NCBI GenBank assembly: GCA_022826005.1
Contig: JAJDVT010000125.1
Location: forward strand, 1 to 45,815
Origin: Gemmatimonadota bacterium
Lineage (GTDB): Bacteria > Gemmatimonadota > Gemmatimonadetes > Longimicrobiales > Gaopeijiaceae
Direction: 5' to 3'
DNA length: 45,815 nucleotides
In this document: in pieces, positions 1-45,815 of the stretch
Layout of the letters: each line of letters begins with the position of its first letter
How positions within the stretch are numbered: position 1 is the first letter of the stretch
The notes under the pieces: model-generated
Database searches by the model: none
What the model was told of the DNA's origin: nothing
Seen by the model: only the letters and a program-made list of their open reading frames with translations
Made by a program: the position numbers and the translations under genes

Positions 1-447
1 AAGCTGGCGCGCGCGGTCGGGGTCAATCTCGAAACCGACGTGGTGCGCCGACTTGGTGCTAAGAGCGGACAGAATCTCGTTCTCTGGGACAGCGTCCACC
101 GTGCGGCCAAGGGAGCGCTGGGTCCGGCGGACGGGTCGCGGGGCATGATCGACGTCATCCACCACGCTGCCCACCTCGCGCGCAGCCGTTCCCTGGCCGC
201 GTCTCTGGACATGTTGAAGGATCAGGGCGTCCATCAAAGCCTGGACTTCACCATTGCGCTGGAGGCGGTGCTCGAAGTCCTCCCGGTCTCACGCAGCTTC
301 CGCGGGTTTGATCTGGGCCCCAAGGCCAAGGCATTGGAATCCGCCAGCGAGGACTTCGATGCGCTCGAAAAGCTCCGGCGCCTGGCCTTCGGCGAGGTGG
401 TCGATGAACCGGAACAGCTCAAGATGTGGCGCGAGAGAAGCGACTGA
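1..447 (+). CDS. C-terminal end of a probable DUF1156-family anti-phage protein (5' cut by window)
   Basis: The frame is open from base 1 (first codon AAG), so this is the last 148 residues of a longer protein whose start lies outside the window. The segment is helical and soluble, with a recognisable stretch LVLWDSVHRAAKGALG and an acidic tail ending in MWRERSD. I associate this tail with DUF1156-domain proteins (adenine-methyltransferase-like) that sit directly upstream of phospholipase-D/helicase fusions in a known anti-phage gene cluster. The catalytic part is not visible here, so the name rests mainly on the neighbour. Its stop is only 3 nt before the next start, which indicates co-transcription and probably one complex or pathway. 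A different DNA-modification subunit is possible. Confidence 0.5.
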   Translation, partial: KLARAVGVNLETDVVRRLGAKSGQNLVLWDSVHRAAKGALGPADGSRGMIDVIHHAAHLARSRSLAASLDMLKDQGVHQSLDFTIALEAVLEVLPVSRSFRGFDLGPKAKALESASEDFDALEKLRRLAFGEVVDEPEQLKMWRERSD

Positions 448-450
448 CCG

Positions 451-3400
451 GTGCACCGCGCGGAAGACTGGAAGCTCAAGTACACGCCCGAAGACGGCGA
501 TCTGGTCGAGCTGTTCTACCTTCCCGCCCTCTGGGATGCGAAGCGGTACGATCGCCTGACCGGCTATTTCAGCGCGAGCGCACTGACTCTCGCGGCGCGC
601 GGAATCGAGGGTCTGGTTCGGAACAGGGGCCGAATGCGGCTGATCGTTGGATGTACCTTGGATCCAGCCGAGATCGCGGCGATTCACGAGGGGGCCGCGT
701 TGCGCGGGCAGGTGACTGAGCATCTCCGGCGCTGGCCACTCAAGCCGGAGGATGGCCGCGAGGCCGACGCGCTCGAATTGCTCGCCTGGATGGTGGCCAA
801 CGACCATCTCGATGTGAAGGTCGCGGTTCCCACAGATGACTCTGGTCGGCCCGTGACGGATTCGGCGCTCTTTCACGAGAAGACGGGGATCATCGAAGAC
901 ACGAACGGGGACCGCATCGCTTGGACGGGCAGCCTCAACGAGACCGCGAGCGGCTGGAAGCGCAACTGGGAGACGATCAATGTCTTCAGGAGTTGGGGGT
1001 CCGACGCGGCGCGGGTGGAGGGCGAGGAGCGGAACTTTGCCTTGTTGTGGGCTGACAAGCGGAAGCGCGCGCGGGTGATCGAAGTGCCGGATGCGGTGCG
1101 AGAGAAGCTCCTGGAGTTCCGTCCCGAGGAGGGACTTCCGAAGCTGCTGAACCCCGAGCCTGATCCTTTGGAGTCCGCGGTTAAGGAGTCCCAAGCGAGG
1201 TACCTCCGGGAACGGGTGTGGTCATTCATTTGTAAGGCACCCTCACTGACTCCCAATGGCGAAATGGTCGGCGAGGAGACGGCCCCGATCACACCCTGGC
1301 CCCATCAGATCCGCGCGTTCGAGCGCATGTACCACGATTGGCCGCCCAAGCTCCTGATCGCCGACGAGGTTGGGTTGGGCAAGACGATTCAGGCGGGAAT
1401 GGTGCTGCGGCAGGCGTGGCTGTCGGGTCGCGCCCGGCGCATCCTGATCATGGTGCCGGCGGCGGTCATGAAGCAGTGGCAGATCGAGCTGTACGAGAAG
1501 TTCAACCTCAATTGGCCGCTTTACGCTGGCGGGAAGCTGCGTTGGTATTCGCCCAATCCGGAGCGGCCCGCGAAGACACGCGCGGTTGGTCCAGACCGGT
1601 GGCACCTAGAGGATGTGGTGATCGCTTCAAGCCATCTCATGCGGAGGCGCGACCGCCAGAAGACGATCCTGGAGGAGGCCAGGCGGTGGGATCTGGTCGT
1701 TCTGGACGAGGCGCATCACGCGAGGCGGCGTGGCGCAGGCGGACCCGGCGACAAGGGACCCAACGAGTTGCTGCGTCTCATGCGCGGAATGCGCGAACGA
1801 GGCCTTGCGGATGGGTTGATCCTGCTGACGGCGACGCCGATGCAGGTGCATCCGGTCGAGTTCTGGGATCTGCTCGATCTGCTGGGTCTCCCGCCGGAGT
1901 GGGGCGCTGGTGCGTTCGTCGATTTCTTCGAGCTCTCGCAGAAGCCCGATCTGACCGCCGAGGCCTTCGAGATGATGGCGCGGCTGTTCCGAGCGGAGGA
2001 ACAGGCCGGTCAGACAAAAGCGGAGCCCGGCGACCCGACCCTGTCTTCTCTGGCCGAGTTCACGGCCAAAAAGGTGCTGTCAGCGCTACGGGATCCCTCT
2101 ACGATCCCTCGAAAGAGGCTTGGATCGGCTGAGCGATCGGCGGCGCTCTGTCTCATGCGCGCCCGCACGCCGGTCAGACGGCTTCTGTCACGACACACGC
2201 GCACCCTCCTGCGCCGGTACCACAAAGAGGGCCTGCTGACGGCGCCGATCGCCGAGCGAAGGGTGAAGGACCGTTTCGTCGAGATGTCGGAGGGCGAACG
2301 GGAGCTCTACGAAGCCGTGGAAAGCTACATTTCCCGCACATACGGTCAGGCGACCGGTACCCAGCGAACTGCGGTGGGGTTCATCATGACCGTGTACCGC
2401 CGCCGTCTCGCGAGTAGCTGTCAGGCGCTGGCGAACACTCTTCGGCGACGACTGGAGATGGCCGAAGGCACGGTGTCGACCACTGCGGATCATTGGAACG
2501 AAGACCTGTCGGACGATGAACTCGCCGACGAGGTGATGGGTGCTCCCGAGGAGGTCGCCGAGGCGGCCGACAAGGCCTTGAAGCTTGAGGAGATGAGCGA
2601 CATTCGTGAGTTGCTGGAAATGGCGGAGCGGCTTCCACCGGACAGCAAGCTCGGGGAGCTGCAACGGATTCTGGGCAGCTTGCGGCGGAAGAGCGGAAGA
2701 GCCAGCCAGGTCATGGTGTTCACGCAGTACACCGACACCATCGACTTTCTGCGTGAGGAACTCCGCAAGGATCCGTCTCTGCGGCTGATGTGCTTTACCG
2801 GACGCGGCGGGGAGGTGCCGGACGCTGGTGGACGATGGTGCGCGATCAGCCGGGACGAGGCGAAGCGCCGATTCCGAGAGGGAGAAGCCGACGTTCTGCT
2901 CTGCACCGAGGCAGCCGCCGAGGGCTTGAACTTCCAGTTCTGCGGCGCGCTCGTGAACTACGACATGCCCTGGAACCCGATGCGGGTGGAACAGAGGATC
3001 GGCCGCATCGACCGGCTGGGTCAGAAGCACGCGACCATTCGGATCTCCAACCTGCACTACAGCGACACGGTGGAGGCGGATATCTACCAGGCGCTGGCGG
3101 AGCGCATCGGGCTCTTCCAAGGTGTCGTAGGCCAGCTTCAGCCCATTCTCGCGAAAGTGTCGGGAACGATCGCCCAGGCGGTGTTGGAGGGTCGGGCCTC
3201 GACCGACGAGGGACGGGCGAAGGTGGCGCAAGCGTTGGACCAGCAAGCCACCGAGTCAGCACCCGGAATCGACATCGACGAGGTGGCAGACACGAGTTTG
3301 GAGCTGCCTGACCGGCCAGTCCCCTCCGTTACGATGGACGACTTGGACCGGGTGATCCGGCGGCCTGAGCTGCTACCGGACGGCGTCAGCGTGCAGCCGC

Positions 3401-3612
3401 TTCGGCCGCGCGAGTATTCGTTGACTGTGCAGGGGCACCGGGCGCCACTTCGGGTCACCACCGATGCCGACTACTTCGAGAGGCACGCGGACAGCGTGGT
3501 GCTCTGGTCGCCGGGAGGGGAGGGGTTTCCGGCAGATTGGCCGCCTGCATCAGAGCACCAGCGGTGGAACCAGGACACGACCCTGAGGGGGATTCTGGAT
3601 ACGAGGAAGTAA
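451..3612 (+). CDS. Phospholipase-D-like nuclease fused to SNF2/SF2 helicase (anti-phage type)
   Basis: A 1053-aa protein starting at GTG 451. The N-terminal third carries an HKD-type signature: H142-x-K144 followed by GSLN at 160-163, expected for a PLD-fold nuclease half-site. A full SF2 helicase follows: Walker A with GLGKT around K311, Walker B DEAH at 419-422, motif III LLTATP, and a C-terminal lobe with motif VI QRIGRIDRLGQ near residue 850. The arrangement fits DNA translocation coupled to nuclease action. NCBI-style names for this family include 'phospholipase D-like domain-containing anti-phage protein', usually encoded with DUF1156, DUF499 and DUF3780 proteins, which would lie upstream of this window. 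No second HKD motif is evident, so dimerisation may be needed for activity. The assignment to a defence locus is from family knowledge; the domains are read directly. Confidence 0.85.
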   Translation: MHRAEDWKLKYTPEDGDLVELFYLPALWDAKRYDRLTGYFSASALTLAARGIEGLVRNRGRMRLIVGCTLDPAEIAAIHEGAALRGQVTEHLRRWPLKPEDGREADALELLAWMVANDHLDVKVAVPTDDSGRPVTDSALFHEKTGIIEDTNGDRIAWTGSLNETASGWKRNWETINVFRSWGSDAARVEGEERNFALLWADKRKRARVIEVPDAVREKLLEFRPEEGLPKLLNPEPDPLESAVKESQARYLRERVWSFICKAPSLTPNGEMVGEETAPITPWPHQIRAFERMYHDWPPKLLIADEVGLGKTIQAGMVLRQAWLSGRARRILIMVPAAVMKQWQIELYEKFNLNWPLYAGGKLRWYSPNPERPAKTRAVGPDRWHLEDVVIASSHLMRRRDRQKTILEEARRWDLVVLDEAHHARRRGAGGPGDKGPNELLRLMRGMRERGLADGLILLTATPMQVHPVEFWDLLDLLGLPPEWGAGAFVDFFELSQKPDLTAEAFEMMARLFRAEEQAGQTKAEPGDPTLSSLAEFTAKKVLSALRDPSTIPRKRLGSAERSAALCLMRARTPVRRLLSRHTRTLLRRYHKEGLLTAPIAERRVKDRFVEMSEGERELYEAVESYISRTYGQATGTQRTAVGFIMTVYRRRLASSCQALANTLRRRLEMAEGTVSTTADHWNEDLSDDELADEVMGAPEEVAEAADKALKLEEMSDIRELLEMAERLPPDSKLGELQRILGSLRRKSGRASQVMVFTQYTDTIDFLREELRKDPSLRLMCFTGRGGEVPDAGGRWCAISRDEAKRRFREGEADVLLCTEAAAEGLNFQFCGALVNYDMPWNPMRVEQRIGRIDRLGQKHATIRISNLHYSDTVEADIYQALAERIGLFQGVVGQLQPILAKVSGTIAQAVLEGRASTDEGRAKVAQALDQQATESAPGIDIDEVADTSLELPDRPVPSVTMDDLDRVIRRPELLPDGVSVQPLRPREYSLTVQGHRAPLRVTTDADYFERHADSVVLWSPGGEGFPADWPPASEHQRWNQDTTLRGILDTRK

Positions 3613-3684
3613 TCGATCCGGAGCCCGACAATGGCAACATACCCAGCTTTCTAGTCCAACCCCCACTGCTCAGTGCCCAATGGC

Positions 3685-5049
3685 CTACCCGTTGGCCACC
3701 AACTGCCTAAAGCGGTCATACGACGGGACCGTAAGCAAAGGAAAACCAAGGATGACGTGCAAGTTGGCCATCGCCAACACATATCCGTGGTAGAGGAGGC
3801 TCGCGGATACATCGCCACCAAGGCGCGAGAGTGTGGTCTTCACTCGCGAATTCTCGAGGGCGAGGTGCTTCCACTGCTCGCGGTCCTCGTCGCCGAGCAC
3901 TTGAAGCACACACGCCGCTCGCTCAGCCCGTTCAGGCCAAGTTTCGGCCTGTTTGCTGAAGTAGTCCGCCGTCCAATACGGGCTACGGTTGATCATGACC
4001 AGAGCACCTTCGAGCCATCGCCCATCCCGCGCCGCACGGTCAAACCGATCCACCAAGGTGATCCGGCGTGTGGCTGTAGTCTTATCGTAGAGCACGCGGA
4101 TAGCGCGGAGCAGCGCGAAGACCTCCCCGATAGCCGGAATACGCATTCGGCGGACCGTTTTCCATCGCATTGGTCCCGACGCGTCGACGACTACGAGCGC
4201 ATTCGGTTCTTTCAGCGTATCAGACTGGGTCGGCCACCGACTCTTCCGGGCGCGGATTCCGATGGGCCACTGCTCGGCCATGTTGTCGTAGACTCCGCCG
4301 TCTGACAAGACCATGAAAAGGGGAGTGTCCCGAGCTCCGTCCACAAAACCGTGCTGCTTGGTGGCTAGCCAACGTGGTGGGAACAAGCCAGGGAATGCTG
4401 CGGATACCTGTACGGCATCGGCCAACCGGAAGTCAGCGGGACAGCCCCATCCTAGCCGATAGGAACACACGAAATCGCCCGAGAAATACACATGGTGTCC
4501 GGCGCGCACGTCTGTCGCGCAGATGACGTGCTGCACGTTCTCATGTTCGATTTCACGAAGTAGCGTGGGGCGTCTGCCCGTCGAATAGAGGGTCCTACGG
4601 AAGGCGAGGGCGCAGATGGTTCGCCGAAGACTGGCGAGGAAGCCCCAACCGGCGAGCCCGAGAACGAAGCAGATCGTGCGCAACAGGAGGTCAACCGGAA
4701 GCCACCACACCGCGAACACCGCACCGAGGGCGACACCCAGCGCTACGATGTACACCCATGTAGTCCAGGACGCCCAGAGTGTACCGACGTGCGCCACCCG
4801 TCGAGCAAAGGGCCCGACGACTTGAGTTTCTAGCTCTTCTGGCGTGAGATTCGAGTAGTCGCCCTTTTGGGCTAGCCAGGCATTCGTAAGCGATCCACCT
4901 GAGACCGAGGAAACAGACACGACCTCTCTGTTCCGACCCGCGTCCGTCAGGTAGAGCAGAACGCCGAGTCCGAACAACGAGGCACGATGCCCCCCTCCCG
5001 AGAGGGCGATAGCGATCTTTCTGGTCCGCTCCGCCAACTTTCCGGTCAT
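3685..5049 (-). CDS. Patatin-like phospholipase with membrane segments, terminal gene of the E1/E2/JAMM operon
   Basis: A 454-aa protein. The start is placed at ATG 5049 because its A overlaps the TGA of the upstream gene (TGATG), a translational-coupling arrangement; a start 13 codons earlier would overlap that gene further. The oxyanion-type loop SGGGHRA lies at residues 17-23, the nucleophile Ser50 sits in SVSGGS (the first Gly of GxSxG is replaced), and the catalytic Asp is in SDGG. Two hydrophobic stretches at about 105-155 (VYIVALGVALGAVFAVWW and LRTICFVLGLAGWGFLASL) look like a transmembrane hairpin inserted in the patatin domain. Patatins of this type hydrolyse phospholipids and serve as membrane-damaging effectors in several immune systems (CapV in CBASS). 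The role as effector here is inferred from operon position. Confidence 0.85.
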   Translation of the reverse strand: MTGKLAERTRKIAIALSGGGHRASLFGLGVLLYLTDAGRNREVVSVSSVSGGSLTNAWLAQKGDYSNLTPEELETQVVGPFARRVAHVGTLWASWTTWVYIVALGVALGAVFAVWWLPVDLLLRTICFVLGLAGWGFLASLRRTICALAFRRTLYSTGRRPTLLREIEHENVQHVICATDVRAGHHVYFSGDFVCSYRLGWGCPADFRLADAVQVSAAFPGLFPPRWLATKQHGFVDGARDTPLFMVLSDGGVYDNMAEQWPIGIRARKSRWPTQSDTLKEPNALVVVDASGPMRWKTVRRMRIPAIGEVFALLRAIRVLYDKTTATRRITLVDRFDRAARDGRWLEGALVMINRSPYWTADYFSKQAETWPERAERAACVLQVLGDEDREQWKHLALENSRVKTTLSRLGGDVSASLLYHGYVLAMANLHVILGFPLLTVPSYDRFRQLVANG

Positions 5050-7283
5050 CACAGATCCCCAGCACTGGTCAAGGTTGTCGTGTACCAAGACAAATCGTCA
5101 CCCTCGCCGACGATTGCCATCAGCCCGGGCATGCCGTCAACGAACATGTGGTCCGTCAGCCATGCCAAGAATACCAGATCATCTGGGCTCGGCTCGCAGG
5201 TCGATCCATCAGGATGCGAGTGCCACTCCCCGAGGTACGCGACCGCGCCCCCCGTGCGGTGCGCGATTGCGTCGGCGGCTTCCTTCAATCCGTCACAACC
5301 CCGGACATAGGATCTCGGCCACTCCTCGCTATCGGGGGGTGAGGGTAGGGTGTCCACGACGTAGAGCACCTTGCGAAGGTGATCGGTGTAGCCTAGAAGA
5401 ACACCCCCCGTCTCGTTGGGAAGGGCCTGTTTTCGCAGATCACTCATTTTCCGCAGAACTCCTCGGTCAGTACGGATCTGCCAATCGCCGCACTGGATCT
5501 CAACCGGGTCCGCCAAATCGACCGCTCGATACGTCACAGAATGGTTCGCAGATGTCTGCCAAACGGCGAGGCTGGACGCCGCGCTCGCAATCGTCTCTCT
5601 CAGTGCTCCAGCGGCAATTCCGGAAAACAAGGAAAGCGAGTCCTGGGACAGGGTGCTGGTCACGTCGCGACATGTGTGCCCGTACCTCAGCCGCCCACCG
5701 TTCTCCAACAGATGCTCCGCGAACTCTTCCCGCTCAATCACTGCCCGATAGTACTGCGCCTCGATGCAGTCGAGTCGCATCGAACGAGCCTGATCCTCGG
5801 CCATGACGACCAAGTCGGCTCCATCCGGGTTGAGGAAGACCGAGATTCGGCGGGAGTCGCCGGGTGCCTCAAGCGCCAACCACCGGGCCACCGCCACGGA
5901 AGCGGAGAAGTCCAGCGCGATGTCGGTGGCATCAAACTTCGTCCGAAGCTCATCGGCTAGCGGGGGGGTGAGCACATCCGCGCAGAACGAATCAATCGTG
6001 CCACCGTCCTCGAAGCAGAGGCTCGCGAGGTGGGCCAGAGCGCCCGCTTTCTCATGGCCAACGTAGAGTCCCGGAAGAGCGTGCCGTGCCAGATTGTGTG
6101 GCAGCAGCACGTCGTGGTCGACGACGGTCCACGTTCCGAAGCCGGTGCGGACCAGGGTAAGGAGAGTCTGTGAACCGAGCGCCCCCGCACCCACTGCAAG
6201 GATATGAGGGTCCCGCGCACTCCGGTTTCCGCTTAGCATCTGGGCGCGTCGACGGGTCAGGTCCCTGACCGGATTCAACGGAAGGAGCAGTACCTTTTCG
6301 GACACGGAGGTCGTTCCCGGGTCGCCTATGATCGCACCAAAGTCTCCATCAACCTCGTCGACGAAACCAAGCGCCTTGCCGAGTTCTCCCACGCTTCCGA
6401 CTATTTGAAACGCCCGGATCTCGATGGTCTCCGGTGCACCGTCATGTGACCTTCGGACAGGGATCCTAAGCATGACGAGCGCGATCGCGTCCGGATCTCC
6501 GGCCCGTTCGATGATCCACGTCGTGAGGTTGTCTCGGAGCGTCCGGAGGAGGTCGCAACCCATCGTCTGCAGAAACTCGTGTAGTTGGAGCAAGTTCTGC
6601 GGCTGATGGGTCAGTCCACCCTGAGTCTGAGGCTTCGTTTCGACGACCACAGCGATGCAGTTCGGGGCCCCCTCAGTACCGTTGCCCGGGCTCTGCCGAC
6701 CAGCGACGTAGGTTAGAAGAGCGCTATCTGGCCGTGGGATGGCGTATAGAGACATGGCCTGCGGCCCGCGCGAGGAGTCGGCCTCGAAGAGGTGGCTTGG
6801 CAGGATTACGTGAGCCGGTGATCCCGGCAGGAACGGCTCAACAGGCTGGTCGGGCTGATGGAGCGCACCGATGGCAGTCTTGCTCAGCCAGGTGTGCAAG
6901 CGCTGCGCGAAGGCGGCCGCTGTCCAACGAAGCCGCTGCTCAGTATAGGGCTCGTCGAACAGACAGAGGCTCGGAGGTTCTCCCGGCGCAACGACGTAGG
7001 TATGCGGGACATGCGGGAAGTCCGATCGGAGGGTGATCGCGCGCGGTTCGAAGCGGTCAGCCGGGTCGAACTCAACCGCAACGGGCTCCACCATCCGGAT
7101 GTCGTTCACCGGAAAGGTGGGCACCTCGGGCCTCACGTCGACCCGGACGACCTCCCACCCATCTGCTCGCCTCGTGACCCCCACGAGATCAACGAACGGG
7201 AGCACCTCGGCCCGGAGGAGCTGAACTAACTCGCGTGCCTTCGCAATCGCGGCCTCTTCCGGGTGGACTGGTTCTCCCAGCAA
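5049..7283 (-). CDS. E2-E1-JAMM triple fusion (ubiquitin-like conjugation and deconjugation enzyme)
   Basis: A 744-aa protein starting at TTG 7283, the only start that keeps the whole first domain; no good Shine-Dalgarno is seen. Domain 1 (about 15-145) is E2/UBC-like with a candidate catalytic Cys107 in PSLCLFDEPY and a following Trp-rich helix. Domain 2 (about 340-580) is an E1/ThiF Rossmann fold: GAGALG at 365-370, nucleotide-binding D389, and the thioester Cys538 in GHTCRDVTS. Domain 3 (about 595-744) is a JAMM protease: E624 in NETGG, then H688-S-H690, S699 and D701/D702. In type II CBASS the Cap2 (E2-E1) and Cap3 (JAMM) activities are on separate genes; here all three are in one chain. 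The gene lies between a metallo-beta-lactamase-fold gene and the patatin, 10 nt and -1 nt away. Confidence 0.88.
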   Translation of the reverse strand: MLGEPVHPEEAAIAKARELVQLLRAEVLPFVDLVGVTRRADGWEVVRVDVRPEVPTFPVNDIRMVEPVAVEFDPADRFEPRAITLRSDFPHVPHTYVVAPGEPPSLCLFDEPYTEQRLRWTAAAFAQRLHTWLSKTAIGALHQPDQPVEPFLPGSPAHVILPSHLFEADSSRGPQAMSLYAIPRPDSALLTYVAGRQSPGNGTEGAPNCIAVVVETKPQTQGGLTHQPQNLLQLHEFLQTMGCDLLRTLRDNLTTWIIERAGDPDAIALVMLRIPVRRSHDGAPETIEIRAFQIVGSVGELGKALGFVDEVDGDFGAIIGDPGTTSVSEKVLLLPLNPVRDLTRRRAQMLSGNRSARDPHILAVGAGALGSQTLLTLVRTGFGTWTVVDHDVLLPHNLARHALPGLYVGHEKAGALAHLASLCFEDGGTIDSFCADVLTPPLADELRTKFDATDIALDFSASVAVARWLALEAPGDSRRISVFLNPDGADLVVMAEDQARSMRLDCIEAQYYRAVIEREEFAEHLLENGGRLRYGHTCRDVTSTLSQDSLSLFSGIAAGALRETIASAASSLAVWQTSANHSVTYRAVDLADPVEIQCGDWQIRTDRGVLRKMSDLRKQALPNETGGVLLGYTDHLRKVLYVVDTLPSPPDSEEWPRSYVRGCDGLKEAADAIAHRTGGAVAYLGEWHSHPDGSTCEPSPDDLVFLAWLTDHMFVDGMPGLMAIVGEGDDLSWYTTTLTSAGDL

Positions 7284-7293
7284 CGCAGGAAGC

Positions 7294-8406
7294 CTATCCA
7301 GCGCGGGGAGATCGGTGGGTAGTCACGGCGGCCGCCCCGCTTACGATGACCTTACGCACGGTCGCACCCCACTTGGTGATCTCGACTACCAGCGGCTTGG
7401 GTGCGCTGCGCTTGGGGTGCTCCATCGTCACAAGGAACTCACCGGACTTGCTCGCTACCACCTCGCGGTAGTAGTTGGCCGCCTGGCGGTGTGGAGGCCG
7501 TTCCGTGTCCTCGGTGGGAATGGGCTTGCTGGAGGAAACGAGGCGGCCTCGTTGCTGCCCCTGGACCTCATAGAGCCACCTGACCGGCTCGGTCGGCACC
7601 GTCTTCCGCTTCCCCTTCTCGGGTCCGAGCGACAGGTACGAGCAGTGGTGCGGAAGCTTGACGAGATGCCACTCCAGCCGCTGGTCATTCCCGTGTTTCC
7701 GAGTGACCTCCACGATGTCGGCGATGACTTCGTGATCGACATCTGAGGCAAGGATGAGCTTGGTCTCGGTCTGGGAATGGACGAAGGTCGCCTGGACGAC
7801 CAGGGCATCCCGATTGCGGTCCACGATCTTTCCATCCTCCGAGCGCATCGCGAAGGGCGAATGCACGAAGAACTCCAAGCCGTCGTCGGCCCGCGTGAAG
7901 CCAGGGATGAGTTGGCCCGCGTCCGTGATCAGGTCCTTCCGGTCGGCAACAGTGAGTCCTTTGCTCCGCAGCCATTTCTCGAGCAGCGCGGGTCGCGAGA
8001 ATACCCGGACTCCTTTCCCCTGCACGAGCCGGTGTCGGGCCTCTCTCTGGATGACCCTTTTGTCGCCGGTCAGGCCGGTTTCGATGATGGCAGCCGCTGG
8101 CACCCACAGGTCGTCGATCTCGATCCGACCATCTCCCTGGTACTTGGACGCGTGTTCCAGATGGAAGAAGTCGGGAGCTCCGGTCACGTGATCGTCGTCC
8201 AAGTGGGTAAACGCCACGACATCGAAGCTCTTCCGGCCGGCCTTGGAGAGTTCGGCCCGGAGCTGCTTCGCGAGGTCGATCCGGCGATCGGTCGCGTCGT
8301 CGGGATCCCGCGTGTTCGCGTAGTCGAACAACAGGGTACGGCCGTTGGCGAGGTCGATTTTGCTAGTGTCCGCGTTGCCGAGCGGGTAGAACGTAACGAT
8401 ATGCAT
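7294..8406 (-). CDS. Metallo-beta-lactamase-fold protein (ComEC/Rec2-like), first of two
   Basis: The start is set at ATG 8406 because AGGGAG lies about 11 nt upstream and the MBL fold begins at once (MHIVTFYPLG); a GTG 36 nt earlier is an alternative. The 370-aa product has the metal-site motif FTHLDDDHVTG (a variant of HxHxDH in which the second His is Asp), a downstream ASDVDH that can supply further ligands, and PHHCSYLS, where competence-type ComEC domains have PHHGS. There is no signal peptide or membrane segment, so it is cytosolic. ComEC-like MBL domains are nucleases or phosphoesterases; the substrate here is unknown. It is co-transcribed with E1/E2/JAMM genes, so regulation or processing of the conjugation output is a guess. 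Confidence 0.75.
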   Translation of the reverse strand: MHIVTFYPLGNADTSKIDLANGRTLLFDYANTRDPDDATDRRIDLAKQLRAELSKAGRKSFDVVAFTHLDDDHVTGAPDFFHLEHASKYQGDGRIEIDDLWVPAAAIIETGLTGDKRVIQREARHRLVQGKGVRVFSRPALLEKWLRSKGLTVADRKDLITDAGQLIPGFTRADDGLEFFVHSPFAMRSEDGKIVDRNRDALVVQATFVHSQTETKLILASDVDHEVIADIVEVTRKHGNDQRLEWHLVKLPHHCSYLSLGPEKGKRKTVPTEPVRWLYEVQGQQRGRLVSSSKPIPTEDTERPPHRQAANYYREVVASKSGEFLVTMEHPKRSAPKPLVVEITKWGATVRKVIVSGAAAVTTHRSPRAG

Positions 8407-8459
8407 GCTCTGTTGACTCCCTGTGTGAAGTTTCTCGTCCACCTACTCGCCCCCTGGCG

Positions 8460-9284
8460 TCATGCGACGGGACGTGTCAGCAAATCCTTGCCGCGTCGGT
8501 TCGTTAGCAATGAGATGCCGTTGCGCGCGTTGGTCTGGAACACACGGTCGGCCACGTGCAGATACAGCTTCACCGCCTTCCTATCTGGGTGCCCGTACTG
8601 ATTGTCGACGCCAGCGCTGATCACCACGGTATGCGGCCTCACTTCCAGGATCATCCCCGGATGCGCCGCGTTCTTCGATCCGTGATGGGGTGCCGCCAGC
8701 ACATCTGCGTCCAACGCGTCACCGAACAGTTCCACAATCCGGTCCCAGCGGGGGTTCTCCGTGTCCCCTGTAACGAGATAGGAGAATCCTCCTGGCCCAA
8801 TGCCCTTGATCTTCAGTACGATGCTGCAGTTGTTCGAGTTGTCCATGTCCTCGATGTGCGGGGAGAACAGCTCGAGTTGGAATTCCTCCGTCAAAGCGTC
8901 GAGATAGCGGGACTCCAACCGATCAAGCCGAACGGAAATCCGTTCAAGCGGATTGGGAGTCCCCTTCCGCCGCCGCTCATGCCTCCGAATCACGTTGAAC
9001 ACCTGCTGCGCGTTTTCGGTATCCTTGTAGTATTTCGGATACATCACCCAGGCGGGCTCGTAGTTTTCAAGCATCCAGTCCAGCCCAGCCGGGTCCGCGT
9101 GATCATCATCGAGCCCAGTCAACACGATCCCCGTCAGGTTCCGCCGCTGCAGGAAACGGCTCACCTTCGACTCGATGTCCTCCGACCGTTCGGCCAGCCA
9201 ACGAGTGTCCACCGCGATAGCCTGCGTACCATGGCGGACGACGGTAAGGTTGCCTTGCCCCACGTAGAGCGTCAGCACTTCCAC
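8460..9284 (-). CDS. Metallo-beta-lactamase-fold protein (ComEC/Rec2-like), second of two
   Basis: A 274-aa protein starting at GTG 9284 with a GGGGTGG stretch just upstream. The motif series follows the ComEC/Rec2 beta-lactamase domain: YVGQGNLTVV, VDTRW, LTGLDDDHADPAG, LVTGDTE, APHHGSKNA and NQYGHPD. The first metal-binding His of HxHxDH is replaced (G-L-D-D-D-H), so the metal site is incomplete compared with active relatives, although the later His and Asp ligands are kept. It differs enough from the neighbouring MBL gene to be an old duplicate or an independent acquisition. No membrane segments are seen. It lies 11 nt after the JAMM gene. Confidence 0.78.
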   Translation of the reverse strand: MEVLTLYVGQGNLTVVRHGTQAIAVDTRWLAERSEDIESKVSRFLQRRNLTGIVLTGLDDDHADPAGLDWMLENYEPAWVMYPKYYKDTENAQQVFNVIRRHERRRKGTPNPLERISVRLDRLESRYLDALTEEFQLELFSPHIEDMDNSNNCSIVLKIKGIGPGGFSYLVTGDTENPRWDRIVELFGDALDADVLAAPHHGSKNAAHPGMILEVRPHTVVISAGVDNQYGHPDRKAVKLYLHVADRVFQTNARNGISLLTNRRGKDLLTRPVA

Positions 9285-9295
9285 GTTGCCACCCC

Positions 9296-10219
9296 CTACC
9301 GCGCCATCGCGGACTGGTAGATTTCACGATTCATCTGCAGCTCCAACGCGCGTACGGCGTGGGCCGCGCTCGAAAAGGACGTCCCGCACAACTCCGCCAC
9401 GTGCTCGGAAGTCGGCGAGACGACTGGGTAGTAGACCAGGCTGCCATCGTCGTCGATTTCGGCGACCTTGATGTCGACGGCGGACCCGTCGATCAACGGC
9501 AACTGGCCCTTCCAGAAGAAGGTCCCCGTCGGAGTGGCTAACCGAGGCGCCAACGACGGGAACAACACCCCGAGCACAACTTGGTCGCGTGCCCGGACTG
9601 CCACGGAGACCTTTCCACGCGGTCCGGCGCCGTCCGCGTCATGGTCTCCTCGAGCGTCGATCGAAGCACGATGGTCTTTCGGCCAGATACTCGGGTCGTC
9701 GGTGACCTTCACGTTGGTCGGCGCGATTTCGTGCACCGCGTCGTCTCCGCGAAACAGCACATAGTGCCGGACGGCGTATCGGTCCAGCCCTTTCCGCCCG
9801 TCGTTCCGGTGCGTCACGAGCAATGCGTAGAAGAAGTCCGGGTTGTGAAGTTCGTGGTTGACGATCCTTCGGTAGGTCGCCCTGTCACCGCCGCTCAGCG
9901 TCGGGTAACCGTTCACATGGTGGGTATGCCAATTGCCGAGATGTTCGATCGACGGGTCCGCCGCCTCGATCCGCCTGAATACCTCTGTCTGATGCTCTCC
10001 GTCCTGAAAAAAGCTCGTCCTCGATCGACGAGCGTTTGGACCCGGCTCGATCACGCCCCTGGCCTGGATTACCACGGAGTCCCCGTCCATGGTGAAGTGG
10101 CCTATCACCCGCCCCCCTGTTTCCTCGTGGTCGTAACGGTCGCATTCCTCGAACACGCTCTCCAGCGCCTCGCCGGCGATTTCCACGCGGACCGCCGGGC
10201 GCTTACGCTTTTTCTTCAT
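9296..10219 (-). CDS. JAMM/JAB1 metalloprotease (deubiquitinase-like)
   Basis: A 307-aa protein with start ATG 10219, preceded by GGAGGAGG about 3 nt upstream and overlapping the E1 gene by 17 nt. The JAMM motif is complete: E33 in HEETGG, H98-T-H100, S109 and D112 in YPTLSGGD. The N-terminus is strongly basic (MKKKRKRP). The domain occupies about residues 10-165; the C-terminal 140 residues are of unknown fold with no membrane segment. JAMM enzymes cleave isopeptide bonds or process ubiquitin-like precursors. Encoded directly after an E1 and two E2-like proteins, it would be the deconjugase or the modifier-maturing protease. It is a second JAMM in the operon, distinct from the domain fused to the large E2-E1 protein. 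Confidence 0.87.
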   Translation of the reverse strand: MKKKRKRPAVRVEIAGEALESVFEECDRYDHEETGGRVIGHFTMDGDSVVIQARGVIEPGPNARRSRTSFFQDGEHQTEVFRRIEAADPSIEHLGNWHTHHVNGYPTLSGGDRATYRRIVNHELHNPDFFYALLVTHRNDGRKGLDRYAVRHYVLFRGDDAVHEIAPTNVKVTDDPSIWPKDHRASIDARGDHDADGAGPRGKVSVAVRARDQVVLGVLFPSLAPRLATPTGTFFWKGQLPLIDGSAVDIKVAEIDDDGSLVYYPVVSPTSEHVAELCGTSFSSAAHAVRALELQMNREIYQSAMAR

Positions 10220-11054
10220 GGCCTCCTCCGCAAACCAAGCATCCGTGCTGCGGCGATAGCATCATCCGCTGCACTTGGAAATTCCTCGAAAACGGGTGCA
10301 CAGCTCTGTTGCCCCACACCAAGTAGTTGTCATCGATCGGGGTCATGAATTGCGGTCGAGAAACCGCCGCATCGCCCAGCGCATCCAGGGTGAACCGGGT
10401 GTGGAAAGCAGCTATGAACCCGATGTCGACGGCCAGGCCCGGCGAGTCCTTGATCTCCTCGATCTCCAGGTCGTAGACCTTCTGTCGCTCCTCCTCCGAC
10501 ACGAGATCGATCTCCCGGACGCTGTCCCGGAATTGCGTCCGTTCAAGCACTCCCTCCAGACATGCCAGGCATCCGCACTTCCCCGGTCGATAGGAATACA
10601 CCTCGCCTCCTATTCCCCGGGTGAACACGCGCCCGACGGTGAACGGTGTCTCCGTCTGCACGCAGACCTCATTCAGGCGGTACCGGCTTGGTTCGTTGTC
10701 CGTGCCCACTACCACGACGCTCGCACGCTCGACCTCATCTCCCAGTCCCGGCCAAAGGAGTATGTCCTCGTCGAACATCCTGACTTCCGCCCATGGGTTG
10801 CGGTCCCTTATCACGTCGGCGAGGGCCGCCGACTTCCGCCAGCCCAGGTACCGGAGTCCACAGACATGCCGGATGACGTTCTCGACCTCCAGTTCGCCCT
10901 TGTCCACCAAGATGAAGTTCCGCACGCCGGACATGGCGAGTTGCTGTGCTACCTGCCCACCTCCTGATCCGCACCCAGCGATGAGCACCCAAAGGTCCTC
11001 GAACGCCCGCACGTCGAACAGGCGATCAATCCTCGCGAAGAGTCGATCCCTCAC
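10203..11054 (-). CDS. E1-like ThiF/HesA/MoeB adenylyltransferase
   Basis: A 283-aa product when started at GTG 11054, whose GTGA overlaps the upstream stop; longer frames would run deep into the neighbouring gene. The Rossmann motif GCGSGG is at 27-32 and the acidic nucleotide-binding residue is D51 in ILVDKGELE. A CGCLAC pair and a C-terminal CLVCGG probably form one zinc site, as in MoeB/ThiF proteins. The protein should adenylate the C-terminus of a small modifier and pass it to an E2. The best E2 partners are the two proteins encoded immediately upstream. Overlaps on both sides (4 nt and 17 nt) indicate strict co-translation. Confidence 0.88.
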   Translation of the reverse strand: MRDRLFARIDRLFDVRAFEDLWVLIAGCGSGGGQVAQQLAMSGVRNFILVDKGELEVENVIRHVCGLRYLGWRKSAALADVIRDRNPWAEVRMFDEDILLWPGLGDEVERASVVVVGTDNEPSRYRLNEVCVQTETPFTVGRVFTRGIGGEVYSYRPGKCGCLACLEGVLERTQFRDSVREIDLVSEEERQKVYDLEIEEIKDSPGLAVDIGFIAAFHTRFTLDALGDAAVSRPQFMTPIDDNYLVWGNRAVHPFSRNFQVQRMMLSPQHGCLVCGGGHEEKA

Positions 11055-11581
11055 GACGCACCCTCCGTCTTGGGCCACGTCCCTACTTGGCGCCAGACCG
11101 AATAGTGCTGGATCCACCGCCGGAATAGGGCCACAGTGTGCATTACGTCGTGTTTCCTCGGTTTCCACACCGCCATGGCTCCGTAGATGCACAGCGTCCC
11201 ATTCGGCCACGTGTGCGGGCAACCAGCCTCGATGGGTTTCGCAGCGACCACCGGCGCGTTGTTCGGATAGCCATGCGGCAGCGTCACGATCACCTCGAGG
11301 GCCGTCTCGCCACTGAACTCGTCGAACACGAGTTGAATCTCCCGCTTTTCGCTGATGGAGACGCGGAAGTGCTCATTCGAGTCGACCATCCGGTCCAGCT
11401 CGGCCGTCATGCGGGCCGGTTGGATGTCTGGGAGGAAGCAGGATATCGGTACGAGACAGGCTTTCTGCTGCCCGTTTCGCTCGATTAGAAAGGCTGTGCC
11501 CTGCTCCGAAACCTCGTCCAGAACCTCCCCTGGCCTCCGTCGGAGCGCCATCATGGACAGGGACGTGAACTCGATCTTCAT
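11051..11581 (-). CDS. Phd/YefM antitoxin-like domain fused to an E2-like (UBC-fold) domain
   Basis: A 176-aa protein with start ATG 11581, 4 nt after the preceding stop; a TTG five codons earlier would overlap it. Residues 1-55 match the Phd/YefM antitoxin pattern: ALRRRPGEVLDEVSEQGTA, then FLIERNGQQKACLVPIS. Residues 58-170 are E2-like: a beta-meander with LPHGYPNNAP, H123, candidate catalytic Cys131 in NGTLCIY, then WKPRKHD and a closing helix. The H-x7-C spacing and the Trp-Pro-His block are shared with the separate E2 just upstream, so the two are paralogues. Phd domains bind DNA and dimerise. Here that could recruit the E2 to the operon promoter, or the domain may only provide dimerisation. 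I know no described Phd-E2 fusion. Confidence 0.75.
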   Translation of the reverse strand: MKIEFTSLSMMALRRRPGEVLDEVSEQGTAFLIERNGQQKACLVPISCFLPDIQPARMTAELDRMVDSNEHFRVSISEKREIQLVFDEFSGETALEVIVTLPHGYPNNAPVVAAKPIEAGCPHTWPNGTLCIYGAMAVWKPRKHDVMHTVALFRRWIQHYSVWRQVGTWPKTEGAS

Positions 11582-11585
11582 GGCC

Positions 11586-11960
11586 CTAGTGCGCAATCCC
11601 AGCCCCGGGCCACCGCCCGGTCTGTTGGTACACCTCGTACTTGGCCAGCCACTTCGCTGCTCGCTGGATCACGAAGGTCAAGTCATGCCGGCCCGGGTTC
11701 CACATGCGCGGATGCAGGTAACAGATCCGGTTGTTCGAATACCGGTGCGGGGATGAAGCCAGAAGAGGCTTCCTGACATGCACTTGCGGCATCTCGTACG
11801 GGTAGGACTCAGGAAAGCTCACAGCGAGCGTGTAGATCCGTCGGCTTGTCTCCAACGCGATCAGCGCCATTACACCGCCCTCGACCGTGGGGTGGCCCTC
11901 CACGTAGTCGAAGTACTCCTGAGCCGCCCCGATCTCTTCGCGAATCCTGGCTAGATTCAT
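11586..11960 (-). CDS. E2-like ubiquitin-conjugating-fold protein
   Basis: A 124-aa single-domain protein with ATG overlapping the upstream TGA (ATGA). It shows the core of a compact prokaryotic E2: a beta-meander ending in FPESYPYEMPQV, then H72, candidate thioester Cys80 in NRICYLHP, the MWNPGRHD block and a C-terminal amphipathic helix with KWLAKYEVYQQTGRWPG. There is no signal peptide or membrane segment. It should accept an activated modifier from the E1 encoded two genes downstream. It is similar in layout to the E2 half of the next gene. Confidence 0.8.
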   Translation of the reverse strand: MNLARIREEIGAAQEYFDYVEGHPTVEGGVMALIALETSRRIYTLAVSFPESYPYEMPQVHVRKPLLASSPHRYSNNRICYLHPRMWNPGRHDLTFVIQRAAKWLAKYEVYQQTGRWPGAGIAH

Positions 11961-12151
11961 GCGGCCGTGCTCCCGCTTCGATACTCGCCGCCAAGATTCT
12001 CCCGCAACGTGAGGGGCTTCTTGAAGCGCCGTTCTGCTTCATCGCTGCCTCCCCGTTCTCGAATCTCACCGTTCGGCAGGATCTCGATGGGGGTGTCCTC
12101 TTCCGAGTCTAGGAGCTGCTCAAGCTCCCGAATGGTCGGTCTTTTGGCCAT
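11957..12151 (-). CDS. Small 64-aa leader protein of the E1/E2/JAMM operon (candidate modifier or adaptor)
   Basis: First gene of the operon. It has an AGGAGGA ribosome-binding site at 12161-12167 and an ATGA overlap with the E2 gene, so it is a real gene despite its size. The protein is charged, with a predicted helix (TIRELEQLLDSEED), then TPIEILPNGEI, which is a beta-hairpin-like stretch, and a tail LTLRENLGGEYRSGSTAA. The internal Leu-Gly-Gly followed by a short extension resembles an unprocessed ubiquitin-like C-terminus, but 64 residues is short for a beta-grasp fold and I cannot show one. It may instead be an E2-binding adaptor. No homologue of known function is recognised. Confidence 0.7.
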   Translation of the reverse strand: MAKRPTIRELEQLLDSEEDTPIEILPNGEIRERGGSDEAERRFKKPLTLRENLGGEYRSGSTAA

Positions 12152-12160
12152 TCTCTCTTC

Positions 12161-12167
12161 TCCTCCT
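12161..12167 (-). promoter_or_regulatory. Strong ribosome-binding site of the operon's first gene
   Basis: Read on the minus strand, AGGAGGA lies about 9 nt before ATG 12151. It is the strongest Shine-Dalgarno in the operon and supports translation of the 64-aa protein. Confidence 0.7.
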
Positions 12168-12185
12168 GATCGTGGCTGATACCTA

Positions 12186-12214
12186 ACCGTAGCGATTGCA
12201 CGGGATCATGTCAA
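12186..12214 (-). promoter_or_regulatory. Candidate sigma-70-type promoter for the E1/E2/JAMM operon
   Basis: On the minus strand TTGACA (12214-12209) is a perfect -35 box, followed after 17 nt by TACGGT (12191-12186) as a weak -10. It lies 35 nt upstream of the first start codon. No other promoter-like pair is evident in the operon, whose genes overlap or nearly abut. Confidence 0.5.
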
Positions 12215-12225
12215 GGATAGGCGAT

Positions 12226-12664
12226 TACCACAATTACGTATCGCTGCCGATGCGGTGCAACCGCTGCCTTGCCAAAGCCGGGCTCCGAGGAGACCGTCGC
12301 CCTCGTGCTTGAGAGCGCCGCCGCCGGTCGGAAGGCCCCCTTGGTTGGTCGCCCATCACCGGGCGCGGCTGCGGACAAATGGCACCCAAACTGCGGTAGC
12401 CGCGATCAGCCCGATGCGACCGCTCCACGGTCGTCTTCTGCGCCGATAGGGAGTTGGCCGCCCGGGTGAGGGAGCAGCGCCGGACTCGTAGTCTCGCTAT
12501 TTGGGGCCGGATCACGCGCCCGGGTCGCAGGTCGGAGACCGACCGGGGTCGGCCAAAGTCGATTTCCCGATGGCTCGCGGTCGCAGGTCACGCACAGCTG
12601 GTGCTGTGTTATAGGGCACAGCCACCCGCGTATGCTCCACCCCGACGCGCGCTCGCGATTTGAC
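12226..12664. other. Non-coding stretch without recognisable gene
   Basis: About 440 bases between the operon promoter and the first insertion-sequence remnant. Open frames on both strands are low-complexity shadows without recognisable domains or ribosome-binding sites. A short inverted repeat, GCTGTG/CACAGC, lies near 12603-12622. I see no RNA gene. Confidence 0.5.
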
Positions 12665-12666
12665 CG

Positions 12667-12775
12667 CAATTCTGTCAAATCCCCGGCAATTCCGATCTGA
12701 TCGATCGTGGCAGTCCACAGGGGCAGGAAGGAGGGATCGTGCGGTCCTGGTGGGATTCACGTAACTTCTTGTTAC
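12667..12775 (+). repeat. Solo, diverged copy of an insertion-sequence end
   Basis: The best-conserved part (about 12690-12775) is roughly 73% identical, by eye, to 21578-21663, in the same orientation. The longest shared block includes ATCGTGCGGTCCTG. At the other copy this sequence sits upstream of a DDE transposase remnant, so it is probably that element's end. Here no transposase is attached, and the IS21 element begins within a few bases of its right edge. Confidence 0.6.
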
Positions 12776-12799
12776 CGGCCACGCAAAATTGCACAGAAG

Positions 12800-12822
12800 T
12801 GGCCGTCCAAAAAGTCACACTT
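12800..12822 (+). repeat. IS21 left terminal inverted repeat
   Basis: This 23-bp block matches the reverse complement of 17465-17487 at 19 of 23 positions, with both arms ending in GTCACACTT on their own strand. Confidence 0.65.
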
Positions 12823-12925
12823 GGCGGGTGTGACGGAGCGATGGCCGCGTCATGGGTGCCGGGTGCGGGTGAGGGTTTCCGGCGCGTTGGATACGATGGC
12901 GTCTCCACTGAACGGAGGAGACGCG

Positions 12926-13960
12926 ATGATCGGGAGAGAGACGCGGGTGCTTCTGCGGCACTATCTGGAACAGGGGATGAGCAAGGCCGCGATCGCGCGG
13001 CAGGTTGGGGTGAGCCGGCGGACGGTGTACCGCTGGATCGAGTCGGGCCAGCTGGACCGGGAGCTGGATGACGAGGCAGTGAGGTACGGGCCGAGGCGGC
13101 CGCGGCCCTCGAAGCTGGATCCGTACAAGGGGATCGTCCGGGCGCGTCTGGCCGAGTATCCGGAGCTGAGCGCCGTGCGCCTGTTCCAGGAGGTCCGGGC
13201 AGCGGGCTACCCGGGCGGCTACGGCCAGGTCAAGCGGTATGTACGCGAGGTTCGGCCCCGGCCTGCCGAGGAGCCGGTGCAGCGCTTTGAGACCCCGCCG
13301 GGGCACCAGGGGCAGGTGGACTTCGCGGAGTTCCGGCTGCCCTGGGGCAAGCGGCACGCGCTGATCGTGGTTCTGGGCTACTCACGCTACATGTGGCTGC
13401 AGTACTACGAGCGGCAGACGATGGCGGTGGTGATGCGGGGGCTGGAGGCGGCGTTCGGGTACTTCGGGGGCGTGCCCTCGGAGCTTCTGTTCGACCAGAT
13501 GAAGGCTGTGATCGTCGAGGATGGCCGCCTGAGCGGCGGACGCCTGATCGAGAACCCGGAGTTCCTGCGCTTCAGCTTCCACTGGGGCTTCCGGATCCGA
13601 GCGTGCCGACCGTACCGGGCCCAGACCAAGGGCAAGGTCGAGCGGCCGGTCAGCTATATCCGCAGCAACTTCTTCTACGCCCGCACCTTCGCGTCGGACG
13701 ACGACCTGAACACGCGGACCCTGGGCTGGCTCGACACAGTCGCCAACGTCCGGATCCACGGGACCCTGAAAGAGAAGCCGACGGACCGGTTCCAGGCCGA
13801 GCGACCGCATCTGATCCCGCTGGCCCGTTGGCCCTACCGTCCGGTGGTCCCCCGGTCCGAGGGACAGGGCCGGACGGCTGGAGCGACGGTCGTTCCGCAG
13901 GTCGAGGTCGAGCGCCGGCCGCTGGCGGCGTACGCCCGGATCGCCGGAGAAGTCTCGTGA
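12926..13960 (+). CDS. istA: IS21 transposase IstA
   Basis: A 344-aa protein starting at ATG 12926 after GGAGGAG. It has an N-terminal helix-turn-helix (SKAAIARQVGVSRRTVYRWI, residues 19-38) for binding the element ends and an rve/DDE core: D132 in GQVDFAEF, D190 in LLFDQMKAV and E239 in KGKVERPV. The length is somewhat short for the family (usually 350-500 aa). All catalytic residues are present, so the enzyme looks active. Its TGA overlaps the istB start (GTGA), the standard translational coupling of IS21 elements. Confidence 0.9.
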   Translation: MIGRETRVLLRHYLEQGMSKAAIARQVGVSRRTVYRWIESGQLDRELDDEAVRYGPRRPRPSKLDPYKGIVRARLAEYPELSAVRLFQEVRAAGYPGGYGQVKRYVREVRPRPAEEPVQRFETPPGHQGQVDFAEFRLPWGKRHALIVVLGYSRYMWLQYYERQTMAVVMRGLEAAFGYFGGVPSELLFDQMKAVIVEDGRLSGGRLIENPEFLRFSFHWGFRIRACRPYRAQTKGKVERPVSYIRSNFFYARTFASDDDLNTRTLGWLDTVANVRIHGTLKEKPTDRFQAERPHLIPLARWPYRPVVPRSEGQGRTAGATVVPQVEVERRPLAAYARIAGEVS

Positions 13961-14295
13961 GGGCGCCGTCGCGCAGGGAACGGATCGCGGCCCAGCTCGC
14001 CGACCTCAAGATGCCGGGCGCGCTGGAAGCGCTGGACGAGGTGCTCGCCGGCGTCGAGGGCGGCGGGACGACCGCCGCGGAAGCGATCGAGCGACTGCTG
14101 GCCGCGCAGATCGCGCTGCGCAACAGCCGCCGCCTTGCCGCAGCCATGCGATCGAGCCGGCTGCCCTGCGTCCGGACCCTGGACAACTTCGACTTCAGCT
14201 TCCAGCCTACGGTCAAGCGGGAGCAGATCGACGCGCTGCACGAGCTCGGCTTCCTCGAACGCCGGGAGAACGTGGTGTTCCTCGGCCCGCCCGGG
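13957..14295 (+). pseudogene. istB: istB, 5' part (interrupted at the P-loop)
   Basis: It starts at GTG 13957 inside the istA stop and encodes the first 113 residues of the IS21 helper ATPase, up to VVFLGPPG. The reading frame is cut in the middle of the Walker A motif. The rest of the gene is at 16921-17397 in the same frame. Joined at the 11-bp repeat, the two parts read GPPGVGKTHLA, an intact P-loop. As it stands no functional IstB is made, so the IS21 should be silent for efficient transposition unless the insert is excised. Confidence 0.88.
14285..14295 (+). repeat. Left junction repeat (att core) of the serine-recombinase insertion
   Basis: GCCCGCCCGGG, identical to 16910-16920. It is the only sequence shared by the two junctions and lies in the istB P-loop codons. 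Confidence 0.8.
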
Positions 14296-14319
14296 TCAGT
14301 GACATACTGCACCACCTTT

Positions 14320-16419
14320 CTATGTGATTGCGGTGTCGATAGTTAGCTGATCCGGATCCAGAGTTTGCGGAGCTTTTCTGCGGGTGTGGACGCGCCGGAC
14401 GTACTCTTGGACGGCAGGCTCGGCCAGATCTGCGGCCCGGATGGTCCAAGGGGCGTACGGTACGACCTGCCGGCCCAGGAGGACACCGCTCCGCAAGAGC
14501 CTGCCGACGACGGGTGGGCTGACATCGAGGGACGCGGCTGCCTCCTGCAGGGTGAGCAACCCCTCCCGTTTGGAGGTCGCAGGGTCATGGACCGGGATGC
14601 CGTGATAGTGGCGCAAGCTGATGACCCGCCCCGCCGTCCAGTTGTTGTTTCGGCCCGTCCTGAGGCCCAGGCGGTTCAGGATGCGGGCGATCTGTCCGTC
14701 CGGGAGTATGGTTGCGAGTTCCCTTACGATGTCCACGACCTTGCGGTCCGTCGTGTAGCGGTGCTGTCCTTTGCGCTGCTTCCGGACCGAGAGTTGAGCG
14801 TGCTGCCCGCCAGCCCAGCGAACGATCATGTGGATGCGGGCCGCTTCGTCGTCCACATCGACCAGGATCTCTTCGATGAGGGTACGTACGATGCGCTTCT
14901 TGAGCCGCATGTCCGACCCCGGATCATGCCACACGCCGGGCAGATCCTCCGCCAGCTGCAGGAGCGCCGCCCGGTCGATCCTCTTGTCCTTCTGGCGCTC
15001 GCCAGCCTGGAGGGCCACCCACTCCCGTTCGACTTCGGCCACCACCTCCAGAGCCTGGTTCCACCGGCGCTCGAGTTCGGCGGCCACAAGGCGGTTCTCC
15101 GGCTCCGCGGCATCATATTGCCGGCGCGCCCGTTCCGCCTCGTAGCGCGCCTGCTCCAGCTTCAGCGCGAGCACCTCACGGTCCCGCTTCCGATCTTCCC
15201 TGGCGTGCTCCGCGGCTCTGATCGCGGCCTCCAGAGCGCCGGGTTGGATGACCGCGAGAACGGCTTCCTCCACAGCCCGGTCCGCAGCGAGGCCGCCGAA
15301 CGAGATGCAGGAGACCGCCCCGTGATTGATTGCCGCGCCACGGCAGTTGTAGCGGACAACCCGCCCTTTGGTGCCGCTGTAGGTGACATGCGGCCGTCGT
15401 CCGCAGCGCCGGCACCGCAGCAGTCCCGCAAGGAGCGAACGGCCTCGCCGGGGAGCGCCCCGGCGCATCCGTCCCTTCATGTGCACGTTCTCCGCGATCC
15501 GCTTCTGGTTCTCCTGATACCGCTCCCATCCGATGTAGCCCTCGTGATGCCCGGGGATCAGGACGGCCCATTCGTCCTGGGCAACGGGGATCCCGCGTCG
15601 CCTTCTCGGCCGGCCGTTCACGATCGCGGTCTCCGTGCGGGTCTTCCCGAACGCGTAGGCGCCCGCATAGACGGGATTGGTAAGGATGTTGTGCACCGAG
15701 TTGTAGACCGGGAGCTTCCAGACCACTCCGCGCCCGAACGGCCCGTACTGGACCGCAGGCAGCTCCACTCCTTCCTGGCGGAACCAGAGGAGAACCTGCC
15801 GGATGCTCCCCAACTCCTCGAACTTCTCGAACACGAGCCCGATGCTCGTCCGGATCCGCCGGTCCGGGTCCAGCTCGCACCGGTCGTCCCGGGTCCTCAG
15901 GAACCCGATGGGGAGGAGGGTGTGGAGCTCTCCGCGCTCCGCCTTCTCGCGCAGGGCCACCAGAGACCGCTGACGCATGACCCCCAGCTCCCACTCGCTC
16001 ATCGTGCCCTTGAGGCCCAGTAGCAGCCGGTCGTTGAAGTGGTGGGGATCGTAGACCCCTTCGGCGTCGATGATGAGCGTCGAGGTCAGTCCGCACAGGT
16101 CGACCAGGTGGTGCCAGTCCCTGTTGTTGCGGGCCAGCCGCGAGGCCTCGAGGGCGAACACCGCACCCACGTCCTCCTGGCAGACCGCGGACACCAGCCG
16201 CTGGAACCCGGGGCGCTCGACCCGCCCTGATCCGGATCGCCCCAGGTCCTCGTCCACCACCTCCACCCGGCTCCAGCCCAGGGAGCGGGCCCGGTCCGCC
16301 AGCTCGTACTGCCGGCGCCGACTCTCCACGTTGTCCTGGACCTGGCCGAGCGTCGACTGGCGGATATAGACGTAAGCGGTTCGCTGCAAGTGCTGTGGTG
16401 TGATCTTGGCCGGGTTCAC
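14320..16419 (-). CDS. Large serine recombinase
   Basis: A 699-aa protein with start GTG 16419, chosen because GGAGAGGG precedes it and the resolvase domain begins shortly after. The catalytic domain has R20 and S22 in YIRQST and the EASRLARN helix region. A Recombinase domain follows, then a zinc-ribbon (RCRRCGRR and YNCRG...SC), a coiled-coil stretch at about 400-470, and a C-terminal helix-turn-helix (LTLQEAAASLDVSPPVV). The layout fits transposon-type large serine recombinases, which integrate without target duplication except for a short shared core. Its stop is 24 nt from the left core. No disruption is visible, so it looks active. Confidence 0.9.
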   Translation of the reverse strand: MNPAKITPQHLQRTAYVYIRQSTLGQVQDNVESRRRQYELADRARSLGWSRVEVVDEDLGRSGSGRVERPGFQRLVSAVCQEDVGAVFALEASRLARNNRDWHHLVDLCGLTSTLIIDAEGVYDPHHFNDRLLLGLKGTMSEWELGVMRQRSLVALREKAERGELHTLLPIGFLRTRDDRCELDPDRRIRTSIGLVFEKFEELGSIRQVLLWFRQEGVELPAVQYGPFGRGVVWKLPVYNSVHNILTNPVYAGAYAFGKTRTETAIVNGRPRRRRGIPVAQDEWAVLIPGHHEGYIGWERYQENQKRIAENVHMKGRMRRGAPRRGRSLLAGLLRCRRCGRRPHVTYSGTKGRVVRYNCRGAAINHGAVSCISFGGLAADRAVEEAVLAVIQPGALEAAIRAAEHAREDRKRDREVLALKLEQARYEAERARRQYDAAEPENRLVAAELERRWNQALEVVAEVEREWVALQAGERQKDKRIDRAALLQLAEDLPGVWHDPGSDMRLKKRIVRTLIEEILVDVDDEAARIHMIVRWAGGQHAQLSVRKQRKGQHRYTTDRKVVDIVRELATILPDGQIARILNRLGLRTGRNNNWTAGRVISLRHYHGIPVHDPATSKREGLLTLQEAAASLDVSPPVVGRLLRSGVLLGRQVVPYAPWTIRAADLAEPAVQEYVRRVHTRRKAPQTLDPDQLTIDTAIT

Positions 16420-16579
16420 GAGGCCGTTCCCTCTCCGGTCTCCTCTGAAGCCTCCCGGCGCAGCAGATGCCCGCGCAGCAACTCGATCCAGAGTTCCAGC
16501 ACGCTCGCCCGAACTTCCGGGGAAAGCGTATCCCAATGCGTGCTGCCGAAGCCCAGGGGCAGAAGCGGCTGTCGAACCT

Positions 16580-16819
16580 TCATCGCGAGCCTCCGGATGC
16601 CGGGGAAGCGGAGTCATTGTGGCCGGCCGAAGGCTCACCGCTATCCGTGTGGGCGTCAAGGAGGCGCCTGAGGGCTCGCAGTGCGGCAACAGACACTGTG
16701 GGTGGCGACGACACCAGTTGCGCCCCACTGCCCGCATCTGTCTTCGTCATCCACTCCGGGATCTCTGTCCTGGTGCCGTCGGGAAGGACGACGACAAAGC
16801 TGCTCTCGCCGCCCCGCAC
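16580..16819 (-). CDS. Small accessory protein of the serine-recombinase element (Y4bD/Y4pK- or DUF5372-like)
   Basis: It encodes VVVLPDGTRTEIPEWMT followed by a Leu/Arg-rich helix and a disordered tail. The frame is open upstream and continues with IRYPWHPLHGRELEV, which matches the beginning of small proteins commonly found next to such recombinases. No canonical start exists in that extension, so the annotated GTG at 16819 may be too late and the true start may be non-canonical near 16885. Its role in these elements is not known to me. Confidence 0.5.
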   Translation of the reverse strand: MRGGESSFVVVLPDGTRTEIPEWMTKTDAGSGAQLVSSPPTVSVAALRALRRLLDAHTDSGEPSAGHNDSASPASGGSR

Positions 16820-16909
16820 GTGGCGCCCGCAGACCTCCAGCTCACGGCCGTGCAGCGGGTGCCACGGATAACGGATGACAACACTGGATTTGTGAGCACT
16901 ACGTCGCGT

Positions 16910-16920
16910 GCCCGCCCGGG
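16910..16920 (+). repeat. Right junction repeat (att core) of the serine-recombinase insertion
   Basis: GCCCGCCCGGG, identical to 14285-14295. It is followed directly by GTCGGCAAGACGCACCTG, which encodes the second half of the istB P-loop. Confidence 0.8.
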
Positions 16921-17397
16921 GTCGGCAAGACGCACCTGGCCATCAGCCTGGCCATCACCGCCGCCGAGAGCGGCCGCAAGATCTACTTCGGAACCCTGAC
17001 CGACCTGGTCGAGTCCCTGGAGGAGGCCAAGGCCGCCGGCCGGCTCAACCGCAGGCTCAACACCCTGACCCACCCCGCGCTGCTCGTGGTCGACGAGATC
17101 GGCTACCTGCCGGTCACCCAGAGCGGCGCGATCCTCTTCTTCCAGCTCGTCAACCGGCGCTACGGCCGCGCCTCGACCGTCCTGACCTCCAACAAGGGCT
17201 TCGAGGAGTGGGGCCGCATCCTCGGCGACGAGGTCATGGCCGCCGCGCTCCTGGACCGGCTCCTCCACCGCTGCCACATCGTCAACATCCGCGGCAACAG
17301 CTACCGGATGCGGCGCCACGCCGAGCTCTCAAAGGCCATCCACCCCCTGGGATCCCGAATAAACCCCGATGCCCCAGCCCCGGAAGCCGGTTCATGA
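16921..17397 (+). pseudogene. istB: istB, 3' part
   Basis: It continues the IstB frame with VGKTHLAISLAI, Walker B LLVVDEIGYLPV, the sensor region TVLTSNKGFEEWG, and the closing LLHRCHIVNIRGNSYRMR typical of IstB. With the 113 residues upstream the joined protein would be 271 aa, normal for the family. No stop codon or frameshift interrupts this part, so inactivation is due only to the insertion and may be recent or reversible. Confidence 0.88.
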
Positions 17398-17464
17398 GGG
17401 CCCGTCAAACCCCAGGCAACCGCCCCGCTTCGGTCGCTCCGCTCCCTCCGCGGAGCGGTTCTCG

Positions 17465-17487
17465 AAGTGTGACATTTTCAATGGCCA
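17465..17487 (+). repeat. IS21 right terminal inverted repeat
   Basis: It pairs with 12800-12822 (19 of 23 bp). A second copy of its AAGTGTGACATTTTC core follows at 17489-17503. Confidence 0.65.
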
Positions 17488-17502
17488 GAAGTGTGACATT
17501 TT

Positions 17503-17532
17503 CGGTGTTATGTGGCATGCAACATAACACCG
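17503..17532. repeat. Perfect 11-bp-arm palindrome at the left edge of the RIT element
   Basis: CGGTGTTATGT and its exact reverse complement flank an 8-nt spacer (GGCATGCA). It abuts the left RIT inverted repeat and is absent outside the right one, so it may be target sequence or part of a recombinase core site. Confidence 0.7.
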
Positions 17533-17620
17533 AAGATGTTGCGGGCCGGATTATGTGGCGGACAGTCGGCATCGTCCGGCTGCACATGAGAACTCGCCAG
17601 ATCTCGGCAACATAATTTCT
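17532..17620 (+). repeat. RIT left inverted repeat
   Basis: About 89 bp, nearly identical to the reverse complement of 20851-20940, with roughly five or six differences and one indel. It contains GGATTATGTGGCGG and GGCAACATAAT, two sub-repeats likely to be recombinase-binding sites. Confidence 0.88.
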
Positions 17621-17625
17621 TTCAC

Positions 17626-18621
17626 TCAGAGCGCAGCCAGGAAGGCGATCAGTCCCGTGTTTGCCCTCCAAGGGCGATGCGGACCGGGCTCGGCCGCGTC
17701 GCAGAGCGCCATGGCCTTGGCCTTCATCTCGATGTCGATTTCGGCGTAGATGTTGGTGGTATCGAGGCTGGCATGACCGAGCCAGGCGCGGATCGTGTTC
17801 AGATCGACTCCGGCTTGGAGGAGGTGGCAGGCGCTGGTGTGACGGATCGTGTGAGGTGTGATCTTCCTTCCGGTGAGCGGCGGTACGCGAGCTGCCGAGC
17901 GCTCGACGAGCCGATAGACCCCGAACCGTGTATAGGGGTTTCGCCGCTGGCTGAGGAAGACGGCATCGTCGGGTGTGCGTCGCTGCATGAGCTCGGCGAG
18001 GGCGGCCTCGGTCTGGGGCCACAGCGGACACTGCCGGTGTTTTCCTCCCTTGCCGACGATGTTGACGAGCGCGTGCCCGCCATCTCGTCGTCCGATGTGC
18101 AGATCACCCACCACGAGTTGAGTCGCTTCGGAGACGCGTGCCCCGGTGTTGTAGAGGAAGAGGAGCAGGGCGTATTCGACCCGGCCTCTCGGCGTTCGGC
18201 GGTCCGGGGCCTCGAGCAGTTCCTTCATCTCGGACTTGCTGATCCAGCCGATCGGCTTCGGCGCTGCCTTCTTCGAGGCAATCGCACGGATGCTGCCGCT
18301 CCACTCGATATGGGTCGGATCACGGCTGGCGATGAAGCGTGCGAAGGCGCGGATCGCCGACAGCCGCTGGTTGCGGGTCGAGACGGAGCAGCCGCGGTCA
18401 TCCTCGAGATGTTCGAGGAACTGGCGCACGCGGCGTGCCGGGAGATCCTGCACGGCGATCCGTTCGACCGGCTTGCGGGCCTTGGCACCGACGAACGGCA
18501 GCAGGAGTGCGAACGTATCGCGGTAGCTCTTCTGCGTGTTGCGGGCGAGGTTGCGCTCGGTGACGATGTAGTCGGTCAGGAAGCGGCGGAGCCAGGGACC
18601 GAGGGTGCGTGGATTACTCAT
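17626..18621 (-). CDS. ritC: RIT tyrosine recombinase, third gene
   Basis: A 331-aa XerC/D-type recombinase with an N-terminal SAM-like arm-binding domain (LRRFLTDYIVTERNLARNTQ) and a C-terminal catalytic domain: Arg in NTGARVSE, Lys in VGKGGKHR, the HTIRHTSA box, LGHASLDTTNIY with the nucleophile Tyr. The tail after the Tyr is longer than in XerC. It overlaps the previous gene by 8 nt. The three RIT recombinases are thought to act together, but their division of labour is not settled. Confidence 0.88.
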   Translation of the reverse strand: MSNPRTLGPWLRRFLTDYIVTERNLARNTQKSYRDTFALLLPFVGAKARKPVERIAVQDLPARRVRQFLEHLEDDRGCSVSTRNQRLSAIRAFARFIASRDPTHIEWSGSIRAIASKKAAPKPIGWISKSEMKELLEAPDRRTPRGRVEYALLLFLYNTGARVSEATQLVVGDLHIGRRDGGHALVNIVGKGGKHRQCPLWPQTEAALAELMQRRTPDDAVFLSQRRNPYTRFGVYRLVERSAARVPPLTGRKITPHTIRHTSACHLLQAGVDLNTIRAWLGHASLDTTNIYAEIDIEMKAKAMALCDAAEPGPHRPWRANTGLIAFLAAL

Positions 18622-19567
18622 GGTGGTCTCCTCCGTTGACGTATGCGTTGAAGCGGAGCGAAGCCTGCTGCAGCAGTTCAGGCGTCATCGACAGATAGAT
18701 CCGGGTGCCATCGAGATCGGTGTGGCCGAGCCAGATCGATAGCGTCGGCAGCAGTCGTTGGACATCGGCGCCCTGCCGGTACCAGGACTCCAGCCGATGT
18801 ACGGCTGCGGCATGGCGCAGGGAGTGAAGGCACGGAGCTCGCCGTCCGTCGTTGGGGGAGCCGATTCCGGCGTCCGTGAGCAGCTTGACGAACGCGTGCG
18901 CGGCGCTGCGGTGTACCAAGGGCGTGCCGTCGCGGTTGGCGAGGAAGGTTGAGGCCGTGCCCTCGGGCAAAGGGCGTTGGGCGCGTTTGGCGGCATAGGC
19001 CTTCAGCGCGTCGGCGAGTTGCCGGCAGACGGGGACGAGGCGGGTCTTGTAGAACTTGGTGTGGCGGATGGTCAGGAGTGCATCGGGCAGGTCGACATCG
19101 TCGAGGGTCAGGCGCTGGGCCTCGCCGAATCGCAGGCCCGCGCCGTAGAGAAGGAGGAGCAGCGCCCGCAGAGTATCGGCGTCGATCTGGATCGAACGTT
19201 GCCGACTGACATCGATGGCGTCGAACAGGAGTTGCAACTCGTTACGGGAGTACACGTAAGGTGGTGACGACCGGGGTCGGGTCGGCTCATCATTGCGTGC
19301 CGGAAGCGGGGAGCAGATTACGTAGCCGCGACTGATCGCGTAGCGGTAGAAGCCGTCCAGGACGCTGTACTTGCTGGCCCGGTACCGGGTGAGGGGACGT
19401 GTACCGGCAAGGAAGTCGAGAACGTCGGCTTGGGAGACGGCATCGCACGCGGCGGTCCCGCCGACATGCTTCAGGAACCGGTGCAACAGGTATGCGCCGG
19501 CGTGGAACTTGGCACCATGAGCCTGACGCCAGTCGATATAGTCGTGGACCGCGTCGCGGAGCATCAT
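18614..19567 (-). CDS. ritB: RIT tyrosine recombinase, second gene
   Basis: A 317-aa tyrosine recombinase. Catalytic elements visible are Arg in GAGLRFGEAQ, Lys in HTKFYKTR, the HSLRHAAA box and LGHTDLDGTRIY with the nucleophile Tyr. Its start overlaps the stop of ritA as ATGA, and its stop overlaps ritC, so the trio is translationally coupled. The N-terminal domain (HDYIDWRQAHGAKF) differs from the other two, as expected for distinct DNA-arm recognition. Confidence 0.88.
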   Translation of the reverse strand: MMLRDAVHDYIDWRQAHGAKFHAGAYLLHRFLKHVGGTAACDAVSQADVLDFLAGTRPLTRYRASKYSVLDGFYRYAISRGYVICSPLPARNDEPTRPRSSPPYVYSRNELQLLFDAIDVSRQRSIQIDADTLRALLLLLYGAGLRFGEAQRLTLDDVDLPDALLTIRHTKFYKTRLVPVCRQLADALKAYAAKRAQRPLPEGTASTFLANRDGTPLVHRSAAHAFVKLLTDAGIGSPNDGRRAPCLHSLRHAAAVHRLESWYRQGADVQRLLPTLSIWLGHTDLDGTRIYLSMTPELLQQASLRFNAYVNGGDHHE

Positions 19568-20796
19568 GCCAGGCCCTCCAGGTCGATGTCGGCGACCTCG
19601 CGGAGGGTGCTGATCTGCACCTTGGCGTATACCGCGGTCGACGAGGTGCAGCGGTGGCCGAGGTAATCGCCGACCTCCTTGAACGACAGGCCGTGGTCGA
19701 GCAGGTGCTGGGCGGCGGCATGACGAAGCGCATGTGCACCGCGACGCTTGCCGGTGATGCCGAGCCGGTCGAGGCGTCTCCTAACAACCCTCGAAACTGC
19801 CTGCCGGCTCACCGGACGGATCGGGGCGATGAGCGTGAGGAACAGCGCCCTCTCCGGGCGCGGGGGGCGAGCCTCGGTGAGGTAACGCACGACCGCCTGT
19901 CCCACACCGCGGGAGAGCGGGTAGTGCTGCGTGCATCCCGGCTTGGGGCGCCGCACCCGCAGAGTCTCGTTGGCCCAGTCCAGATCATCGAGCCGCAGGC
20001 CAGCCACCTCGCCGGCACGCAAGCCATAGGCGATCAGCACCATCAGGATGGCACGGTCGCGAAGGTCAGCCGGCCGGTTGCCCTCGGAGGTCGCGAGCAG
20101 GCGTAGCACTTCGTCCCGGTTGAGCCCCTTCGGGAGCGTCTCACCCGGATGGAACCGCACAGGCATGATCCCGTCAGCCAGCCCCTGGGAACACCAGCCC
20201 CGCCGTTCGGCGAACCGGAAAAAAGTGCGTAGACGGTGCCCGTAGATGCGGATCGTGCTCCGACTGCAGCCGCGGGCGTGCCAGCTCACGACAGCCCGGT
20301 CGATATCGGCGACTACGACCGCATCCAAGGCAATGTCCCACTCGCCGAGCCAGTCCAAGAAGTGGTCGACCGTATTGCAGCAATTGCGGATCGTCGACTC
20401 GGACCATCCGCGCTCGTTGCGCATCCACTCCCTGAAGGCGGCGACTTCGGCGACCTGAGCGCGCCGTGGCCGTACCCTACAGGGCTCATCAAGCAGACCC
20501 GCGAAGCGTAGCCATCGCACCGCGCGGCTGACGAAGTTCCGACGCGCCGTCGGTTGCGCCGGACGACTCGATCGACGGTTGGCCGCCGCCTCGATCCGGG
20601 GCAGACTGACGCGCTCGCCTTCCCGCAAGTCCAGACGATGAATCAGGGCGATCTGAGCCGCCGCGACCGTTCGTAATGTGAGCGGCCGTGCGCCCTCCCG
20701 CGCGCAGTGCCTCAGGTAGCTCAGCCGTTCTTCCAGCAACGGTGCGCGCCGATAGCGGGCTATCGTGTCGCGGTCGATGAACAGGGCTTCAAACAT
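19564..20796 (-). CDS. ritA: RIT tyrosine recombinase, first gene
   Basis: A 410-aa recombinase preceded by AAGGAGG and starting at ATG 20796. It has an extra N-terminal region of about 120 residues before the SAM-like domain (REWMRNERGWSESTIRNCC), then the catalytic domain: Arg in YGLRAGEVAG, HALRHAAA and LGHRCTSSTAVY with the nucleophile Tyr. Its length and first position match RitA. The 54 nt between its start and the right inverted repeat should contain the trio's promoter. Confidence 0.88.
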   Translation of the reverse strand: MFEALFIDRDTIARYRRAPLLEERLSYLRHCAREGARPLTLRTVAAAQIALIHRLDLREGERVSLPRIEAAANRRSSRPAQPTARRNFVSRAVRWLRFAGLLDEPCRVRPRRAQVAEVAAFREWMRNERGWSESTIRNCCNTVDHFLDWLGEWDIALDAVVVADIDRAVVSWHARGCSRSTIRIYGHRLRTFFRFAERRGWCSQGLADGIMPVRFHPGETLPKGLNRDEVLRLLATSEGNRPADLRDRAILMVLIAYGLRAGEVAGLRLDDLDWANETLRVRRPKPGCTQHYPLSRGVGQAVVRYLTEARPPRPERALFLTLIAPIRPVSRQAVSRVVRRRLDRLGITGKRRGAHALRHAAAQHLLDHGLSFKEVGDYLGHRCTSSTAVYAKVQISTLREVADIDLEGLA

Positions 20797-20850
20797 GATC
20801 GTGCCTCCTTGTGGGATGGAGACAGGATCATGGCCGAACGACTCCCAGTC

Positions 20851-20940
20851 AGAAAATTATGTTGCCGGGATCTGGCGAGTTCTCATGTGCAGCCGGACGA
20901 TGCGGCCTGCCCGCCACATAATCCGGCCCGCAACATCTTC
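20851..20940 (-). repeat. RIT right inverted repeat
   Basis: Reverse-complement partner of 17532-17620. It lies upstream of the first recombinase gene, so it may also serve as promoter or operator DNA. Confidence 0.88.
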
Positions 20941-20977
20941 AATGGCCATTGACACTTCTTGCCCTATTTGCGAACAA

Positions 20978-21480
20978 CTACCGCGAGGCGGCCTTACAAG
21001 CATGTGCGCGAACGTTCGCTCCACTCTCCTCGCCCCTCTGGCGCAGCCGCCGCTTCCCCTTCCACTTGCACCGGCCCCGCTTGGGCTCGCTCAAGTAGCT
21101 TCGCTGCTCCCGCTTTTCACGTCCGTCATGGTCTTGTTCGAATGGTAGCCCTTGTCGGCGACCACCTCCTTCGCCTCCAGGCCCACCGCCGCCATCTGCC
21201 GCTCCGCCTCGTCCAGCGTCACCGGCAGCGACGCCGTGTCCCCCCGTCCAAGGTTCCCGCGCTCCGAGCCCAGTCCTTCCAGATACCCCACCATCGGCAT
21301 CCGGAAGTACACGCCGGGCGGAACCCCTGGGCGACCCCGGTTGCCGGCTAGAACTCCCGGCAACTGCTCCTCCGCGAACTCGTCGAAACATGTGCTCCTG
21401 CAGAAGCCGGTCCAATGCCTGGTAGAATGGGGTTGCCCAATGCGCGAATCCTGCTCGTCGCCACGAACAATCGTGGTCCT
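20978..21480 (-). pseudogene. DDE transposase remnant (IS1182/IS5-like), deleted and frameshifted
   Basis: Pieces of one transposase are spread over two frames. In order on the minus strand they are FYQALDRLLQEH, then PGVLAGNRGRPGVPPGVYFR and GYLEGLGSERG, then after a large internal deletion EAKEVVADKGYHSNKTMTD, then YLSEPKRGRCKWKGKRRLRQ and a shifted VERTFAHM. The middle of the catalytic domain is missing and at least three frame changes are needed, so it is not functional. The motif ADKGYHS and YLSEPKRGR are typical of this transposase type. Confidence 0.8.
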
Positions 21481-21577
21481 GATCGTCCGTATCGGGACTT
21501 CGTTGGCTCAACTCGAGATCGACCTCCGGCCATCCGGCCCGGTCTCGAGTGCACGAAAATGCTTGCAAATCTCCGGC

Positions 21578-21663
21578 TTTTTCGGGCCGATGGATTGTGA
21601 TCGTCCGCAAGGGCAAGAAGGAGGAATCGTGCGGTCCTGATTGGAGTTACGTGACTTCTTGCT
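21578..21663 (+). repeat. Insertion-sequence end, second copy
   Basis: Diverged direct repeat of 12690-12775 (about 73% by eye) with the shared block ATCGTGCGGTCCTG. It lies upstream of the transposase remnant, so it is probably the element's outer end. Confidence 0.6.
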
Positions 21664-21682
21664 CTGATTTCGGGATGCCCGA

Positions 21683-21731
21683 GGTGGGTCTGATAAGCGT
21701 GAGGTCGGTGGTTCAAGTCCACCCAGGCCCA
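21683..21731 (+). tRNA. 3' fragment of tRNA-Ile(GAT), an island attachment-site scar
   Basis: From the anticodon loop on, the sequence is a proper tRNA: loop CTGATAA with anticodon GAT at 21692-21694, 3' anticodon strand GCGTG, variable AGGTC, T arm GGTGG/TTCAAGT/CCACC, acceptor strand CAGGCCC and discriminator A. The 5' half is absent: the bases before the loop (TGGGT) do not pair with GCGTG and no D arm precedes. Tyrosine integrases leave exactly such 3' halves at the end of integrated islands. The intact gene would be outside the window. Confidence 0.85.
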
Positions 21732-21771
21732 TTCTTCCTGCCACCAGCTCCAGGCCGACCCCGGCGACCTG

Positions 21772-22045
21772 TGATGATCACCGTGGACGGGGACTCGATG
21801 GAGCCGGTACTCTCAGCGGCGACCGTATCCTTATCGACGTGAGCCTCAAAGTGCCGGTCCCGCCCGGCATCTTCGTCATCTGGGACGGCATGGGGCTCGT
21901 CGCCAAGCGGATCGAGCACGTGCCCCACTCCGAGCCGCCAAGGGTAGTGCTCAAGTCCCTCAATCCCGAGTACGACAGCTACGAACGCTCCGTCGAGGAG
22001 GTCCGCGTCGTCGGGCGGGCGGTATGGGTCTCCAGGAAGCTGTAG
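21772..22045 (+). pseudogene. Truncated, frameshifted S24/LexA-like phage repressor C-terminal domain
   Basis: The first frame reads VMITVDGDSMEPVLSA, with the catalytic Ser in GDSMEP. After a one-base loss near 21828-21832 the protein continues in another frame as GDRILIDVSLKVPVPPG, then GLVAKRIEH with the catalytic Lys, and ends RAVWVSRKL at 22045. Only the peptidase half remains; the DNA-binding N-terminus is cut off where the tRNA scar begins. It is probably the leftover immunity repressor of a prophage or island once integrated here. Confidence 0.75.
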
Positions 22046-22197
22046 GAGGGGTGAATGGTGGCCGCTTGCCCGCGTGGCTCGTGGCGCCCACCGAGGCGAG
22101 GCAGTACGCTGTCCGGTCGGTTATCTTTCGTGTTTATGGCTCCTGAGAGGGGGCTGAAACGTCGGTAGACGGAATCCTGACCGAGAGAAATGGAGTC

Positions 22198-22794
22198 ATG
22201 AACAGCCTGCCCGAGCGGATCATGGAGTACGCCGAGGCTACGCCGGAGGCCACGCCGATACAGGCGGAGGACCTCCTGCACCTCGGCGACCGGGCCGCGG
22301 TGAGCCGGGCGCTCTCCCGCCTCGCGCATTGCGAGCGCCTCATGCGGGTTTACCGCGGCATCTACATGCGTCCGATCGAAACCCGGTTCGGCCTCAGGGG
22401 TCCGCGCCGTGAACTGGCGCTCGCCGCCCTATGCGAGCTGTGGGGCGAGACCATTGTACCGAATGGAGGCGATGCGGCGAACTGGCTTGGGCTGACTACG
22501 CAAAACACCGTGCGATCCGTCTACCTTACCTCTGGACCCAACCGAATTCTGCACTTCGGGGCTCACCGGGTCGAGCTGCTACACGCGCCAAGCTGGCAAC
22601 TGGCGGCGCCGAACCGAAACGCTGGCACGGTCATCCGTGCGGTGGCGTGGCTTGGCCCGAGAGAGGTTGAGAAGAGCCTCGATGCCGTGCTCCCCAAGCT
22701 CTCGGCGGAAGACCTGAGCGAACTTCTCGCCGCGAGGACGGTCATGCCGACTTGGATGGCCGAACCGCTCGGGAAGCGCCTGACCCATGGCTGA
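22198..22794 (+). CDS. AbiEi-type (DUF6088-like) type IV antitoxin
   Basis: A 198-aa protein starting at ATG 22198 after GGAG. The N-terminus contains a winged-helix-type segment ([29 protein letters not shown]), followed by an antitoxin core ([33 protein letters not shown]). It acts as transcriptional autoregulator and neutraliser of the partner nucleotidyltransferase toxin. The reading frame is intact, but the toxin gene it overlaps by 8 nt is broken, so the antitoxin is now an orphan. Confidence 0.8.
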
Positions 22795-23385
22795 GGCCGG
22801 ATGCCTTTCCCCGACCGCAAGGCGCGACGCACTGGAGGTCGCGGAACGGGAGTGCGGCCAGCAGACCTACCTCCTGGAGAAGGACACCTGGGTCGTTACA
22901 ACCCTGCGAGTTCTCTTCGAAGCGCCATTCGGACGGCATCTGGTGTTCAAGGGAGGCACATCGCTATCGAAGGTCTGGAAAGCGATCCGGCGGTTCTCCG
23001 AGGACATCGACATCACCTACGACATTCGAGGATTCGCACCCGATCTGGTGGCGGATGGTGACGATGAGGCGCTGCCGCCAACACGCAGCCAGGAAAGGCG
23101 CTGGACACGGGCGATCCGGACCGGCCGCCGAATGGGTTCACGAAGTCGCGCAGCCCCTCGTGGAGAGCTGGGTCCGTGGCGAGCGTTGGTCTAGACACCG
23201 GCACGACCTCGTCCGCCTCGACGATGCCGGGATCGCGGCCAAAGCACTGGCCGACCGCGAAATTGGCCAGTCGGTCGCCCGTCACAAGGGGATGTTCTTC
23301 CGCGAAACGATTCCAACCGCCAGCGGATCGACTACCACGCCGCCATCTCGGGCAACCTCAGGCTCGTTCCCTCGGGCACAGCTCA
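22787..23385 (+). pseudogene. AbiEii-type nucleotidyltransferase toxin, frameshifted
   Basis: The first 110 residues are intact and diagnostic: [20 protein letters not shown] with GGT at 56-58 and the metal-binding D73/D75 of SEDIDIT. Near 23120 the frame changes, continuing as [16 protein letters not shown], then DLVRLDDAGIAAKALADRE and SVARHKGMFFRE. Near 23310 it changes again to IDYHAAISGNLRLVPSG. At least two frameshifts and lost sequence separate conserved blocks, so no toxin is made. The sequence ends by running into a fragment of an unrelated gene. Confidence 0.8.
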
Positions 23386-23532
23386 GGAGTGGATGCCTAC
23401 GTGCTGGGTGCGGTCCCCCCCTATTCGTTTCTCATTGGTGGCAAGCTGATCGCGGCACTTATGGGAAGCCAAGAAGTCCAGAACGCATACGACCGAAAGT
23501 ACTTGGGGGGGGAGGGACCTTTCGATCCGTAG
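23386..23532 (+). pseudogene. Fragment of a DUF4338 (Druantia DruA-like) gene
   Basis: About 45 residues, VDAYVLGAVPPYSFLIGGKL followed by IAALMGSQEVQNAYDRKY, closely resemble the central region of DUF4338 proteins such as DruA of the Druantia anti-phage system. Neither end of that protein is present, and a stop follows at 23530-23532. The fragment is joined directly to the remains of the AbiEii toxin, indicating a deletion that fused two defence genes. Confidence 0.55.
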
Positions 23533-23533
23533 A

Positions 23534-24757
23534 ATGCCCGGTCCCATTGTGTCCACTATCGGTCCATCTTGGATAACGGTAATCCTGCTTTCTCCGCCCA
23601 TAGTGCAGTTGTCGGCACAGCAGGAGGTGCTCATCGACCTCCCTCCGGCGATTTGGACGCTTCAGGACCGGCAATTCTCCATGGTCAGGGGAATCAGAGA
23701 ACTTGCCGACGGGCGGGTTTTGGTGTCCGATGCTATCGAACGGTTTCTCTACGTCGTGGATCGCTCGTCCGAATCTGTACAGAGCATCGGAACTCACGGT
23801 GACGGGCCGGGTGAGTATTGGGAGCCGGGTCCTCTCTATGCGCTTGGTGGTGATTCCACGCTGCTCACCGATCCAATAACGCACCGGGCGGTGCTTGTCG
23901 TGGGTGACCGCGTGGTGGAAACTGTGGGATGGGCCTCCGAAATCCTGGTGCAACTGCGGGGAGAGGAGCTGTGGGGCGTGAGCCGCGATGGCCGAGTACT
24001 CGGCGTGGAGGGGTTTGTCTATCCTCGTGAAGTGGCTCCTCATTCATCACGTGTGCTGGCGGACTCGTTACGCATCCTTCTCTCGCGGGGGAGTGTCTTC
24101 GATACACCAGGTTCGTTCGACACAATCGCCGCACTTGGCGGCCAGGGCAAGATTGGCGTAAAGAGGGTACAAAGATCGGAGTTCGGGATGGCGGGGGGCA
24201 GCTTCTGGGTAAAGAGTCCGCTAGCGACCGAGGGGCAAGCGTGGCTCTTCCCGGATGCCTGGATCGCCGTGGCGCATCCGGACCCGTACCGGGTGGACTG
24301 GCGCACTCCAGAGGGCCAGTGGATATTCGGGGCCCCTCTGCCGTTCACCGTCGTGGGGTTGAACCGCCGCGAGAAGTGCTTTGCCATCACCGGTAACCTC
24401 CCTGACGCCGGAGCGCAGGGCGGAGGCGGATGTCGCCTGGAGCTCTACCCCGGATGGCCCGAGCACATGCCCCCTTTTGTGTGGAAACCCTGGTCGGCTA
24501 CCCCTGGGGGCATCGCGCTTCAGCCAGCACCGGGCGGTATGTTGCTGATCCAGCGAACGCCGACAGTCGACGCACCGGAGGCACGCTACGATGTGGTTGA
24601 CCGGAGTGGGGCACTGCGGGGGACCATCCGATTGAGAGGGCACCAAGCGATCGTTGGTCACGGTCACTTCGCGCTGTATGTCGTCGAGAAGGACAGCATG
24701 GACCTACTCACCCTGAGTAGTCACCCGTGGCCACCTCAGTTGGCAGAGGGTCGGTAG
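23534..24757 (+). CDS. Secreted beta-propeller-like protein (six-bladed type), function unknown
   Basis: A 407-aa protein with an N-terminal hydrophobic segment (WITVILLSPPIVQLSA) that looks like a signal peptide ending at AQQ. The body has repeating motifs of the 6-bladed beta-propeller class seen in many secreted proteins of Gemmatimonadota and Bacteroidota: REL-DGRVLVSDAIERFLYVVD, SIGTHGDGPGEYWEPG, and SGALRGTIRLRGHQAIVGHG. There are no catalytic residues I can name. It begins right after the decayed defence genes and marks the return to ordinary genome content. Confidence 0.65.
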   Translation: MPGPIVSTIGPSWITVILLSPPIVQLSAQQEVLIDLPPAIWTLQDRQFSMVRGIRELADGRVLVSDAIERFLYVVDRSSESVQSIGTHGDGPGEYWEPGPLYALGGDSTLLTDPITHRAVLVVGDRVVETVGWASEILVQLRGEELWGVSRDGRVLGVEGFVYPREVAPHSSRVLADSLRILLSRGSVFDTPGSFDTIAALGGQGKIGVKRVQRSEFGMAGGSFWVKSPLATEGQAWLFPDAWIAVAHPDPYRVDWRTPEGQWIFGAPLPFTVVGLNRREKCFAITGNLPDAGAQGGGGCRLELYPGWPEHMPPFVWKPWSATPGGIALQPAPGGMLLIQRTPTVDAPEARYDVVDRSGALRGTIRLRGHQAIVGHGHFALYVVEKDSMDLLTLSSHPWPPQLAEGR

Positions 24758-24812
24758 GGCCGCGAATCCTTCCTGACTTGACAGAAAGATCGCCCCTTCC
24801 CCCCTCTCTAGG

Positions 24813-25742
24813 CTACGCCACAAACGGATAGCTGAACAGCACCAGGTGCGACAGGTTGAGAAGGAAGTGCACCAGGATGCCGGCCTCCACGCGCCCGGTG
24901 AGCCAATAGGCTGTGCCGTAGCCGATGCCGGCGAGCGTGGCCAGCAGGACGTAGGCAATCCCGCCGGCGACGTGCGCGGCGCCAAAGGCCATGGCAGCGA
25001 GAACCAGCGCCACCAGCGCCGGTGCCGGTACCATGCCGCCCAGGAACCTGCCCAGATGCCGCTGCAGGAGGCCGCGGAAGAACGACTCCTCGGCGACGCA
25101 CGTCAACAGCAGATTGGCTGGCATCCAGACGGCGAGCATGGCCGGCAACTTCGGGTCCCAGGCTGTGTACCCGGCCGCCGTCGCCGCCACGCCTACCAGC
25201 ACCACCGTCACAATGGCAATCACCCCGGTGCTCAAGATGGCGCGTTTCCATTGCGGGCTCTCCTGCGGCTGAACGCACACCGCGTAGAGCAGGACTCCCG
25301 CGAACCCCTTGTCATAGTTCCAGTGGAGAGTGTAGCTGGCCGACGCGTCCGACACGGACACCGCGTCCAGGACGAGAACATTGTGGATCCACGGGACTTC
25401 GTGGGTGCCCAGGGCCACGGCGAGGACCACGACGATGCCCCATGCCAGGGCCCGGAGAGCCGTGGGAAGCGCGGACCGCACGGCGGCCAGGCAGGACCCC
25501 GCGAAGAGGACAAGCAGCGCGAGCCCTTCCCATTCGACGATGCCGGCGACCGCCGCGGCGGCGAGCGAGAGGACGATGAAGATTGCCGCATGCTGATGGC
25601 GATCCGTGAACATCACCAGTCCCAACGCCACCCAGAGGAACAGGTAGGGAACTGCGTCAATGTAGGTAATCGGCAACGGCAGGAAGGGCGGGGTGCCACT
25701 TGGCGAGAAAGCCACGGCTGGAATACCGGCTGAGATCAACAT
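24813..25742 (-). CDS. CPBP/CAAX-type intramembrane glutamic protease
   Basis: A 309-aa polytopic membrane protein with about eight hydrophobic helices. The C-terminal domain has the family motifs: EESFFRG (EExxxR) in LTCVAEESFFRGLLQRH, FGAAHVAGG, and HFLLNLSH. Bacterial CPBP proteins are membrane proteases, some linked to bacteriocin immunity or abortive processes. Its ATG overlaps the stop of the AbiEii toxin gene by 7 nt, so it is the third gene of that operon. Confidence 0.85.
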   Translation of the reverse strand: MLISAGIPAVAFSPSGTPPFLPLPITYIDAVPYLFLWVALGLVMFTDRHQHAAIFIVLSLAAAAVAGIVEWEGLALLVLFAGSCLAAVRSALPTALRALAWGIVVVLAVALGTHEVPWIHNVLVLDAVSVSDASASYTLHWNYDKGFAGVLLYAVCVQPQESPQWKRAILSTGVIAIVTVVLVGVAATAAGYTAWDPKLPAMLAVWMPANLLLTCVAEESFFRGLLQRHLGRFLGGMVPAPALVALVLAAMAFGAAHVAGGIAYVLLATLAGIGYGTAYWLTGRVEAGILVHFLLNLSHLVLFSYPFVA

Positions 25743-26578
25743 GGTGCTACCCGTTCAATATACTCCAGGACGCCTTCCCAAGCCTCATCGAAGTCTTTCT
25801 GCGCGCCGGGCGGGAGGAGCACCGCCAGATTCCGCTCCCAGTCGCCCTGGAATTCGTCCCTGCGCCCGGCCAGCCGGTCCGGGTCGAAGTTCGTCGTGCT
25901 CGTCCCTCTGGCCTCCAGCTTTCGGGGCAGGCCGGTCGCGACCCTGCGCCGGTCCACGTGTCCCACCAGCGAGTGGATGTCGTAGAGGTCCCTGGAAACG
26001 GCGTACATCCGCTGGCCCAGCACAGCCCGAATCTTCTCGCACATGACCTCCTCAAGCGCGTAACACGTCAACCGGACTTCACCGAGCTCGCGTGCATCGG
26101 AGAAGGGATGTGCCAGGTGCCGGCGGACCGGACAGAAGGCGCGGGATTCGTTCCGTGTGATGTCGAGGCGAAGTCCGGGTGGAGAGCCGCGCAGGGTGTG
26201 CGGGCCCCTCCAATAGACCGACATTCGGATGGTTTCACGCCCGTATTCGTCGTCGACGATTCGCAGTTTCGGGTCGCTGGCACCGAAATCGATTCCGCTG
26301 TCCTGCCGGGCTGCCGTGAAGGCCTCCGTGACGGCTCCTTCGAGTTCCTCGTACCCAAACCACCCCACAGCAGTGAAATCCAGGTCCTCGGAGAACCGAT
26401 AGTCGGGAAAAAAGCACTTGCGCAGGCATGTTCCACCCTTGAAGACCAGACGCTCGCCCAGGTGCGGACTGTGGGCGATCGCACGAAGGGCCCACCCCAG
26501 CACATAGTCCGCTTCGACGACGCGGGGCTCAACGCCCGCGACCCGTGCCAGACGGCGGACCTCGGCGTCGCGAATCAT
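25736..26578 (-). CDS. AbiEii-type nucleotidyltransferase toxin (intact)
   Basis: A 280-aa protein; ATG 26578 is chosen because it overlaps the antitoxin stop as ATGA, discarding an upstream extension inside that gene. The nucleotidyltransferase motif is complete: FKGGTCLRKC (GGT at 48-50) and FSEDLDFT with D65 and D67. A later block, TCYALEEVMCEKIRAVLGQR and SRDLYDIHSLV, is typical of the family. Type IV toxins of this kind transfer nucleotides to RNA or protein targets and stop growth on infection. It belongs to a different branch from the broken toxin at 22787. Confidence 0.87.
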   Translation of the reverse strand: MIRDAEVRRLARVAGVEPRVVEADYVLGWALRAIAHSPHLGERLVFKGGTCLRKCFFPDYRFSEDLDFTAVGWFGYEELEGAVTEAFTAARQDSGIDFGASDPKLRIVDDEYGRETIRMSVYWRGPHTLRGSPPGLRLDITRNESRAFCPVRRHLAHPFSDARELGEVRLTCYALEEVMCEKIRAVLGQRMYAVSRDLYDIHSLVGHVDRRRVATGLPRKLEARGTSTTNFDPDRLAGRRDEFQGDWERNLAVLLPPGAQKDFDEAWEGVLEYIERVAPC

Positions 26579-27399
26579 CGTGGGTGCCGCAACCCTGCCA
26601 CCGGCAGATTCACCCGGATCCGCCACCGGGTGAAAATCCTGCGCGAACGTGTTGGGAGGGACGGATCGAGGTCGCTGATTCCCGCCGTGAGCAGCTTCAG
26701 CCACTCGTCGATCGCTTGCGGTTCCGGAGGATGGGCCAGTGCCAGATGTTCGACGAGGAACCCCAGTCGCTTCACCACGGCACCCGAACCGAACCGCTGC
26801 AGGTACGACGTCAATCGCTCCCAGTCGAAGTCGCCGTCTCCAGCGAGGAGCGCGCCGCCGACTTCCGGCACGCCGCCGCTCAAGCCGGGCCGGTCGAGGC
26901 AGTCGATGATCGTCTTCTCCCGGTTCGTGACCTCCACCTGCGATTCACCGCTACGATACGTGTGGCCTCCAAAAAACCTGCCGGGCTTGACCCGCACGAA
27001 GCGGAACCGCATGCCGAGGACCGTCGGAGACCGATTCTCCCGCCGCGCGGTGGTCTGCACGTACGTGACGCGGGGGATCTGCTCCGAGAGGTTCCAGTAG
27101 TGGAGCGCGGACCAATAGGAAACCATGCCGGGACTCGCCAGATGCCGCGCGATGACGTGAGGGTCCTCGGTCCAGGTGCGCCCGGGACCGGCTTCGAGGG
27201 GGACGATCAGATACTTCCCCCGCTCAATCCGCTCCAGCCAGCCCTTGGCCACCAGCCGATCCAGGGTGCCCCTCGGCGACGTGTCCGCCCCATGAGCGTC
27301 GTACGCGTCCCCGGTGTCGAAGATCTGCTTTCCCCGCTCCGCAAGTCTGGTGAGCAGGGACGCCTCGGCATTGCTGAGACTGATTATAGAATGATGCAT
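26575..27399 (-). CDS. AbiEi-type type IV antitoxin with winged helix
   Basis: A 274-aa protein with an N-terminal winged-helix region (GTLDRLVAKGWLERIERGKYLI, residues about 44-65), a central antitoxin domain (MVSYWSALHYWNLSEQIP, VTNREKTIIDCLDRP) and a C-terminal domain ending RVNLPVAGLRHPR. It opens the operon antitoxin-toxin-CPBP and should autorepress the promoter in the AT-rich 27400-27460 stretch. No truncation is seen. Confidence 0.87.
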   Translation of the reverse strand: MHHSIISLSNAEASLLTRLAERGKQIFDTGDAYDAHGADTSPRGTLDRLVAKGWLERIERGKYLIVPLEAGPGRTWTEDPHVIARHLASPGMVSYWSALHYWNLSEQIPRVTYVQTTARRENRSPTVLGMRFRFVRVKPGRFFGGHTYRSGESQVEVTNREKTIIDCLDRPGLSGGVPEVGGALLAGDGDFDWERLTSYLQRFGSGAVVKRLGFLVEHLALAHPPEPQAIDEWLKLLTAGISDLDPSLPTRSRRIFTRWRIRVNLPVAGLRHPR

Positions 27400-27575
27400 G
27401 ATTATGGTTTATCCGCATGGATATCACGTATTGAAATATAATTTCGGGCCACCGGAGGTCAAGCGGGCAAGCGCAGGCTCTGCGTTCATCACCGACCGGG
27501 ACCATTGCCCGCCCGCCCCGCCGACCGCATCCTGAACCTGTCGACTCATACGCCCAACCCGGCTGGAGCACTGTC

Positions 27576-29768
27576 ATGTACCGTCGAATCCGCCCCGCCA
27601 CCCTGGCCCGCCCCGCCACCCTGGCCCTCCTCCCCCTCGTCGCCCTCCTCGCCCTCACCGCGCCGGTCGCTCAAGCCCAGCGCTTCTCGATCGAGGACAT
27701 CCTCAGTCCGGGGTACCCGATCGGGCTCGTGGCCGCGAAGGCCGCCGACCGGATCGCGTGGATCGAGAACGAGGAGGGGCGGCGCAACGTCTATACCGCC
27801 GCCGCGCCCGACTTCGAGCCGGTGCGGCTGACCCGGTTCGAGGACGACGACGGGCACGACCTGTCCACGCTCAGGATCTCGGACGACGGCTCGGTTCTGG
27901 TGTTCCTGCGCGGACACAACGCCAACCGGGACGGGTGGATCGCGAACCCGGCCAGCGACCCGCGCGGGATGGAACGCGCGGCCTGGGCGGTCAGCACCGC
28001 GGGCGGCGAACCCTGGCGCGTCGCGGAGGCGTGGAATGTCGCGCTCTCGCCCGACGGGAAGTGGATCGCGTATACCAGCGGCGGGAACATCTACCGGGCG
28101 CCGGTCAACCCTGGGGTGGTCAACCCCGGCGGTGTGGTGAGCGGTGGCCTGGTCGTCGTCGGCCAGCGGCAGCCGCTCTTCAGCGTCTTCGGCAGCCAGG
28201 GCAGCCCGGTGTGGTCCCCGGATTCCCGCAAGATCGCCTTCGTGAGCAACCGGGGCGATCACAGCTTCATCGGCATCTACGACACGGACAGCCCCGGAAT
28301 CACCTACCTGGCGCCGTCCGTAGACCGCGACACCAGCCCGACGTGGTCGCCCGACGGGACGAGGATCGCCTTCATCCGCAGGCCGGGGCTGCCCTTCGGG
28401 GCGAGCGCGGACCGCGGTGACGCCCGCCCGGAGGACCTCCCCGACGGGATGACCCGGGCGCGCTTCGCGGGCGGGCACGACTTCTCGATCCGGGTGGCCG
28501 ACGCGGAGACGGGCGAGGCGATGGAGGTATGGCACAACAGGCCGGACGACGAGTTCTTCAACGAGGCGCGCCAGGTGATCTGGGCCGGAGACCACATCAT
28601 CTTCCAGGCCGAGCCCACCGGATGGCGCCTCTACTACGCGGTCGCGGCGGCCGGCGGCACCGGCGAGCCGATCGAACTCACTCCCGGGGACGGCCTCGTC
28701 GAGCAGATCTCGCTCTCGGCCGACGGCCGCACCCTCTTCTACGCCACGAACGCCGGCGACATCGACCGGCGCCACCTCTGGCGCGTCCCCACCTCGGGCG
28801 GCACGGCCCGCCAGCTCACCCGGGGCGACGGCATCGAGACCTACCCCGCGGCCCTCGCCAGCGGCGATCACGTCGCCACCCTGAGCGCGAGCGCCAGCCA
28901 GCCGCTGACCGTGGCGGTCGTCCCGGCGAACGGCGGCACGGCCCGCTACATCCGGGAGCTGCCCTCCCGCTACCCCCTCGACCTGCACGTCACCCCCGAG
29001 GCGGTCACACTCAACGCCGAGGACGGGTACGAGTTCTACAACCAGCTGTTCATGCCCCCCGACATGCGGCCCGGCGAGCAGCGGCCGGCGCTCATCTTCA
29101 TCCACGGCGGCTCACGGCGGCAGATGCTGCTCGGCTACCACTACCGGCACTTCTACCACATGGCCTACGCGATCAACCAGTACTTCGCGAACAAGGGGTA
29201 CGTGGTGCTGAGCGTGAACTACCGCAGCGGGATCGGGTACGGGCGCGAGTTCCGCAACGCCCCGGGCCGCGGCGGGCGCGGCAACACCGAGTACCGCGAC
29301 ATCAAGGCCGCCGGGGAGTACCTGCGCGACCGCGCCGACGTCGATCCCGACCGGATCGGCCTGTGGGGGCTGTCCTACGGGGGCGTGCTGACGGCGCAGG
29401 GCCTCGCGCGCGACTCGGATCTCTTCGCGGCCGGCGTGGACATCGCGGGCGTCCACCTGTGGGGCAACTCGATCGACCCCGAGTCGGTCTCGTACCAGTC
29501 GTCAGCGATCTCGGAGGTGGAGAACTGGACTTCGCCGGTGCTGCTGATCCACGGGGACGACGACCGCAACGTGGCGTTCTCTCAGACGGTGGGACTCGTG
29601 CAGTTGCTGCGGGCGCAGGGCGTGCCGCACGAGCTGATCGTCTTCCCGGACGACGTGCACTCGTTCCTGATCCACGAGCGGTGGCTGATCTCGTTCAACG
29701 CAACGGACCGGTTCTTCGACCGGCACCTGCGGGCCGGAGAGAGCGTTACGACGGGCGGAAGGCGGTAG
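27576..29768 (+). CDS. Secreted S9-family (prolyl oligopeptidase/DPP-IV type) peptidase
   Basis: A 730-aa protein with a signal peptide (hydrophobic run ending APVAQA-Q). Residues about 40-440 are a TolB/DPP-IV-like beta-propeller with repeated SPDGxxIAY/F-type strands (WSPDSRKIAFVSN, WSPDGTRIAFIRR). The C-terminal alpha/beta hydrolase has the catalytic triad Ser600 (GLSYGG), Asp663 (HGDDDRNV) and His695 (DDVHSF). It should cleave short proline-containing peptides outside the cytoplasm, in line with a proteinaceous-matter diet. It is convergent with the BIG2 lipoprotein gene, with 32 nt between. Confidence 0.93.
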   Translation: MYRRIRPATLARPATLALLPLVALLALTAPVAQAQRFSIEDILSPGYPIGLVAAKAADRIAWIENEEGRRNVYTAAAPDFEPVRLTRFEDDDGHDLSTLRISDDGSVLVFLRGHNANRDGWIANPASDPRGMERAAWAVSTAGGEPWRVAEAWNVALSPDGKWIAYTSGGNIYRAPVNPGVVNPGGVVSGGLVVVGQRQPLFSVFGSQGSPVWSPDSRKIAFVSNRGDHSFIGIYDTDSPGITYLAPSVDRDTSPTWSPDGTRIAFIRRPGLPFGASADRGDARPEDLPDGMTRARFAGGHDFSIRVADAETGEAMEVWHNRPDDEFFNEARQVIWAGDHIIFQAEPTGWRLYYAVAAAGGTGEPIELTPGDGLVEQISLSADGRTLFYATNAGDIDRRHLWRVPTSGGTARQLTRGDGIETYPAALASGDHVATLSASASQPLTVAVVPANGGTARYIRELPSRYPLDLHVTPEAVTLNAEDGYEFYNQLFMPPDMRPGEQRPALIFIHGGSRRQMLLGYHYRHFYHMAYAINQYFANKGYVVLSVNYRSGIGYGREFRNAPGRGGRGNTEYRDIKAAGEYLRDRADVDPDRIGLWGLSYGGVLTAQGLARDSDLFAAGVDIAGVHLWGNSIDPESVSYQSSAISEVENWTSPVLLIHGDDDRNVAFSQTVGLVQLLRAQGVPHELIVFPDDVHSFLIHERWLISFNATDRFFDRHLRAGESVTTGGRR

Positions 29769-29800
29769 CCGCCGCCGCGGGCGGACGGCGTGGCTCAGGC

Positions 29801-31207
29801 TCAGGGTCGCCGGCGTGGCAGCGCCCCGGTCGCCGCCGCCCGCACGGTAATCGTCGCGATTCCGACGTAGCCGGCCCCCGCCCGGGTCGCCGTCACCCGA
29901 ATGTGACCCGTGCCCACCCCTCGCGCGGTGACCAGCCCGTTGCTGTCGACCGTGACCACGGTGGGGTGCGGTGCCGACCATATGTAGTCGGTGTCCTCGA
30001 CTTCGTGGCCGTTCCTGTCGACGGCCAACGCAGTGAGGCGCACGGTTTCGCCGACGTCCAGAGTGTCGACCGCCGGGGTCACCCGCACCTCCGACGCGAG
30101 TTGGGTCACCACCACCCCCGCCGCGGCGCTCAGTGCCCCGCTGACCGCGAGGATGTCCGTGCCGCCGGTGCGCACCGCGGTGACCAGCCCGTTGCTGTCG
30201 ACCGTCGCGACAGCCTCGTTCTCCGAGCTCCAGGTGAAGCTGAAGCTGCCCATGGGGTGACCGTTGGCGTCCCGGCCCGCCGCCACCAGCCGCACTGTGT
30301 CGCCGAGGGCGAAGAAGGTTGTGTTGGCAGGGACGATTCCTACTCCGACAAGTACCTGCGAGACCGTGATCTCGGCCGCGCCGGAGGCGGCTCCGACCGT
30401 TGCAGCGATGGTCGCGCTGCCGTTTCCGATCGCGGTCACCAGCCCGGTGGAATCCACCGCGGCGACGGCCTGGTCGGTCGAGCTCCACTGCACCTCGGCG
30501 TCCACGACGGCGTTGTCGTTCGCGTCGAAAGCCTCGGCGGTCACCCGCACGGTGTCGCCGAGAGCCGGAAAGGTCCTGGCCGACGGCGATACGTCGATTC
30601 GCGCGGCTCGCTGGGCGACGGTCACGGCGGCGGTCGCGGTCGAGCCTCCGCCCCGCGCGGTGATGTCGGCGCTGCCGTTCCCGACCGCGGTCACCAGCCC
30701 GTTCCCATCCACGGTTGCGACGGATTCGTCCGCCGAACTCCAGTCGACGCTCACGCCCGGGATCAGGTTGTTGTTGGCGTCGAGCGGCCTGGCGTTGAGC
30801 TGCAGGGTCTCGCCGAAGGATACGAGCGTGCCGGCAGACGGCGATACTTCGAAGAGGACGAGAACCTGGGTGACCCTGACCCCCGTGCCTCCGCTGGCAT
30901 TCCCCGAGGTGGCGGTTATTGCTGCGCTGCCGTTCCCGACGGCCGTGACCAGTCCGCCGGCACTCACGGTGGCCACGGAGTGGTCGTTGCTGGCCCAGGT
31001 CACGGGCGCACCGGCGATCGCCTGGCCATTCCGGTCGAGCACGGAGGCGGTCAACTGCTGTGTTTCGCCGATCGCCGACAGCTCCACCGACTGGGGAGAG
31101 ATCCTGATGCTCACGGCGGCCGGTGGCTCCGTTCCGCCGTCGCAGGCGGCTATCAGTGCCAGGAAGATCAGGGCGGATCCGCCCCGAAAACGGTCGGGAA
31201 TACGCAT
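29801..31207 (-). CDS. BIG2 (bacterial Ig-like) repeat lipoprotein
   Basis: A 468-aa protein with a lipoprotein signal and lipid-attachment Cys22 in LIAACDGG. The mature part is five tandem Ig-like BIG2 domains of about 85 residues, each with a W-x-S core (VTWASND, VDWSSAD, VQWSSTD, FTWSSEN, YIWSAPH) followed by VATVxxxGLVTAVGNG-type closing strands. There are no enzymatic residues. It is likely a cell-surface or outer-membrane-anchored adhesive or structural protein. The high internal similarity suggests expansion by repeat duplication. Confidence 0.9.
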   Translation of the reverse strand: MRIPDRFRGGSALIFLALIAACDGGTEPPAAVSIRISPQSVELSAIGETQQLTASVLDRNGQAIAGAPVTWASNDHSVATVSAGGLVTAVGNGSAAITATSGNASGGTGVRVTQVLVLFEVSPSAGTLVSFGETLQLNARPLDANNNLIPGVSVDWSSADESVATVDGNGLVTAVGNGSADITARGGGSTATAAVTVAQRAARIDVSPSARTFPALGDTVRVTAEAFDANDNAVVDAEVQWSSTDQAVAAVDSTGLVTAIGNGSATIAATVGAASGAAEITVSQVLVGVGIVPANTTFFALGDTVRLVAAGRDANGHPMGSFSFTWSSENEAVATVDSNGLVTAVRTGGTDILAVSGALSAAAGVVVTQLASEVRVTPAVDTLDVGETVRLTALAVDRNGHEVEDTDYIWSAPHPTVVTVDSNGLVTARGVGTGHIRVTATRAGAGYVGIATITVRAAATGALPRRRP

Positions 31208-31310
31208 GCCATCCCTCTTGGGAACGAGTCTTCGTTGGCGGGACGCTCTTCGCGCCCCGCGGGGCGGGTGGCGCCCCTAGAACGATAACCCCGGAGCCCG
31301 GCAGGTGTGG

Positions 31311-32384
31311 TCAGTGTCTGGGCTGCCGGTTCCCCCCGCCCCCCAGCCGCCCCAGCACGGCGGTGTCCTCAAGCGACCGGTTCCGCCCCGCAAGATCCCG
31401 CGGCCGCTCCCCGTTGCCGTCCACGGCCTCCACATCGGCCCCCGCCTCCAGCAAGGCCTCGACCACCTCCGCCCCCCGGAACAGGCTGGCCTGGTGGAGC
31501 GGCGTGCGACCGAGATCGTTTCGCGCCTCGATCTCCGCCCCTGCGCCGACGAGCGCGGCCACCGTGGCCCCGTCCCCGGCCAGATGCAGCGCGGACAGCC
31601 CGCTCGCGGTGCCGCCGCCGGGGTCGACTCCCGCTGCCAGCAGTTGCGAGATGATCTCTGCGACCGACATCGGCGCCGCGAAGTGGAGCGCGTTCCAGCC
31701 GTGCGCTTCGGTGGCCTTCGGATCCGCGCCTGCCCCCAGCACCACCGACACCGCTCCCGGATTGGCCATCAGCACGGCCCGGTGAAGCGGCGTCAGGCCA
31801 TCGCCCGCGTCCGCATCGAGGAGCACGGACAAGGCGTCGTGCGCACCGAAGAAAGCGGCGTTGTGCAGTGGCGTCCACCCATCGTTGGAGAGCGCTTCCG
31901 GGTTGGCGCCGGCGTCGAGCAGGAGCTGGATTACCCGCGCATGATCCCGGGTGCTCGCGAGATGCAGCGGCGCATAGCCCTGGTTGTTCGGGGCATTCGG
32001 ATCGGCGCCCGCGCCCAGAAGGTGGGCCGTCACCACCGGGTTCTCGTTCCACGCGCCCAGATACAGGGCGGTATTGCCTTCGTTGTCCCTGGCGTTCGGA
32101 CTGGCGCCGGCCTCCAGCAGGAGGGCGATGATCGTCGGGTTCCCGGTCTCGAGTGCGGCGTCGTGCAGGATCGAGCGGCCGTTTGCCGTGGCCGGCCAGG
32201 CGTTCAACCCGGACCGGGCCAGGCAGCTTCGGAAGAGCTGGATGTTGTTCCACTCCCCCCAGGCGGCGGCGCATTCCTGCGCGGGGGCGGGGGTACGCGG
32301 TGTTGCAGGCGCGCCGGCACATGCGCAAAGCAGGGCGGCGAGCAAGGTCGCGGCCAGCACGGCCGGCACCCGGGGAGGCGTCAT
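31311..32384 (-). CDS. Ankyrin-repeat lipoprotein
   Basis: A 357-aa protein with start ATG 32384, which overlaps the upstream stop as ATGA and opens directly on a signal sequence ending in the lipobox LCAC (Cys22). The rest is roughly nine ankyrin repeats, with motifs such as GNTALYLGAWNENPVVTAHL, GYAPLHLASTRDHARVIQLL, GWTPLHNAAFFGAHDALSVL and GRTPLHQASLFRGAEVVEAL. It should act as a periplasmic or surface protein-binding scaffold. It is co-transcribed with the helix-turn-helix regulator upstream. Confidence 0.9.
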   Translation of the reverse strand: MTPPRVPAVLAATLLAALLCACAGAPATPRTPAPAQECAAAWGEWNNIQLFRSCLARSGLNAWPATANGRSILHDAALETGNPTIIALLLEAGASPNARDNEGNTALYLGAWNENPVVTAHLLGAGADPNAPNNQGYAPLHLASTRDHARVIQLLLDAGANPEALSNDGWTPLHNAAFFGAHDALSVLLDADAGDGLTPLHRAVLMANPGAVSVVLGAGADPKATEAHGWNALHFAAPMSVAEIISQLLAAGVDPGGGTASGLSALHLAGDGATVAALVGAGAEIEARNDLGRTPLHQASLFRGAEVVEALLEAGADVEAVDGNGERPRDLAGRNRSLEDTAVLGRLGGGGNRQPRH

Positions 32385-33178
32385 CCACGTTCTCCGTTTT
32401 CCGCCATGGAAACCCTCTGCACCCACTCGTCGAACCTGCGCATGAGCAGGTCCGGATCGCGGGCTGCCGTCGCCAGGGTACATCCGGCCAGCCCGGAGCT
32501 GTACCGCTCGAGCGTCCTTCGCCTGACCCCGGCTTCATCGGCGATGGCGCTCCACTTGGAATCGGCGCGTTTGCGTACTGCCCAGAACAGAAGGGACCAG
32601 CTTATTAGCGGTTTGGGCGAGCAACGCAAGGGTACCTGTTCCCTCCAGTAGCGGCGCAGCGTATCGGAGGGCACTCCGACGTTCTCCGCGAGTTGCGAGA
32701 CCGAACTGGTCGGCGGGCCGGCACGCGCGACGGCGGAGAGGCCACAGATCCGCTCTATCGCCCTCGCCAGCGACGGGTGCAGCGAACCATCGCCGAGCAG
32801 CCGCCGGCCGAGGAGTACCAGCGGCCGCCGGTGCCATGGCTCGATCCTTCGCAGCACTTCCGGCAAGCGGGACTCGGTCTCTCCCTTCCACACGACGTCC
32901 AACCGGCCGGACTCGATCACGCGGAGCCTCCGCAGGCGACCGAGGGACAGCGGCGCCACTACCACGAAGGAGGGCCCCGACAGACCCTGGCCCATCACCG
33001 TCTGGAGCCATGTGACATCCGCGTCCGTACATCTCTCCAACCCCGCGATCCCAACGCTCGCGGTACCGAGAAGAGTCCGGAATTCGGTGCGCGATTCGGT
33101 GGACCGCACCCTCGCGTCCGCGAGAAGCCTCTCGACACGGTCGCGTGTGTCGCGCGCCTCATAGTAGAACACGATCAT
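32381..33178 (-). CDS. Helix-turn-helix regulator (AraC-like C-terminal domain)
   Basis: A 265-aa protein started at ATG 33178; the upstream frame lacks conserved character. The N-terminal 150 residues resemble a sensor or receiver-like fold without clear phosphorylation residues (LLGTASVGIAGLERCTDADVT). The C-terminal region holds two helix-turn-helix segments: SVSQLAENVGVPSDTLRRYW and WSAIADEAGVRRRTLERY, the arrangement of AraC-type DNA-binding domains. Because it overlaps the ankyrin gene, it probably controls that gene and itself. The family is frequent in Gemmatimonadota but I know of no characterised member. Confidence 0.6.
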   Translation of the reverse strand: MIVFYYEARDTRDRVERLLADARVRSTESRTEFRTLLGTASVGIAGLERCTDADVTWLQTVMGQGLSGPSFVVVAPLSLGRLRRLRVIESGRLDVVWKGETESRLPEVLRRIEPWHRRPLVLLGRRLLGDGSLHPSLARAIERICGLSAVARAGPPTSSVSQLAENVGVPSDTLRRYWREQVPLRCSPKPLISWSLLFWAVRKRADSKWSAIADEAGVRRRTLERYSSGLAGCTLATAARDPDLLMRRFDEWVQRVSMAENGERG

Positions 33179-33332
33179 GAACGCACAAATAGGATGATGT
33201 CGAATGTATGCGCAAGAGCCTTGGTGGCCGGGTTTGTCCTTCCGAAGCACCCCGTTCGCGAACTTTCCTGCGCGCACATTGCGTTCAAGCGTCGTTTTTG
33301 TCGCACATAGTGATGTATCTGGCGTACTTGGT

Positions 33333-33358
33333 CGCCAAACTGGCGGTTGTATGATACA
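33333..33358. promoter_or_regulatory. Two adjacent palindromes upstream of the regulator gene
   Basis: CGCCA-AAC-TGGCG (33333-33345) is a perfect 5-bp-arm inverted repeat, and TGTAT-G-ATACA (33348-33358) is another. They lie about 155 nt upstream of the regulator start, in the 299-base gap before the hydrolase gene, which otherwise shows nothing. They are candidate operators for autoregulation. Confidence 0.35.
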
Positions 33359-33477
33359 CGGGAAATAGTCGCTGTGCAATGGGGTGTCAATGTACGATGC
33401 CGCGCGTCGATAACGCACGACCGGTCCGTCAATCGCGGAATCGCGCCAGAGGCCTGAAGGCGAAGCGGAGCGTGTCC

Positions 33478-35409
33478 TCAGGATGCCCTTGGGCGGAACA
33501 CCAGGCCAGCTGCGCCCCCAACGACCGGCAGCTCGATGGTGGTCCCTGCCAGGTCGACAGTCAGCGTCGCCCCCGGCTCGGGGTGCACCGTGAAGTACTT
33601 GTCGCTGGAGAAGATCATGACGCCGATGCGCGCGCCCGCGGGGATCACCTGGTCGTCCGGCTGGAGCTCGAACTCGACTTCCACGAATTCGCCCGGGGTG
33701 AGGGCGCGCCCCTCACGCGGGCTGGCAATGTTCTCCGCGCCCGCGTTGCCCGGGTCCGCCCAGCCGCGCGTGATGATGTTGTCGTAGATCCGCCCGCTGT
33801 CCTCCCACGGCAGCGACACCAGCCAGACCGACAGATTGACGGCTGGCCGGTCGGCCGCCAGGCGCACGCGCACCGTGGTGACGCCGGAGAGATGGGCGTC
33901 CTGCGCCAGTTCCGGAGTCGCGTACAGCAGCCGGTGGTTCGAGTAGTCGGCGGCAGCGAGGTGGCCGCCCTCGAACCCGAAGTTGTCGACGACCGTGCCG
34001 GTGCCGCCGCCGGCCGCCCCCATGCTCAGGTTGCCGGTCCAGCGGCCGTCGCCGGAGGGGTGCAGGGTGACACCCTCGGCCTCCGGGTGCGGGTAGTCGG
34101 GGTAGGGGGTGGGCTCGGGCCTGGGAGTCCGCGGATCCGGGTTGCGGATCTCCCGCACGATCCACGCCTTCGCGTCGTTTTCGACGCCGTTTTCGACGCC
34201 GAGCAGGTAGCGCGTGAACCAGCGGTTCATCAGCGTGGGCGGCGGCGGGCCGCCGTGTCCGCCCTGGTGGTAGTAGATCTGCACGGGAACTCCCCGCTCT
34301 TTCAGCGCCTCCGTGATCCGGTAGCTGTGCTCGGGCATCACGTTCCAGTCGTTGAAGGCGTGGGCCATCAGGGTGGCCGCGCGGACGCCGTCGATGTGGT
34401 TGAGGTAGTCGCGCCCGGCCCAGAAGTCGTTGTAGTCCCCGGTGGTGCGGTCGAGCTGCGCGTCCATCTCGTCGCGCACGGTCTCGATGCAGTAGTCCCT
34501 CTTCTCGGGGTCGCCGCTGAAGATGAAGTCGAAGAGAACGTCGATGTCCTCGCCGGGGTACCCGCCGGGCGAGCGCACCAGCCCGTTGGAGCGGTAGTAG
34601 TGGTAGTAGGAGGTGTTAGGGGCCACGGGGATGATGGCCTCCAGCCCTTCGACGCCGGTCGTCGCGGCGGCGAGCGGCAGCGTCCCGTTGTAGGAGGTGC
34701 CGGTCATGCCGACCTTGCCGGTGCTCCAGTCCGCGCGCACCTCCTCGTTGCCGTCCGGGGTGGTGAAGCCGCGCGCCCGCCCGTTCAGCCAGTCGATCAC
34801 CGCCTTTGGCCCAAGCGACTCGTTGGCGCCGCCGACAGTGGGGCATCCCTGCGACTGACCGGTGCCCGGCGACTGCGAGTGCACGACTGCGAAGCCGCGC
34901 GGCACCCAGGTCCGGACGTGGGACATCGAGATGACGGGCTGGCTCTCCCGGTAGCGGATCGTCGCCGGATAGGGGTCGCGGGGGGTGGGATCCTCGCCCA
35001 CCTCCTGCCTCAGGTCCCAGAAGTGATCGAGATTGATCCCCGCCGTGCCCGAGAAGTAGGGACTTGTTTCGTAGACGACCGGCACCCTGAGACCCTCGGC
35101 GGTCGCTCCCGGGCGGGTGACGTCGACGTGGACCCGGTCGGGGCGGCCGTCGCCGTCGGTGTCGAACTCGGTTTCGACCCAGAGCTCCTGGCGGATCCAG
35201 GTGGAGGTGTCGGCGAAGGCTGGGACGATCTGCGCCTCGCCGTTCTCGATGACGTGGGCGTCCTGGGCCTGGATGGGGGCCGGTAGCGTGGTGGCGAGGC
35301 CGGTCGCCGCAGCGAGGACGGCCGCGGCGACTGCCGGGGTGGCCCGTGTGAGAGACTGGGGCCAGGCCGATGGGTCTCTGTTGCGAAAGTTCATTTGAAC
35401 TTGATCCAT
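33478..35409 (-). CDS. Secreted CocE/NonD-family hydrolase (S15 Xaa-Pro dipeptidyl-peptidase-like)
   Basis: A 643-aa protein with an N-terminal signal sequence (hydrophobic run VAAAVLAAATGLATTLP ending in IQAQD). The alpha/beta hydrolase domain has the nucleophile Ser239 in GMTGTSYNGT, the Asp region MAHAFNDWNV and the His in HQGGHGGP. The C-terminal jelly-roll (from about 430) is the typical CocE C-domain (VRLAADRPAVNLSVWL, IGVMIFSSDKYF). It acts on peptides or esters. It follows the NCS2 permease gene by 26 nt and may be co-transcribed. Confidence 0.9.
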   Translation of the reverse strand: MDQVQMNFRNRDPSAWPQSLTRATPAVAAAVLAAATGLATTLPAPIQAQDAHVIENGEAQIVPAFADTSTWIRQELWVETEFDTDGDGRPDRVHVDVTRPGATAEGLRVPVVYETSPYFSGTAGINLDHFWDLRQEVGEDPTPRDPYPATIRYRESQPVISMSHVRTWVPRGFAVVHSQSPGTGQSQGCPTVGGANESLGPKAVIDWLNGRARGFTTPDGNEEVRADWSTGKVGMTGTSYNGTLPLAAATTGVEGLEAIIPVAPNTSYYHYYRSNGLVRSPGGYPGEDIDVLFDFIFSGDPEKRDYCIETVRDEMDAQLDRTTGDYNDFWAGRDYLNHIDGVRAATLMAHAFNDWNVMPEHSYRITEALKERGVPVQIYYHQGGHGGPPPPTLMNRWFTRYLLGVENGVENDAKAWIVREIRNPDPRTPRPEPTPYPDYPHPEAEGVTLHPSGDGRWTGNLSMGAAGGGTGTVVDNFGFEGGHLAAADYSNHRLLYATPELAQDAHLSGVTTVRVRLAADRPAVNLSVWLVSLPWEDSGRIYDNIITRGWADPGNAGAENIASPREGRALTPGEFVEVEFELQPDDQVIPAGARIGVMIFSSDKYFTVHPEPGATLTVDLAGTTIELPVVGGAAGLVFRPRAS

Positions 35410-35435
35410 GGTTCAGGTGAACGGAAAAACTGCTT

Positions 35436-36722
35436 TCAAGCCATTATGAAGCGAATCAGGAACAGTATGGAGACCGAGACGACCGCCGCGTTGAGATCAC
35501 CGGTGCGTCCCGAGAGCAGCTTGATCAGGACGTAGGCGATGAACCCGAGGCCGATTCCGGTGGCGATCGAGTAGGTGAACGGCATCGCGAGCGCAGTGAC
35601 CATCGCGGGGATGCACTCGGTGAGTTCGTCCCACTCGATGTGGCGGAGCGCGCGGGACATGACATAGCCCACGAAGAGGATCGCGGGCGCGGTGGCGTAC
35701 GCGGGAACGGCGGTCGCGACCGGCGCGAACGGCATTGCCAGGAGGAAGAGGGCCGCGACGACCACGGCGGTCAGTCCGGTGCGCCCGCCCGCGCGCACAC
35801 CGGCGGCGCTCTCGATGTAGGAGGTCGTGGTGGAGGTTCCCAGCAGCGCGCCCGCCATGGTGGCGGAGCTGTCCGCGACCAGGGCGCGCCTGAGTCCCGG
35901 AACCTTGCCTTCCTCGTCCGTCAGCCCGGCCTCGTTCAGCACGGCCACCAGCGTCCCGCTCGTATCGAAGAGGTCCACCATCAGGAAGGCGAAGACGATT
36001 GCGAGCAGCCCGAGTTCGACGGCGGCGGCGATGTCGAGCTGGAGCCAGGTGGGGGCAAGCGACGGTGGCGAGGCCACGAGCGATTCCGGGGCGGGCGAGA
36101 GCCCGGAGAGCCACCCGATCCCGGCGACGATCAGAATGCACATCAGCACCGCGCCCGGAACCTTCCGCTGCTCGAGGGCGACGATCACGACGAAGCCCAT
36201 CAGCGCCAGCGCCACCGGCCACTGGGTGATGCTGCCCATTGCGACAAGAGTCGCCTCGCTGCCGACGACGACGCCGGCGTTGCGAAGCCCGATGATCACC
36301 AGGAAGAAGCCGATTCCCGCCGCGATGGCCACCTTCTGCGAGCGCGGGATGCTGTTCACCACCCATTCCCTCACCGGCAGCACCGACAGGATCAGCATCA
36401 GCACCCCGGAACAGAAGACGGCACCCAGCGCGGCCTGCCAGGACAGCCCCATCGTGCCCACCGCGATCGCGGCGAAGTAGGCGTTCAGCCCCATTCCGGG
36501 CGCCAGCGCGATCGGATAGTTGGCGTACAGCCCCATCACTGCGGTACCGAGCGCGGCCGCCAGGCAGGTGGCCACCAGGACGGCTCCGGCGTCCATCCCC
36601 GTCCCCGACAGGATCAGCGGGTTCACGAAGATGATGTAGGAGAGGGTGAGGAAGGTGGTGGCTCCGGCGAGGACCTCCGTGCGGACGGAGGTGCCTCGTT
36701 CCTCCAGGCGGAAGTACTTCAT
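35436..36722 (-). CDS. NCS2-family purine permease (AzgA/PbuG type)
   Basis: A 428-aa polytopic membrane protein with about 12-14 helices. It opens with the family start FRLEERGTSVRTEVLAGATT and carries FVNPLILSGTGMD, ALAPGMGLNAYFA, LFDTSGTLVAV and LGTSTTTSYIESAAGV, the hallmark substrate-site segments of the AzgA/PbuG (hypoxanthine/guanine/adenine) group. It probably imports nucleobases with protons. Genes upstream (DUF4143 ATPase) and downstream (CocE hydrolase) are 33 and 26 nt away, so read-through is likely although function is not obviously shared. Confidence 0.9.
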   Translation of the reverse strand: MKYFRLEERGTSVRTEVLAGATTFLTLSYIIFVNPLILSGTGMDAGAVLVATCLAAALGTAVMGLYANYPIALAPGMGLNAYFAAIAVGTMGLSWQAALGAVFCSGVLMLILSVLPVREWVVNSIPRSQKVAIAAGIGFFLVIIGLRNAGVVVGSEATLVAMGSITQWPVALALMGFVVIVALEQRKVPGAVLMCILIVAGIGWLSGLSPAPESLVASPPSLAPTWLQLDIAAAVELGLLAIVFAFLMVDLFDTSGTLVAVLNEAGLTDEEGKVPGLRRALVADSSATMAGALLGTSTTTSYIESAAGVRAGGRTGLTAVVVAALFLLAMPFAPVATAVPAYATAPAILFVGYVMSRALRHIEWDELTECIPAMVTALAMPFTYSIATGIGLGFIAYVLIKLLSGRTGDLNAAVVSVSILFLIRFIMA

Positions 36723-36755
36723 CTTTCGGCCTGTGCCTCCGGCTAGGGTTCCAGA

Positions 36756-38006
36756 CTAGGGCCCCAACGCCCCGATCGGGATCGTCCCGACCTCTCCGCC
36801 GCGCACGTATCCATAGCCGTTGGGAAGGATGACGGCCAGTGCGGACGGGGGGCGGTGTCCTCCGAGTTTCATGCGTCGGGCCAGGCGCTGCAGGTTGGCT
36901 GCCCCCTCCTCCATCCACCGTTCGCCGAGTTTGACCTCGAAGGCCGCCCAACGTCCCTCCTCGTCCTCGACTATCGCGTCCACCTCGAGACCTCCCTTCT
37001 CACGATAGTGGAAGACTCCGGCTTCGGCTGCCTGGGCGTAGACACGGAGATCCCGTATCACCATGGACTCGAAAAGAAAACCGAAGAACTCGAGGTCGTC
37101 CATGAGGCGCTGGGGCGAGGCCCGCAGGGCAGCAATCGCCAGGGAGGGATCGACGAAGTGCCGGACCGAAGTGGTTCGCAGGGTCGTCCGCGACCGCAGG
37201 TGGGGGGCCCAGGCCGGCTGGTCCTCCACGATCATCAGGCGCGTGAGTGCGTCCATGTATTCGGCACCGGTGTCGTCCTTCATCGCAACGCCATTTCCGC
37301 GGACATCGCGGACCAGCGTCGCGAGTGTTGCTGGTGTTGCAACATTCCGCGCGAGGGAGCGCAGGAGGCGACCCACCTTGACGGGATCGCGCCTGCCGCC
37401 ACTCACTCTGGAGATGTCGGTACGGCGAATCTCGTTGAGATAGTCGCGGTTCATGCGCAGGCTCCGGGCCAGGGGTTTTCCGAAGTGCCCGGGCCAGCCA
37501 CCGCGGCAAACCAGTTCGGCGAGGGCCGGGACCGCGAGACGGGATGGTTCGGAGCGCTGTATCTCGCCCTTCAAGAGCCGGCTCAGCGAGATTTGTCCCG
37601 AGGACTGACGCATCTCAAGGAGAGTCAGCGGACGCATGCGCAATCGGGTCAACCGGCCCGCGCCGGTGTGCCGGGTAATGTCGTCGGTGGGCACGGCCGA
37701 CCCCGTGAGAATAAACTGTCCGGGAGACCCGCGGTCATCGACTGCGCGACGGATATGATTCCAGATATCGGGTTCCGTCTGCCATTCGTCGATCAGGCGT
37801 GGGACGGGCCCGCGGAGCACGGTATCCGGGTCCACCGAGACCAGACGCCTGGCGTTTCGGTCCACGTCCAACAGCACCTCGCTCCTGGCCAGGCGCCGGG
37901 CGGTGCGGGTCTTGCCGCAAGTCTTCGGCCCTTCGATCACAATCGCACCGGTGGCTGCGAGGCGTTCGGCCAGTTCCTCCTCAACGATTCGGGTGAGGTA
38001 GCTCAT
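36756..38006 (-). CDS. AAA-type ATPase with DUF4143 domain
   Basis: A 416-aa protein started at ATG 38006 (MSYLTRIVEEEL). It has Walker A GPKTCGKTRTAR near residue 30, Walker B-like PRLIDEWQ, the sensor FILTGSA, and a C-terminal DUF4143 domain with a PD-(D/E)xK-like segment: EVDAIVEDEEG followed by AAFEVKLG. Such ATPases are common in bacteria and archaea and of unknown role; a nuclease link has been proposed from the C-terminal motif. The gene is divergent from the Asp-box protein gene, with iterons in between. Confidence 0.87.
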   Translation of the reverse strand: MSYLTRIVEEELAERLAATGAIVIEGPKTCGKTRTARRLARSEVLLDVDRNARRLVSVDPDTVLRGPVPRLIDEWQTEPDIWNHIRRAVDDRGSPGQFILTGSAVPTDDITRHTGAGRLTRLRMRPLTLLEMRQSSGQISLSRLLKGEIQRSEPSRLAVPALAELVCRGGWPGHFGKPLARSLRMNRDYLNEIRRTDISRVSGGRRDPVKVGRLLRSLARNVATPATLATLVRDVRGNGVAMKDDTGAEYMDALTRLMIVEDQPAWAPHLRSRTTLRTTSVRHFVDPSLAIAALRASPQRLMDDLEFFGFLFESMVIRDLRVYAQAAEAGVFHYREKGGLEVDAIVEDEEGRWAAFEVKLGERWMEEGAANLQRLARRMKLGGHRPPSALAVILPNGYGYVRGGEVGTIPIGALGP

Positions 38007-38044
38007 GCGCAAAGGTAACGGTGGCCAGAGCACCCCACAAGGAT

Positions 38045-38130
38045 TAACGGGTAGATCGGCAAAGAATCAACGGGTAGATCGGCATAAGTTTAACAGGCAA
38101 GTTGGCACAATAACAGCGGGTAAGTTGGCA
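38045..38130 (+). repeat. Four direct iterons with exact 23-bp period
   Basis: A 17-bp core of consensus YAACGGGTAGATCGGCA occurs at 38045-38061, 38068-38084, 38091-38107 and 38114-38130, each start exactly 23 bp after the last. Units 1 and 2 are nearly identical; units 3 and 4 diverge (for example AAGTTGGCA). They lie between two divergent genes, 39 nt from the ATPase start and about 100 nt from the signal-peptide start of the other gene. Two helical turns per unit would place bound proteins on one DNA face, as in an operator array. Confidence 0.7.
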
Positions 38131-38231
38131 GGTCGCCGAAGACCGAGTCCTTGACTTGCTCTTTCCCTGCGATGGACTCTAATGCGACCTATCGGCCTGC
38201 CGCCCTTGCTTCCGACCCGAGACGACCTTCC

Positions 38232-41200
38232 ATGCGAACGACGATTCCTGCGACCGTGGCCCGCCTGATCCTGCCCGCGCTTGCACTCGCGGCCACCCTC
38301 CTCCTCCTCCTCCTCCCTGCTTCCGCCGCCGGCCAGCAACCCCCCGACCCCTCCGCCTACACCGCCCTCGAGTGGCGGCACATCGGCCCCGAGGGCAACC
38401 GCTTTTCGGCGGCGGCGGGCATCGTCGGCGACCCGCACACCTACTACGTCGGCGCCGCGTCCGGCGGCATCTACAAGACGACCGACGGCGGCGTGCACTG
38501 GGACGCGATCTTCGACGACCAGCCCGTCCAGTCGATCGGCGCGCTGGGCGTCGCGATGGCCGATCCGAACATCGTCTGGGCCGGAACCGGCGAGGGGAAG
38601 ATCCGCAGCCACGTCTCGATCGGGCAGGGCGTCTACAAGTCCACCGACGCGGGCGCGACCTGGACGCTGATGGGGCTGGAGCAGACCGGGCGGATCCCGC
38701 GTCTGGTCATCCACCCCACGGACCCGGACATCGTGTTCATCTGCGCGATGGGGCACGCGTACGGGCCGCAGCGCGAGCGCGGGGTCTACCGCACCACCGA
38801 CGGGGGCGCCACCTGGGAGCGGGTCCTCTTCGTCGACGAGGACACGGGTTGCTCGGACATCGCGATGGACCCGGCGAACCCGCGCGTGCTGTTCGCCGGC
38901 ACCTGGCAGCTCGAGATCCACACCTGGGGGCGGACCTCCGGCGGACCGGGCGGCGGCTTGCACGTCTCGCGCGACGGGGGCGACACCTGGACCAGGCTGA
39001 ACGGGCCGGACAACGGAATCGGGCTGCCGGAGAAGCCGGTCGGGAAGGTGGCGGTGGCGATCGCGCCGTCGAACCCGGACCGGGTCTACGCCATGCTTGA
39101 AACGGGCGACGGGATCCCCTGGGACGGGCGCGAGACCGAGGACGGCCAGGTGTGGCGCTCCGAAGACGGCGGGCGCACCTGGGCGCTGATCACCCGCAAC
39201 CGCAATGCGATGGGGCGGCCCCACTATTACTCGCGCGTGGTGATTTCGCCCAACGACGAGGACGAGGCCTACTTCCTCACGGCCTCCTTCACCGTCTCGA
39301 CCGACGGCGGCCGCACGCTGGACGTGACCCCCCGCCCCCAGGCCCCCGGCGGCGACCATCACGACATGTGGATCGACCCCACCGACCCCGACCGCATGAT
39401 CGTCGCGCACGACCAGGGCCTCTCGATCTCGATCAACCGGGGCCGGACCTGGTTCCGGCAGCGCCTCACCAACGCGCAGATGTACCACGTGACCGTCGAC
39501 AACGCGATCCCGTACAACGTGCTCGGCAACAAGCAGGACGAGCCGACGTACCGGGGACCGAGCAACAGCCGCATCATGGGACAGCGCCGCATCACCGGGA
39601 TTCCGCGCGGGATGTGGCACCATGTGGGCGGCGGCGAGAGCGGGTGGGCCACGCCGGATCCGACCGATCCGAACATCGTGTGGTCCTCGGCTTCGGGCTC
39701 CGGCATGGTGGGAGGGATCGTGGTGCGCTACGAGGAGGACCGGCGCCAGTACCGCGCCGTCGAGGTGTGGCCGGAGCAGAGCCGGGGGGCGGCGTCCGGG
39801 GTGCGCTACCGCTTCATCTGGGACGCGCCGATCCACATCTCGCCGCACGACAACAACACCGTGTACGTGGGGAGCCAGCATGTGCACCGCACCCGCAACG
39901 GAGGGCAGAGCTGGGAGGTGATCTCCCCGGACCTGACGCTGAACGACACCAGCCGCATGCGTCTCTCGGGGGGACTGACCGGGGACAATATCGGGGTGGA
40001 GTACGCGGGCACGGTCTTCGGGATCGCCGAGTCGCCGGTCGAGGAAGGGCTGATCTGGGCGGGAACGAACGACGGGCAGCTGCAGGTGACCCGTGACGGG
40101 GGCGCGACGTGGACGAATGTGACCGAAAACATGCCGGGACTGCCCGAGTGGATGGCGGTGCGGTCGATCGCGCCGTCCCGTTACGACGCGGGCACGGCCT
40201 ATGTGGCCATTGACGGACACCAGGTGAATGTGCGCGATCCGTACATCTACCGGACCCGCGACTACGGGGCGTCCTTCGACAGGATCACCGATGGCATTCC
40301 GCCCAGCATGCTGAGCTACACGAAGGTGATCGTCGAGGACCCGAAACGGCGGGGGCTCCTGTACGTGGGCACCGAGAACGCCCTGTACGTCTCTTTCAAC
40401 GACGGGGACGACTGGCAGCCGCTGCAGAACAACCTTCCGCACGCGCCGGTGTCGGGGATGGTGGTGCAGGAGCACTTCGGCGACCTGGTCGTGGGCACCT
40501 ACGGCCGCGGCTTCTGGATCCTGGACGACCTCACGCCGCTGCAGCAACTCACCGCGGAGGCGATGGCGTCCGCCTCCCACCTCTTTACGCCCCGCGACGC
40601 CTGGCGCTTCCGCCCGATCACCCCGCCGTCGGTCCCGTACAGCGATCCCACCGAGGGGACCGACCCCGAGTACGGCGCGTCGATCAACTACTGGCTGGCG
40701 GAGCCGGCCGACGAGACCCCGACGATCGAGATCGTCGACTCGGCCGGCGCGGTCGTACGCACTCTGCGCGGCACCAACAACGCCGGCATCAACCGCGTCC
40801 ACTGGAACCTGCGGGACGAGTCCAACGGTCCCATCCGGCTATTGACCAGCCCGATGTACGCGGAGCACATCGAAGTCGGCGACGAGGGCCGCCCAGCCCC
40901 GGCGCCCGCCAGATCTCGATCCTGCTTCCGCCCGGGCGCTACACCGTGCGCCTCGACGCGGCCGGCTGGACGCACGAGCAGCCCCTCACGGTCCTCAAGG
41001 ACCCCCATTCGGCGGGCACCGAAGCCGACATCGCCGCCCAGGTCGCCTTCCTGCGCGAAGTCCGCGACGACGTCGTTGCGGCGGGCGAGGCCGTCCACCG
41101 CGTCGAAGCAATTCGCGTCCAGCTCTCCACCATGGCCCGCTTCGCCGACGACGAGGCCCTCACGGCAGCCATCACCGCCCTTCAGACCGAGCTCACCCAC

Positions 41201-41470
41201 CTGCAGATGAACATGGTCGACCTGCGCCTTACCGGTCAGGGCCAGGACGGCGTGCGTTTCGGCGCGACCCTGCTGCAGAAGCTCGGCTACCTCACCGGCG
41301 CGATCGCCGTCGCCGATTTCCCGCCCACGGACCAGGAGCTGGAGGTGAAGGCCCTGCTGCATGAGGAGTTGCGGCTGCATCTGGAAGCGCTCGAGGCGCT
41401 GGTGGCGAACGAGGTGGCGGCGCTCAACGAGATGCTGCGGGCGAGGGGGATGCTGATCATCGCGGAGTAG
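38232..41470 (+). pseudogene. Secreted Asp-box (VPS10/sortilin-like) propeller protein with a frameshift
   Basis: The start is ATG 38232, beginning a signal peptide rich in Leu (a CTC repeat). The mature part carries about ten Asp-box/BNR motifs (S/T-x-D-G-G-x-T-W: TTDGGVHW, STDAGATW, TTDGGATW, SRDGGDTW, SEDGGRTW, TRDGGATW), forming one or two large beta-propellers. This is typical of Gemmatimonadota and Bacteroidota proteins annotated as glycosyl hydrolase or sortilin. Near 40895-40912 one base is missing: the original frame degenerates while the real C-terminus continues as QISILLPPGRYTVRLDAAGW to the stop at 41470. It may be a pseudogene or a sequencing/assembly error. Confidence 0.82.
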
Positions 41471-41509
41471 CCGCACCTGACATCAGCAGCTCTTCGCCCG
41501 GGGACCCTT

Positions 41510-41580
41510 GCGCAATGATCCCCCCAATCAATAGACTATGTACACATCGTGGCGCAATCCCCCCAATATGTGGCGTAATT
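41510..41580. promoter_or_regulatory. Repeated GCGCAAT...CCCCCCAAT motif upstream of the kinase-regulator gene
   Basis: GCGCAATGATCCCCCCAAT (41510-41528) recurs as GCGCAATCCCCCCAAT (41552-41567), shortened by three bases, with a further GGCGTAAT at about 41572. The copies are 42 bp apart, four helical turns, immediately upstream of the regulator start. They are a plausible binding site for the encoded winged-helix domain. Confidence 0.4.
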
Positions 41581-41604
41581 GTGTATTAGAACGGAAGAAA
41601 CCTC

Positions 41605-43944
41605 TTGAGCAACATCGACCAACTCGCGCAGGAGAACGAACGACTGCGGGAGCGCATGGCCCGGCTGAGCTCGGCGACCCTGCGCATCAGCGAGAACCTC
41701 GATTTCGAATCGGTCCTGCGCGAGGTGGTCGACAGCGCCCGCGTGCTGACCGGTGCCGCAAACGCGGCCATCACGACCGTGGACCGCGTGGAGGAGGCCC
41801 GGGACTTCATCTCGTCGGGCCTGACGCCCGAGCAGCGCCAGCAGCTCCTCGACCTCCCCGAGAGAGAGCGTCTCTGGGCATACCTGCTCCGGAGTGCGCG
41901 GCCGCTGCGGATCGACGATCTGGCGTCCCACCTGGACGCGCTCGGCCTCCCCACCGCGCCGATTCTGCGGCGGAGCTTCCTTGGGGCGCCCATTCGCCAC
42001 CGGGGCGTGAACGTCGGCCACTTCTACCTCACCGACAAGGAGGGCGGGCGGGGATTCACCGAGGAGGACGAGGAAACCCTGGTGCTGTTTGCATCGCAGG
42101 CAGCGACGGCCATCGCCAACGCGCAGGCCTATCGCGACGAGCAGCGGGCCCGCGCCGATCTTGAGGCGCTGGTCGACACGTCGCCCGTGGGAGTCGCGAT
42201 GTTCGAGGCGGAAAGCGGCGAGCTCGTGCGGTTCAATCGTGAGGGACAGCGGATGGTGGTGAGCCTGGACCCGTCGGGCCGCTCGGCTGAGGAGTTGCTG
42301 CTGGCAATGACGGTTCGGCGGGCCGACGGCGAGGAGTTCTCGTTCGCGGAGCTTCCGCTCACGCGGGCGCTGGGCGACGCGGAGGCCGTGCGCGTTGAAG
42401 AGTTCGTGCTCTCGGTGCCGGGCGGGCGCAGCCTGCGGACCCTGGTCAACGCAACGCCGATCCGCAGCCGGGCCGGCAAGGTCGTCTCCCTGGTGGTCAC
42501 CTTCCAGGATCTGGCCCCGCTGGACGAGCTGGAACGGCAGCGGACGGAGTTTCTGAGCATGGTCGGCCACGAGTTGCGGGCGCCGCTGACCTCGATCATG
42601 GGTTCGACCAGGACCCTGCTTTCCGCGAGGCCCGAGCTGGACCCCGCCGAGGCGCGCGAGTTCTTCCGCATCATCGACGAACAGGCCGAACATATGCGCG
42701 GCCTCATCGGCGACCTGCTCGATGCCGGGCGCATCGACGCGGGCGCGCTGTCGGTCACGCCCCGGCCCTCGGAGGTGGCCGCTCTGGTGGAGCGCGCGAG
42801 GAGCACATTCCTCGCCGGCGGAGGTCGGCACACGATTCTCATCGATTTTCCGGACAGCCTGCCCCCGGTTATGGCCGACCGGCGGCGAATCGTCCAGGTC
42901 CTCAACAACCTGCTCTCCAACGCCGCCCGGTACTCTCCGGCATCGGTGCCCATCCAGGTCACGGCGGTGCGCGACGGGGTCCACGTGGCGATCTCGGTCG
43001 CCGACCAGGGCCGGGGGGTCTCGCTGGAGCGGCTCCCGCACCTGTTCAGCAAGCACGACGTCGAGGGGGCAGGCGGATCGGTGCGATACGGACTGGGCCT
43101 GGCCATCTGCAAGGGGCTGGTGGAGGCCCACGGCGGGCGCATCCGCGCCGAGAGCGATGGGACGGGCCAGGGCACACGCTTCACGTTCACCCTTCCGGTT
43201 GCGTCGGACGCCGCCGGCGTCTCCCGCGCGGGTCCGGCGCTCGCAGCGGGGGACGAGTACAACCCGCCGCGCATCCTCGTGGTCGACGATGACCCGCGCA
43301 CGTTGCGCTTCGTTCGCGACGCTCTCCGAGTGGCGGGATACGCTTCGGTCGTGACGGGCGATCCGCGCGAGGTCGGGCGGATGATCCGGAACGAGAATCC
43401 CCGGCTCGTGCTCCTCGACCTGATGTTTCCGGACACCGATGGGATCGAGCTGTTGGAGCAGGTTCCGGAGCTGGCCGACCTTCCGGTCATCTTCATCTCG
43501 GGCTACGGCAGGGACGAGACGATCGCCAGGGCGCTCGAAGCCGGGGCGGCGGACTACATCGTCAAGCCCTTTTCCCCGACGGAACTCGCCGCCAGGGTGC
43601 GGGCGACGCTGGGACGGAGCGCCGAAGCAGCGCCCTTCATCTCGGGCGAACTCTGCATCCGCTACGACGCGCGCGAGGTCACCGTGGCCGGCCTGCCCAT
43701 CGAACTCACGACCACGGAATACGAACTTCTGCGGGTCCTCTCGCTCAACGCGGGACGGGTCGTGACCAGGGACACCCTGCTGCGCCAGGTCTGGGGACGG
43801 CGCGCGAGCCACAAGTCGGAGGCCGTGCGGACCTTCGTCAAGAAGCTGCGCAAGAAGCTCGGCGACGACGCGGCAGACCCTGCCTACATCTTTACCAAGC
43901 GCGGAGTCGGTTACCGGTTCGCAGCCGCCAACGACGCCTCCTGA
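41605..43944 (+). CDS. Soluble GAF-PAS histidine kinase fused to receiver and OmpR-type winged helix
   Basis: A 779-aa protein starting at TTG 41605. Domains: short coiled coil (1-25), GAF (about 25-170), PAS-like (about 175-305), HisKA with H322 in MVGHELRAPLT, HATPase with NNLLSNAARYS and GLGLAICKGLVEAHGG, receiver (about 553-670) with phospho-acceptor D605 in VLLDLMFPDTDG, and an OmpR/PhoB winged helix (about 680-775; TTTEYELLRVLSLNAGRVVT, GVGYRF). No membrane segment is present, so it senses a cytosolic signal. The whole pathway from sensor to DNA binding is in one chain, which is uncommon. Direct repeats lie just upstream of its start. Confidence 0.9.
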   Translation: MSNIDQLAQENERLRERMARLSSATLRISENLDFESVLREVVDSARVLTGAANAAITTVDRVEEARDFISSGLTPEQRQQLLDLPERERLWAYLLRSARPLRIDDLASHLDALGLPTAPILRRSFLGAPIRHRGVNVGHFYLTDKEGGRGFTEEDEETLVLFASQAATAIANAQAYRDEQRARADLEALVDTSPVGVAMFEAESGELVRFNREGQRMVVSLDPSGRSAEELLLAMTVRRADGEEFSFAELPLTRALGDAEAVRVEEFVLSVPGGRSLRTLVNATPIRSRAGKVVSLVVTFQDLAPLDELERQRTEFLSMVGHELRAPLTSIMGSTRTLLSARPELDPAEAREFFRIIDEQAEHMRGLIGDLLDAGRIDAGALSVTPRPSEVAALVERARSTFLAGGGRHTILIDFPDSLPPVMADRRRIVQVLNNLLSNAARYSPASVPIQVTAVRDGVHVAISVADQGRGVSLERLPHLFSKHDVEGAGGSVRYGLGLAICKGLVEAHGGRIRAESDGTGQGTRFTFTLPVASDAAGVSRAGPALAAGDEYNPPRILVVDDDPRTLRFVRDALRVAGYASVVTGDPREVGRMIRNENPRLVLLDLMFPDTDGIELLEQVPELADLPVIFISGYGRDETIARALEAGAADYIVKPFSPTELAARVRATLGRSAEAAPFISGELCIRYDAREVTVAGLPIELTTTEYELLRVLSLNAGRVVTRDTLLRQVWGRRASHKSEAVRTFVKKLRKKLGDDAADPAYIFTKRGVGYRFAAANDAS

Positions 43945-44247
43945 CGGGCTCCAGCCCCTGAAGAGCCGCAGGGCAGGGATACGACTGGCGAAGGATATAA
44001 TCAACGCAACGTCTCCCATGAAGCCCCATTCCGGGGGAGGATGACCCCCGGTACACGTTAACGCCACGATACACTCCGGATTTTCAGACTTCGTTCACAT
44101 AACAGTCAATAAATTGAAAGGGCTGCCACTGGGGGAATCCGTCCCATCGAGCACCACCGGGAAGGACTCCAGCCATCACGAGATTGCCGAAACGGGGATT
44201 GCCGTACACAACGCTTCGAGCCATCAGACTACCACGGAGGCCCTATT
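43945..44247. other. Intergenic region between the regulator and the LRR lipoprotein
   Basis: About 300 bases without a gene. It contains an AT-rich stretch (CAGTCAATAAATTGAAAG, 44103-44120) that could hold the promoter of the downstream lipoprotein gene. I see no clear terminator hairpin and no RNA gene. Confidence 0.4.
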
Positions 44248-45702
44248 GTGACCCGCCGCCAATACGCCACCGCCCGCTCCACCCAGAACGACTTCGGTCA
44301 CCTCGCGGCCCGTCTCGCAGCAATTCTCTCCCTGGCCCTCGCGGTCGGCGCCTGCGGGGACGACCCGGCCGAGCCCGGTCCCGATCCGGAGCCCCCGCGG
44401 GTCTCACCGGACCGTGACGCGCTCGTGGCGATCTACAACGCCACCGATGGGCCGAACTGGCGACGGAACACCAACTGGCTGAGCGACGCCCCGGTGGGCG
44501 AGTGGCACGGAGTGGACACCGATGCCGGGGGCCGCGTCGTCAGGCTGACGCTGTCGACCAACCGGCTGATGGGGCGGGTGCCTGCGGTCATAGGCGAATT
44601 GTCCGAATTGAGGCACCTCGCGATCGCAGGCAATCAGCTGACTGGCGCGGTGCCGCCGGAGCTGGCGTCCGCCACGAAACTCGACAGTCTCTTCCTCACC
44701 AACAACCAGCTCACCGGGGTGATTCCGGGCAGCTTTCTTCAGCTCGGCCTGAGCGCTTTCGGGTTCCATGACAATGACGGACTCTGCGTGCCCGTCAACC
44801 CGGCGTTCACCGAGTGGGCGGGAGGAATCCCGCAGTTGAACGGACCGGACTGTGCGGAGGAGGACACGCGGGTCCTGGAGCTCCTCTACGAGTCTACGAA
44901 TGGCGGCGGGTGGACGAACTCGGGCAGTTGGCTCAGCGAGGAGCCCCTGGGGGACTGGTTCGGGGTCGATACCGATTCGATCGGAAGAGTCACGGCGCTC
45001 AGCCTTGCCGAAAACGGTCTTTCCGGGACACTGCCGGACTCGCTGGGAGGACTCTCCGCCCTCAGGCACCTGGATATCGCCGGAAACGCGCTTGAGGGAC
45101 GGCTGCCCCGGTCACTCCTGGACATTGCCCTGGAGAACTTCGTGTACACGGACACCCAGCTGTGCGCTCCGACCGATCGGGGGTTCCTGCAGTGGCTGGG
45201 AAGGATCGCGGTCCATGAGGGGTCGGGGATCACCTGCCCGCCGACTCAGCGGGAGATCCTGACCATGTTCTACGAGGCGACCAACGGAGACCGGTGGCAC
45301 GAGAACCGGAACTGGGTGTCGGATCTGCCGATCGAGCAGTGGTACGGCGTCACCACGGACAACGATGGCCAGGTCTTCGCATTAGGGCTCGGATCGAATG
45401 GCCTCCAGGGGCCGATCCCCCCCGAGCTCGGCCTCCTTTCGTCGCTACGGTTCCTTCACCTGGGAGGCAACTGGGCCCTGGCGGGACCGTTGCCGGAGGA
45501 GTTCTTTGAACTGACCAGTCTTCGAGGCCTGTTCCTCTACAACGTTGGACTCGGTGGCCCGATCCCTGCCGAGATCGCGAGACTCACGAGCCTCCAGGTA
45601 CTGGACCTGAGAGCCACGGGCCTTGGCGGCCCGATTCCGCCCGAGATCGGGGAACTCACGAATCTCACGAGGCTCATCCAGTCTTTTCCAATACGGAGAT
45701 GA
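44248..45702 (+). CDS. Leucine-rich-repeat lipoprotein (plant-type LRR), 3' end possibly frameshifted
   Basis: A 484-aa protein (GTG start at 44248) with a lipobox VGAC (Cys36). Three tandem modules each begin with a cap such as LVAIYNATDGPNWRRNTNWL, LELLYESTNGGGWTNSGSWL and LTMFYEATNGDRWHENRNWV. Each continues with W-x-GVxTD and LRRs of the form L-x-x-N-x-L-x-G-x-(I/V/L)-P. It is probably a surface protein-interaction module. The frame ends abruptly in RLIQSFPIRR after a TTTT run; one base shift gives SNTEMSL, which looks like a continuing LRR but stops within a dozen codons. The true C-terminus may be lost. Confidence 0.85.
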   Translation: MTRRQYATARSTQNDFGHLAARLAAILSLALAVGACGDDPAEPGPDPEPPRVSPDRDALVAIYNATDGPNWRRNTNWLSDAPVGEWHGVDTDAGGRVVRLTLSTNRLMGRVPAVIGELSELRHLAIAGNQLTGAVPPELASATKLDSLFLTNNQLTGVIPGSFLQLGLSAFGFHDNDGLCVPVNPAFTEWAGGIPQLNGPDCAEEDTRVLELLYESTNGGGWTNSGSWLSEEPLGDWFGVDTDSIGRVTALSLAENGLSGTLPDSLGGLSALRHLDIAGNALEGRLPRSLLDIALENFVYTDTQLCAPTDRGFLQWLGRIAVHEGSGITCPPTQREILTMFYEATNGDRWHENRNWVSDLPIEQWYGVTTDNDGQVFALGLGSNGLQGPIPPELGLLSSLRFLHLGGNWALAGPLPEEFFELTSLRGLFLYNVGLGGPIPAEIARLTSLQVLDLRATGLGGPIPPEIGELTNLTRLIQSFPIRR

Positions 45703-45815
45703 GCCTGAACCGGGGGAGGTGCGAGAAGTGAGGCCGGAGCCCGGAGCAGGTGGCAGTTGATGGAGTTTGATTATCTCCCTGGACGTGGGAGAGAGGCAAC
45801 CGGCGAGCCGGAGGA

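Follow-up and report, generated by a model that had tools for sequence, protein, structure and literature searches.

Integrative elements usually have their att sites in tRNA genes or single-copy host genes. The element described here shares several traits with the large serine recombinase (LSR) integrative elements and phages of the Bxb1 and phiC31 type, namely Resolvase, Recombinase, and zinc-ribbon domains, a 2-bp core, and an attB in a conserved gene. It differs from them in that it is only ~2.6 kb long and has three genes, in that its target is a codon motif common to diverged IstB proteins and to another ATPase, and in that the whole DUF5372-LSR family to which it belongs is aimed mainly at mobile-element genes. 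It is also useful to contrast it with the multi-targeting LSR transposases (TndX/TnpX, Cp36; the DUF4368 clade), which likewise include LSRs that move to several sites per genome. The LSR studied here has no Pfam match to DUF4368 at E ≤ 1, and its sites have in common both a Walker A coding motif and the reading frame. According to the accessible parts of Durrant et al. 2022 (PMC10083194), many LSRs have the same conserved gene as their target (for instance, a Mg-chelatase/ATP-dependent protease), and a multi-targeting clade is marked by DUF4368; no mention of insertion sequences (ISs) as LSR targets was found in those parts.

Two further systems offer parallels. RmInt1 is a group II intron with a natural target inside Sinorhizobium insertion sequences (ISRm2011-2; PMC5894124). 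It, too, is a mobile element that naturally targets an IS, but it moves by RNA-based retrohoming with an unrelated enzyme and has one IS family as its main host. Inteins and homing endonucleases found in P-loops insert in conserved codons of catalytic motifs, among them Walker A, and are thereby assured of a conserved target (PMC5050341). Insertion at such codons is what they have in common with the present element; inteins, however, splice out of the protein, whereas this insert breaks the gene and gives no sign of splicing. A literature search that did not reach most subscription journals and preprints turned up no account of DUF5372 and none of LSR elements within istB; this absence is weak evidence of novelty.

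The window, that is, the whole 45,815-nucleotide stretch of DNA that was analyzed, comes from a Gemmatimonadota bacterium (contig JAJDVT010000125.1). We consider it highly probable that it carries a three-gene LSR element that uses Walker A coding sequence as its attB and may hitchhike on IS21. Catalysis of attP × attB recombination by the LSR, a circular intermediate, excision with a directionality factor, and transport by IS21 are inferred, there being no biochemical or expression data.

The insert and its junctions

The host of the insert is an IS21 element, recognizable by an istA/istB overlap at 13957–13960 and by multiple terminal repeats near 12800 and 17480 (Table 1). The short target duplication that is an IS21 trait was seen, with a length of 6 bp, in Bradyrhizobium copies and was not determined for the window copy. 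The istB gene is split by an insert of ~2,625 bp core to core (~2.63 kb), which runs from the third Walker A codon (14290–14292) to its counterpart at 16915–16917. The sequence GCCCGCCCGGG occurs exactly twice in the window, and these two copies bracket the insert. Joining the flanks at GCCCGCCCGGG produces a single open istB frame, with FLGPPGVGKTHLAISL / FLGPPGVGKTHLA, that reads GPPGVGKTHLA. A preliminary description of this DNA had reported the repeat at both junctions and the in-frame join, and our flank joining bears it out on both counts. It had also proposed that excision would restore istB. The open joined frame and the existence of empty sites are in keeping with that proposal, but excision itself was not seen. 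Uninterrupted istB homologues are present in same-genus genomes, and the best of these (L114, 87%) spans the junction in an ungapped 803-bp alignment.

Table 1. Coordinates of the IS21 element, the insert, and their features within the window
Feature	Position	Strand	Remarks
IS21 left terminal repeat region (TGCACAGAAGTGGCCGTCCAAAAAGTCACACTT)	12795–12825	+	18/22 match to inverted right end
istA, IS21-family transposase	12926–13960	+	ORF, ATG at 12926; IstA-type ORFs of related loci match
istB, N-terminal part, to crossover in Walker A codons GGC-CCG-CC/	13957–14291	+	
attL junction repeat GCCCGCCCGGG	14285–14295	+	Inferred 2-bp core CC at 14290–14291
Large serine recombinase, 699 aa from GTG start	14320–16419	−	Pfam Resolvase, Recombinase, Zn_ribbon_recom, weak HTH_17
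Small ORF, 55 aa (MKVRQPLLPLGFG...)	16416–16583	−	Overlaps recombinase start
DUF5372-family gene	16580–16885	−	Start codon uncertain; Pfam PF17342, E = 1e-5
attR junction repeat GCCCGCCCGGG	16910–16920	+	Core counterpart at 16915–16916
istB, C-terminal part, from /C-GGG-GTC-GGC-AAG (PGVGKTHLA...) to stop	16917–17397	+	
IS21 right terminal repeats (AGTGTGACATTTTC, twice)	17462–17508	+	

The insert contains a DUF5372-family gene, a 55-aa ORF, and the LSR gene, all on the minus strand. They are tightly packed, with overlaps at 16580–16583 and 16416–16419, and the recombinase stop lies ~25–30 bp inside attL. In the LSR, an N-terminal catalytic domain (PF00239, Resolvase, E = 1.4e-19, residues 16–165) is followed by PF07508 (Recombinase, 4.2e-17) and then by PF13408 (Zn_ribbon_recom, 1.3e-7). 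The DUF5372 gene keeps its position in relatives from many subfamilies, and its Y-HP-G and WM residues are invariant among homologues in ~40 loci. Its AlphaFold model, of moderate confidence (pLDDT 80), consists of a small three-stranded sheet and a C-terminal helix and has no significant fold match in the PDB. The small ORF has a counterpart of similar size and place in most subfamilies examined. Both this protein and the DUF5372 protein are candidates only for a directionality factor, a role that is inferred.

A phage origin of the insert was considered and rejected. No relative was found among IMG/VR viral contigs at the sensitivity of the query used, and phage records gave only distant partial matches (~42% coverage at ~25% identity), none of which, among the matches listed, covered 80% of the query.

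The surroundings of the IS21 element merit brief description. Directly at its right end lie three adjacent tyrosine recombinases (17626–20796, minus strand), a RIT-like trio with apparent inverted end sequences. On the other side is a ThiF/E1-like gene (10203–11960, minus strand; Pfam ThiF, 6e-25), whose two neighbors look E2-like, one with a weak UQ_con match and one with a Phd/YefM-like N terminus. These genes possibly form a bacterial ubiquitin-like conjugation operon.

The target site and the crossover core

The host genome (4.85 Mb in 143 contigs) holds a second copy of the element, 85% identical, in the P-loop of another istB; it spans two overlapping contigs, and joining the frame once more gives GPPGVGKTHLAISL. 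Searching GTDB species genomes with the recombinase alone gave 48 loci, and a plasmid search gave 521 records, mainly from rhizobia. Few Gemmatimonadota genomes contain the group (9 of 395 at E ≤ 1e-150). Where the recombinases are 60–92% identical, and in some cases near 50%, the split gene is IstB or another Walker A gene, with its N-terminal part adjoining the 3′ end of the recombinase gene and its C-terminal part at the opposite end. Several annotated plasmid copies likewise have the recombinase ending against an istB fragment that adjoins istA.

The true overlap spans so few bases that, for most loci, the longest exact repeat did not locate the att sites, which were placed instead by the contiguity of both flanks against intact proteins. 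Wherever this comparison was possible, the two flanks matched a single intact protein, and their coordinates ran on without a break at the P-loop. All 22 readable sites of this P-loop group, which ranges from Gemmatimonadota to rhizobia with recombinases down to ~50% identity, lie in the third Walker A codon and in one orientation. One of the 22 (L004), whose recombinase is 87% identical, is inserted not in istB but in a P-loop encoded by a Sigma54_activat-domain gene (E = 2e-17).

The preliminary description had suggested an element specialized on IS21 or on P-loop sequences. As a check it proposed a search of other genomes for the same recombinase in istB at the matching position or in further P-loop genes; it held that the idea would be refuted by close relatives sitting in unrelated sequences without a common core. 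Both kinds of site were found, and no such relatives occurred within the P-loop group. The P-loop wording is the better of the two, as the sigma-54-type ATPase shows that istB is not the only target. Sequence comparison thus identifies the target as the P-loop (Walker A) codons, mostly but not only those of istB, and it is the position of L004 that points to Walker A coding sequence as the recognized feature. The bias toward IstB could reflect flanking attB bases, abundance, or the lethality of other targets. Separately, a distant relative on a Mesorhizobium huakuii plasmid (L104) has its insertion near AMTLAAIDRLVHH, within the C-terminal part of an istB; this gives the gene family a second site.

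The crossover can be placed closely within the Walker A codons. When the 22 attL/attR pairs are aligned on these codons, the two ends agree at base 6 in 19, at base 7 in 21, and at base 9 in all 22; the bases of highest agreement belong to the third codon and the first position of the next Gly codon. The best-resolved site is that of Bradyrhizobium sp. 26S5. When its flanks are joined, they are identical to an uninterrupted istB that the strain carries on a different plasmid (100% over 1014 bp) and that is also present in seven further plasmids. Compared with this empty site, attL follows the target through base 7 and attR follows it from base 6 onward, an overlap of exactly 2 bp, CC. For this relative, integration was exact, with a 2-bp core and no target bases lost. 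A 2-bp overlap is what is expected of a serine recombinase.

The 11-bp repeat that the preliminary description took as the junction mark is real, but it is longer than the true core. As the recombination core it was rejected: the window copy, in which attL and attR overlap by 11 bp, does not resolve the core length, and the overlap is 7 bp in the second copy of the same genome and mostly shorter elsewhere. Given the exact 2-bp overlap in 26S5, the repeat is best read from these alignments as the core plus chance and attP/attB similarity. The core dinucleotide varies, being CC in most loci and also AC, TC, or AG, and attL and attR disagree at base 6 in three loci (L003, L077, L086) and at base 7 in one (L006). 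Tolerance of mismatch or later mutation must therefore be assumed.

Independent insertion and probable movement with IS21

Repeated insertion at the same codon can be followed in closely related elements. On P. sabiae plasmids the element occurs three times (L076, L077, L086), with recombinases 99% identical and istB N-terminal parts only 26–33% identical. In Gemmatimonas UKL202c, two identical recombinases (L007, L008) lie in istB genes 33% identical. Such insertions at one codon of diverged genes are otherwise hard to explain, and they argue for recognition of the conserved codons. At the level of sequence comparison, the P-loop pattern among relatives is targeting rather than chance.

These pairs also bear on whether one ancient insertion in istB could have been inherited vertically with IS21. 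Such a history would account for an IstB P-loop target common to Gemmatimonadota and rhizobia, whose LSRs are ~50% identical. It is hardly tenable, however, when near-identical LSRs occupy istB genes of 26–33% identity, when a strain with the element also has empty copies that match the flanks at 100%, when one close relative is in a sigma-54 gene, and when LSR and istB trees do not match in the pairs tested. We also give very little credence to a serine transposase of low specificity whose survivors persist only in dispensable, multicopy transposon genes, so that selection alone creates the P-loop pattern. Multi-targeting LSRs do exist (PMC10083194), IS genes are dispensable, and the majority of targets are IS genes. 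But dispensability cannot fix one codon and one orientation across diverged istB genes, and the single-codon pattern already largely refutes this idea; in addition, DUF4368, which is linked to the multi-targeting clade, was not found in the window LSR.

A subtler question is whether the association with IS21 has any function. Plasmid p26S5b carries a complete insert-bearing IS21 (5.28 kb, 99.9% identical) at three places, each with its own 6-bp duplication (GCGCGG, GCCCGG, and CTGGCC). The simplest reading of these sequences is that the occupied IS21 was copied, with IstB supplied by the intact copies of the strain. Three separate LSR insertions into identical IS21 copies are not excluded. The hitchhiking put forward in the preliminary description thus gains support from the distinct duplications without being settled by them, and movement of the element with its host IS is likely but unproven. 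It remains possible, although we think it unlikely, that P-loop targeting is real while the link to IS21 reflects abundance only, with no hitchhiking and no gain from IS21 movement. The insertion of L004 in a P-loop gene outside any IS is consistent with this, as is the presence in strain 26S5 of empty identical IS21 copies into which three separate insertions could have occurred. The distinct target duplications of complete, insert-bearing copies speak against it, and the location of other subfamilies in mobile-element genes as well suggests that there is an advantage in riding.

The wider DUF5372-LSR family

More distant recombinases keep the DUF5372 gene and a generally similar small ORF, but sit in other targets. 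In Acidobacteriota and relatives the target is the HxxR box of tyrosine recombinases (Phage_integrase), in Verrucomicrobiota it is IS66 TnpB, and on rhizobial plasmids it is IS66 TnpC or the transposases of IS3 and IS1380. The KVE/KVER motif of IstA is the target in three loci (L099, L105, L064). In a genome of the same genus as the window (G001), one 3357-bp LSR element is present in two DDE genes in copies 99.97% identical, one in an IS481/IS3-type transposase (L059) and one in IstA (L064), in each case at the codons that precede the final catalytic Glu. Another element splits a group II intron reverse transcriptase at RVT_1 profile positions 77/79, DCDIRGF/FDN (L131, in G122). Further targets are IS91-type and IS4-type transposases and ArdC-like genes.

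Targets were resolved in 35 of the 48 recombinase-only loci: 29 are transposition or recombination genes, 5 are ArdC-like, and 1 is the sigma-54 ATPase. The other 13 loci, mostly on truncated contigs, have no identifiable target. Known transposon genes are easier to recognize, so the share of mobile genes among the targets is inflated, and some assignments (e.g., L020, L022, L024, L042, and L019) are motif readings of short fragments rather than strong Pfam matches. The targets are specific to subfamilies, in that they track the LSR phylogeny with several switches (15 label changes vs. 32.6 when shuffled); some deep branches are long.

Two side observations concern individual groups. The intron in L131 is a third kind of mobile element, struck at a conserved palm motif. 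Five loci (L020, L042, L043, L045, and L046) form an Acidobacteria-centered subgroup, seemingly in ArdC-like antirestriction genes (ArdcN) near SFGNILQIARQ/KPDATRVAGF.

The overall pattern fits a family of LSR elements that parasitize mobile-element genes. We think it probable that DUF5372-LSR elements are a widespread guild of hyperparasites whose attB repeatedly evolved to conserved, often catalytic codons of mobility genes, and which inactivate and ride mobile elements. On this reading, the attB specificities would cover the Walker A motif of IstB; the third DDE acidic motif of IstA and of an IS481/IS3-type transposase; IS66 TnpB and TnpC; IS4, IS1380, and IS91; the HxxR box of tyrosine recombinases; and the group II intron reverse transcriptase.

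The mechanism that we propose would operate as follows. A compact integrative element with genes for a DUF5372 protein, a small protein, and an LSR would use as attB the coding sequence of the Walker A motif (P-loop; G-x-[x]-G-x-G-K-T/S). The LSR would recombine attP with the P-loop codons in one orientation, with a 2-bp core located in the third codon, and would split istB without loss or duplication of host sequence. Catalytic codons that are conserved in multicopy, dispensable IS genes would give the element a widespread target whose loss is harmless to the cell. An occupied IS21 could then be moved in trans by intact copies, and the element would hitchhike with it. Sister subfamilies may have been re-targeted to conserved, often catalytic, motifs in the genes of other mobile elements.

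These elements have their att sites in catalytic codons that are conserved in other mobile elements. By inserting there, the parasite knocks out its carrier and gains a landing place that is multicopy, mobile, and harmless. This provides a natural check on IS21, IS66, and other transposons. The family also supplies a large set of LSRs with readable, switchable specificities, which is useful for studying how LSRs choose attB. At the DNA level, it parallels inteins and the group II introns that home to ISs.
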